The position numbers were made by a program, and so were the translations under genes. The notes under the pieces are model-generated. The model worked only from the letters and a program-made list of their open reading frames with translations. It was not told where the DNA came from and did not search any database. A stretch of 43,662 nucleotides of DNA from NCBI GenBank assembly GCA_027858295.1, contig JAQICZ010000011.1, forward strand, positions 1 to 43,662. The letters run 5' to 3'. Positions 1-43,662 of this stretch are shown in pieces (positions within the stretch are counted from its first letter, which is position 1; each line of letters begins with the position of its first letter). Source of the DNA: Nanobdellota archaeon (GTDB lineage Archaea > Nanobdellota > Nanobdellia > Pacearchaeales > GW2011-AR1).

Positions 1-206
1 ATTTTAACGTAGCCTTGAGGGTTAAATCCCTTTGCCAAGATAGTGTAGTCTCTTTGATTACTATCTTCAAATCCCATTAGCCAATAATCTGGATCTTGTA
101 ACTGATCTGGAGATACCAGTGGTGCTTTTTTCATATTATTCTCTGAAATTAATCTTCCTGTCGCAATTTTTAATTTTTTTTCTAGTTCATTTATTAGCTT
201 GTTCAT
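1..206 (-). CDS. hypothetical protein, C-terminally cut by the window edge
   Basis: An open frame starts with ATG at 206 and runs leftward off the window; 68 codons are visible with no stop. A clear Shine-Dalgarno sequence, GGAGG, lies about 9 bases upstream of the ATG (plus-strand cctcc at 216-220), which fixes the start. The visible product begins MNKLINELEKKLKIATGR and continues with an aromatic/acidic stretch (PDYWLMGFED). I do not recognise a family. Use of an SD motif contrasts with the mostly leaderless genes nearby. Confidence 0.6.
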   Translation of the reverse strand, partial: MNKLINELEKKLKIATGRLISENNMKKAPLVSPDQLQDPDYWLMGFEDSNQRDYTILAKGFNPQGYVK

Positions 207-279
207 TTTATTTTTCCTCCTTTCTCGTTTTCTTCGGAAGGATTTTGCCAAATTTTATTGCGATTTGTCGCTACCATGA

Positions 280-407
280 TATAGTTACATATTGAATATA
301 TATAAAACAATCAATGATATTTTACATCAAAAGACAATATATGCATAATTGTATGGTAATATATAGTAAGATTGGATATGGATGGTAAAGGGATAAAGAA
401 AGAGGAT
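280..407 (+). promoter_or_regulatory. diverged duplicate of the lrp promoter region
   Basis: This 100-bp stretch aligns with the promoter of the Lrp gene (about 985-1075). Shared blocks are an AATATATATA(A)A run, a TCAA-containing operator-like block, CAATAT, GTAATATA and AGTAA followed by a TTGG start region. Only about a dozen Lrp-like codons could follow before stop codons, so it looks like the head of a lost paralogue or a second operator region. It lies at the 3' end of the minus-strand gene 410-970. Confidence 0.45.
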
Positions 408-409
408 TG

Positions 410-970
410 TTAGAGTAGTGGTTCCCACCCTCGTGCATTTTTTCCTAGTGTTTGTCCCCAGAATGAGTTTTTATAATTCCATTTTTTTTCTCTACTAGCT
501 TTTTTTATTATTTCTTGTCTTGTAGGATTATAAATGAAATCATATTCCTCTTTTTTCATTTTTCTAAAAATCAGTTCGAACCATTTAGTTTCAGCATAGT
601 AATATACTCTATTTTGTTTTATATTTCTTTTTTCCTTAGATAAACTTTTATAAATTTCCCATAATTTATCATATACAAAATCATTCCCAAGCTTTATTTC
701 TGATCTAAAATTCCAACCATTAATTATATCTTTATCCTCATTCTTCCACATGTCGAGATAATTTCTTTTAATATTTCTTAAATACATTAGATTTTTTGAA
801 TTCGAATAATTTTCATCTTTTATTTTTTTCTCAATGGTCAATTGTTCTTGCTTTATTTTGTCTTCAATTAGTCTTTCATTTTTTTCGTATTTTTCTATGA
901 GGTTGTTAAATAGAGATTTCATTTTTTTGTTTGAAAATGTCTTGATAATAACTTTAGTATGATTTACCAA
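410..970 (-). CDS. hypothetical protein, 186 aa
   Basis: Lysine/glutamate- and aromatic-rich protein of 186 residues with no family I recognise. The N-terminal half (about 1-75) is strongly charged and probably helical (repeated EKxxK patterns). The C-terminal half carries several Trp/Tyr residues, including WNFRSEIKLGNDFVYDKLWE. No membrane segment, metal motif or nuclease signature is visible. It is divergent from the Lrp gene at 1068, and its 3' end runs into the duplicated lrp promoter. A start at Met17 is possible, but the long start sits beside the AT-rich divergent promoter region. It could be a regulated partner of the Lrp protein; that is inference from position only. Confidence 0.6.
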   Translation of the reverse strand: MVNHTKVIIKTFSNKKMKSLFNNLIEKYEKNERLIEDKIKQEQLTIEKKIKDENYSNSKNLMYLRNIKRNYLDMWKNEDKDIINGWNFRSEIKLGNDFVYDKLWEIYKSLSKEKRNIKQNRVYYYAETKWFELIFRKMKKEEYDFIYNPTRQEIIKKASREKKWNYKNSFWGQTLGKNARGWEPLL

Positions 971-1009
971 GACAATAATATAATTGCATATTCATAATAT
1001 ATATAATAA

Positions 1010-1055
1010 TTGATAGAACTATCAACCAAAACGCAATATTTATATAACAATATTG
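1010..1055 (+). promoter_or_regulatory. lrp promoter with two inverted repeats (putative autoregulatory operator)
   Basis: TTGATA and TATCAA (1010-1015 / 1020-1025) form a perfect inverted repeat with a 4-bp spacer. CAATATT (1034-1040) and AATATTG (1049-1055) form a second, flanking a TATA-like TATATAA at 1041-1047. The second repeat encloses the TATA box about 26 bp upstream of the ATG at 1068, so bound protein would block transcription of a leaderless mRNA. Lrp-family proteins commonly autoregulate; binding here is inferred. Confidence 0.55.
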
Positions 1056-1067
1056 TAATATAGAGTA

Positions 1068-2006
1068 ATGTTGGGCATAAAAGATAAAAAGATACTTTAT
1101 CAGCTAGACCTTAATTCAAGGCAATCAATAAATCAAATAGCGAAAAAAGTAGGCCTAAGTAAAGACATAGTAAACTACAGACTAAAAAAATTAGAACAAG
1201 ATAATTTTATACAGGGCTATCAAACAATAATTGACTTCCAAAAACTAGGATACATAACAGTAAGAACAAGGATGACTTTGGTGGATACATCTCCCCAAAA
1301 AGAAAAAGAAATAATTGATTTCTTAATAAAAGAAAAGCAAGTTTTTTTTATTTTGGAACTTGAAGGGACAGAATTAACTTACGGGCTAATGATTAAAGAG
1401 CTCTCAGAATTGAATGACTTCTATGAAAAATTTGAATCAAGGTTCAAAGAATTTCTATCAAACAAAAAATTCGCAATCTACTCAGATCTTTATCATTTTA
1501 GCCGTTCCTACATAGAAAAATCAAAAGAAAAGAATACAATAATAATAAAACAGAATAAAGAAGAAGGGGTAGATAAATTTGATTTAGATATTCTAAAGAT
1601 TCTCTCTAAAAATGCAAGAACAACAACAATGGAAATAGCAACAATTCTTGAGACGCCAGCCACAACAGTGGCTCACAGAATAAAAAGACTAGAAGAAAAA
1701 AAGATAATCCTCGGCTACGGGTTATTATTCAATTTTAACAAATTAAGCTACAGTTACTTTAGAGTCAATTTAGAATTGAGAGATATATCAAATATAAAGA
1801 AAATAATAAACTACTGCGAATTAAACGAAAATATAATATACGCGATGAAGACCCTCGGAGGCTCAGACCTAGAAATATATTTTGAATCAACACAAGAAAC
1901 CTTTTTAGAATCAATGAAACAGATAAGAAAACAATTCCCAGAAATAAGAAGTTGGGATTATAATATATTAAAAAAATACCATAAATTTAATTATTTCTTT
2001 GGGTAA
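1068..2006 (+). CDS. tandem-domain Lrp/AsnC family transcriptional regulator
   Basis: The 312-residue protein is two Lrp/AsnC modules in series; a normal family member is about 150 residues. Module 1 has a winged HTH at about residues 5-55 (LDLNSRQSINQIAKKVGLSK) followed by a RAM-like alpha/beta region to about 150. A linker then leads to a second HTH at about 172-215 (ARTTTMEIATILETPATTVA) and a second RAM-like region to the C-terminus. Such proteins act as DNA-binding regulators that sense amino acids or related ligands. With two HTHs on one chain, a monomer could act like the usual dimer. The ATG follows a TATA box by about 26 bp (leaderless). The palindromes around that box suggest autoregulation. 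Its targets are unknown. Confidence 0.85.
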   Translation: MLGIKDKKILYQLDLNSRQSINQIAKKVGLSKDIVNYRLKKLEQDNFIQGYQTIIDFQKLGYITVRTRMTLVDTSPQKEKEIIDFLIKEKQVFFILELEGTELTYGLMIKELSELNDFYEKFESRFKEFLSNKKFAIYSDLYHFSRSYIEKSKEKNTIIIKQNKEEGVDKFDLDILKILSKNARTTTMEIATILETPATTVAHRIKRLEEKKIILGYGLLFNFNKLSYSYFRVNLELRDISNIKKIINYCELNENIIYAMKTLGGSDLEIYFESTQETFLESMKQIRKQFPEIRSWDYNILKKYHKFNYFFG

Positions 2007-2113
2007 TTATCTATTAATTTTTTTATAGACCCCCTACAAATCGCAGTCAACTCATAGCTTGATCTGTAATAAGTGATATAATTTACTAATCCACCCTAAC
2101 TAAAAAACGGTTT

Positions 2114-2520
2114 TTATTGATACTTCTTTGTCGCTTCAATCTCATCTTCTTTTGAAACAAAAGAATAATTACAAAATTTATATCTATCTTTATTAGTTGA
2201 AGGATGATTCACACAATCATCTAAAATCCTCGCAGCTCTAATCCAATCTTCAGAAAAATTCATTTTCTCCAACTCACTAAAATTCCCATAGACTTACCTC
2301 TTATCTAAAATAGTTCCATTAGGAAAACTAATTCTATATGGAATATATGCTCCACCCTTCCCAGTCAATAAAGAACCACTATTATAATCCGCAAGCCAAG
2401 AGAATCCATTTCCTTCTAAAAGTCAATAGTTTTTTCATAATTATTATTTCCCAAAAATATTCTTGTTTGAGAGGTAAGGCTTTCTTTCGGAAATCCAGGA
2501 ATTGATAATTGTTTATCCAT
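2114..2520 (-). pseudogene. frameshifted hypothetical protein gene, about 135 codons
   Basis: Reading leftward from ATG at 2520 gives MDKQLSIPGFPKESLTSQTR and ends at TAG (2416-2418). Adding one T to the adjacent T run restores a frame reading LEGNGFSWLADYNSGSLLTG. That frame continues to a second in-frame TAA at 2294-2296, then (NFSELEKMNFSEDWIRAARI) to a natural stop at 2114. The residue pattern is protein-like throughout, so this is one gene broken by a frameshift and a nonsense codon. I do not recognise its family. The interval 2007-2113 between it and lrp holds only a T-rich terminator-like run (2011-2022). Confidence 0.6.
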
Positions 2521-2605
2521 TGTCATAATAAATTATACAATTAATTAGACAAATTATAATAGTCATCACAGTATATAGTTTAATTATTACCGAAATCTAA
2601 AAATA

Positions 2606-2875
2606 TTAATAATTTAGAGTATATTGCCTAGCCAGAGATTTAATATCATTATAATCTTTTCTTCCTGGCTTTTCAACTTTATAATAAAAAGATAATATTT
2701 CCTTGGGGCATAAAGACTGAGATAGATCTTCAAGAATAAGTTGATAGTTTTTTTTGTCCTTAGAGCCTAAAATACCTTTTTCGGCCATTTCATGATACTT
2801 TTTATTTTTCCAATTTTTACTATCTCTCTCTTCCTTGTCTTTCAATTTTGTGACTAGCCTTGAACCTTTTGACAT
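2606..2875 (-). CDS. small basic hypothetical protein, 89 aa
   Basis: Highly charged 89-residue protein (MSKGSRLVTKLKDKEERDSK) with a C-terminal part rich in aromatic residues. No recognised domain, signal peptide or membrane segment. A TATA-like TATAAATTTTTAAAA lies 25-40 bp upstream of the ATG. The same promoter-like block recurs at about 2986-3005, suggesting local duplication. Coding status is supported by an unbroken frame, a promoter in the usual place and compositional likeness to neighbours, not by homology. Confidence 0.5.
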   Translation of the reverse strand: MSKGSRLVTKLKDKEERDSKNWKNKKYHEMAEKGILGSKDKKNYQLILEDLSQSLCPKEILSFYYKVEKPGRKDYNDIKSLARQYTLNY

Positions 2876-2929
2876 AGATGATTATGAAAAATAGCCTTTT
2901 TAAAAATTTATATTCTAGGCATCACCCCA

Positions 2930-2973
2930 TATGTCCGCAGCGCAGCGAATAATTAATTGTCTTGAAAATAATC
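2930..2973 (-). repeat. dispersed GC-rich 3' element, copy a
   Basis: Carries GCAGCGCAGCGAATAATTAA, the core of the dispersed family. It lies downstream of the minus-strand gene 3131-3481 and upstream of gene 2606-2875. Confidence 0.6.
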
Positions 2974-3044
2974 TGGGAAAACAATCCTTTTAAAAATTTA
3001 TATCCTTCACCCCAACAATTTTGAATTATTTTTGAGCTAAAATG

Positions 3045-3105
3045 CCTTCTCTCTACAATTTATTGTAGAAGTGTAAACCCAAATTTACACGTTAGTAGAG
3101 GTAAT
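3045..3105 (-). other. pair of perfect hairpins downstream of gene 3131-3481
   Basis: CTACAA..TTGTAG (3053-3068) and GTGTAAA..TTTACAC (3071-3090) are adjacent perfect inverted repeats. An outer GTAGAG/CTCTAC pairing (3095-3100 with 3051-3056) could close a branched structure instead. It may be a terminator or 3'-UTR structure, or a small RNA; 2986-3005 carries a promoter-like block with no gene at the expected distance. Confidence 0.4.
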
Positions 3106-3130
3106 GGTTTACGGAATCAAAAATAAAAAA

Positions 3131-3481
3131 TTAAAGGTAGGTTACGCCACTCTTTGTTAGCGCCACAAACCGAATTCCCATAGGCAACCCAAGCACAGCA
3201 GAGCACAAAGCCATATGTTCCTTCCCATTACCAGAAGCAATAGAACAAGCAACTTCCATCTCCTCAAACTTCCCAGCCAACTTTTTCTTCAAGTCATCTC
3301 TCAAATCAAGAAGCCTTTTAGAAGTATCAATCTTAACAAACTCAAAAGCCTTCTCATGAGTAAACGTCTTAGCAGCATCATCGCCAACTAAAACTATTTT
3401 TTCCCAATCACCATGCTTCATGAGCCCGTTAACCTGAGCCCACGAACCCTCACCTGTAGATAACAATGCAATTAATTCCAT
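3131..3481 (-). CDS. conserved-looking hypothetical protein, Rossmann-like, 116 aa
   Basis: The sequence alternates hydrophobic strands and amphipathic helices: MELIALLSTGEGSW, then EKIVLVGDDAAKTF, VACSIASGNGKEHMALCSAV and GIRFVALTKSGVTYL. This suggests a small alpha/beta (Rossmann-like) fold resembling the sensor-type folds common in archaea. The GDD and SGNGKEH loops are candidate ligand sites. No catalytic signature can be assigned. A TATA-like CCTTAAAAAG sits about 24 bp upstream of the ATG at 3481, so the mRNA is probably leaderless. Function unknown. Confidence 0.65.
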   Translation of the reverse strand: MELIALLSTGEGSWAQVNGLMKHGDWEKIVLVGDDAAKTFTHEKAFEFVKIDTSKRLLDLRDDLKKKLAGKFEEMEVACSIASGNGKEHMALCSAVLGLPMGIRFVALTKSGVTYL

Positions 3482-3656
3482 ATAGAAAAAAAGCCAACTC
3501 TCTTTTTAAGGATTATTGTAATAATTGGACCATTGAATTTTTTTTTAAAATAAATATATATTTTATGATTGTAGGGGTTAGATGTCTTAAATCTTTCAAG
3601 TTAAAAATTATCCCAAACAGATCGCGCTATAATATAGGTTTGGAATGACACAATAT

Positions 3657-3718
3657 TTGTCCCTGACGGAGTCAATAATTAAAATACCTTAATTACTGAG
3701 CGATAGCGAAGGTATTTT
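3657..3718 (-). terminator. terminator-like hairpin overlapping the 3' end of the metalloprotease gene, plus element copy b
   Basis: A 10-bp inverted repeat, AAAATACCTT (3681-3690) and AAGGTATTTT (3709-3718), has the stop codon of gene 3693-4196 in its loop, so the last codons form half of the stem. Downstream on the minus strand lies TGAC-TCC-GTCA (3664-3674), the variable hairpin of the dispersed 3' element family; the loop carries its second conserved part (TAATTACTGAGCGATAGCGA). Confidence 0.55.
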
Positions 3719-4196
3719 TATCTTTCTGAAAATAATAATATTCCCTTATCTGCTTAGCCGTCAAATAATATTTAGAATATTCCCTAGCATCCTCAATTTT
3801 TTGAGTAACGGAATAAATACCCTTAAAGTATCCTCTGTCAACAGCCATATTATCAGCTTCATTCTCAATCTCAGCTCTAAGCCTCTTCCCAAAAGTTAAA
3901 TATGAAATCAACTTAATCCAAAATAAGAAATAACCAATCCTTTTTCCTTGAATAGCATGGCATAACTCATGAACAAATAAAGCCTTTAACTCAAATTTAG
4001 AAAGTCCCTTAGTCTTTTCGTAATTTATAAAAATGATTCTAATCCCAGGAACAAACCAAATAAAAAAGGCCCAAAAAGGTAATCTCTTAGTTTCAATAAT
4101 CAAAATCTTACCCTTAATTTCAGGAAAAGACTTCTTCCTAATCTCCCAAACTATTTTTTTATAATCATGTATAACACAATTAGTCATCAAACCCAT
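3693..4196 (-). CDS. HExxH zinc metalloprotease-like membrane protein
   Basis: The 167-residue protein carries the zinc-binding helix HELCH at about residues 91-95 (LKALFVHELCHAIQG). A downstream glutamate cluster (RAEIENEADNMA) can supply the third ligand and an ExxAD-type motif. Hydrophobic stretches before (LPFWAFFIWFVPGIRIIFI) and after (GYFLFWIKLISYLTF) the active helix suggest membrane association. This is a gluzincin-type plan (M48/M56-like), though the protein is shorter than typical members. Met4 (4187) is an alternative start; neither has a strong TATA box at -26. Its stop codon lies in the loop of a terminator-like hairpin. Confidence 0.7.
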   Translation of the reverse strand: MGLMTNCVIHDYKKIVWEIRKKSFPEIKGKILIIETKRLPFWAFFIWFVPGIRIIFINYEKTKGLSKFELKALFVHELCHAIQGKRIGYFLFWIKLISYLTFGKRLRAEIENEADNMAVDRGYFKGIYSVTQKIEDAREYSKYYLTAKQIREYYYFQKDKNTFAIAQ

Positions 4197-4447
4197 TTAA
4201 ACACAATTGTTCTGTTCTTCTCCCATATCTTTAACATGTTGATTCTACCTTCACTCTGTTCAGTTATTCCCTCCCCTGTAATTCCTCTCAGCTTTTTCTT
4301 TGATTTAGCGCTTATAGAAAAGCCCACCCAGGGTATAATAATATCCGCTGCGCTGTGGGCATAACCGGCTCTGTTAAATTTTTCAAATGATGATAAATTT
4401 TGCCAAAAAACATGAACAATTCCCTCTGTCTTAATGCCCCAAAACTC
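4187..4447 (-). other. start-less open frame in the 4197-4629 intergenic region (possible gene remnant)
   Basis: One minus-strand frame is open for about 87 codons (…VFWQNLSSFEKFNRAGYAH…) and ends inside the 5' end of the metalloprotease gene. No ATG occurs before its last fifth, and a stop precedes it. It contains a dispersed-element copy (about 4337-4366). The region is more GC-rich and more C/T-biased than its surroundings. It may be a decayed gene or chance; the remainder up to 4629 holds the palindromic element at 4498-4552 and the ATPase promoter. Confidence 0.2.
4337..4366 (+). repeat. dispersed GC-rich element, copy c (opposite orientation)
   Basis: AATATCCGCTGCGCTGTGGG is the family core read on the plus strand. 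It is the only copy in this orientation, and no plus-strand gene ends just before it. Confidence 0.5.
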
Positions 4448-4497
4448 TGTTGACCTTCAACAATCCCCTCTGCCCTTTTGGTACTAACTCAATTATT

Positions 4498-4552
4498 TTA
4501 GCAGAGCAAGTTTGGAATGCGCTAGCGCGTCCAAAACGCCGCGGGTGCGTAA
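4498..4552. repeat. palindromic element with conserved arms, copy 1
   Basis: Left arm AGCAGAGCAAG and right arm GCGGGTGCGTAA are shared with 17192-17245. The centre (4511-4535) is a near-perfect palindrome, TTTGGA..GCGC TA GCGC..TCCAAA, different from the core of the other copy. Confidence 0.6.
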
Positions 4553-4629
4553 TACCAATCAACCAACCACCCAATTGACCACAGCACCATTCGGCTAAAA
4601 TTAATAAACTCTAACCCCCAATTAAATAA

Positions 4630-7245
4630 ATGGAAGAGGTAACCTATTACAACAAATCTATTGAAGATTCCCTTAAAGTACAAAAGTCTTCTCTCAATGG
4701 CCTTTCCCAAGAAGAAGCTCAATCCCGTCTCCAACAATATGGAAAAAATGAAATAACTAAAAAAAGAAAATTTCATCTACTAAAAGTTGCACTTTCACAA
4801 TTCAAATCATTCTTTATTTACATCCTAATTATTGCAACTGTAATTTCCTTTTCGATAGGTCACTCAATTGATGGTTTTGTTATTGGGTCAATAGTAATTC
4901 TAAATGCAGTTATAGGTTTCATTCAACAATTCAAAGCAGAGAAGGCAATCCAGGATTTAAAAAAAATGATTATTCCAGTTGCAACTGTTCTAAGAAATAA
5001 TGTTCGAATGGAAATACCTTCCTCAGATTTAGTGCCTGGCGATATAATAATTTTAGAGGCAGGTGACAAGGTTTCCGCAGACTGCAGAATAATTGAAGAA
5101 GAAAATCTAGGAGTAAATGAATCTTCGCTAACAGGTGAAAGTCTGCCAGTCTCAAAAACAATAGATGTTATTAGTAATAGGGTTTCATTAGCAGAAGAGA
5201 AAAATATGCTTTTTACAGGGACTCAGATAACAAGAGGAACAGTTAAAGCACTTGTAATAAATACAGGAATAAAGACGGTTTTTGGAACTATTGCAGAAGA
5301 TTTACAAGATATAGAAACCGTAAAAACTCCGATTGAAAAAAGATTAGACAAATTCTCAAAACAAATTGGTTTAATTGTTTTAGGAATGGTTGTAATTATT
5401 ATGCTCCTTGGAATATCCAACAAATTTGATTTAGTAGAAATGTTTCTAATATCAGTTGCCTTAGCAGTTTCCGCAATCCCAGAAGGCCTGCCAGCCGTTC
5501 TAACATTAGGTTTCGCAATTTCTTCAATGATTATGTCTAAGAAAAATGTAGTAATAAGAAAGTTGCCAGCCGTAGAAGCCCTAGGAAGTGTGACAGTAAT
5601 CTGTACTGACAAGACCGGAACACTAACAGAAGAAAAAATGACAATTCAAGAAATCTTTGCGAACAATCAATTCTATGAAAAAACAGAAAACAAATTATTA
5701 TTAGATAACCAAGAAATCAGTTTAGATGTACACAAGTCAGCAAAGCACTTGCTAGAAACAAGTTGTCTTTGTAATAATGCAAGATTCGAAAAATCAGATA
5801 ATGGTTATACTTATTTTGGAGACCCAACCGAAACAGCCCTAGTAGAAGCAGCCATGAACTTAGGCATAAACAAAAAAGAATTAATCGAACAAATGCCAAG
5901 TCTGGAAAAACTAGAATTTGATTCAGAAAGAAAAATGATGTCCGTATTAAGGAAAGTAGAAAACAAAAGAATACTATATGTTAAAGGAGCTCCAAATAAA
6001 ATACTAGAAAGTTCTACTTACGAAATTATTAATGGAAATCTTAAAAAATTAACAAATAAAAGAAAAATAGAATTATTAGAACAATCAAGATTAATGGAAA
6101 AAAAGGCCTTAAGAGTTTTAGGTTTTGCTATAAAAGAATTATCTCTAAAAGAAACTATTTCAGAAGAAGGCCTTATCTTCCAAGGCTTTGCAGGAATGAT
6201 TGACCCTCCCAGAAAAGAAGTAGCTGCCGCAATACAAGAGTGTAAAGCTGCAGGAATAAATGTAAAAATAATAACAGGTGATTCTCCAGTCACAGCAAAA
6301 GCAATTGGGGAACAAATAGGCATAACAGGACGTGTCATAACAGAATTAGAACTAAGTTCGATGTCAAATCTAGAATTGATAAGACAAATAGATGAAATTG
6401 CAATATTCGCAAGAATGACACCAGAACAAAAATTAAGAATAACAAAAATCCTACAAACAAAAGGGGAAACCGTTGCGATTACAGGTGATGGAGTAAACGA
6501 TGCTCTAGCATTAAAGTCAGCAGACGTAGGCATCGCAATGGGTAAAAGAGGTACAGACGTTTCAAGAGATGTTGCTGATATAGTTTTAGTAGATGATAAT
6601 TTTGCATCAATTGTCGAGGGAGTCAGAGAAGGAAGAAGGACATATGACAATATTAAGAAATTTACAAAATATCTTTTAGCTGTTAATTTTTCAGAAGTAG
6701 GTTTGGTTCTGTTTGCTCTTTTAGCAAATTTACCATTACCAATACTACCATTACAAATTCTCTGGATGAATATTGCAAGTAATTCATTTCCCTCTCTTGC
6801 TTTAGTTTTTGAAAAAGGTGAAGATGTAATGATAACAAAACCAAGAAGAGAAACTTCCATTCTTTCTGGTACAATGAAATATATCGTTCTCTCAGGGGTC
6901 TTAGCATTCCTTGTGGAATTAGTAATATTCAAGATTCTACTAAAAGACAATCCAATTGAATTAACAAGAACTATGGTTCTGACATTAGGAATCCTATATG
7001 AATTACTATTCATTTATACAGTTCGATCAGAAAAGTCTTTGTTTAAAGCTGGAGCTTTTTCAAACAGGTGGCTTAATTATACAATATTATTTTCATTAGC
7101 ACTCCACATAGGACTTCTATACAGTCCACTTGGAAATTTATTCAGCTTAGTTCCATTGTCGTTAAACAACTGGTTATTCATTTTGCCATTTGCATTCTCA
7201 GGTCTAATCATCTTCGAAGTTGCAAAATTCTTTAAGAAAAAATAA
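4630..7245 (+). CDS. P2-type (type II) cation-transporting ATPase
   Basis: Integral membrane pump of 871 residues. N-terminal cation ATPase domain; TGES actuator motif at about 167-170; phosphorylation site DKTGT with Asp327; PEGLP in M4 at about 282-288 (AIPEGLPAVLTL); hinge GDGVND at about 619-624; and a C-terminal set of about four more membrane helices. This layout is that of SERCA/PMR1-like P2 ATPases, which export Ca2+ or related cations at the expense of ATP. In M6 the usual NxxTD is NIASN (714-718), so the acidic Ca2+ ligand is Asn and the substrate is uncertain. The start at 4630 follows TTAATAAA (4601-4608) by 26 bp, so the mRNA is leaderless. Confidence 0.93.
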   Translation: MEEVTYYNKSIEDSLKVQKSSLNGLSQEEAQSRLQQYGKNEITKKRKFHLLKVALSQFKSFFIYILIIATVISFSIGHSIDGFVIGSIVILNAVIGFIQQFKAEKAIQDLKKMIIPVATVLRNNVRMEIPSSDLVPGDIIILEAGDKVSADCRIIEEENLGVNESSLTGESLPVSKTIDVISNRVSLAEEKNMLFTGTQITRGTVKALVINTGIKTVFGTIAEDLQDIETVKTPIEKRLDKFSKQIGLIVLGMVVIIMLLGISNKFDLVEMFLISVALAVSAIPEGLPAVLTLGFAISSMIMSKKNVVIRKLPAVEALGSVTVICTDKTGTLTEEKMTIQEIFANNQFYEKTENKLLLDNQEISLDVHKSAKHLLETSCLCNNARFEKSDNGYTYFGDPTETALVEAAMNLGINKKELIEQMPSLEKLEFDSERKMMSVLRKVENKRILYVKGAPNKILESSTYEIINGNLKKLTNKRKIELLEQSRLMEKKALRVLGFAIKELSLKETISEEGLIFQGFAGMIDPPRKEVAAAIQECKAAGINVKIITGDSPVTAKAIGEQIGITGRVITELELSSMSNLELIRQIDEIAIFARMTPEQKLRITKILQTKGETVAITGDGVNDALALKSADVGIAMGKRGTDVSRDVADIVLVDDNFASIVEGVREGRRTYDNIKKFTKYLLAVNFSEVGLVLFALLANLPLPILPLQILWMNIASNSFPSLALVFEKGEDVMITKPRRETSILSGTMKYIVLSGVLAFLVELVIFKILLKDNPIELTRTMVLTLGILYELLFIYTVRSEKSLFKAGAFSNRWLNYTILFSLALHIGLLYSPLGNLFSLVPLSLNNWLFILPFAFSGLIIFEVAKFFKKK

Positions 7246-7250
7246 TAAGT
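7235..7250 (-). terminator. T-run terminator of the 5S-like RNA
   Basis: On the minus strand, TTATTATTTTTTC follows the terminal helix of the RNA at 7253-7383 within a few bases, inside the 3' end of the convergent ATPase gene. T-runs are the usual archaeal intrinsic terminators. Confidence 0.45.
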
Positions 7251-7252
7251 AA

Positions 7253-7383
7253 CAAGAGAAGCAATCCACCCCTATTCTAATTTTATCAGAGTGAAAACAA
7301 AATGGTGAAACCCTAATTTCCAACACAAGTGAGTTAACTCATCAGGGGAACGGGCTATGTATCAAGTCACCTACTTCTCTTGC
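7253..7383 (-). ncRNA. small stable RNA, three-way junction, 5S rRNA-like
   Basis: A 9-bp perfect terminal helix (CAAGAGAAG / CTTCTCTTG, 7253-7261 with 7374-7382) encloses about 112 nt. A TATA box, TTATATTC (7404-7411), lies 26 bp before the first helix base, and a T-run follows the 3' strand. Inside, GGUGA..UUUCACC and CACUCU..AGGGGUG give two further arms, so a three-way junction. The first arm contains CCCGUUCCC and, after a loop, GGAAAUUA, as in helix II/III of archaeal 5S rRNA (CCCGUUCCC … GGAAGUUAAG). Loop C is about twice the normal length and lacks the usual CCGAAC, and no loop E motif is evident. It is either a divergent 5S rRNA or an unrelated stable RNA. Confidence 0.45.
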
Positions 7384-7481
7384 ATTAAAAGAATGTATCA
7401 GGAGAATATAATTTTAATCAAATGATTTTATCCTTTTTGTCCGTCTCTTATCCACTCAGAACTAATTACTAAAAAGAGGGT

Positions 7482-7609
7482 GTAGGAGGAAATGAATCCT
7501 AAAATTCATTTCTCGAAGAAGCTAATTATGCTATCCGAAGATAACAAATCCTCAAACCGAAGTCCAAGGAAACAACTTCAATTAACAAGACAAGCTTGCC
7601 AATCCCTAC
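7482..7609 (-). ncRNA. candidate structured RNA with UUCG tetraloops
   Basis: On the minus strand, TATAATATTATA (7625-7636) lies about 26 bp upstream of a start near 7609. The RNA opens with GUAGG and closes with CCUAC (7482-7486). It contains a hairpin of 8 bp including G-U pairs with a UUCG loop (7550-7569), a 6-bp stem with a UUCG loop (7530-7545) and a 9-bp perfect hairpin at 7489-7512, followed by a T5 run near 7471. C(UUCG)G loops on the minus strand argue for that orientation. I find no SRP or RNase P signature. The whole 7246-7675 interval has no gene; these two RNAs account for most of it. Confidence 0.4.
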
Positions 7610-7675
7610 AATTAATTCAATGAGTATAATATTATAGTTTTAACGACGAATAAGTTCGCATACCTATTAATCAGT

Positions 7676-8257
7676 TTACTGGAAGACAAAGTTCTTCCAA
7701 AAAGCACTAATAAACCACACAAGTATAAGTCCAATTCCCGCACCAAGTAAACATCCAATAACTTTGCCCATCATTGTAGTGAAAGAATTCCTATTAGCTT
7801 CATAGCTATCATGCTTTAGCTTTTCAGCCATTTTCCCTTCAATAATACCACCAAACCCATCAGTTAATGTATTCCCAGCAGCACCTCCTAAAACAGCCCC
7901 ACCGACCCCTGCCACTTGTCCCCCAAAGGCAGCAGCAAAAACAAGAAAACCATTATCAATAAGTCCAAACATGATATCAGGGAATACAGATTTAATTTTA
8001 ATCTTAAATACAGTTAGTGTACCCATACCGAAAAAGGCAATAGCAATATAAGCCGGCCCAATTAACGCTTTATCATAAATTAAAAATATACTAATACCAA
8101 CAACCAAAATAGAAAAAACACAGAACATAGTCACTGCCTTCCAGAAAGTATTATTTGTCAACCACCTAATCATATTAATTAATAATATACCCAAATTAAA
8201 AACATATCTACGAAAAGAGATTTTCAACTTTTTTAATAGAGTATTTCTCCAAGTCAT
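7676..8257 (-). CDS. multi-pass membrane protein, unknown function
   Basis: Up to 193 residues with about four hydrophobic segments: around 43-62 (MFCVFSILVVGISIFLIYDK), 66-80, a Gly/Ala-rich re-entrant-like stretch near 115-135 (GGQVAGVGGAVLGGAAGNTL), and a C-terminal helix (VIGCLLGAGIGLILVWFISA). The glycine-zipper-like repeat suggests tight helix packing or oligomerisation. The start at 8257 overlaps the upstream phosphoesterase gene by 50 bp; Met29 (8173) avoids the overlap and may be the true start, giving 165 residues. Same strand as and directly downstream of gene 8208-8774, so probably co-transcribed. No family recognised. Confidence 0.65.
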   Translation of the reverse strand: MTWRNTLLKKLKISFRRYVFNLGILLINMIRWLTNNTFWKAVTMFCVFSILVVGISIFLIYDKALIGPAYIAIAFFGMGTLTVFKIKIKSVFPDIMFGLIDNGFLVFAAAFGGQVAGVGGAVLGGAAGNTLTDGFGGIIEGKMAEKLKHDSYEANRNSFTTMMGKVIGCLLGAGIGLILVWFISAFWKNFVFQ

Positions 8258-8774
8258 CTTTACTATTAAGTCCTATGCCAAAATTTTCTAATTGCTTATA
8301 TATTGTTACATGCGGCTCAGGAAAGTTTCCATTAAAGTCAATTCCATATTTATCCAAAAGCAACGAGTAAACCTTCTCAATTAATTTAGTCTCAATGATT
8401 TGGAGAGTAGAGTATCTAATTTCACGGGAAATATCTCTACTATATTCCTTCTTTAAAACATGAAATTCATCTTTCAGACTAAACGAAGAATCTTTCAATA
8501 AGTTAATAATATCTTTTTTCAAAGATAAATAAAACTCATTTTTATCTAATCCTTTTTCTTCTAAATATTCAGAAATAATCTTTCCATTCTCATTGCCGAT
8601 AATAGTTAAATGAAATTCATTCTTTGGAAACATTTTTATCCCCTCAAAAATAAACAGTTCTTTTAAATTAATATCTAAATCTAGATCAATAAAGTCTAAT
8701 AAAAATGTTTTAACTCCTTTGTAAACAAAAGAATTTGCAGTTTCTAATTTTACTTTTGAATTATTAATATTCAT
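8208..8774 (-). CDS. 2H phosphoesterase-like protein
   Basis: The 188-residue protein has two H-x-T-hydrophobic motifs 100 residues apart: FHLTIIG (His55, Thr57) and PHVTIYK (His155, Thr157). Each follows a beta-strand-like segment. Paired HxT motifs define the 2H phosphoesterase superfamily (LigT/CPDase, AKAP7), enzymes that open 2',3'-cyclic phosphates or hydrolyse 2'-5' bonds. The remaining sequence shows no obvious match to standard LigT, so this would be a divergent member. TTTAATAATA (8797-8806) is about 26 bp upstream of the ATG, indicating a leaderless transcript that probably continues into the membrane-protein gene. The assignment rests on motifs only. Confidence 0.55.
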   Translation of the reverse strand: MNINNSKVKLETANSFVYKGVKTFLLDFIDLDLDINLKELFIFEGIKMFPKNEFHLTIIGNENGKIISEYLEEKGLDKNEFYLSLKKDIINLLKDSSFSLKDEFHVLKKEYSRDISREIRYSTLQIIETKLIEKVYSLLLDKYGIDFNGNFPEPHVTIYKQLENFGIGLNSKDDLEKYSIKKVENLFS

Positions 8775-8857
8775 ATATATATGATTAGAAAATCTATTAT
8801 TAAATGTAGTGAAAGACTTGAGATAATCAATCCTAAATATATTTATCTCGACTACTC

Positions 8858-8916
8858 GATACCCGCCAGTGCAGCGGATAATTTAAGGTCCTTAATAACT
8901 AAACATAGTGAAGTAA
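8858..8916 (-). repeat. dispersed GC-rich element, copy e
   Basis: ACCCGCCAGTGCAGCGGATA is followed by AATTTAAGGTCCTTAATAAC and a degenerate second block. It lies in the 8775-9110 gap between the rRNA operon's end and gene 8208-8774; no gene is visible there. Confidence 0.55.
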
Positions 8917-9003
8917 TCCCAGAGACTCTCGTCAAGTCTACTATAATCTAAAAAAAGTCTTTTTTTGCCCTAGATTTTAGGCTTAGTCTAGGCATGGAAT
9001 TCC

Positions 9004-9050
9004 GACGCAATCTCATGATTGCGAGAAATTTCATAACGACGAATAAGTCA
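9004..9050 (-). repeat. hairpin plus AACGACGAATAAGT motif
   Basis: CGCAATC (9006-9012) and GATTGCG (9017-9023) form a 7-bp hairpin. AACGACGAATAAGT follows, repeated at about 7641-7655. The order, hairpin then a TAACGA-type block, matches the dispersed element family. It lies after the rRNA terminator. Confidence 0.4.
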
Positions 9051-9054
9051 AAAG

Positions 9055-9080
9055 ATGGGGGCAAAAAAATAAAACAAAAA
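9055..9080 (-). terminator. rRNA operon terminator region
   Basis: On the minus strand, directly after the 23S processing stem, the sequence is T-rich (T5, T4 and T7 runs broken by single bases) and then C-rich. A T-rich run straight after the last processing stem is the expected archaeal termination signal. Confidence 0.45.
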
Positions 9081-12030
<2,950 letters not shown>

Positions 12031-12060
12031 TCATTGAGTATGAAACGAAGTTTTATGTGA

Positions 12061-12116
12061 TACAAATGCGTAACATTTGTAAATATAAACTTTCGCCTGT
12101 ATGTGAATACACACAT
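12061..12116 (-). other. spacer hairpins between tRNA-Ala and 23S
   Basis: TACAAATG..CATTTGTA (about 12061-12081) and TATGTG..CACATA (about 12099-12116) are perfect inverted repeats in the internal spacer. They are probably local folds of the precursor. Confidence 0.4.
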
Positions 12117-12228
12117 ACTCTCGAACCGATCCAAAAATTTTGCATCTTGAACCATAGTTTTCTTCCCAATTAAGGGTTGAATGTAATTTGTGATTGGTGA
12201 TATTAACTAGTTCATCTTTTTAAGATTA

Positions 12229-12300
12229 TGGACCCGCCGTGAATTGAACACGGGCCTCCTCGGTGCAAGCGAGGTATCTTAGCCACTGGACTACGGGCCC
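12229..12300 (-). tRNA. tRNA-Ala (anticodon UGC)
   Basis: The minus strand folds as a cloverleaf: acceptor GGGCCCG pairing with CGGGTCC plus discriminator A at 12229, anticodon stem CCTCG/CGAGG with loop CTTGCAC (anticodon UGC) and T arm CCGTG-TTCAATT-CACGG. No 3' CCA is encoded and there is no intron. A tRNA-Ala in the 16S-23S spacer is typical of many archaea. Confidence 0.93.
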
Positions 12301-12352
12301 ATAAATATTTCGCTCCGCGAAATATTTATCCACAGGAATTTTACATAAATTC
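12301..12352 (-). other. 13-bp hairpin abutting the tRNA-Ala 5' end, plus a second hairpin
   Basis: ATAAATATTTCGC (12301-12313) and GCGAAATATTTAT (12317-12329) form a perfect 13-bp stem with a 3-nt loop, ending exactly where mature tRNA-Ala begins. GGAATT..AATTCC follows at about 12336-12352. Probably a precursor-processing structure. Confidence 0.55.
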
Positions 12353-12401
12353 CGAGGACAGGAGGGAGTCCCGAATATTCACGGAGTTTCATTCAAAGAT
12401 G

Positions 12402-14141
12402 GTATATAGAAGCAGCCAAAGTTATTATGACATTATTAAAGTAAAATAAGGAGGTGATCCATCTGCAGGTTCCCCTACAGATACCTTGTGACGACTTAAC
12501 CTACCTCATCTGATCAAGGTTCTCCCCCGAAGGGTTTCACCATAACCAAACTCGGTTGATTTGACGGGCAGTGTGTGCAAGAGACCGTGACATATTCACC
12601 GGACGCTGTTGACATCCGATTACTACGAATTCCAGTGTCACGAGGCTGAGTTACAAACCTCGATCTAAACTAAGATGGACTTTAAGAGATTAGCTTCACC
12701 TTTCGGTGTCGCATCCCATTGTATCCACCATTGACGCGCGCGTGTTGCCCAGGGGATTCGGGCTGTACTCACCTAACATAGCCCCAACTTTCATCCTCGT
12801 TTCCAAGGCAATCTCCATATTGTACACGTAGTAAATATGGATGGGGGTCTTGCCTGTTACCTGATTTAACAGGTCACCTCACGGCACAGGCTTATGTTGG
12901 CCATGCAGCTCCTCTCAGCGTGTCAGGTAAGCCCTTTAGGCTGACCTTCATTCTGCTGTCGCTCCTGGTGAGGTTCACGGTGTAGAATCTAATTGAACCG
13001 CACGCGTCACTCGTTGTAGTGTCTCCCCGCCAATTCCTTTAAGTTTCAGCCTTGCGACTATACTTCCCAGGTAGCACACTCTTCGGCTTCCCTTCAGCAC
13101 CAATACCTCTCGAAGAGATACTGATGTTTAGTGTGCAGTGTTTACTGCTAGGACTACACGGGTATCTAATCCGTTTTGCGCCCCTAGCCTTCATCCCTTA
13201 CTGTCAGAACTGTCCTCGGAACGTGCTTTCGCTATTGTTAGTCCGTCTAAGATTAACACATTTTACCGCTACTTTAAACGTACTCGTTCCGTCTTCCAAT
13301 CTCTAGCTTCCCAGTACTCCCTGCCCGCTCTATATTTGAGATATAAAATTTCACAAGGAACTTAAGAAGCAAGCTACGGATGTTTTAGACCCAATAAAAA
13401 TGGCTGCGACTTGGACCGCTAGTATTACCGCGGCGGCTGGCACTAGTCTTACCCAGTCCTTATTCGTGTACCTTTTTAGAGTACACAAAAGCATTCCAAA
13501 TTGGAACGCACTCTGACTCAAACTATCACGCTTTCGCGCATTGTAGATTATTCCTAACTGCTGCACCCCGTGGGGCTGGGAATGGTGTCTCAGATTCCCT
13601 CTCAGGGCCTCTCCGCTAAGAGCCCTTACGGATATTTGGCTTGGTGGGCCATTACCCCGCCAACAACCTAATCCGCCGCAGCCTCATCCTTAGGCTCGAA
13701 TTTCAGAGATAAAACATTCCAGTGAATATCTCCTATCGAGTATTAACCTCAGTTTCCCGAGGGTATCCTCGACCTAAGGGTAGATTAGCTACGTGTTACT
13801 GAGCAGTTCGCCTTCAACTTCCGAAGAAACTAAATAACTTGCATGTCTTAGTGCAAATCAGAGAGCCGCAGCCGCCAGCAGGATCAACTGGAATTAACAA
13901 TTTCATCAATTCATTCATATGGATTAAATCCGAATAAATCTCCTATTGCGCAATTTATTATATAAGATAGATAAATTACTTCACACATACTCCTACTGTT
14001 GGCTTTGCCAAGGTCAAAACAACTTATGACTAGAAATTAATAAATTAATTTCTAATTATTAAACTAATTATTATAAATATAAATCATCTTAAGAAAACTT
14101 AATCAAGATACTCAAAAATTAGTATGACTGCTTCTATATAC
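12402..14141 (-). other. pre-16S rRNA processing stem (two halves flanking 16S)
   Basis: GTATATAGAAGCAG (12402-12415) and its exact reverse complement (14128-14141) bracket 16S, a 14-bp helix matching the pre-23S stem in role. The 5' half also lies in the loop of a local hairpin (14110-14163). Only the ends of the coordinates are the element. Confidence 0.75.
12448..13894 (-). rRNA. 16S ribosomal RNA
   Basis: Complete archaeal small-subunit rRNA of about 1,447 nt on the minus strand. The 5' end is ATTCCAGTTGATCCTGC (archaeal ATTCCGGTTGATCC type, near 13894) and the 3' end is GGATCACCTCC, so an anti-Shine-Dalgarno is present. First gene of the operon 16S - tRNA-Ala - 23S. The 5' leader (13895-14190) has no gene; it holds the processing stem and hairpin. 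Confidence 0.95.
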
Positions 14142-14163
14142 ATCATACCTTAGTTTTTTGAGT
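14110..14163 (-). other. local hairpin presenting the 16S processing half-stem in its loop
   Basis: ACTCAAAAA (14110-14118) pairs with TTTTTTGAGT (14154-14163), and GTATGA (14122-14127) with TCATAC (14143-14148). The 15-nt loop, 14128-14142, contains exactly the 14 nt that pair with the far side of 16S. Confidence 0.5.
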
Positions 14164-14203
14164 TAGTTAAGGTACTCATCTTAGTTAATATTTATTTCAC
14201 AAA

Positions 14204-14220
14204 AAATCAGTTTATAAATG
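14204..14220. promoter_or_regulatory. TATA box shared by the rRNA operon (-) and the LigD-like gene (+)
   Basis: TTTATAAA (14211-14218) is self-complementary. On the plus strand it is 26 bp before the ATG at 14237 (leaderless). On the minus strand it would direct a start near 14188, before the 16S leader, with AAC-rich sequence (GAAACA) in BRE position. Confidence 0.5.
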
Positions 14221-14236
14221 TTTCCTTGGTATAAAA

Positions 14237-14860
14237 ATGTCCAGGAATATTCATAGAATTAATATACAATCACCTAGTATAAATCATATGAATGAAAAAG
14301 AAAATAAAGACCAATTGCCGACGGGTCTACGTCGACAAAAAAAAGAATTAAAGGAATATATAGAAAAAAGAGACTTCTCAAAAACAAAGGAGCCAAAAAG
14401 TGGTAAGCAGTCTACTATTGACGGTAAACAAATTTACTGTATCCAAAAGCATAATGCCTCCCATCTTCATTGGGATTTAAGACTAGAATTTGATGGAGTT
14501 CTAAAATCCTGGGCCATCCCAAAAGAACCACCAAGAATAAAAGGAATTAAGAGATTAGCAATTCAAACAGAAGATCATCCATTAAATTATGCAAACTTTG
14601 AAGGAGAAATCCCTGAAGGACAGTATGGTGGAGGAAAAGTTGAAATTTGGGATAAAGGAATCTTTACCCTTGTTGAAAGAAAGAAAGATATAATTGTCAT
14701 CGACATAAAAGCAAAAAAACTTAATGGCGAATATTGTTTAATAAAAACAAACTATGGTTCCAAGCCAGAAAAAAAGTTGGTTATTCTTCAAAAGATAAGG
14801 TTAATCTCCAATATTTCTTTGATTTCTAACAGACCTTTCAATTTCACCAAACCAATTTGA
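14237..14860 (+). CDS. LigD-type DNA 3'-phosphoesterase, C-terminus frameshifted
   Basis: The core matches the stand-alone phosphoesterase (PE) domain of DNA ligase D: IQKHNASHLHWDLRLEFDG (about 73-92), LKSWAIPKEPP, TEDHPLNYANFEGEIPEGQY (about 113-132) and WDKGIFTL. The His/Asp residues of HxxxxLHWDLRLE are those that bind Mn2+ and trim 3'-phosphates and ribonucleotides at breaks. The family normally ends in a KxWLLxK strand. Here that sequence (KSWLFFKR, then TAA near 14798) appears only if one A is removed from the A7 run at about 14769-14775; in the given frame the last ~28 residues are abnormal. The N-terminal 40 residues are basic and probably disordered. Confidence 0.85.
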   Translation: MSRNIHRINIQSPSINHMNEKENKDQLPTGLRRQKKELKEYIEKRDFSKTKEPKSGKQSTIDGKQIYCIQKHNASHLHWDLRLEFDGVLKSWAIPKEPPRIKGIKRLAIQTEDHPLNYANFEGEIPEGQYGGGKVEIWDKGIFTLVERKKDIIVIDIKAKKLNGEYCLIKTNYGSKPEKKLVILQKIRLISNISLISNRPFNFTKPI

Positions 14861-14876
14861 ATTAAGTTATTCTTCT

Positions 14877-15045
14877 ATTTCTTTTGGGAATTTTTGGTAA
14901 TAAGTATTTATAAGTTTTCGATATTCAACAGCACCTTCATGAATGCTTGGGAATTTGTTATTTAATTTTTTAACGTCCTCTCTTGCTTTCATATAAACAT
15001 TGATTAGCTCCGCAACTTGTCTTGGAGTTTATATTTTTCATCCAT
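14877..15045 (-). pseudogene. small frameshifted hypothetical gene, about 57 codons
   Basis: ATG at 15045 has a TATA box (ATATAAAA, 15066-15073) exactly 26 bp upstream, but the frame (MDEKYKLQDKLRS) stops after 13 codons. With one extra A in the early AAA run it continues as PRQVAELINVYMKAREDVKK and then to a stop at 14877, a helical, charged protein of about 57 residues. The promoter is intact, so this is either a recent frameshift or a base-calling error. Family unknown. The interval 15046-15214 shows no gene; it holds an inverted repeat near 15142-15180 (AAATGAATTTTAGTAA and its complement). Confidence 0.45.
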
Positions 15046-15214
15046 AATTTGATTTGTATATCAATTTTTATATGTATTATTGTAATTGACAATGCAGTAT
15101 TGCATATTAATTTTGAGTTATTTTTTATTAAGATGCTGTTAAATGAATTTTAGTAAATCGTCTGATTACTAAAATTCATTTGATAGTATATTGATAGAAA
15201 AGAAACAAAATTAT

Positions 15215-16045
15215 TTACTGGTCGTCTTCGCCTGTCCATAAGTCCATATCAGGTAATTCGGAAGTATCTTTGCCTTGAGCCTTCAAATATCCTCTAGCTA
15301 ATAAATAGAAAATTAAACCAATTGATTTGCCAGATTTATTATTTCCAATAATAACTTGGTTAGCACCTTTTGAAAAGTTGTTAGTTCCACAAATCATTAG
15401 AACATTCTTCTTTACATCAAGAGTATCTTTTAAGGCATTTTTGTCTAACCAATGATCAGTAATAATAGTTAATTCAGCTTCAAAGAAATTACTTAATTCA
15501 GTATTAGTCATAATTCCTGCTGGATACTTCTTTCTAAAGATTCTAATTCCAGTAGCTTGTTCAAATAACTTAGCAGGCTTCCATCCTGATTGCCTCTTAC
15601 AAACCAAAATAACATCTTCTGGTTTAAATGTTGATAAATATTTGATACCTTCTTTTAATTTTTCATCAATTAAATCTGTATTAAAAATAGCTAATCCATC
15701 TGCTCTTCTTCTATAAACAAACTTTTTCATATCTGGAGTAACAACTCTTGTTCCTAAATAAATACCGGTCTTTACGTATTCTTCTAAGTCAACAAGCATT
15801 TCACTTTTCTTTTTTGATGCTTTAACTTCTTCTTTTAGGGCTTCAGTATCTAAACTTTCAGTCTTTTCTGCCTTTAATGCAGCAGCTCTTTCAAGTAATG
15901 CTTTTTTCTTTTCTTCTAATGTAAGTGTTTTTTTCTCTTTAACTGGAGTAACTTCAGCAGATTCAGCTTCTGCAGCTTGCTCTAATGCTTTACCTTCTAG
16001 CTTTTCTTCTGGAACTTCGATAATTTCTTCATTCTTCTTTGCCAT
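15215..16045 (-). CDS. rps2: 30S ribosomal protein S2 (uS2) with long acidic N-terminal extension
   Basis: From about residue 85 on the sequence is a typical archaeal uS2: VKTGIYLGTRVVTPDMKKFV, RRADGLAIFNTDLIDEKLKE, PEDVILVCKRQSGWKPAKLF and NNKSGKSIGLIFYLLARGYL. The first ~80 residues (MAKKNEEIIEVPEEKLEGKA onward) are Glu/Lys/Ala-rich and likely a coiled coil or disordered tail not found in most homologues. CTTTATAAAC lies about 24 bp upstream of the ATG (leaderless). In many archaea rps2 follows rpoK-eno; here it lies beyond eno on the same strand after three small genes. Confidence 0.93.
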   Translation of the reverse strand: MAKKNEEIIEVPEEKLEGKALEQAAEAESAEVTPVKEKKTLTLEEKKKALLERAAALKAEKTESLDTEALKEEVKASKKKSEMLVDLEEYVKTGIYLGTRVVTPDMKKFVYRRRADGLAIFNTDLIDEKLKEGIKYLSTFKPEDVILVCKRQSGWKPAKLFEQATGIRIFRKKYPAGIMTNTELSNFFEAELTIITDHWLDKNALKDTLDVKKNVLMICGTNNFSKGANQVIIGNNKSGKSIGLIFYLLARGYLKAQGKDTSELPDMDLWTGEDDQ

Positions 16046-16138
16046 AAGAGATTACAATAAATTTAGTTTATAAAGATTGCGATAAGTCATGAATATTTGT
16101 CCCACATAACTTTTTATATTTCTCTTCGTTGTGCTATT

Positions 16139-16510
16139 ATGAAAGAGTTCAAAACAAATATTAGAAAAAGATTGGCAGAACCAAGAAATCCAAATTCAAT
16201 AAAAGCAAAATATGGTCTTTTAGCAATGAACATAATAAGTGATGGTTATACTCCAGTCGCAATTAAAATAACTAAGCCTTTTTCAGGCTTTAAAGATTAT
16301 TTTGAAAATTTAAGAAATAAATATTTTCATAAGAAAGAAATGACACAAGATGATTATCTTGAAGAGATGTTTTCAGATAAGAGCATGACAGCAAGAACTG
16401 TCGATCCTCGGGTCTACCAAGAGATGGAAGATTTCGATAAAAGAGTTAAGTGGGCAGGTCTGCTAGAAAAAGAATTAGCAATAAAAAACTTCTTTATTTT
16501 TGATGTATAA
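16139..16510 (+). CDS. hypothetical protein, 123 aa
   Basis: The start at 16139 (MKEFKTNIRKRLAEPRNPNS) is preferred over an upstream in-frame ATG at 16097 because a TATA box (TTTTTATATT, 16111-16120) lies about 24 bp before it. The protein is basic at the N-terminus with a central conserved-looking part (YGLLAMNIISDGYTPVAIKI) and an acidic helical C-terminus. No family recognised. It is divergent from rps2 and convergent with the small gene at 16475, which overlaps its last 36 bp. Confidence 0.65.
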   Translation: MKEFKTNIRKRLAEPRNPNSIKAKYGLLAMNIISDGYTPVAIKITKPFSGFKDYFENLRNKYFHKKEMTQDDYLEEMFSDKSMTARTVDPRVYQEMEDFDKRVKWAGLLEKELAIKNFFIFDV

Positions 16511-16666
16511 ATTGTCTAATCTAGGATCATATTTTTTCCTATTTTTTGCAATAATTGCATATTCTTCACAAATTTTCATCCTTGAATAAAATTTTTCTGA
16601 ATTAATTTTATTTAACTCAAATTTTTCTCCATTAATTAATATGTCTGATAAATTTCTCTTTGGCAT
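16475..16666 (-). CDS. small hypothetical protein, 63 aa
   Basis: The start at 16666 (MPKRNLSDILINGEKFELNK) lies 26 bp after TTTAAA (within AAATTATTTAAACC, about 16686-16699); an ATG 9 bp further upstream is less well placed. The small Lys/Asn/Tyr-rich product shows no recognised motif. It overlaps the convergent gene 16139-16510 by 36 bp. One of three small genes between eno and rps2. Confidence 0.45.
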   Translation of the reverse strand: MPKRNLSDILINGEKFELNKINSEKFYSRMKICEEYAIIAKNRKKYDPRLDNLYIKNKEVFYC

Positions 16667-16757
16667 GATTCTCAAAGAATAATTCGGTTTAAATAATTTT
16701 GACTTAAAACTTTTCTTAAACCTAAATTACTCTAGAAATATTTAATTATTCAGATTG

Positions 16758-17114
16758 TCAGACACCTTTACCAATATCTAGTCCAGCAAATGGGGTTTTA
16801 TAATCGTGTTTTTTTTCAAAAACAAGTTCTCCATTAGATTCTTTTGTCATATATGCCTGAATCCCAGTAATTGCTAGTAAGCTATTATTTGCCGTCCCCA
16901 TGTCTGCTACGGCATATTCTATTCTGAATCCATCATACTTTACAGATATATCTCTATGTGTTGCTTTCATTTTCCCATATTCTTGCACACTGAAATTTGT
17001 TTGTTTAATTGGTTCAAGCTTTAGAAGTTTTTCTAGCTGATTACTAATTAGTTTGTCAATTTTTAATGGAACTTGATTTCCTTCTCTAGAAATTGTGATG
17101 TTCTTTTCTTCCAT
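16758..17114 (-). CDS. hypothetical protein, 118 aa
   Basis: Predicted alpha+beta protein. A helical N-terminal half (IDKLISNQLEKLLKLEPIKQ) precedes alternating strands (HRDISVKYDGFRIEYAVADM, LLAITGIQAYMTKES). Such a pattern is compatible with a small ligand-binding or scaffold domain, but no family can be named. A TATA-like ATAAATTATTAAAAAG lies 21-36 bp upstream of the ATG at 17114. Same strand as eno and rps2, with its own promoter, and separated from eno by the palindromic element. Confidence 0.6.
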   Translation of the reverse strand: MEEKNITISREGNQVPLKIDKLISNQLEKLLKLEPIKQTNFSVQEYGKMKATHRDISVKYDGFRIEYAVADMGTANNSLLAITGIQAYMTKESNGELVFEKKHDYKTPFAGLDIGKGV

Positions 17115-17191
17115 ATGCCTTCATGTGAAAAAGTCTTTTTAATAATTTATGTGTTCTCAATATTAAGGATACAGGTTAATCAAATCTGCCT

Positions 17192-17245
17192 TAGCAGAGC
17201 AAGCTCGCCCTGCCGTGTGCGGGCGAAGCGCAGCGGGTGCGTAAA
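17192..17245. repeat. palindromic element with conserved arms, copy 2
   Basis: It has the same arms as 4498-4552 (AGCAGAGCAAG, GCGGGTGCGTAA) but a different GC-rich core with CGCCC..GGGCG pairing plus GAAGCGCAGCGGG of the dispersed family. It lies downstream of eno. The rest of 17115-17310 is a degenerate copy of the TTTTAATAACCCG-type sequence and holds no gene. Confidence 0.6.
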
Positions 17246-17310
17246 TTTTATTACCCGAAGGGCAAGGTCTAGAAGTTTAAATTTTAATAACCCGAGTGTA
17301 TAAAGTAAAA

Positions 17311-18477
17311 TTATTTAGAAAGTGATTTTTCAATCTCGATAAGTCTTTTTATTTTCGTCTCCCGAACATCTCCAGTAATTCCACATTTCAAAAAATCAGC
17401 ACCAAACCCAAAAGCCAGGTCAGATAAAATATTTTCCATAGTCTCTCCACTTCTGTGTGAAAATATAACTTTGATGTTATTTTCTTTAGCAAGCTTTACA
17501 ATCTCAGCAACTTCAATAAGCGACCCATTTTGATTCGGCTTTATGACAATTGCATTAATAGCCTTCTTCTCAATCGCCTTCTGAAGTCTTTTATAATTCG
17601 TTAAAATCAATGAGTCACCGACGATTAAACAATCATCATTAACAAGTTTTAACAGCTTTGAAAATATTTCAAAATCATCTTCATAAAAGGGATCTTCACA
17701 ATAAAAAATTCCTAGTTTTTTTATAATATTAGCAATGTAAATAAATTGTTCTTCAGTAGTCCTGTCAAGTTTTGGATTTCCATATCTGTATTTTTTCCTT
17801 TTATAAAAATGTGCTGCAGCGACGTCAATACCAATAGGAACATTCATTTTATTAAGCTCTTTTAATATCTCCCTCTCATTCAAAGAAGTGGTCCAAGCAT
17901 TCTCTTCATTAAGCCCTCCCCTAAAATATGAATCTTTTTGTCTCAATAAATGGCCAGCTAATTTTTTAGATTCAAGACTTATTTTCCAGCTCTCTATGCC
18001 TGAATTATTATCAGGACTGATTAAAAATTCTTGAAAGTCTGGTTTCTTATCATTAACATTTTCAGAATGAGCACCTCCTCCAATACAATTTCCTAGGAGC
18101 CTTGGAATCTTCTTAGATTCTGGATTGATTACTTCCCAAGCTTCAATATTATTTTCTTTTGCAATTGCTTTTAATGCTGCAGATTCCAAAGCGAAGAGAG
18201 CATTAGCACCAATATGGCCTTTTGTAATATCTTCTATTCGTCTCAAATCTTCAAACTTGTCAATATGTTCAGAAGAAAAATAATCAGACAACTCTTCCAA
18301 AGCCCCGATGTCTCCTTCAAGAGATTTCTTATATGGTTTAGTTTCTTTCTTGCTTTTTAACTTGCCATTTGGAGCCGAGGACACGAACTTTCCAATATTG
18401 GTATCAATTGTAACCTCTATAGTAAAATTATCACGAGAATCCTTTATAGTAGCACCCTTGATAGCTTGAATAATCAT
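17311..18477 (-). CDS. eno: enolase (phosphopyruvate hydratase), divergent
   Basis: Interconverts 2-phosphoglycerate and phosphoenolpyruvate in glycolysis. Enolase signatures: QEFLI (substrate Glu), IGIDVAAAHFY (first Mg2+ Asp), YCEDPF (Glu), VGDSLILTN (Asp), VIKPNQNGSL (catalytic Lys) and the FSHRSGET loop. The N-terminal mobile loop, normally PSGASTG with a substrate Ser, reads SAPNGKLKSKKETKPY, and other family-conserved positions differ (NCIGGGAHSEN). The start at 18477 (MIIQAIKG) is chosen because TTTATTAA lies 26 bp upstream; the frame extends 9 bp further only through a TTG. Gene order rpoK-eno is conserved in archaea. Confidence 0.88.
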   Translation of the reverse strand: MIIQAIKGATIKDSRDNFTIEVTIDTNIGKFVSSAPNGKLKSKKETKPYKKSLEGDIGALEELSDYFSSEHIDKFEDLRRIEDITKGHIGANALFALESAALKAIAKENNIEAWEVINPESKKIPRLLGNCIGGGAHSENVNDKKPDFQEFLISPDNNSGIESWKISLESKKLAGHLLRQKDSYFRGGLNEENAWTTSLNEREILKELNKMNVPIGIDVAAAHFYKRKKYRYGNPKLDRTTEEQFIYIANIIKKLGIFYCEDPFYEDDFEIFSKLLKLVNDDCLIVGDSLILTNYKRLQKAIEKKAINAIVIKPNQNGSLIEVAEIVKLAKENNIKVIFSHRSGETMENILSDLAFGFGADFLKCGITGDVRETKIKRLIEIEKSLSK

Positions 18478-18544
18478 ATAATGCAAAAAATAAATTAATT
18501 AATAAAACTTATGAAAAATACAAAGTAAAAATATTGATAAAAAA

Positions 18545-18907
18545 CTATTCGCTAGAAGTTTCTTCTTCTCTTTCGTCTTCAGGGTTAGCAAGTTCCATAA
18601 TCTCGCCTTCCTCAGCGATTTCTTTTTCTAATTCTTCTTCAGACAATTCCTTAGAAGTATCAGTAATTTTTGGAGCTTTTACTCTCTTTAACATGGATTC
18701 TTTTTTCTTAGGCATTGGCTTCTTAATTGAAATAGGTAATACATCAGAATTCAATTCAATCTCAGCAATCTTCAACGCATCAAAATTAATTTCTTCCAGA
18801 TCATTTTCTTCAATTTGAATAAGAAGTGGGGCGTTCATCGCAATTTGAAGTGCTCTGGCACCTAAAATTCTTGCTCTTTCATACTTTGTAAATTTTTCTG
18901 CGTTCAT
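18545..18907 (-). CDS. rpoK: DNA-directed RNA polymerase subunit Rpo6 (RpoK) with acidic C-terminal extension
   Basis: The N-terminal ~65 residues match Rpb6/RpoK/omega: KFTKYERARILGARALQIAM, then the NAPLLI segment and later VLPISIKKPMP. This subunit stabilises assembly of the polymerase core. After about residue 70 comes an extension not usual in archaeal RpoK, ending in an acidic tail (EELEKEIAEEGEIMELANPE). The ATG at 18907 (MNAEKF) is chosen; a TTG lies 6 bp upstream. CTTTAAAAG about 28 bp upstream could be its TATA box, although it follows rrp42 by only 50 bp. Confidence 0.9.
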   Translation of the reverse strand: MNAEKFTKYERARILGARALQIAMNAPLLIQIEENDLEEINFDALKIAEIELNSDVLPISIKKPMPKKKESMLKRVKAPKITDTSKELSEEELEKEIAEEGEIMELANPEDEREEETSSE

Positions 18908-18957
18908 TTTCAATAATAATTAACCAATTTGACTTTTAAAGCTTTCCTTTTGGAATA

Positions 18958-19770
18958 TTACTTTAAAGCTTTTTCTATCATTTTGTCAACCACTTCAGAA
19001 GCCTTAGCTGCTATTTCAAAAGCATTTTTGATTTCGTCAATTTCAAAAGCTCTACTATTACTCTTTTGTAAAGAGGATATAGTGCCTTTTGATGATCCGA
19101 TTGTAAGCCTTGTTTCACTAACATCTTCTTCTTCTCTTGTTGGATCAACAATTAAAGATTTTCCAATCTTGTGAACACTAATAGCTACTGGGACATGACT
19201 TGTCAGAGGTAATCCATTTTTAGTTGGTTGATCATATAATACTTTATCATTCTCTTCATCATACTTCGGAATTTTTGCAATCTTCATAGCTGCAATAGCA
19301 CCAATAGTTGCTGCATCCATTAAATTACCATCGTCGTTAATTGAGTAAATATCTACAAATACAGTCCAGACCTTTTTTCCAGGGACTACACATAATTTAT
19401 CAAAATCAACAAATCCAGATTCTCTAATTCCTCTGTCAGTTACTCTTGCCCATTCAATTGCATCAATTCTTGGTGGTCCTGATTCATATCTTGGAGAACT
19501 TAACGGTAATAATTCTGCTGTTACCATAAGATTTCCTTTATTTGGTGAATCTGCATATGGTTCTGAAAGTGCCATTTTAACACCAACAATAACTTCAGTT
19601 TTCCCAAGGTTAACTCTAACCGATCCTTCAGCTTTAATAGAAACATCTTTTTCAATAGTTAATTCTCTAAATTCTTCAAGTCCTCTACCATCGAATCTCT
19701 TTCCTTCTTTCTTCATATATTGTTTAATTCTATCAGCAGTTGTTGACGGAGTTGTTCTTATTTTATCCAT
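18958..19770 (-). CDS. rrp42: exosome complex component Rrp42
   Basis: Non-catalytic RNase PH-type subunit of the archaeal exosome, which with Rrp41 forms the hexameric 3'-5' RNA degradation ring. Signatures: GKRFDGRGLEEFRELTIEKD (N-terminal RNase PH start), VRVNLGKTEVIVGVKMALSE, RVTDRGIRESGFVDFDKLCV and DDGNLMDAATIGAIAAM. The length of 270 residues is normal. An SD-like AGAGGAT lies about 10 bases before the ATG. Follows rrp41 by 74 bp in the conserved exosome operon. Confidence 0.93.
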   Translation of the reverse strand: MDKIRTTPSTTADRIKQYMKKEGKRFDGRGLEEFRELTIEKDVSIKAEGSVRVNLGKTEVIVGVKMALSEPYADSPNKGNLMVTAELLPLSSPRYESGPPRIDAIEWARVTDRGIRESGFVDFDKLCVVPGKKVWTVFVDIYSINDDGNLMDAATIGAIAAMKIAKIPKYDEENDKVLYDQPTKNGLPLTSHVPVAISVHKIGKSLIVDPTREEEDVSETRLTIGSSKGTISSLQKSNSRAFEIDEIKNAFEIAAKASEVVDKMIEKALK

Positions 19771-19844
19771 TTTATTATTTATCCTCTAAATATTTTCTGG
19801 GCCAAAAATGTTTTCCAATCATTTTTTGGTTGTTTGAAAATGTT

Positions 19845-20558
19845 TTAGTTTAATCCCTCACTTTTATCTTCTATGAATTTTTTTAATGCATCTTTTTGAA
19901 TTTTATAAACTTCTTTACAAGCTTCTTTAGCCATATCAATAGATTCTTGAAGTTGTTTAACTTCAATCATACCATCTAATTGCATATGTGTAATTTTACC
20001 ATCAGAAGTTATAGATACAGGAATATCAGTTGGCCCTTCTCCTTCTTCAAAATCTTCTTCTTCTTTAGTTAGATCTACAACTAGAGTTTTGTCTAGTTTT
20101 CCGATTGAAATACTTGAAACCATATTTTTCATTGGGATTCCTGCATGAGCTAAAGCCATTGCAGCAGCGTTAATACCAGCACATCTAGTACCAGCATCAG
20201 CTTGAATAATATTAATATGAACATCAACTACTTGGTTTGGGTAGTCCTTTAAGTCAACTACTGGTTCAAGAGCCCATTTAGTAACTTCTGAGATTTCCAT
20301 AGCCCTTCTATTTCTACCAGGTCTAATTCTATCATCAACAGAAAAACTAATCATATTATACTCACATCTTAATTGTCCAGTTCTTGGATTTTGTTGATGT
20401 TGTGGATGCATCTTCTTTGGTCCGTAAACCGCAGCAATTGCAATAGTTTTACCTGATTTAAACATAGCGCTACCATCAGCGTTTGGAACAACTCCAACCT
20501 TTGCTTCAGCGGGTCTCATTTCTGTAATTTTTCTTCCGTCGGGTCTTTTGAATGCCAT
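19845..20558 (-). CDS. rrp41: exosome complex component Rrp41 (catalytic RNase PH subunit)
   Basis: Phosphorolytic active subunit of the exosome. Signatures: KRPDGRKITEMRPAEAKVGV, CEYNMISFSVDDRIRPGRNR, QADAGTRCAGINAAAMALAH (phosphate-site region) and LVVDLTKEEEDFEEG, where acidic residues coordinate the metal. The length of 237 residues is typical. It starts 1 bp after the stop of rrp4, so translation is coupled; GGGAAA in the end of rrp4 may serve as SD. Confidence 0.95.
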   Translation of the reverse strand: MAFKRPDGRKITEMRPAEAKVGVVPNADGSAMFKSGKTIAIAAVYGPKKMHPQHQQNPRTGQLRCEYNMISFSVDDRIRPGRNRRAMEISEVTKWALEPVVDLKDYPNQVVDVHINIIQADAGTRCAGINAAAMALAHAGIPMKNMVSSISIGKLDKTLVVDLTKEEEDFEEGEGPTDIPVSITSDGKITHMQLDGMIEVKQLQESIDMAKEACKEVYKIQKDALKKFIEDKSEGLN

Positions 20559-20559
20559 T

Positions 20560-21228
20560 TTATTTTTTATTTCCCTGCTCTGTGAACCATTTAGTTACTA
20601 AATCTGTTAATCCTGAGATGAATGATCTTTCAGCGATATACATAATTGCTTTTTTAGCGAATAGCTCATCTTCAATCTTATTACCTTCAACCAAAACAGT
20701 TCCGTTTTGACCAACAGTAATATCACAACCAGTATTCTCTTTAATAATCTTTATCATACTTCCTTCTTTCCCAATAATTCTAGGAACTTTATTCGAGTTA
20801 ACATTGAAAATCAAACCTTCTTCAATCTTTCCAAATCCTCGACCTTTCAGACTCAAATCAATTCCTCTTTTATTAATAGACCAAATTTTTGCAGTAACCA
20901 TATCATCAATAGTCAAAACTTCTTCCATAGCATCTTTGTTAACATATCTTGGGACTTCCATAAGTGATAAGAAAGCAGAATCTGCAGCACCAATATCGAT
21001 AATCCAACCATTAGCTAAAACATTTTCAACTTTTCCAATAACAGCATTCCCTCTTCTTGGGTGATATACACCTGATAAAGGAATTACTTTAACTAAATTA
21101 GATTGTTCTTCAGCTAGGCCATATCTTGAGGAATAAACTTTTCCATCTCTTTTTTCTGTATTTTCTCCGGGCAGGTAATCTTCACCTTCAATAATCATTT
21201 CGCCGGGTATTACTATTTTTCTTTCCAT
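20560..21228 (-). CDS. rrp4: exosome complex RNA-binding cap protein Rrp4
   Basis: Cap subunit that threads RNA into the Rrp41-Rrp42 ring. Order of domains in 222 residues: N-terminal region with VIPGEMIIEGEDYLPGENTE (about 5-25), S1 domain (RRGNAVIGKVENVLANGWII to about 135) and KH domain with the GxxG-type IIGKEGSMIKIIKENTGCDI near 160-180. First gene of the rrp4-rrp41-rrp42 group; a TATA-like AATTAAAC lies upstream, and tandem hairpins separate it from the SBDS gene. Confidence 0.95.
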   Translation of the reverse strand: MERKIVIPGEMIIEGEDYLPGENTEKRDGKVYSSRYGLAEEQSNLVKVIPLSGVYHPRRGNAVIGKVENVLANGWIIDIGAADSAFLSLMEVPRYVNKDAMEEVLTIDDMVTAKIWSINKRGIDLSLKGRGFGKIEEGLIFNVNSNKVPRIIGKEGSMIKIIKENTGCDITVGQNGTVLVEGNKIEDELFAKKAIMYIAERSFISGLTDLVTKWFTEQGNKK

Positions 21229-21279
21229 CGTTATTATAATAGTTTAATTGGTTTGTTTAAAAAGTTTTTGTAACTTTTT

Positions 21280-21411
21280 GACCAATTATTTATTCAGTTC
21301 CTTCAACGACCTCTGTAAGAAGTTGTTGTTTGGAGTTAAACTTATTCCTTTAACTCCTCTCAATGACTCTTTAGAGTTGTTGTTTGGAGTTAAACTTATT
21401 CCTTTAACTCC
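21280..21411 (-). repeat. tandem ~54-bp repeats with hairpins at the SBDS stop codon
   Basis: GGAGTTAAA-8nt-TTTAACTCC occurs twice (21332-21357 and 21386-21411), 54 bp apart, with flanking GTTGTTGTTT also repeated; a degenerate third unit lies near 21284-21310. Each is a perfect 9-bp stem; the first copy on the transcript contains the SBDS TAA in its loop. Confidence 0.7.
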
Positions 21412-22106
21412 TCAGTTGATGCGGACCCATGAGTCACAGAATTAAGTTTATCGTAAAAGTCAATTAATATACCTGCTGGGATGTTAAGAACTGCTTCTAA
21501 ACTACCATCAGCTAACCAATTTTCTCTCTCTTTATATTGTGAGAGTACTCCATACGCCTTTCCTGTTTGGATTGCCGGAACTGTTACTTTAATTTTTCTA
21601 GTTTCAATCTTAATAGGCATAACCGTTGATAATGCTGCCAAGATATCATGCATTTGAGATTCAATAGGAGTATTCTTGATATTTACATGTGCCTCATGTA
21701 AACTGGATCTTAATCTTTCAGCAGTAATTGGTCTTCCAGATTGCGGGTCAATTGCATTTGTAGCCAAAAATTCAACAACTTGCTTAACCTTTTGCTCCTG
21801 TTCCGCTCCTCTATGTTCTTGATCTGTTTCGATGTCTCCAGTCTTCACAATAATCTTACCAACTTCATCAACATTTGATGTTCCAAACGCAGTCTCAAGT
21901 TCAGCATTAGAGGCTCTGTTACCCTTCTTAACTTCTGTAAATATATTATCTCCTTCCACAAGTAAATAATCAGATTCGCCCTTCTTTACTTTTAGCGCAT
22001 CATCCATATTAACAACAATCTCAAATAAAGTAGCTCCTTTTCTGATTCTAGCGATAGTATTCCCAACCCCTACATCAAATTTTCCGTGTTCTTGATCTGC
22101 TGCCAT
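21396..22106 (-). CDS. ribosome maturation factor SBDS homologue
   Basis: Archaeal SBDS (Sdo1) releases eIF6 from the large ribosomal subunit. The FYSH domain spans about 10-95 (NTIARIRKGATLFEIVVNMD), followed by the helical domain (EFLATNAIDPQSGRPITAER, with LRSSLHEAHVNI) and the ferredoxin-like C-terminal domain (VMPIKIETRKIKVTVPAIQT). The length of 236 residues is normal. It starts 1 bp after psmA ends. The order psmA-SBDS-rrp4-rrp41-rrp42 is the classic archaeal superoperon. Its last codons and stop lie in a strong hairpin. Confidence 0.93.
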   Translation of the reverse strand: MAADQEHGKFDVGVGNTIARIRKGATLFEIVVNMDDALKVKKGESDYLLVEGDNIFTEVKKGNRASNAELETAFGTSNVDEVGKIIVKTGDIETDQEHRGAEQEQKVKQVVEFLATNAIDPQSGRPITAERLRSSLHEAHVNIKNTPIESQMHDILAALSTVMPIKIETRKIKVTVPAIQTGKAYGVLSQYKERENWLADGSLEAVLNIPAGILIDFYDKLNSVTHGSASTEELKE

Positions 22107-22107
22107 T

Positions 22108-22830
22108 TTATTTTAATTCCTCTATATCTTTGCCTTCCAGCTTTTTTATTATTTTCTCTTTGTTCCCGATAAAAGCAAGCTCAAATTTATCAATATCAAA
22201 TTTGTCATCTTGAATTGATTTAAAAATGTCCAAAGCAACCTTAACTCCTTGCTTTATTGTAAATTCTTTTTTATATTTCTCTCTCAAAAATTCTTTAATT
22301 TTAGAATCATTTTCACCAATAGCATTAGTATAATATTCAAAATAATTCCCAGTAACATCACTAGTATAAACTTGTGGACCATCCTCTGAAATCCCAACAA
22401 TCATAATAGAAACACCAAAAGGTCTAGCTCCACCATATTGAGTAAATTGTTGCTTCATTCCAGAAATTTCTTTTGTGATTAATTCTAATTCAATTGGAGA
22501 ATTATAAGTCATTCTGTGTTGTTGTGCTAAAATCTGGCTCTTGTCAATTAATACTCTAGCATCACTAACAATTCCTGCAACACTTGAAATAATATGTGAA
22601 TCAATTTCATAAATTTTTGAAGAAGATTCTTTAACAATTAATTTATCATCAATTCTTTTATCAGCTAAAATAAACACACCATCTTTGCATTTCATAGCAA
22701 TTGAAGCAGAACCTAACCTTACAGTCTTTTCAGCATATTCAACTTGTAATAAGTGACCTTCAGGTGTAAACATAGTGGCTGTCCTATCATAACCCATTTG
22801 TTGATGTTGCATATCTATTGGCATGTCCAT
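22108..22830 (-). CDS. psmA: 20S proteasome alpha subunit
   Basis: Structural outer-ring subunit that gates the proteasome. The alpha signature is clear: GYDRTATMFTPEGHLLQVEY, then AEKTVRLGSASIAMKCKDGV and KIYEIDSHIISSVAGIVSDA. The true start may be the internal Met7 (MQHQQMGYDR, 22812), as in homologues. The leader between rnp2 and psmA (22831-22998) holds a hairpin with CAC-GAAA-GTG inside AACCG..CGGTT (about 22850-22875) and a TATA-like TTAATTAAAA. Its partner, psmB, lies at 40.9 kb. Confidence 0.95.
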   Translation of the reverse strand: MDMPIDMQHQQMGYDRTATMFTPEGHLLQVEYAEKTVRLGSASIAMKCKDGVFILADKRIDDKLIVKESSSKIYEIDSHIISSVAGIVSDARVLIDKSQILAQQHRMTYNSPIELELITKEISGMKQQFTQYGGARPFGVSIMIVGISEDGPQVYTSDVTGNYFEYYTNAIGENDSKIKEFLREKYKKEFTIKQGVKVALDIFKSIQDDKFDIDKFELAFIGNKEKIIKKLEGKDIEELK

Positions 22831-22998
22831 GTGTCTTTTGTTGGAACCGGCACTTTCGTGTCAGTCGGTTTTAATTAATGGCACCCAAAGGGCGACATTC
22901 AATCATTGGAGCGTTAGAATTTTCCTAACATAAATTCTGGCTTTTAGAATTACTCCTATATTAGAATTTAGAGTGTTAGATTTAAAAGGTTTATGGAG

Positions 22999-23274
22999 TT
23001 AGGCTTCTAGTTTCTTCAACGTTCCACTAACTTTCAAAACCTCAATACGACTTTTAGAGATACAAAAAGCTCCCTTTACATTTTCAAGCGATTTTCTATT
23101 AATCGAAAGAATACCCTCTTCTTCCGAAACGTCAATCCATCTAGGAGTTGCTTCTGAAACCCCCAATGTTCCAAGATAGTCCTTTATCGCAGCACTAACA
23201 TTTTTTTTAAGATTATTCCCTCTTAATAGAAGGTATCTTTTATTCTCTTTATGTGAAGGAATTAGCGCTTTCAT
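22999..23274 (-). CDS. rnp2: RNase P protein component 2 (Pop5 family)
   Basis: Small protein of 91 residues with the Pop5 pattern: KRYLLLRGNNLKKNVSAAIK, a central strand region (EEGILSINRKSLENVKGAFC) and the diagnostic C-terminal VSGTLKKL. It supports 5'-end maturation of tRNA as part of the RNase P holoenzyme. Rnp2 next to psmA is a conserved archaeal arrangement, which supports the call despite the short length. TTTATATTT (23296-23304) lies 26 bp upstream of the ATG (leaderless). Confidence 0.75.
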   Translation of the reverse strand: MKALIPSHKENKRYLLLRGNNLKKNVSAAIKDYLGTLGVSEATPRWIDVSEEEGILSINRKSLENVKGAFCISKSRIEVLKVSGTLKKLEA

Positions 23275-23334
23275 ACTTCTCCAAGCCCTTATTTCTTTAT
23301 ATTTCTGCTGTCTTCTTCTCCTTCATTGTTTTAG

Positions 23335-23398
23335 GACTTCTGGCCTTTAACTTCTAGCTTATGGCCTCTGGCTTCTAGCTGTAAAATCTGTTTTACAG
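23335..23398. repeat. heptamer tract and adjacent 8-bp hairpin
   Basis: 23335-23376 consists of six consecutive 7-mers of consensus RRCYTCT. It is followed by CTGTAAAA-TCTG-TTTTACAG (23379-23398), a perfect hairpin. It lies between the divergent promoters of rnp2 and RNase J. Confidence 0.6.
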
Positions 23399-23453
23399 GT
23401 TTTACTAAACCTATATAAATCGATATGTATTACTTCATTTAATAGGATATAAA

Positions 23454-24794
23454 ATGGAAATTTGCTGCGTTGGAGGATTTGAGGAAGTAGGAAAGAATAT
23501 GACAGCCATAAAGGTTGGTGAAGATGTATTCTTAATTGATTGTGGATTTTATCTCCCAGGAGTGATTGAGCTTCAAGAAAATAATGAAATTGGATATACA
23601 ACTAGAGGCCTCAGAAGAGTTGGAGGAATACCAGATGATAGAGTTATTGATAAAATAAAGTGGAGAGATAAAGTTAAAGCAATTTTCCTATCTCACGCAC
23701 ATTTGGATCATGTAGCAGGACTTCCCTTCCTAATTGACAGGTATCCAAATGCAACAGTTTTTGGGACACCTTTTACAATGAAAGTATTAGATTCTTTAGT
23801 TAAAGATGCTCATGTGAATATAAAAAATCAGATGAAAGTTGTTCAATCAAATTCAACTCATTCAATTCCTGGTGCCTCAAATGATATTAAAGTAGAATTT
23901 GTTCACACAACTCATTCAACAATTGATTCAACATTTGTAGTCCTTCATACTCCCGAAGGAAGTTTTTTTTATGCTTTAGATTATAAATTCGATGACACAC
24001 CTACAATGGGGCCCGGCCCAAATTATACTAGACTAAAAGAGATTGGAGAGAATGGAGTTAAAGCTGCAATTATCAACACTCTTTATTCAGGAAAGCTAGA
24101 ATCTAATGGTAGTGAAAAAGACGCAGATGATATGTTAGAAAGGGCATTCCACGAAGCAGATAGTAATGATTCTGCTTTATTTGTAACAACTTTCTCTTCT
24201 CATATTGAAAGATTAAATAATATTGTAAAGCATGCACAGAAAACTGGGCGAGAAGTTGTCTTCTTAGGAAGAAGTCTGGCTAAATATGTTGAATGTGCTC
24301 AATATGTTGGAAAATGTCCATTCAGAAAACAAATAAAGTTAATGCGATATAGGGGTCAAGTAAACTCAATCTTAAAGAGAGTTAATGAAAATCGAGGAAA
24401 ATATGTTGTTGTTTGTACTGGGCATCAAGGAGAACAAAATTCAATTTTAGATAGAATCTCAAAAGGTCAGACAAATTTCACTTTCAAGCATGGAGATCAT
24501 TTAATTTATTCTTCAAGCATTATTCCAACAGAAGTGAATATTGAAGCTAGAAGAGTACTAGACGATAAGCTGAAGAAAATTGGAGTGAATTTACAGGTAA
24601 ATGTTCACGTTCATGGTCATGGAAGCCAAACAAGTAAAAAGAAATTAATAGAATTAGTTAAACCAAAGATTTTAATTCCCGCACATGGAACAAGAGAACA
24701 AGAGGAAGACTTAATTTGTGTAGCAAACGAATACGGGTACAAATTAGGCGAAACGTCCTATCTCGTTAATAATGGGCAAGTATTGAAGATTTAA
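23454..24794 (+). CDS. archaeal RNase J (beta-CASP metallo-beta-lactamase 5'-3' exoribonuclease)
   Basis: The 446-residue protein has the metallo-beta-lactamase zinc site SHAHLDH at about 80-86, with GFEEVGKNMTAI near the N-terminus. Further ligands are HTTHS at about 160 and ALDYKFD (motif 4 Asp). A beta-CASP domain carries TTFSSHIERL and the CTGHQGE motif. C-terminal HVHGHGS and IPAHGTREQ complete it. The family degrades RNA 5'-3' and can act in 5'-end trimming. Two-metal ligands appear complete, so it should be active. TATA (CTATATAAAT, 23411-23420) is 38 bp upstream, implying a short leader with a weak SD (TAGGAT). Confidence 0.9.
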   Translation: MEICCVGGFEEVGKNMTAIKVGEDVFLIDCGFYLPGVIELQENNEIGYTTRGLRRVGGIPDDRVIDKIKWRDKVKAIFLSHAHLDHVAGLPFLIDRYPNATVFGTPFTMKVLDSLVKDAHVNIKNQMKVVQSNSTHSIPGASNDIKVEFVHTTHSTIDSTFVVLHTPEGSFFYALDYKFDDTPTMGPGPNYTRLKEIGENGVKAAIINTLYSGKLESNGSEKDADDMLERAFHEADSNDSALFVTTFSSHIERLNNIVKHAQKTGREVVFLGRSLAKYVECAQYVGKCPFRKQIKLMRYRGQVNSILKRVNENRGKYVVVCTGHQGEQNSILDRISKGQTNFTFKHGDHLIYSSSIIPTEVNIEARRVLDDKLKKIGVNLQVNVHVHGHGSQTSKKKLIELVKPKILIPAHGTREQEEDLICVANEYGYKLGETSYLVNNGQVLKI

Positions 24795-24878
24795 TGTTCG
24801 GTTCTTAATATTAAAAATCTATAATTAAATTAACAGCATTTTTAAATAATAGTTGTTTATTTCTTATAGAGGTGTGCT

Positions 24879-25382
24879 ATGAAAGAAGGAGATTTTTTAT
24901 TGTCAAATCAAGAAATACTTGGTGGTTTAAGGGCTGCTGTAGAAAGAGGAGAAACTCTAAAAGATGCCATGATGACTTTTTATCAAGCAGGCTATGAAAA
25001 ATCAGAGATTGAGTCCGCCGCAAAAGCATTCTTGAATCAAACCTCAGCACCTTCAACAATGAACACTTCTCAAAGGCTGCCAAGTCCAGATACTCCCAAA
25101 AAAAAAGAGGAGAAAAAACCTCTAGAGAAATTAAAACCAGCAGCACTAATGCTTAAACCCATTCCTGTACCCCAAACTCCAGCAGCTTCTGCAAATATTC
25201 CCGTAAAGGAAAAGACACCTCAAAATGTTTCAGCATATGCTATTCCGAAAAAACCAGCAAATCCAGGAAAGGGAATAACAGTGATTTTGACAGTAGTTCT
25301 ATTGGCCTTGTTGGGCATCCTTGCAGCCGTATTCTTGTTCCAGGAAGATTTAGTAAATTTCTTTAATGGTTTATTTGGTTAA
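24879..25382 (+). CDS. tail-anchored protein with a UBA-like N-terminal helical domain
   Basis: The N-terminal ~45 residues (LSNQEILGGLRAAVERGETL … GYEKSEIESAAKAFL) form a compact three-helix, UBA-like pattern. A long low-complexity Pro/Lys/Ala linker runs from about 50 to 130. One hydrophobic helix near the C-terminus (TVILTVVLLALLGILAAVFL) has only a short tail, so the protein is probably anchored with its N-terminus in the cytoplasm. The start has GAGGTG 5-10 bases upstream. The next gene starts 1 bp after its stop, so the two are coupled. Function unknown; a binding or tethering role is a guess from architecture. Confidence 0.75.
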   Translation: MKEGDFLLSNQEILGGLRAAVERGETLKDAMMTFYQAGYEKSEIESAAKAFLNQTSAPSTMNTSQRLPSPDTPKKKEEKKPLEKLKPAALMLKPIPVPQTPAASANIPVKEKTPQNVSAYAIPKKPANPGKGITVILTVVLLALLGILAAVFLFQEDLVNFFNGLFG

Positions 25383-25383
25383 A

Positions 25384-25929
25384 ATGAGTCTAATTTATGA
25401 GCCCGAAGATGATTCTTATTTATTAGAAACAGTCCTAAAAAAAGAATTACCACTTTTGATAATAAATAATAAAAAACTAAAATTTCTAGAAGTAGGGATA
25501 GGTTCCGGAATCCAGCTAGTTGCCGCAAAGGAGGCCGGTGTCGACATAAAAAACATTTCTGGAGTAGATGTTAATATAGATGCCATCTCACACTGCCAAA
25601 GCTTAGGGTTCAATTGTATGAAATCAAATCTCTTTGATAACGTAACAGAAAAATTCGATGTAATCGCCTTCAACCCACCATACCTTCCCGAAGACGAAAG
25701 CCCAGAAGACGAAGAATCAAAACTAATTACAACAGGTGGTAAACTTGGTAGCGAACTCCCAAATGAATTCCTTCGTCAGGCAAAATCCCACTTAAAAGAA
25801 AACGGCAGAATCTACCTTCTAGTGTCATCACTCACAGAAAAAATGGATTGGCAAGATTACAAAAAAGAATTAATCGCCGAGAAAAAAATCTTCTTCGAAA
25901 AATTAGAAGTTTGGAAGCTAATGCTTTAA
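25384..25929 (+). CDS. HemK/PrmC-like N5-glutamine (HemK2-type) methyltransferase
   Basis: SAM-dependent Rossmann methyltransferase of 181 residues: IYEPEDDSYLLETVL (HemK2/Mtq2-like N-terminus), SAM site EVGIGSGIQLVAAKEAG, then GVDVNIDAISHCQ and the catalytic NPPY at about 97-100 followed by LPEDE. Archaeal homologues methylate the GGQ glutamine of release factor aRF1. ATG 25384, one base after the preceding stop, fits the homologous start better than an upstream in-frame start inside the previous gene. Its 3' end overlaps the convergent small membrane ORF by 12 bp. Confidence 0.85.
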   Translation: MSLIYEPEDDSYLLETVLKKELPLLIINNKKLKFLEVGIGSGIQLVAAKEAGVDIKNISGVDVNIDAISHCQSLGFNCMKSNLFDNVTEKFDVIAFNPPYLPEDESPEDEESKLITTGGKLGSELPNEFLRQAKSHLKENGRIYLLVSSLTEKMDWQDYKKELIAEKKIFFEKLEVWKLML

Positions 25930-26124
25930 TTTATTTTTTATTTCTTTGCAATTATGGCCAATTAAGAAACCAAAAATAGGTAATGCAAGATAACCAATGG
26001 TTGTAATAATAGAGAAGATTTGTGATTTATCCTCAGATAATTGAAAGAAATAAACACCAACAATAAAACTAGAGAGAATACCAGAGAGAATACCAACAAT
26101 CCAAGGTGAGATTATATCTTTCAG
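25918..26124 (-). CDS. small two-helix membrane protein with probable non-ATG (CTG) start
   Basis: Minus-strand frame of 68 codons reading LKDIISPWIVGILSGILSSF onward, with two hydrophobic helices (IISPWIVGILSGILSSFIVG; IITTIGYLALPIFGFLIGH) and a Lys-rich tail, so a small integral membrane protein. No ATG, GTG or TTG precedes the first helix. CTG at 26124 lies exactly 26 bp after the TATA box TTTATATT (26146-26153), the same box and spacing used by the two acetyltransferase genes. It is therefore probably a leaderless CTG start, or a gene that lost its ATG. Confidence 0.45.
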   Translation of the reverse strand: MKDIISPWIVGILSGILSSFIVGVYFFQLSEDKSQIFSIITTIGYLALPIFGFLIGHNCKEIKNKLKH

Positions 26125-26203
26125 AACAGCTAAACAAAACCAAATAATATAAACTTAACCATAAAAACTTTAAATAAAATATCTATTCTGGCTAATAATA
26201 CTC

Positions 26204-26262
26204 CATGCCTGGCAGCGCAGCGATTAATTCAATGTTTTAATAACGAACTTTAGTGAGTAATT
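26204..26262 (-). repeat. dispersed GC-rich 3' element, copy g
   Basis: GGCAGCGCAGCGATTAATTC is followed by TTTTAATAACGAACTTTAGT. It begins 5 bp after the stop of gene 26268-27119. Confidence 0.65.
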
Positions 26263-26267
26263 ATATT

Positions 26268-27119
26268 TTAACCTTTTAGTGATTTTATTACACTATCATC
26301 TAGCATTTTATAATTATTATTAGTTAATGGAATAACCCCTCTCTCGGCAATCATTGCCATTAAATCTCTATTAAAGGGATTTGCTGTGTCTACTCCCATA
26401 AGGCCAAACAATTGATAGTGATCTGAGCTATGGTCATTTACAATAGTTGACTTTTCTCCAAACCTTTGTCCACTAGGCATAAAGCCTCTTGTTATTTGAG
26501 GTCTTGATGGAGAATGTCTGTTTTTTTGACTCTCCCTTCCAGCTCTTGAGGTTTCCCAAGGCGCTCCAAGTTTATTGCCAGTCTGAATTACCGAATGTTC
26601 TGTGAAAAGTGGTTGTTTGTCTTGAGTATATTGGTGTAGTGTGTTTCCACAAATAAAAGAAAAGTCTTCATTCGCTTTAAAGCTGCCAAGAGGAAATAGT
26701 ATTTCTAATGCATTTGCTCGCCATACGGGATTATTTGGAACCGTGTGATTATCAAATATTTTTTCATTCGACCCTCTACGAAGAAAACCAGTTTCTTCAC
26801 CTGGAGCAAGTAAAAACAATTCTAATCCTTTTAGTCTATTTTCAAATAAAGTAATTGATGGAATTTTTGTATATCCCATAACATCTTCTGATCTTCTAGA
26901 CTTTCTAATTTTATCAGCAGATAAGGGGGAATACATTCGCCCTTTGGCATTCTTTATGCCAAAATTAAATTCAATATCATTCTGGTAGTTTCCATGCCGT
27001 GCGCCAGAGTTACAAAGATAATCCTGATATTCTTTTATTCCTTCAAAGGCATAATTAACAATTTTCTGATTGAACCTTTTTTCTATTTCAATATCTTTTA
27101 TACTGTAGTCTTTTTCCAT
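26268..27119 (-). CDS. hypothetical protein, 283 aa
   Basis: Soluble-looking 283-residue protein with no recognised domain. Notable segments: an Arg/Ser/His-rich patch (RAGRESQKNRHSPSRPQ at about 190-206), HYQLFGLMGVDTANPFNRDL and a Cys/His-containing HQYTQDK region. No transmembrane segment or nucleotide-binding loop. The TATA-like TTTTTTTAAAC lies about 25 bp before the ATG at 27119. It precedes neither an obvious operon partner nor a known pathway gene. Confidence 0.6.
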   Translation of the reverse strand: MEKDYSIKDIEIEKRFNQKIVNYAFEGIKEYQDYLCNSGARHGNYQNDIEFNFGIKNAKGRMYSPLSADKIRKSRRSEDVMGYTKIPSITLFENRLKGLELFLLAPGEETGFLRRGSNEKIFDNHTVPNNPVWRANALEILFPLGSFKANEDFSFICGNTLHQYTQDKQPLFTEHSVIQTGNKLGAPWETSRAGRESQKNRHSPSRPQITRGFMPSGQRFGEKSTIVNDHSSDHYQLFGLMGVDTANPFNRDLMAMIAERGVIPLTNNNYKMLDDSVIKSLKG

Positions 27120-27217
27120 AAATTTCCAGAGATTTAGTGTTTAAAAAAAGATGTGTGGCCTAAACTATATTTATCTCAAAAATCCTCTAATCAAACTTCT
27201 CTGTCAATCAAGAATAT

Positions 27218-27275
27218 CCCATGCCCACCAGCCGGATAATTTAATGCCCTAATAACGAGCTTTAGCGAGCAATTT
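27218..27275 (-). repeat. dispersed GC-rich 3' element, copy h
   Basis: CCCACCAGCCGGATAATTTA, then CCCTAATAACGAGCTTTAGC, just after the stop of gene 27279. The preceding ~40 bp (AATCCTCTAATCAAACTTCT region) is shared with copy j. Confidence 0.65.
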
Positions 27276-27278
27276 AAA

Positions 27279-27869
27279 TTATTTATTCAGTTCTTTAATT
27301 TTCTTCTTCAAATCTTTCTTCAATTTAGGAGCAATCTTTTTCCATTCAGACTTTAGGAGTCCATAAATATTCATATCAACTAACTTCTTTGAGATAGTCA
27401 TTTCGTGTGCTTTCCGTTTTGTTCCTTCTAGTTTATAGCCAAAGGCTCTTTGAAAGCTATTCGATGCTTTATTAGGAGCGATAACTTCTGATTCAAGTCT
27501 ATGTAGATTCATTTTAGTAAATGCAAAATCAAGTAATATAATTTTAGCTTCAGTAGCATAAGAATTATTTCTATGTATAATATCAATTGCAGAATATGTT
27601 TTTGCAGTTCCATCAATTTTGCCGGTCCCAAAGACCCCAATTATTCCAATTGGTTTTTTAGTAGATTTTAATTCAACAATAAAGCGATAACTTTCCTTAC
27701 CCCATTGCTTCAAGCTCATAGTAATCCACTCTTTTGCATATTTTTGTTTGTATGGGAAGGGTGCAACAAAATCTTCAATAGTTTTCTTCTCTGAAAATAA
27801 TTCAAACATAAATTTCCAATCTCCTTCTCTCGGCTTCCTCAAAATCAACCTCTCAGTTTCCAATTTCAT
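27279..27869 (-). CDS. GNAT family (RimJ/RimL-type) N-acetyltransferase
   Basis: About 196 residues: MKLETERLILRKPREGDWKF at the start is the RimL/RimJ hallmark. The acceptor region includes FIVELKSTKKPIGIIGVFGT, then the pyrophosphate-loop region YSAIDIIHRNNSYATEAKII and the C-terminal HRLESEVIAPNKASNSFQRA with FGYKLEG. Acetylates an amino group of a protein or small molecule using acetyl-CoA; substrate unknown. The ATG at 27869 is preferred over 27884 because TTTATATT (27891-27898) is 26 bp before it. It is a paralogue of the next gene (28094-28684). Confidence 0.85.
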   Translation of the reverse strand: MKLETERLILRKPREGDWKFMFELFSEKKTIEDFVAPFPYKQKYAKEWITMSLKQWGKESYRFIVELKSTKKPIGIIGVFGTGKIDGTAKTYSAIDIIHRNNSYATEAKIILLDFAFTKMNLHRLESEVIAPNKASNSFQRAFGYKLEGTKRKAHEMTISKKLVDMNIYGLLKSEWKKIAPKLKKDLKKKIKELNK

Positions 27870-28037
27870 GAAAATTAAACCCAATCAAATAATATAAACC
27901 TAACTCTCAAAAATCCTCCAACAATACTACCACGTCATCTCCAACCAACTATGCCCCCATACAAAAGTTCATAAAATCGTTTTCCAATCGATTTTAATTG
28001 TCAGAATTTTTGGCACACCATATTCTAAAGTGAATGG

Positions 28038-28092
28038 CTGTACGGAGTCGATAATGTTATGCCCTAATAACGAGCTTTGGCGAGCAATTTTA
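28038..28092 (-). repeat. dispersed GC-rich 3' element, copy i
   Basis: TACGGAGTCGATAATGTTAT is followed by GCCCTAATAACGAGCTTTGG. It begins 2 bp after the stop of gene 28094. The hairpin part is the GGAGTC type also seen at 3664-3674. Confidence 0.6.
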
Positions 28093-28093
28093 G

Positions 28094-28684
28094 TTATCCC
28101 TTTAATTTATCAATCTTTTTCTTCAAATCTTTCTTCAATCCAGGAGCAACCTTTTTCCATTCCGGTTTCAAAATTCCATATAGGTTCATATCAGTATATT
28201 TTTTTGTGTAAGGATTTAGATTCTCTTTTCTTTTCATCCCCTCAAAAGTTATTCCAAATTTTGCTTGCATATTTATAGACGGTTTGTTAAATGTGGCAAC
28301 TTCTGATTTTAATTTTCTTAATCCTAAGTCATTAAAACAAAAATCATGAATCGCAATTTTAGCTTCCGTTAAATAATATTTTCTTCTATATCTTTTAAAA
28401 ATCCAAGAAGAGAGATATCCTGTTTTATTATAATAATCAATATTTTTCACTCCAGATAATCCAATCACCTTGCCAGTCTTTTTTAGCACTATGATAAACC
28501 AATATCGTTTTTTCTTTTCCCATTCCCTGATACATCTATTTGTTAACTTTTCAAAATAGCCTTCTTTTTCTGGGCATGGCATAAAAAAATCTCTTATCGC
28601 AATAGTATCATTATTCTTTTTTAATATTTTTGCATCGCTCTTCCTCGGCTTCCTCAAAATCAATCTTTCAGTTTCTAGTCTCAT
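28094..28684 (-). CDS. GNAT family (RimJ/RimL-type) N-acetyltransferase, paralogue
   Basis: 196 residues beginning MRLETERLILRKPRKSDAKI, with GKVIGLSGVKNIDYYNKTGY, YYLTEAKIAIHDFCFNDLGL and RKLKSEVATFNKPS; the same layout as gene 27279-27869 and the same Lys-rich end (LKKDLKKKIDKLKG against LKKDLKKKIKELNK). The tandem copies also share promoter and downstream element, so the whole unit was duplicated. The ATG at 28684 lies 26 bp after TTTATATT (28706-28713). Substrate unknown; sequence divergence suggests distinct substrates. Confidence 0.83.
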   Translation of the reverse strand: MRLETERLILRKPRKSDAKILKKNNDTIAIRDFFMPCPEKEGYFEKLTNRCIREWEKKKRYWFIIVLKKTGKVIGLSGVKNIDYYNKTGYLSSWIFKRYRRKYYLTEAKIAIHDFCFNDLGLRKLKSEVATFNKPSINMQAKFGITFEGMKRKENLNPYTKKYTDMNLYGILKPEWKKVAPGLKKDLKKKIDKLKG

Positions 28685-28766
28685 AACCAAATATGCAAAA
28701 CAAATAATATAAACCTAACTCTCAAAAATCCTCTAATCAAACTTCTCTGTCAATCAAGAATATCCC

Positions 28767-28830
28767 ATGCCCGCCAGCGCAGCGGATAATTCAATGCCCT
28801 AATAACGAGCTTTGGCAAGCAAATTTTTTG
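28767..28830 (-). repeat. dispersed GC-rich 3' element, copy j (fullest copy)
   Basis: CCCGCCAGCGCAGCGGATAA, then TTCAATGCCCTAATAACGAG and a T-run. On the minus strand CCGC-TGCGCTG-GCGG can form a hairpin. Lies downstream of korB, after the heptamer tract. Confidence 0.7.
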
Positions 28831-28844
28831 TCTTAGAATCTTTC

Positions 28845-28872
28845 AGTAAAGAGTCAACCGTTAACAGTAAAC
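28845..28872. repeat. heptamer tract (AGTNAAC-type, 4 units)
   Basis: Four consecutive 7-mers of consensus AGTNAAC just downstream of the korB stop. The same motif, on the other strand, forms the tract inside korA (31028-31055). Confidence 0.6.
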
Positions 28873-28880
28873 GCTCTTCC

Positions 28881-29759
28881 CTACTTCCTATCTTTCCACT
28901 GCTTCTTGTCCTTAACCAGTCCCTTCAGTTGCCAGTGTTTATCAAGAATAGTTTCTCTCTTTACTTTATAGAATATTCCAGTATTGATTTTGTCGCCCTT
29001 CTTAATCCCGTTATAATCCCAGTCATCAATAAGTTTCATGGCTTTATAAAAATCAGTAACGTCGTGACTCTTTGGAATCTCATGAACATAATCTTTATAT
29101 CCAACATCTGGATGAAAAATAATACATGGTTGAATGATTTCAATAAACTTAAATCCCTTATGTTTCTTAGCTTCATTCAGAACCCATTCAACTTGTTTTA
29201 CATCAGCAAATACACGAGCAACAAAAGTTGCATTCGCACTTAAAACTAATTTCAAAGGATTAAATGGTTTTACAGTAACTCCTTCAGGTGTCGTCTTGTC
29301 AACAAATCCTTGTTCAGTAAGTCCAGTGGGTTGGCCAACAGTTAATGCAAAGACCTGATTGTTATGAACAATACAAGTAATATCAACATTCTCACGAGCA
29401 GCATGAACCAAATGACTAACACCTTCATTAAAACAACCACCATCTCCGATAAAAGCATAAACATCTAAGTTCGGATTACCCATTTTTATTCCAAGAGAAG
29501 TAGGTAATTCACGACCATGTAAAGTGTTTAAACCATTCAAATTGATATAATCAAAAATCTTTCCTTGGCAGCCAATTCCAGAACAAATCGCAAAGTCTTC
29601 TTTCGATTTCCCCTTCTTTAATTCTGAAGAAAAATAGTTTTTAACACCTGCGAGTATCTGAAAATTATAACATCCAGGACACCAAGTCATCGGAGTAGCT
29701 GTGTTAATGTTTGCCGTTTGCGGTTTGCTGTCTGCGGTTTGCGTTTTTTTTGCTTTCAT
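28881..29759 (-). CDS. korB: 2-oxoacid:ferredoxin oxidoreductase, beta subunit
   Basis: TPP-binding subunit that decarboxylates a 2-oxoacid and passes electrons to ferredoxin. Signatures: TPMTWCPGCYNF (conserved CxxC), SGIGCQGKIFDYI, LHGRELPTSLGIKM, GDGGCFNEG (TPP/Mg2+ motif GDG..N), NNQVFALTVGQPTG. Length about 292. ATG 29759 gives an ATGA overlap with the preceding small gene; the upstream ATG at 29774 is less likely. The N-terminal extension (KKTQTADSKPQTANINT) is encoded by a heptamer tract. Whether the substrate is pyruvate, 2-oxoglutarate or a branched-chain acid cannot be told; kor is used by analogy. Confidence 0.88.
   Translation of the reverse strand: MKAKKTQTADSKPQTANINTATPMTWCPGCYNFQILAGVKNYFSSELKKGKSKEDFAICSGIGCQGKIFDYINLNGLNTLHGRELPTSLGIKMGNPNLDVYAFIGDGGCFNEGVSHLVHAARENVDITCIVHNNQVFALTVGQPTGLTEQGFVDKTTPEGVTVKPFNPLKLVLSANATFVARVFADVKQVEWVLNEAKKHKGFKFIEIIQPCIIFHPDVGYKDYVHEIPKSHDVTDFYKAMKLIDDWDYNGIKKGDKINTGIFYKVKRETILDKHWQLKGLVKDKKQWKDRK
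29709..29743. repeat. heptamer tract (GTTTGCN, 5 units) inside the korB 5' end
   Basis: Five consecutive 7-mers of consensus GTTTGCN, encoding the low-complexity N-terminal extension of KorB. Confidence 0.65.
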
Positions 29760-29962
29760 TTTTTCTTTCCCCAAGTATTGTATTTAAATTTTGGATTATG
29801 TTTTAGGAATCTAAATATTCCAATTCCCATGATTGCAATCCCAGAGATAATAACTTGCCAAGCAGTCATTTCTTTTAATGAAATAAATCCAATTACTATT
29901 ATCATCATTCCTGCAAATAATAAACTTTCATCAACCATTTCTTTTGAATCCTTTATTGTCAT
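29756..29962 (-). CDS. small two-helix membrane protein within the kor operon
   Basis: 68 residues with two hydrophobic helices (LLFAGMMIIVIGFISL; AWQVIISGIAIMGIGIFRF) and a basic C-terminal tail. Its ATG overlaps the korA stop (ATGA) and its TGA overlaps the korB ATG, so it is translated as part of the operon between the two subunits. No homologue is recognised. It could tether the oxidoreductase to the membrane; that is inference from position and coupling. Confidence 0.7.
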   Translation of the reverse strand: MTIKDSKEMVDESLLFAGMMIIVIGFISLKEMTAWQVIISGIAIMGIGIFRFLKHNPKFKYNTWGKKK

Positions 29963-31467
29963 TTGAATATTCTCCCAAATTTTTTAACTAATTCATCACA
30001 CAAGAAAGGTCTTGCATCATATCTTAATATTTTATCTTTAATTAACATTCCAGTATGCTCACGGATAACATCACAAAGTTGACCAGTTGCATTATTCTCT
30101 ACTGCAACAATTTTATCCTTTTTCTTTAAAATTGTTCCAACTTTTTTCGGAAAAGGTTCCACATATAAAATCTGAATTGCACAAACATCCATTCCTTTAA
30201 TCGCGTCTAGAATAGCACCTTTAGGAGATCCCCAGAAGACAATACAATTCTTGGAATTCTTCTTTCCATAAATTTTGTAGCCTTCAAATTTCTCACATTC
30301 TGCTCTCAAAGCATCCCATCTCTTCTTTCGTTCATTAACATTTGCGATAATAACATCAGCATCCTCAGTTCCACTTCCAGTTGTCGGGTCTTGTTCATAT
30401 GAAGTATAACGACCAAACTTAGTTAAGTGTCCAACCTTAGTAATAACCGGCTTATGTTCAGTTGTATAATAACTTTCAGCTAAGTGTTTGTCAGAAATTA
30501 AAATTCCAGGAACTCCAAACTTTTGAGTCAAATAAAAAATTTGCGAGGTTATCTCTTGAGCTTCAACAGGATCTCCCGGGGCCAAAACTAAACGAGGGAA
30601 TTCTCCATGTCCAGCATGACGAGCCATGTGTAAATCAGCTTGAGCATTATAAGTCGCAACACCCGAGGCTGGTCCAGCTCTTTGTGCTAAATAAAAGACC
30701 AAAGGAATTTTAGAAATGCCACACATCGAGAGGGCCTCAGTCATTAAACAAAAACCACCACCACTGGTCCCAACCATAGTCTTTGCACCGGTAATTGCGG
30801 AGCCCGCACCTGCATTAGCAACAGCAATTTCATTTTCTAATTCTAAAACCAAATGCCCATATTCTTTCTGTCTCTGTGCCAGTTCTCCAAGAACAGCAGT
30901 CGCAGGAGTCATTGGGTAAGCAAAATAATTATCAATTCCAGATTTCACAGCACCTTCAGCAACGCCAACACTCCCGGAGGAAAAAGTTCTTTTTGCTTTT
31001 TGGACCTTAGGAATATTTAAGACCATAGACTGTTGACTGTTAACTGTTGACTGGTACTCGTATCCTCTTTGAACATCTTTAATGTTCTCCCCGTATCTTT
31101 TCATCTTCTTTAATCTTTTATCAAGTAATTTTAGAGGTAATCCTAGCGCCTTAAACATTCTTCCAGCAAAATACATATTAGCATCTTTACCTTCAATTAA
31201 AACTCCACCTTTCTTTAAATTTTTCTGGTGTTTATCAACAGTATTTTTATCAAGTGCAACAATAACATCAACTTTCGAATCGTGAGAATGAACTGGCTTA
31301 TCTGAAAAAGTCAAAACATTAAATCCATGCCCTCCACGAATTAAAGATTGATAATCTCTATAGTAGAATACATAATAACCTTCTTCCACTAAAGATTCCG
31401 CTAAAAGATGTGTTAAAATATTTGCACCTTGACCTGCTTTACCACCAAAAAGAATATTATATTTCAT
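29959..31467 (-). CDS. korA: 2-oxoacid:ferredoxin oxidoreductase, fused gamma-alpha subunit
   Basis: 502 residues. The gamma domain (about 1-130) has ILFGGKAGQGANILTHLLAE and RDYQSLIRGGHGFNVLTF. After a low-complexity linker (about 130-165) comes the alpha (pyrimidine-binding) domain: YPMTPATAVLGELAQ, LELENEIAVANAGAGSAITG, TSGGGFCLMTEALSMCGISK and PGDPVEAQEITSQIFYL, followed by the transketolase C-terminal region. With KorB it oxidises a 2-oxoacid to an acyl-CoA and reduces ferredoxin. No separate delta ferredoxin subunit lies nearby. The start has GAGGT 8-12 bases upstream and a TATA (TTTATAATG) near 31505, so it heads the operon. Confidence 0.9.
   Translation of the reverse strand: MKYNILFGGKAGQGANILTHLLAESLVEEGYYVFYYRDYQSLIRGGHGFNVLTFSDKPVHSHDSKVDVIVALDKNTVDKHQKNLKKGGVLIEGKDANMYFAGRMFKALGLPLKLLDKRLKKMKRYGENIKDVQRGYEYQSTVNSQQSMVLNIPKVQKAKRTFSSGSVGVAEGAVKSGIDNYFAYPMTPATAVLGELAQRQKEYGHLVLELENEIAVANAGAGSAITGAKTMVGTSGGGFCLMTEALSMCGISKIPLVFYLAQRAGPASGVATYNAQADLHMARHAGHGEFPRLVLAPGDPVEAQEITSQIFYLTQKFGVPGILISDKHLAESYYTTEHKPVITKVGHLTKFGRYTSYEQDPTTGSGTEDADVIIANVNERKKRWDALRAECEKFEGYKIYGKKNSKNCIVFWGSPKGAILDAIKGMDVCAIQILYVEPFPKKVGTILKKKDKIVAVENNATGQLCDVIREHTGMLIKDKILRYDARPFLCDELVKKFGRIFK
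31028..31055. repeat. heptamer tract (GACTGTT, 4 units) inside korA
   Basis: Four consecutive 7-mers of consensus RACTGTT encode residues about 138-147, in the linker between gamma and alpha domains. Confidence 0.65.
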
Positions 31468-31518
31468 TTAATCAACCTCTAAATAAAAAAGAGCATTTCT
31501 CATTATAAATGTTGTGGG

Positions 31519-32124
31519 CTAAAAGGGAGTAGAATCTTCATCAAAATCAAGTTCTAATTGTTGCTGACCATCAATTGTCCTATAAGCTCCTTTTAGTATG
31601 CTTAATCTAACTTTCGAAGATCCTGTTTCATCAGTAACCAATGCATTTGTTAATATTTTTTCAATATCTGAAGGCTTAATTCTTCCAATATTTCCTCGTA
31701 CTCGGTTTTCCCATAATCTTGGAACATCTGTCTCTACACCCTCATATAACATCAAATCATCTATTGTGTTATATGTGTTTTTACAAAACTCTGTTTGAGG
31801 ATTTAGCTTTTTCAAATTCCCAGAATAGGTCCCAATCATTTTTTGAAAGGGGGATAATTTGTATTTACTCTTTTGCAATAATTCATAAAATTTCAAAGAA
31901 TAGCAATTATTCGTAGGATGAAATTCCAAATATTTGAAATTCGCATCATCCTTTTTCCCAATAATAATTTTTGTTCTATTTATGTCTATGGGAGAGAGTC
32001 CATAGTCGGGGTCATCTTCCACAAAGCCATAAAAATATTTATTATCTAGAAATTTTATATTTCCCTTAAATGCTTCTTCCTGATAATTTTTCCTATTTCC
32101 AGTGATTCTTAATTCTCCACTCAT
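31519..32124 (-). CDS. hypothetical protein, 201 aa
   Basis: The start at 32124 (MSGELRITGNRKNYQEEAFK) is chosen because a TATA-like TTTTAAATTAAATA lies about 26 bp upstream; the frame extends 45 bp further through this promoter. The N-terminal half looks beta-rich (GNIKFLDNKYFYGFVEDDPD, INRTKIIIGKKDD), the C-terminal half helical, ending in an acidic tail (QQQLELDFDEDSTPF). No recognised family. It lies on the same strand downstream of the nuclease-like and glycosylase-like genes, each with its own promoter; a functional link is possible but untested. Confidence 0.6.
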   Translation of the reverse strand: MSGELRITGNRKNYQEEAFKGNIKFLDNKYFYGFVEDDPDYGLSPIDINRTKIIIGKKDDANFKYLEFHPTNNCYSLKFYELLQKSKYKLSPFQKMIGTYSGNLKKLNPQTEFCKNTYNTIDDLMLYEGVETDVPRLWENRVRGNIGRIKPSDIEKILTNALVTDETGSSKVRLSILKGAYRTIDGQQQLELDFDEDSTPF

Positions 32125-32274
32125 AGTTAGAAATAGGATATTTAATTTAAAAGAAAACAACGTCTCCAAAGTAGTGTTCCTAATGTATATGTTAAAATGA
32201 ATATTGCAATTAAAGCACAGGTCTAATCCAAGTAAGAAAGATTGTTAATTTATAATTATCAAATTGATTGTAAT

Positions 32275-33339
32275 CTAAAACAGAACAAACCCATCAATAG
32301 GTTCAAGTCCAGCTTCTTTTAATTGTTTGAGAGATTCCTCCCATGTTTCAATTCCAACTTCTTCAAACAATGAGCCAATCAATCCTTCAGCATTAAATTT
32401 ATTAGATTGAATTCTTCCAAATAAATCAGGGTCCAATTTATCATAATGCTCTTTGATGTAATTCTCATCTTTTGCCATTTTAGCATATTCCAATACAAAG
32501 TTCGTAGGTAAATCTACACAATTAGAAACCCTCTCCTGTATTTGAGCCTTAGCAAGTTCAGGATTTTTATCCTCAATTATTAATATTGGAAATTGTTCAA
32601 TCTTGCTTTTGTTTACTTTCATCCCTTTTGAGATTTTAGTTTTTCTAATAATATAATCTTCAGGGTTCATTCCTAGATTTGTAAGTGTTTCTTCTGGATT
32701 TAACATAATAGAGTTGATAGCTTTTGACTTGAATCTTGTTAGTTTTACATATGCCTCACCGTCATATCTTGATGTTAAATCCGAGTTGGAAGCGTAAGCT
32801 TGAAAAACCACACTAAGCGGCAATGATAGTCCGTATATGGTTTTCTTTCCTAAATCTGTAACAAGATTTTCTAACGGCAAATGAGAATAGTTCTTTTCAA
32901 GCTTATCTACAGCATGACGAAAGATATCAAACCTAATTTCTTTCCCATGTTTTTGATTGTTAAGGTGAATATATTTAGCAATTTGGGTGTCTACTAACTT
33001 TAGACATTCACTTCTATTTACCCCTTTGCTCTCTCGAAAATATTTTTTAGATGTGACATCTGGCTCAGAAGTAGCTATACTTTCAAGAGAATTATTTGAG
33101 CAATCGAAATTCTGCTGAGCTTTTATATCACCTCCATATAATCGTTTTGTAAATCTTTCATAAAAATTCCCAAGCTTGACCTTAATTCCCTCTTCTTTTT
33201 GCATCTTCCCAGGCGTAAACCCAAAAAGCGATTGTTGGAAGGGATAGGAAATGGTGGTGCTCTTAGCTCTAAGGGCACGACCTTCATAGTAATCATTCAT
33301 CTCAGAATTGTTAGCACTAAAGTCGTTTCTTTTCGCCAT
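32275..33339 (-). CDS. PD-(D/E)xK nuclease-like protein
   Basis: 354 residues. The segment TSEPDVTSKKYFRESKGV (Asp94, Glu103, Lys105 from this start) has the PD-x8-ExK spacing of restriction-endonuclease-like folds, preceded by KVKLGNFYERFTKRLYGGD, a YE-containing helix common at the start of such domains. The remainder (about 115-354) is helical, with FDIFRHAVDKLEKNYSHLPL and IIRKTKISKGMKVNKSK, and shows no known domain. ATG 33339 follows TTTTAAAG by about 25 bp (leaderless). Next upstream on the same strand is an endonuclease III-like glycosylase, suggesting a DNA repair or defence pair. Nuclease activity is inferred from the motif only. Confidence 0.5.
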   Translation of the reverse strand: MAKRNDFSANNSEMNDYYEGRALRAKSTTISYPFQQSLFGFTPGKMQKEEGIKVKLGNFYERFTKRLYGGDIKAQQNFDCSNNSLESIATSEPDVTSKKYFRESKGVNRSECLKLVDTQIAKYIHLNNQKHGKEIRFDIFRHAVDKLEKNYSHLPLENLVTDLGKKTIYGLSLPLSVVFQAYASNSDLTSRYDGEAYVKLTRFKSKAINSIMLNPEETLTNLGMNPEDYIIRKTKISKGMKVNKSKIEQFPILIIEDKNPELAKAQIQERVSNCVDLPTNFVLEYAKMAKDENYIKEHYDKLDPDLFGRIQSNKFNAEGLIGSLFEEVGIETWEESLKQLKEAGLEPIDGFVLF

Positions 33340-33432
33340 AAAGCACAAATCCTCTTATCTTTAAAAGTGATTGTTATACTCAAAAGCATATATCGTAAAG
33401 TTCCTTGTATTCGAAGTATAAGATAATAATAA

Positions 33433-34404
33433 TTAAAATAATTTAAGCTGATACTTGTCACCTTTTCTAACATCAACTTTTCGTCCTTTTTCATAAATTG
33501 TAAAAGTTCCATTTTTACTAGTTTTCGGGACATTCTTACAGATTGACTCTAATGAGCAATTTACTTCACAGTGTCTCAAGTCCTGCTTCGCACAAACCTC
33601 TGACCCAATAGTCCAAAGCGCATGGTCCATACTAATCATCCCCTGATAAGATAATCCTTTATCTTGATAATATTTAAGATATTCTTGTTCAAGGAGTTTT
33701 ACACCATATCCATGATGCATCTTTTCATTTTTTGTGGTAACTGCCCCAATTGATATTGGAATCCTTTCTCTATGAACATCAATCTTCACTAAAGCATTCT
33801 CCGGGTCAATAGGCAAGGAAATCTCTCTAGATATAACTTCACTAATATATAAATTTGCAAGTCCAGTTCCATATTTATCAAATTCCATAATATTTTTCCT
33901 TGATTCTTCAACGCTATTATTATGGATTAAATTTCGAGGGTCACCATCATATTCAGCAATCAATTTTTTCGCATTATCCTGATATGCCTGTTCGATGGAT
34001 GATTCGTTTGGGTGTAAAAAGGAATAACTGAACCCTTCCCTTAGTCCTTGCTTGACTTCATCCTCGCTACGCTGCACTACTTCTTTAGGAAAAAACATCC
34101 ATCTAAGATTTTTATCTTTCCAAGCATTTAGTGCACTTTTCGCTAAGACAGAAGAATGTGATCGCCTATCGCAAAAAGTTCTCGACCACAACCAAAGCCC
34201 AGCTTCAAAAGGCATCTTTACCTGGTTCTGTTCTGGTAAATATTCAAATTCATTTGGCAGATTATACTGAGGTAAAAATTTCTTGTGGTCTTGACGAAAA
34301 AGACCTTCTTTGTTCTGAATCTGTTCAAATACAGAATCTAGGGCTTTTCTGAAAATCACTCTATTAAAATTAAAAGTATTCATTGACATAAAAAATTCAA
34401 ACAT
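33433..34404 (-). CDS. HhH-GPD/endonuclease III-like DNA glycosylase with Fe-S cluster motif
   Basis: 323 residues. Around 175-215 the sequence resembles the HhH-GPD core: KYGTGLANLYISEVISREIS (hairpin-like GTGLANL), then PENALVKIDVHRERIPISIG, where Asp in KIDVHR aligns with the catalytic Asp of VDTHVxR in EndoIII/MutY. The C-terminal cysteines C271-x7-C279-x3-C283-x5-C289, after HALWTIGSEV, match the EndoIII [4Fe-4S] loop (Cx6Cx2Cx5C) with two 1-residue insertions. The N-terminal ~150 residues are family-specific and Trp/aromatic rich. It probably excises a modified or mismatched base; specificity unknown. Met6 or Met8 are alternative starts. Neighbour of a nuclease-like gene. Confidence 0.6.
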   Translation of the reverse strand: MFEFFMSMNTFNFNRVIFRKALDSVFEQIQNKEGLFRQDHKKFLPQYNLPNEFEYLPEQNQVKMPFEAGLWLWSRTFCDRRSHSSVLAKSALNAWKDKNLRWMFFPKEVVQRSEDEVKQGLREGFSYSFLHPNESSIEQAYQDNAKKLIAEYDGDPRNLIHNNSVEESRKNIMEFDKYGTGLANLYISEVISREISLPIDPENALVKIDVHRERIPISIGAVTTKNEKMHHGYGVKLLEQEYLKYYQDKGLSYQGMISMDHALWTIGSEVCAKQDLRHCEVNCSLESICKNVPKTSKNGTFTIYEKGRKVDVRKGDKYQLKLF

Positions 34405-34452
34405 AACTTCGTTAAAAATAAGGCATATACTAGAATATATATTATGAATTAA

Positions 34453-34812
34453 TTACTGAACCATTATACATGTATTAGAAACACAGTCAATTCCATTCTT
34501 CTTGCAAAAATAAAGCATAGCTGGAGACTCGGACCCAGGCTGCAACCAAACCTTGGGAATGTTCAAATCTTTAACCATATCCAGAACTTTAAGCCCTTTA
34601 TTTGGAGGAAGAACAAAAACAGCTAAATCAATTTCTTCAGCAATGTCCATTAAATTTTTGTAAACTTTGAGTCCAAACAGCTCTCCACCTTTTGGATTAA
34701 CTAAACAAACACTATATCCTTTGTCAATCAGGTCCTTAGCTACAATATGCCCATATTTTTCAGGATTGCTAGAAGCTCCAATCACAGCGATTTTATCTGT
34801 TTTATCAATCAT
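34453..34812 (-). CDS. CoA-binding (YccU-like) Rossmann protein
   Basis: 119 residues: DKIAVIGASSNPEKYGHIVA (nucleotide-binding glycine loop), VCLVNPKGGELFGLKVYKNL, DLAVFVLPPNKGLKVLDMVK and the typical VWLQPGSESP followed by CKKNGIDCVSNTCIMV. This is the stand-alone CoA-binding domain family related to the N-terminus of acyl-CoA synthetase (ADP-forming). A role in CoA handling or regulation is likely, but no specific substrate is known. TTATATATC (34833-34840) lies 26 bp before the ATG. Confidence 0.88.
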   Translation of the reverse strand: MIDKTDKIAVIGASSNPEKYGHIVAKDLIDKGYSVCLVNPKGGELFGLKVYKNLMDIAEEIDLAVFVLPPNKGLKVLDMVKDLNIPKVWLQPGSESPAMLYFCKKNGIDCVSNTCIMVQ

Positions 34813-34983
34813 ATCACTACTAAAAACAAGTGATATATAATTCTTTAGATAAAACCTTTAGGGTTTTATCTCCTCATACGACAGAGCGAATGATATTCTA
34901 GGATTTCTTATGTTTAGTACACCAATAGTTTTTAAAAACCAATCAAGCTTTTTATTTTTGAGCCCAAAATGAATAAATTTTTT

Positions 34984-35018
34984 ACTAATAACCAAAAACT
35001 AATAACTAATAACTTTAT
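34984..35018. repeat. heptamer tract (ACTAATA, ~5 units) upstream of mre11
   Basis: Consecutive 7-mers ACTAATA with two variants, ending 8 bp before the strong SD AGGAGG of mre11 (35024-35029). Confidence 0.6.
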
Positions 35019-35036
35019 GCCACAGGAGGCTTTGCC

Positions 35037-36200
35037 ATGGTAAAATTCGCCCACCTGGCCGATATCCATTTAGGTGGCTGGAGACAGGCCCCAATGCAGG
35101 AATTAAACTTCCAAGCATTCCAGTTCGCAGTAAGAAAATCAATCGAAAGAAAGGTGAACTTCATTTTAATAGCAGGAGACCTGTTCGATTCTGCATACCC
35201 TCCAATTGAAATCTTAAAAGAGACTTTCTCAGAATTCAGAAAATTAAAAGAAGCAAAAATCCCAGTCTTCATAATTGCCGGTTCCCACGATTATTCAGTT
35301 TCCGGAAAATCTTTTTTAGACGTTTTAGAAAAGGCCGGCTTTTGTACGAATGTTCATAATTCAGAAGAAATAGAAGAAAATATTCTTTTAACTCCAACAA
35401 TTCATGAATCAATTGCAATATATGGATACCCCGGGAAAAAATCAGGTTTAGAAGTTCAGGATATAAGAAGGATAAAATTAAGCGAAGCACCTGGGATGAT
35501 GAAAATTGTAATGCTTCACACAACCCTAGACAAAGTAAGAGGTATTCTTCCAATAGAATGCGTAGAGGCAGACAATTTGCCCGATGCAGACTATTACGCA
35601 ATGGGGCACATTCATGTTGATTTCAGATATAAGAATATTATCTATCCAGGACCAATCTTTCCAAATAATTTTCAAGAATTAGAAACCCTACATAACGGAA
35701 CCTTCTTTATTATAGATACAGAGGATGAAATCCCATCGGAAAAAATTGAAATTAAAATTAAGGAAGTTGAACCATTGGATATTGTTGTGAAAAATACAAA
35801 GACAGCAACAGAAGAAATAATTGAAGAGCTAAGAAAGAAAAAACTAGAAAATAAAATAATTCTTTTAAGATTGTCTGGAGAATTAGATGGTCAAAAACCT
35901 TCAGATATAAATTATCAAAAAATTGAAGATTTCTGTTATGAAAGTGGAGTCTATTTCGTGCTGAGAAATACATATGATTTAAGAGTTAAAGAGTTGGATT
36001 TAACTTTTGAAGTAAAGAATAAAGAAAACTTAGAGTCCGAAGTTATCAAAAATTATTCCACAGAAAATCCCTCAAATTTCAATCCATTGATTGACGACTT
36101 AGTAAGTTCCTTGGCAATTGAAAAGCAAGAAGGTGAAACAGTTGATTCTTTCAATCAAAGATTAATAGAAGAAGCAAAGAGGATTTTAAAATTCGAATGA
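35037..36200 (+). CDS. mre11: Mre11/SbcD-like DNA double-strand break repair nuclease
   Basis: Calcineurin-like phosphoesterase motifs in order: FAHLADIHLGG (Asp9, His11), IAGDLFDSA (Asp48), AGSHDYS (His84), MLHTT (His161) and GHIHVD (His191, His193). The usual GNHD of motif III is GSHD here, losing the metal-binding Asn. Otherwise the two-metal site is intact. A C-terminal region (about 240-387) should hold the capping domain and the Rad50-binding helices. A perfect SD (AGGAGG) lies 7 bases before the ATG, and the stop overlaps rad50 (ATGA). Mre11-Rad50 resects and processes DNA ends. In many archaea herA and nurA adjoin; they do not here. Confidence 0.9.
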   Translation: MVKFAHLADIHLGGWRQAPMQELNFQAFQFAVRKSIERKVNFILIAGDLFDSAYPPIEILKETFSEFRKLKEAKIPVFIIAGSHDYSVSGKSFLDVLEKAGFCTNVHNSEEIEENILLTPTIHESIAIYGYPGKKSGLEVQDIRRIKLSEAPGMMKIVMLHTTLDKVRGILPIECVEADNLPDADYYAMGHIHVDFRYKNIIYPGPIFPNNFQELETLHNGTFFIIDTEDEIPSEKIEIKIKEVEPLDIVVKNTKTATEEIIEELRKKKLENKIILLRLSGELDGQKPSDINYQKIEDFCYESGVYFVLRNTYDLRVKELDLTFEVKNKENLESEVIKNYSTENPSNFNPLIDDLVSSLAIEKQEGETVDSFNQRLIEEAKRILKFE

Positions 36201-38242
36201 TAATAAAAAAAATAATTCTTGATAATATTAGGAGTTTTGAGCATGAAGAAATAACTCTGAATGAAGGGTCGACTCTTTTGGCTGGAGATATTGGCTCAGG
36301 AAAGACATCAGTTCTTTTAGGAATTGAGTTTGGTTTATTTGGTCTTCAGCCTGGTCAAAGAGGTTCCATTTTTTTACGAGCTGGAGAAGATTGGGGTGGT
36401 GTTAAACTAACTTTCGAAGTTCAGGGTAGAGAGATTATAGTAGAAAGAACATTAAAAAGGGCAAAGGCAATTTCTCAAGATTATGCGGCAATAACAATTG
36501 ACGGACAAAAAGAAGAAATGTCTGTAACGGAGCTAAAGGTAAGAGTTTTATCTATTCTAATGTATCCATTAGAGTTTTCAAAGAAGCAAAATCTTCTTTA
36601 CAAATTCACAGTTTATACCCCTCAAGAGGAAATGAAACAAATTATTATGGAAGATACTGAAACCAGATTGAACACCTTAAGACATGTTTTTGGTGTTGAT
36701 AAATATAAGAGAATCATGGAGAACATTTCTGTTGTTAAATTGAATATCAGAGAAGAAAAAAGATTGTATGAGGGGGTTACTTCAAACTTAGATTCAGAAA
36801 AAAAACTCCTAGAGGATAGACAAAAAAGTCTAGAAGAAAAAAAACGAGGAATTTTTGACTTATCAGAAGACCTTCTGTTAAAGATAGAAAACAGAAAGGC
36901 TAAAGAGCAAGATAAAAAAGAAGTTGAAACACACCGGAGTGGAAAATCAGAACTAACCGCAAAATTAGGGAAAGCACAAGGCCTTTTACATTCTAAAAGA
37001 GAAATTTATGCAAATAATGAGAAGTCTGTAGAGTCCTTAAAAAAAGAAATTCAAGAATTTAAAATGTCTAATTTTAATTTAGAAGACCCACAGTCAACAG
37101 AAGAAGAAATCCTTCTAAAGAAAAAACAAAAAGAAAAGTTTTTAGCAATAAATCTTGACATAAATTCCAATATTGTTTCCCTAAAAGTTAAGATGGAAGA
37201 ATATCAGAATTTAGAACGGAAGATGCAAAGTCTAGAAGTCTGTCCCACCTGTCTGCAGAATGTAGATGCTATTTACAGAGCAAATGTCTTGAATAAAAAT
37301 CATAATGATTTGTCTCAATCAAGCAGTAAAGTAGAAGATTTAGAAGCAGAAAAAAAGACGACTCAAGATATGATTAAAGGCCTAGAAATCTCGATTAATC
37401 TACTAGAAAAGAAATCTACAGATTTAAGAATATTAAAGATGAGGATGGACGGAATAGTTGAGAAGGAAAAAAGAATGGAGGAGCTGAGGAGACAAAACTC
37501 ATTTTTTATCACAGATATTAGAATGTTAGAAAGGCAAGTGGAAACAACAAAGTCAGATTTATTAGTCCTTTCAAAGTATGACAATATATTCGAAGACAAA
37601 TCAAAAGAATTAGCCCTTGCACAAAGAGAAGAAAGAATATCAGAAATAAAGTTAGCAGAATTAAAAAAAGAAATAGAAATGCAAGAAAAAGAAATAGAAA
37701 GCTTAGAATTGAGAATAAAGAAAATAGAAGAAGTTCAGGAGAAGATGGTTTATCTGAAAGACATAGAGTCTTGGTTGAATACAAAATTTATACCGCTAAT
37801 ATCATTCGTAGAAAAGAATGTTATGGTAAATTTAAAGCATGAATTCTCAAAGCTCTTTTCAGAATGGTTTACAACTTTAGTTCCAGAAGGTTTAACTGCA
37901 AGATTAGGCGATGATTTTACTCCATTAATCGAGCAAAAAGATTATGAAATAGATTATGCTTATCTTTCAGGTGGTGAAAGAACAGCCATAGCCTTAGCTT
38001 ATAGGCTCGCCTTAAACCAAGTAATTAATTCATTGATGTCAAAGATACAAACAAAAGATTTGGTGATCCTAGATGAACCAACAGACGGTTTCTCGTCACA
38101 GCAATTAGATAAAATGCGAGAAGTTTTAGATGAATTGGATGTAAAACAATTAATAATAGTGTCTCACGAACAGAAGATGGAAGGTTTTGTGGAAAACGTA
38201 ATCAAATTCAAAAAAGAATACGGTGTTAGTAGGAAAATATGA
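36197..38242 (+). CDS. rad50: Rad50/SbcC-like SMC ATPase
   Basis: 681 residues: Walker A GDIGSGKTS (30-38), a coiled coil from about 190, a zinc hook CPTC at 349-352 at the coiled-coil apex, a second coiled coil to about 530, the ABC signature LSGGER (590-595) and Walker B LVILDEPTDG near 620-630. It uses ATP to regulate Mre11 and tether DNA ends. The coiled coils are short for Rad50 (about 150 residues each). It overlaps mre11 and the next gene by 4 bp each, indicating one translationally coupled operon. Confidence 0.92.
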   Translation: MIIKKIILDNIRSFEHEEITLNEGSTLLAGDIGSGKTSVLLGIEFGLFGLQPGQRGSIFLRAGEDWGGVKLTFEVQGREIIVERTLKRAKAISQDYAAITIDGQKEEMSVTELKVRVLSILMYPLEFSKKQNLLYKFTVYTPQEEMKQIIMEDTETRLNTLRHVFGVDKYKRIMENISVVKLNIREEKRLYEGVTSNLDSEKKLLEDRQKSLEEKKRGIFDLSEDLLLKIENRKAKEQDKKEVETHRSGKSELTAKLGKAQGLLHSKREIYANNEKSVESLKKEIQEFKMSNFNLEDPQSTEEEILLKKKQKEKFLAINLDINSNIVSLKVKMEEYQNLERKMQSLEVCPTCLQNVDAIYRANVLNKNHNDLSQSSSKVEDLEAEKKTTQDMIKGLEISINLLEKKSTDLRILKMRMDGIVEKEKRMEELRRQNSFFITDIRMLERQVETTKSDLLVLSKYDNIFEDKSKELALAQREERISEIKLAELKKEIEMQEKEIESLELRIKKIEEVQEKMVYLKDIESWLNTKFIPLISFVEKNVMVNLKHEFSKLFSEWFTTLVPEGLTARLGDDFTPLIEQKDYEIDYAYLSGGERTAIALAYRLALNQVINSLMSKIQTKDLVILDEPTDGFSSQQLDKMREVLDELDVKQLIIVSHEQKMEGFVENVIKFKKEYGVSRKI

Positions 38243-38736
38243 AAGACGCATTAAATTTTTTAAAAGAAGATGTATATTTGCCAGGATATACGACCATTGA
38301 GAATTTTAAGTATGATAAAAATAGAGGACTCTTTGAATTTAATCCAGTAGAATTTTTAGTTTCTCCAATTGAAAAAATAGATTACTTGACTCCAAGAGGT
38401 TTACATCTATGTCTATCACAAGCCTCTTATGCTTTAGGAGAGGAAATTTTAAATAAAGAATTGGGAGGGGATGTTTCGGAGGTTAGAAAATCCTTATTAG
38501 AAGGAAGGGTAAAGATTATAGAATTAAATCAAAAATTAAGAAAAGAGATAAAAACGGGCGAACCTTTATTTGGAGAGGTTACTTTAAGGGCATCAAGGAG
38601 GGGAAAAACTCCGATATATTCTTGGGAATTTGATTTTGGAGATAAGTCAATATATGGAAATATGGTAACAATAATTGCTCAAGATCAGATGATTCAAACA
38701 AATGCAAGTTTATCAAGATTAAATTTAGACAGATAA
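38239..38736 (+). CDS. hotdog-fold-like protein, third gene of the mre11-rad50 operon
   Basis: 165 residues. A long central helix preceded by LTPRGLHLCLSQASYALGEE, then strands IIELNQKLRKEIKTGEPLFG, EVTLRASRRGKTPIYSWEFD and GNMVTIIAQ, has the helix-on-sheet order of hotdog thioesterase/dehydratase folds (FcoT/FabZ-like). No clear catalytic residue can be named. The ATG overlaps the rad50 stop (ATGA), so it is made with Mre11-Rad50. A metabolic hotdog enzyme in a DNA repair operon is unexpected; it might bind an acyl group or simply share expression. Confidence 0.6.
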   Translation: MKDALNFLKEDVYLPGYTTIENFKYDKNRGLFEFNPVEFLVSPIEKIDYLTPRGLHLCLSQASYALGEEILNKELGGDVSEVRKSLLEGRVKIIELNQKLRKEIKTGEPLFGEVTLRASRRGKTPIYSWEFDFGDKSIYGNMVTIIAQDQMIQTNASLSRLNLDR

Positions 38737-38770
38737 CATTTCAACAAACTTTGTTAACCTCCAACTCTTT

Positions 38771-38812
38771 CATACACGCAGCGCAGCGGATAATTTAACG
38801 GCCTTAATATCA
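38771..38812 (-). repeat. dispersed GC-rich 3' element, copy k
   Basis: CACGCAGCGCAGCGGATAAT, then TTAACGGCCTTAATATC. It lies in the convergent gap between gene 38239-38736 (+) and gene 38855 (-), 43 bp after the latter's stop. Confidence 0.6.
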
Positions 38813-38854
38813 ATTTGCCTTATGTCTTAATGAGTTTATAACTTGGATTCTGTC

Positions 38855-40717
38855 TTAATTCTTCTTCAAAATATAATCTTCCTTCTTCACACTCTCGTCA
38901 ACTTGGCTTCCAAATTCCTTATACTTCTCCAAAAAGTAAGTAGTAAATTCACGAATCTTTTCATCCTTAGGCAAATAGACTCCATCAATAATTACAATAA
39001 ATTCTTTTAAAAAATCCCAAGCATCTCTTTTTTCTAAATAGTGTTCAGCTAGTTTTTTATAAATATCTAAATACCATTTCTTGATCTCCTCATAGTTTTT
39101 CTTTACTTTAACCTTAATTTTTTCTCCATTAAATTCAAGAACGCCAGTCTCAAAAAGTCCAACCAGATGAATCAATCCCTCACAATAATACGGGCGACCA
39201 TCATCTTCATCTCTCCATACAGAAAGTCCAGCTGCTCGACTAGCAATTTCATCCACAAATTCTTCTCTTAAATTTTTATCTTCATCTTCATTATAAAAGA
39301 AGCTAATAATTCCGCCCATAGTTGCCTTAAATTCTTCAATATTTTTGAATTCGCCAGATTTGTTCATTTCAATTTCAGTCGTAGCGTCAAGCCATAAAGT
39401 ATGTCCATATTCGTGTCCGATTGTTTCCAAGTCATAAACCTTATGCCACATATCTGTTTCATTAAACAAAAATCTACGCCTCTCGTCAATGTATTCTTTA
39501 TCGTATAGTATAGTTCCAAGTTTTGTAAATGGTTTGTTCCTTCCCATTTTAAGAATCATATCAGCAAACGCAAAAATCTTCTTACCTTCAACTTTAGAAA
39601 CTTCTAAATCATTTGGAACAACTTGAGCAGATATGGAAGTAGTGAGCCTGCCACCATACATCATAACAGGCTTTGACAAGAATAACTGAACCTTATTCAA
39701 ATTATCCATAGACTCCTTGTATGCTTTTGGATATTTTTCTTTATCAAATTTATCAAAGAATTGTTCATACATCTTTTTCACACTAGCTTGTCTTATATTT
39801 TCAGGTAGATGAAAATCAACAATTCTAATATCCCATTCAGGAGCAACTGCTTTTCTTAGGACATCATCATAATATTCCAAAGGATGAACAATCTGAATCG
39901 GTCCCTTGATTTGCATCCAAGCAGTATCAACATCAGCCCATTTAGAAACAAGTTGGTCTTTTTCTGTCTCGCTAAAAGCAATAATTAATGCCTCTAGATA
40001 ATCCAAATATTCATGTCTTTGTCCAAAAATAAAATCTTCTAATTCTGTTAACTTAGACTTGAATTTTTTTAATTCATTAATTATATTTTTCACTTCAGGA
40101 AATGCTTCAATATACGCTTTTGTAATATACCCCTCCCCTTCTTTCTCAAGAACGGAATAAGATCTGTCTGCTTCAATTCCATAATGACCTTTATCTAATA
40201 ATTCATTAGTCCTCAAATACTCCATCGCCTTTTCCGCAGACCCAGTTTTCTTGATAACTTCTTTATTCAAATCTTTAATTCTCCTAAACCAGACAGTTTG
40301 AAATTCGCTCATAGTAATCCCAATATTATGAACACCTTTGAATACTTCAAGGTGAAAATCATCAAGTAATTTTTTTTTCTCAATCTCTGATATGAATTTA
40401 GCAAACCTATCATGATAAAAATCTTTCGCAGCTAAGTAAGCATTTTGAGAAATTTCCTTAATCTTCTCCTTTGAGAATCCTTCTTTTACAAGGTATCCAA
40501 CAAGTCCAGTTTCTCTTAAAAAAATCAATCTAGAAGCAAATGCAAATCTAGATTCCTTATCCACTTTAATCCCGTTATCTGTTAAAAATTTATCAAGAAA
40601 AGCAACTTTCTCGCTACCCTCTTCTGTTACATTGTAATATTCAGAGGTCTCCCTATCATTTCGATCAGATATATTGTAAATCTCCTTCAAATTCTCAATA
40701 AAAGTTTCCTTGTTCAT
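38855..40717 (-). CDS. large HExxH metallopeptidase, M49 (dipeptidyl peptidase III)-like
   Basis: 620 residues from ATG 40717 (MNKETFIENLKEIYN), 26 bp after TTAATAAATA; the frame extends 9 bp further. The zinc motif TIGHEYGHTLWLD lies at about 432-444. A downstream IEEFKATMGGI (about 460) resembles the EECRAD third-ligand motif of M49 peptidases. The N-terminal ~400 residues are mainly helical; no signal peptide, so probably cytosolic. GGRLTTSISAQVVPNDLEVS suggests a substrate-binding strand region. M49 enzymes have HExxxH with one extra residue, here HEYGH, so the family assignment is loose; it is certainly a zincin. It may degrade peptides left by the proteasome encoded divergently. Confidence 0.7.
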   Translation of the reverse strand: MNKETFIENLKEIYNISDRNDRETSEYYNVTEEGSEKVAFLDKFLTDNGIKVDKESRFAFASRLIFLRETGLVGYLVKEGFSKEKIKEISQNAYLAAKDFYHDRFAKFISEIEKKKLLDDFHLEVFKGVHNIGITMSEFQTVWFRRIKDLNKEVIKKTGSAEKAMEYLRTNELLDKGHYGIEADRSYSVLEKEGEGYITKAYIEAFPEVKNIINELKKFKSKLTELEDFIFGQRHEYLDYLEALIIAFSETEKDQLVSKWADVDTAWMQIKGPIQIVHPLEYYDDVLRKAVAPEWDIRIVDFHLPENIRQASVKKMYEQFFDKFDKEKYPKAYKESMDNLNKVQLFLSKPVMMYGGRLTTSISAQVVPNDLEVSKVEGKKIFAFADMILKMGRNKPFTKLGTILYDKEYIDERRRFLFNETDMWHKVYDLETIGHEYGHTLWLDATTEIEMNKSGEFKNIEEFKATMGGIISFFYNEDEDKNLREEFVDEIASRAAGLSVWRDEDDGRPYYCEGLIHLVGLFETGVLEFNGEKIKVKVKKNYEEIKKWYLDIYKKLAEHYLEKRDAWDFLKEFIVIIDGVYLPKDEKIREFTTYFLEKYKEFGSQVDESVKKEDYILKKN

Positions 40718-40859
40718 GTCATGCAAACTTTAAGCTTATTTATTAAAATATCTATATTTTATCCAAGTCACCTATCAAAAAACTTATAAATCAACTATTC
40801 CAAATATTATTAGAAATTCTAGATTATTCTAATCAAGCTAGAGTTGGATGTTAATAAAA

Positions 40860-41477
40860 ATGGATAATAATGTTAAAACAGGAACTACAATCTTAGGGAT
40901 TGTATGTAAAGACGGAGTTGTAATGGCTGCCGATAATCGAGTATCTATCGGTCAAAGTGTAATTGTTCAAAAAGATTATAAAAAAGTTTATCCTATAAAT
41001 GATTATATTGTTTTTTCAGGGTGTGGTTCCGCAACTGAGACGCAGCAAATATCAAAATTATTAACAGCAGAATTAAAATTAAAAGAGCTAAGAAGTAAAA
41101 AAAGACCAAGTGTAAACAATGCAGCAGGTTTATTATCAAATATTCAAGCTTCACAGAGTGCATTCATTTTGGCTGGTTTTGATAAAGATGGAACGTCTTC
41201 AATCTTTGAGATTACTGGCGGCCTATCGGTAAAAATAAAGGATTATACGGCAAGCGTCGGATCTGGAATGCCTTATGCCTTAGGTTATTTAGAAAGAATG
41301 TGGAAGCCTGAAATTACAGTGAAAGAAGGTATTGAATTGGCAAAAGAATCAATAAAGTCATCAATGGAAAGAGATATGGCGACAGGAAATGGAATGAACG
41401 TTTTTACAATCACAAAAGACGGAATTAAAGAAGTAGTTAGAGATAAAGCTGAAACCGTTTTTACAAAAAGAGAATAG
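40860..41477 (+). CDS. psmB: 20S proteasome beta subunit
   Basis: Catalytic subunit. Short propeptide MDNNVKTG, cleaved before Thr (G-T in KTGTTILGIVCKDGVVMAAD) to expose the nucleophile Thr1. Asp17-equivalent in MAADNR and Lys33-equivalent in QKDYKKVYPI are present. VGSGMPYALGYLE is typical of the family. ATG 40860 is preferred over 40848 because an 8-residue propeptide is standard and GGATG precedes it. TTATAAAT (40784-40791) implies a leader of about 45 nt. Adjacent FttA gene on the same strand; the alpha subunit is at 22.1 kb. Confidence 0.93.
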   Translation: MDNNVKTGTTILGIVCKDGVVMAADNRVSIGQSVIVQKDYKKVYPINDYIVFSGCGSATETQQISKLLTAELKLKELRSKKRPSVNNAAGLLSNIQASQSAFILAGFDKDGTSSIFEITGGLSVKIKDYTASVGSGMPYALGYLERMWKPEITVKEGIELAKESIKSSMERDMATGNGMNVFTITKDGIKEVVRDKAETVFTKRE

Positions 41478-41497
41478 TTATTCTTATTTATATTAAA

Positions 41498-43384
41498 ATG
41501 TTAGAAATATTAGAAAACATCACAGGCAGATTGCCTGGGTTGATTCAAGAAGCAAATTTTGAAGGAGCAAATATAGTTCTTTATACAAAAAACGAGCAAT
41601 TTTTCAAGAACGATAACGGAAAAATTAGAGAAATTGTTAATGATTTGAAAAAAAGAATCGAGCTAAGAGCAGACACAAAACTTTTGAAAGATAAAGACGA
41701 AGTAGAAGCTAAGATTAGAGAAATCGTTCCAGCAGATGCAGAAATAACAGAATTCTTTTTTGATTTTCACAGAAGTATTATTACAATTGAAGCAAAAAGA
41801 CCAGGAATGGTAATTGGAAAGCAAGGTTCTATTTTAGAAGAAATAAGAAAAGAAACCATGTGGACTCCACAAATTCAGAGGTCCTCCGCAATTAAGTCAA
41901 AAATTACAGATAATATTAGATCAGTTCTTTATGCTAAAAATACAGAAAGAAGAAAGTTCTTGCACAGTGTTGGTGAAAAAATTTATTCAAGTTGGACACA
42001 GGAAAAATCCGATGGTTGGTCAAGAGTAACAATCCTTGGTGGAGGAAGACAAGTAGGTAGAAGTTGTTTCCTTTTACAAACAGAAAATTCAAGAGTTCTT
42101 TTAGATTGTGGAATTGATGTTGCTTCAGAAGGAAAGAATAAATTCCCAGTCTTGAATGTTCCAGAATTTAATATTTCAGAATTAGATGCAGTAATCCTTT
42201 CGCACGCTCACTTAGACCACTCAGGACTTTTGCCTTATTTGTATAAGATGGGTTATGAAGGCCCAACCTATATGACTGCTCCAACAAGAGATATTTCTTC
42301 ATTGTTGGCTTTAGATTTTATTGGTGTATCTTACAAGCAAGCAGTTGCTCCTTTATTTTCTTCAACAGATGTTAAAGAATTAGTAAAGAAAACAATCTGC
42401 CTAAATTACGGGGAAGTAACTGATATTACACCAGACATAAGAATTACTTTTTACAATGCAGGCCATGTATTAGGTTCATCTCAAGTTCATATTAACATTG
42501 GAAATGGCTCTCATAACTTTGTTTATTCTGGAGACATGAAATACGGGAAGACCAGATTGTTAGACCCGGCAGTTAACAGGTTCCCAAGAGTAGAATCAAT
42601 TCAGATGGAATCAACTTATGGTGGAAAAAATGACGTTCTACCATCAAGGGAAATAACTGAAAAGAAATTTACCGACTTAGTTAAAGCAACAATTGAAAGA
42701 GGCGGAAAAGTATTACTGCCAGAATTAGGTTTGGGTCACGCTCAAGAAACAATGCTTAGAGTTGAGGAAGCAATGAGAACAGGGGAACTTCCAAATGTCC
42801 CAATGTATGTTGATGGTATGATTTGGGATATTAATGCAATCCATACAGCTTATCCAGATTTCTTATCTGCAAAAGTAAGAAATCAATTATTTCAAGATAA
42901 TAATCCATTTACCTCTTCAGTTTTCAAGAGAGTAGGCTCACCACACGAAAGAAAAGAAGTTATTGAAGGTGGCCCTTGTATTGTAATCGCAACTTCAGGT
43001 ATGCTTGTTGGTGGTGCATCCGTAGAATATCTTAAAAATTTCGCAGAGAATAAAGACAACCTATTAATCCTTTCCTGTTATCAAGGTCCAGGTTCAGTTG
43101 GTCGTGAGTTACAAGAAGGTGCAAGACATGTTAAGATTGAAGATGACGGAATGATGAAAAACTTAGACGTAAATATGCAAGTAGAATTAATAAACGGGCT
43201 ATCACCACATTCAGGCCGAAATGAATTAATAAATTATATTAAGAATATGCAACCAAGACCAAAAAAAATCATCATAAACCATGGTGAAGTTTCAAAATCA
43301 TTAGATTTAGCCTCTTCTTTATACAAGGCTAATAGAATTGAAACAGTAGTCCCAAGAGGACTAGAAACATTAAGACTTAGATAG
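41498..43384 (+). CDS. FttA/aCPSF1: KH-beta-CASP ribonuclease, transcription termination factor
   Basis: 628 residues. Two N-terminal KH-type regions (about 1-140; VIGKQGSILEEIRKET contains the GKQG loop), then a metallo-beta-lactamase domain with SHAHLDH (235-241) and AGHVLGSSQVHI, and YSGDMKYGKTRLLDP. The beta-CASP domain has ESTYGGKNDVLPSRE and PELGLGHAQETMLRV, then IATSGMLVGGASVEYL, and the C-terminal LSPHSGRNELINYI and IINHGEVSKS. Known homologues cleave nascent RNA and terminate transcription in archaea. All metal ligands appear present. The 3' end (TVVPRGLETLRLR) is repeated at the right edge of the window. Confidence 0.94.
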   Translation: MLEILENITGRLPGLIQEANFEGANIVLYTKNEQFFKNDNGKIREIVNDLKKRIELRADTKLLKDKDEVEAKIREIVPADAEITEFFFDFHRSIITIEAKRPGMVIGKQGSILEEIRKETMWTPQIQRSSAIKSKITDNIRSVLYAKNTERRKFLHSVGEKIYSSWTQEKSDGWSRVTILGGGRQVGRSCFLLQTENSRVLLDCGIDVASEGKNKFPVLNVPEFNISELDAVILSHAHLDHSGLLPYLYKMGYEGPTYMTAPTRDISSLLALDFIGVSYKQAVAPLFSSTDVKELVKKTICLNYGEVTDITPDIRITFYNAGHVLGSSQVHINIGNGSHNFVYSGDMKYGKTRLLDPAVNRFPRVESIQMESTYGGKNDVLPSREITEKKFTDLVKATIERGGKVLLPELGLGHAQETMLRVEEAMRTGELPNVPMYVDGMIWDINAIHTAYPDFLSAKVRNQLFQDNNPFTSSVFKRVGSPHERKEVIEGGPCIVIATSGMLVGGASVEYLKNFAENKDNLLILSCYQGPGSVGRELQEGARHVKIEDDGMMKNLDVNMQVELINGLSPHSGRNELINYIKNMQPRPKKIIINHGEVSKSLDLASSLYKANRIETVVPRGLETLRLR

Positions 43385-43429
43385 TTTCAATTTTAATCTA
43401 CCAATCACTCTTGAAGTAAATTTGCATTT
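43342..43429 (+). repeat. 88-bp direct repeat, copy 1 (FttA 3' end and downstream)
   Basis: Identical to 43575-43662. It covers the last 14 codons of the FttA gene, its stop and 45 bp of downstream sequence. Confidence 0.85.
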
Positions 43430-43440
43430 TATATTTCTTT

Positions 43441-43461
43441 AAACTTTAAACTTTAAATTCA
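43441..43461. repeat. short heptamer tract (AAACTTT, 3 units)
   Basis: Three consecutive 7-mers of consensus AAAYTTT (last unit diverged) between the two 88-bp copies. The rest of 43430-43574 has an ACTGATT..AATCAGT palindrome (43504-43519) and no gene. Confidence 0.45.
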
Positions 43462-43574
43462 AAGTAAAATTCAGAAGTAATAATGAAATAAAAAATGACA
43501 ATAACTGATTCTAATCAGTAAATATAGTTTCTTTGCAAAGCTTAGATTTCTTTTCTAAAGAAATGTAGCATTGG

Positions 43575-43662
43575 AACAGTAGTCCCAAGAGGACTAGAAA
43601 CATTAAGACTTAGATAGTTTCAATTTTAATCTACCAATCACTCTTGAAGTAAATTTGCATTT
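43575..43662 (+). repeat. 88-bp direct repeat, copy 2, reaching the window edge
   Basis: Exact repeat of 43342-43429 at an offset of 233 bp, preceded by a near-match ATTGGAAC against ATTGAAAC. It may continue beyond the window. Confidence 0.85.

What the first reader, a model, noticed from the sequence alone, without database searches (positions are those of the whole stretch)
31519..34404. Glycosylase plus PD-(D/E)xK nuclease gene pair: possible repair or defence module
An EndoIII-like protein with an altered Fe-S cysteine spacing and a large unfamiliar N-terminal domain is encoded directly upstream of a PD-ExK nuclease-like protein, with a third unknown gene behind them. Glycosylases that attack modified phage DNA and glycosylase-type restriction enzymes are known. 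A glycosylase producing abasic sites next to a nuclease could form a base-excision restriction system or a lineage-specific repair pathway. No methyltransferase is present.
Basis: partly seen in the sequence, partly recalled or inferred. Interest (0 to 1): 0.7.

Follow-up and report, generated by a model that had tools for sequence, protein, structure and literature searches.

The report
Archaeal glycosylase-nuclease DNA-processing gene pair
In tiny, poorly studied archaea, a previously undescribed iron-sulfur DNA-glycosylase-like enzyme sits beside a previously undescribed nuclease that in other genomes sits beside RNase HII, which points to a lineage-specific way of removing damaged or foreign nucleotides from DNA.

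Summary
Gene A (33433-34404, minus) is a helix-hairpin-helix glycosylase with an invariant catalytic Asp and an Fe-S loop of unusual spacing (C-x7-C-x3-C-x5-C). Gene B (32275-33348, minus) belongs to a new PD-(D/E)xK family (D97, E106, K108 in 30/30; QxxxY). Neither has a convincing Pfam, NCBIfam, PADLOC or PHROG match. Across 200 genomes of the order, A has 8 clear homologues and 7 lie beside a B homologue, mostly found only by looking next to A. Without A, B often lies beside RNase HII (8 loci). B splits into two clades; the window's B is from the RNase HII clade, so A has paired with both. Glycosylases and a radical-SAM neighbour end in the PCNA-box form that RNase HII carries in this clade. 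B proteins end in an acidic ...PF tail resembling bacterial SSB (22/34 against 1/583 background ORFs; that one is the window's third gene). I favour a PCNA-tethered base-excision repair module for guanine-type lesions over restriction, though the patchy, fast-evolving distribution leaves defence open. Substrate and nuclease polarity are untested.

The parts
33433..34404 (-). Gene A: HhH Fe-S glycosylase-like protein, 323 aa
   Evidence: AF2 model plus Foldseek to DUF2419/MutY/EndoIII; profile to SsOgg E 1.1e-4
33844..33885 (-). Helix-hairpin-helix motif EFDKYGTGLANLYI (residues 174-187); Gly181 where lyases have the catalytic Lys
   Evidence: alignment A5
33778..33780 (-). Catalytic Asp D209 (KIDVHR)
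   Evidence: 14/14 conserved; aligns with the Asp of SsOgg IIDRH and Pa-AGOG PVDYR
33613..33627 (-). D260-x3-W264, equivalent of Asp218/Trp222 of Pa-AGOG (8-oxoG binding)
   Evidence: profile alignment to Pa-AGOG LDTLLW and SsOgg LDLFIW; residue roles from PMC3397491
33538..33594 (-). Four-Cys Fe-S loop C-x7-C-x3-C-x5-C (residues 271-289)
33436..33450 (-). C-terminal QLKLF, PCNA-box-like
   Evidence: same form as RNase HII tails of the clade; background 7/466
32275..33348 (-). Gene B: PD-(D/E)xK nuclease of a new family, clade NUC-II, 357 aa
33157..33159 (-). E64 of the FYE motif (first helix)
   Evidence: 23/30
33025..33060 (-). Catalytic D97...E106-x-K108
   Evidence: 30/30 each
32971..32985 (-). 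QxxxY motif Q122-Y126
   Evidence: 29/30 and 26/30
32278..32295 (-). Tail DGFVLF, variant of the family's acidic ...PF tail
   Evidence: low model confidence at 351-357
31519..32169 (-). Gene C: orphan 216 aa protein
   Evidence: no relative in 180 order genomes; not a B homologue by profile
31522..31563 (-). Tail of gene C: PCNA-box-like QQLELDF followed by DEDSTPF
   Evidence: the only background ORF of 583 ending in PF

Best explanation
Genes A and B form a base-excision module of these DPANN archaea. Shown or strongly supported by computation: A has the HhH glycosylase fold with its catalytic Asp and an Fe-S loop; B has the PD-(D/E)xK active-site motif; the two are evolutionarily linked. 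Inferred: A docks on PCNA through its C-terminal QxxLF motif, scans DNA, flips out a guanine-type lesion (D-x3-W pocket like AGOG/OGG2) and cuts the glycosidic bond. The window's A lacks the lyase Lys, so it should leave an intact abasic site. B, a QxxxY-type PD-(D/E)xK nuclease, then incises or resects the strand, as its RNase HII-linked relatives would do after RNase HII has nicked at a ribonucleotide. B's acidic ...PF tail is a docking peptide for an unknown partner. Polymerase and ligase fill in. Repair of the cell's own DNA is preferred over attack on foreign DNA.
For: Fold, motifs and catalytic residues. Adjacency in 7 of 8 A loci. B with RNase HII in 8 loci (7 immediately adjacent, 1 two genes away) but in none of 29 RNase HII loci from genomes not chosen for that link. 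Partner exchange: the window's B lies in the RNase HII clade, the other A-linked B proteins in a second clade, split 100/100; the clades are homologous, hhalign probability 99, E 3e-18. PCNA-box tails: RNase HII of the clade ends in Q-x-x-L in 27/28, 23 of them followed by F or Y, including the host's own NQATLF; a PolB ends QKSLGDF; A proteins end QLKLF, QLRLF, QLTLPF, QGVLF, QMRLF, QNNLF. Radical-SAM neighbour beside A in three loci, also PCNA-box tailed. GC of A and B (0.35, 0.34) is that of the window (0.34).
Against: Only about 4% of order genomes have A and 6-9% have B; several copies are interrupted by stops or frameshifts (L036, L039, L054), B is tandemly amplified in one family, and identity to the window proteins is only about 13-37%: unusual for housekeeping repair. 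More distant class-level A relatives have no B beside them. Fold support for B is weak. Outer relatives of A match the queuosine-salvage family (E 4.8e-7) and the best fold match is DUF2419, so a non-DNA substrate is possible. The PF tail has no known partner: no bacterial-type SSB was found in 20 relatives.
Confidence: 0.5

Rival explanations
1. Antiviral base-excision defence: A removes a modified base (for example a 7-deazaguanine or other hypermodified base) from viral DNA and B cuts at the abasic site. No methyltransferase is needed because the host lacks the modified base, as with Brig1.
For: Patchy, fast-evolving, sometimes broken or tandem genes; R-M genes near B in L044 and about 8 kb from the pair in L007; A is distantly related to enzymes that cut a 7-deazaguanine nucleotide; defence glycosylases exist (PMC11078745).
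Against: No PADLOC, phage or plasmid match; neighbours are mostly housekeeping genes; PCNA-box tails and alternation with RNase HII suggest replication-linked repair.
Confidence: 0.22
2. The B family is a selfish or homing-like endonuclease that settles beside conserved genes; A is a passenger or co-mobile gene.
For: B sits at recurring slots beside RNase HII, AlaRS/LeuRS, TrpRS/ThrRS and gatB genes; LAGLIDADG genes lie just upstream of B in L046 and L051; tandem copies and decayed copies.
Against: Pairing with two lesion-type enzymes and the conserved C-terminal tail are not expected of a homing enzyme; no empty-site or target-site evidence was obtained.
Confidence: 0.13
3. A acts on a modified nucleoside or RNA (queuosine/archaeosine-like salvage), not on DNA, and B processes RNA or tRNA.
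For: Best fold match DUF2419; two of 14 aligned relatives match Pfam Q_salvage, best E 4.8e-7; tRNA-synthetase neighbours.
Against: The window's clade keeps a canonical HhH and the AGOG-like KxDxH...DxxxW motif, an Fe-S loop and a PCNA-box-like tail; Q_salvage does not match the window protein.
Confidence: 0.12

Closest known systems
AGOG / OGG2 archaeal 8-oxoguanine DNA glycosylases
   Same: Catalytic Asp region and D-x3-W base-binding region align
   Different: Gene A adds an Fe-S loop and a PCNA-box-like tail and lacks the catalytic Lys; no Pfam AGOG match for the window protein
EndoIII / MutY Fe-S HhH glycosylases
   Same: Fold match and four-Cys loop
   Different: Cys spacing 7-3-5 instead of 6-2-5; no Pfam HhH-GPD match
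DUF2419 / Qng1 queuosine salvage glycosidase
   Same: Best Foldseek match; outer relatives match the family
   Different: The window's clade keeps a canonical HhH; not matched by the Pfam model
RecB/Cas4-type and Hjc-type PD-(D/E)xK nucleases
   Same: PD...ExK and QxxxY (QxxxY as a RecB/Cas4 trait is from general knowledge); weak profile match to an Hjc-type protein
   Different: No family match; separate C-terminal half and ...PF tail; no cysteine module as in Cas4
Brig1 anti-phage DNA glycosylase
   Same: Would work alike if A attacks modified viral DNA
   Different: No relationship was tested or shown; the paper passages read mention no B-like nuclease partner
Bacterial SSB C-terminal peptide DDDIPF
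   Same: Acidic residues followed by Pro-Phe at the extreme C-terminus
   Different: Here it is carried by nucleases; no bacterial SSB in the relatives searched

Membership tests
HhH-GPD DNA glycosylase superfamily | HhH glycosylase fold | tested here: met
   Foldseek E 6.5e-5 to 8e-4, profile E 1.1e-4
HhH-GPD DNA glycosylase superfamily | catalytic Asp after the HhH | tested here: met
   D209 in 14/14
HhH-GPD DNA glycosylase superfamily | Pfam HhH-GPD score over cut-off | tested here: not met
   one relative only, E 0.0069
Endonuclease III family | C-x6-C-x2-C-x5-C cluster | tested here: not met
   spacing is 7-3-5
Endonuclease III family | catalytic Lys in the HhH | tested here: not met
   Gly181 at that position
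AGOG | Pfam AGOG match | tested here: not met
   window protein none; a relative E 0.041
AGOG | Asp and Trp of the 8-oxoG pocket | tested here: met
   D260, W264 align with Asp218, Trp222; D260 varies among relatives
Queuosine salvage (DUF2419) | Pfam Q_salvage match | tested here: not met
   window protein none at E 0.05; 2 of 14 aligned relatives match
PD-(D/E)xK nuclease superfamily | PD...ExK active-site residues | tested here: met
   30/30 for D, E, K
PD-(D/E)xK nuclease superfamily | fold match | tested here: inconclusive
   HincII/DpnI top the list but E about 0.1, probability about 0.2
RecB/Cas4 nucleases | QxxxY motif | tested here: met
   29/30 and 26/30
RecB/Cas4 nucleases | Pfam match to that family | tested here: not met
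PCNA clients | binds PCNA | not testable with these tools
   only motif and tail statistics
Base-excision restriction (R.PabI type) | partner methyltransferase | tested here: not met
   none among window ORFs; no consistent one in related loci
Base-excision restriction (R.PabI type) | HALFPIPE fold | tested here: not met
   model matches HhH folds
Brig1-type defence | excises a modified phage base and protects cells | not testable with these tools
   needs experiment

The most novel reading that the evidence does not exclude
A new two- or three-part nucleic-acid excision system in DPANN archaea in which one nuclease family, carrying an SSB-like C-terminal peptide, is shared between different lesion-initiating enzymes (an Fe-S guanine-type or 7-deazaguanine glycosylase, or RNase HII), used either as an undescribed long-patch repair pathway or as methyltransferase-free restriction of modified viral DNA.
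Probability: 0.3. Interest if true: 0.8.

Novelty: new variant of a known kind. Interest (0 to 1): 0.6.

Why it matters
Archaeal repair downstream of glycosylases and RNase HII is poorly known in DPANN. Here are two protein families without annotation, a link that survives partner exchange, and a sharply defined C-terminal peptide on the nuclease. Each makes a direct prediction: substrate (guanine-type lesion), clamp binding, and the nuclease acting at abasic or ribonucleotide nicks. The radical-SAM neighbour suggests a wider set of genes worth testing together.

Tried and rejected
Direct BLASTP of the window's nuclease with the one in G025 gave nothing; homology appeared only with many sequences. 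Gene C as a degenerate B: rejected. P0008 next to A in G018 as a B: rejected. The nuclease-like ORF near the radical-SAM gene in L134 as a B: rejected as homologue, although it ends DDDECPF. Presence of bacterial SSB to explain the PF tail: none in 20 relatives. Tail as a common feature of the host proteome: a pattern search of the host genome found one other credible protein end, DDLPF. Viral, phage and plasmid homologues: none; Foldseek against viral proteins gave nothing significant for B. Structure profile of the radical-SAM protein: no PDB match; its assignment rests on C-x3-C-x2-C-Y in L112 and weak Pfam Radical_SAM matches, E 0.016 and 0.05.

Full report
What is there. The window is a 43.7 kb contig of a DPANN-like archaeal genome (archaeal 16S and 23S rRNA; relatives are recorded as Nanoarchaeota MAGs). 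At 31519-34404 lie three minus-strand ORFs in a row, with a CoA-binding-like gene upstream and divergently placed mre11/rad50-like genes beyond (these names are by sequence appearance). None of the three proteins had a meaningful match in Pfam, NCBIfam, PADLOC or PHROGs.

Gene A is a glycosylase by fold. A 14-sequence AlphaFold model (pLDDT 80.7) matched DUF2419, MutY and EndoIII at E 6.5e-5 to 8e-4, and the family profile found S. solfataricus Ogg at 1.1e-4 with the catalytic Asp aligned. The seven clade members alone align with Pyrobaculum AGOG over the region of the catalytic Asp and of the Asp and Trp that hold 8-oxoguanine in AGOG (E 0.077, so suggestive only; roles of Asp218 and Trp222 from PMC3397491). 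The four cysteines are nearly invariant, with spacing 7-3-5 in the window. The lyase Lys position holds Gly in the window's clade. A second clade has a Lys one position further, so the two clades may differ in lyase activity. Two of the 14 aligned relatives match the queuosine-salvage family; I take them to be the outermost rows.

Gene B is a PD-(D/E)xK nuclease by motif. In 30 relatives D97, E106 and K108 never vary, and Q122/Y126 form a QxxxY motif. Fold comparison is weak, with HincII and DpnI at the top without significance; a profile search gave an Hjc-type protein at E 0.01. I regard nuclease chemistry as likely and the subfamily as new.

The pair is conserved. A profile of three A proteins found 8 strong genomes among 200 of the order, and direct search with B found 13 genomes. 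When I read the neighbourhoods, 7 of the 8 A loci had a B homologue next door, mostly too diverged for direct detection. In six of the seven the genes are convergent; in the window they are co-directional, which argues against a single inherited arrangement. The exception, G018, has an Ogg-HhH-like protein tail to tail with A (Pfam E 0.037).

B has a second partner. In eight loci B is with RNase HII, in seven immediately upstream in the same direction with gaps of -4 to 50 bp. Of 29 RNase HII loci in genomes not chosen for this, none has B nearby. The B tree has two clades at 100/100: one with the other A-linked proteins, the other with all RNase HII-linked proteins and the window's B. Thus A is found with both clades. 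These counts are not independent events, because loci share ancestry.

Tails. RNase HII of the clade ends in Q-x-x-L in 27 of 28, usually followed by F or Y within three residues, and a PolB in L051 ends QKSLGDF, so this is how a PCNA box looks here. A proteins of the pair end QLKLF, QLRLF, QLTLPF, QGVLF, QMRLF or QNNLF. The radical-SAM proteins beside A in L007, L036 and L037 end QPNLF, QMKLF and QQRLFE. In background ORFs the same pattern occurs in 7 of 466, of which only PolB looks real. B proteins end in an acidic ...PF (EVPF, DIPF, DDPF and the like) in 22 of 34 against 1 of 583; the one is gene C, which therefore probably belongs to the module. The form recalls the SSB C-terminal hexapeptide DDDIPF (PMC5872125), but no bacterial SSB was found, so the partner is unknown.

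Mechanism. I propose that A, held on PCNA, excises a guanine-type lesion and that B incises or resects the strand, as B's relatives would act after RNase HII. Fold, motifs and linkage are shown by computation; PCNA binding, substrate, order of steps and B's polarity are inferred. Repair is favoured because of the PCNA-type tails, the RNase HII partner and the absence of defence context, phage homologues and methyltransferase. Defence remains at about one in five: the genes are rare (8 of 200), diverge fast, are broken in some genomes and tandem in others, and R-M genes lie near two loci. A recent survey finds RM and CRISPR-Cas underrepresented in DPANN (PMC12988326), so undescribed defence would not be surprising. 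A homing-like origin of B is a third option, given LAGLIDADG neighbours and recurring slots beside tRNA-synthetase genes.

Membership. A is a member of the HhH glycosylase superfamily by fold, but of no named family: EndoIII fails on spacing and Lys, AGOG and Q_salvage fail on Pfam. B is a PD-(D/E)xK protein of an undescribed family.

Limits. The genomes are fragmented MAGs of about 60-100% completeness; absence and broken frames can be artefacts. The presence of an AP endonuclease in this genome was not checked. Literature was searched only in open-access text.

Noticed in passing
L007:9832-11061, L036:4663-5883, L037:2121-3605, L112:2639-4027, L105:597-2036, L134:5787-7280, L135:4608-6191: A radical-SAM (SplB-like by appearance) family recurs beside A or B or elsewhere in such genomes; three members end in a PCNA-box-like peptide.
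   Followed up: partly
L134:8037-8894: A nuclease-like ORF unrelated to B, downstream of a radical-SAM family member, ends in DDDECPF, the same tail type as B.
   Followed up: partly
L125:1501-1722 and 1927-3003 (G000 contig C3): Two neighbouring unnamed ORFs of the host end in DDLPF and DNDTPI, like the B tail.
   Followed up: partly
L046:5499-6122, L051:2349-2909: LAGLIDADG endonuclease genes lie directly upstream of B.
   Followed up: partly
L038, L039, L045, L052, L053, L054, L103, L104, L106, L107, L101, L102, L105: B loci lie unusually often beside aminoacyl-tRNA synthetase or gatB genes; the same slots hold A plus B in some genomes and B alone in others.
   Followed up: partly
L101:4884-7814, L102:151-2077, L105:9456-11350: Tandem arrays of two or three diverged B genes near gatB.
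   Followed up: no
L044:3-1641: HinP1I-like restriction enzyme with C5 methyltransferase close to an RNase HII-B pair.
   Followed up: no
L115:5802-6770, L116:2278-3288, L117:5489-6367: Distant A relatives resembling queuosine-salvage proteins carry extra cysteines at the Fe-S position; possibly an Fe-S form of that family in archaea.
   Followed up: partly
L006:15612-16400: In G018 the partner of A is replaced by an Ogg-HhH-like protein with a QMNLF peptide near its end, plus a small unknown gene.
   Followed up: partly
window 27279-28690: Two tandem paralogous acetyltransferase-like genes.
   Followed up: no
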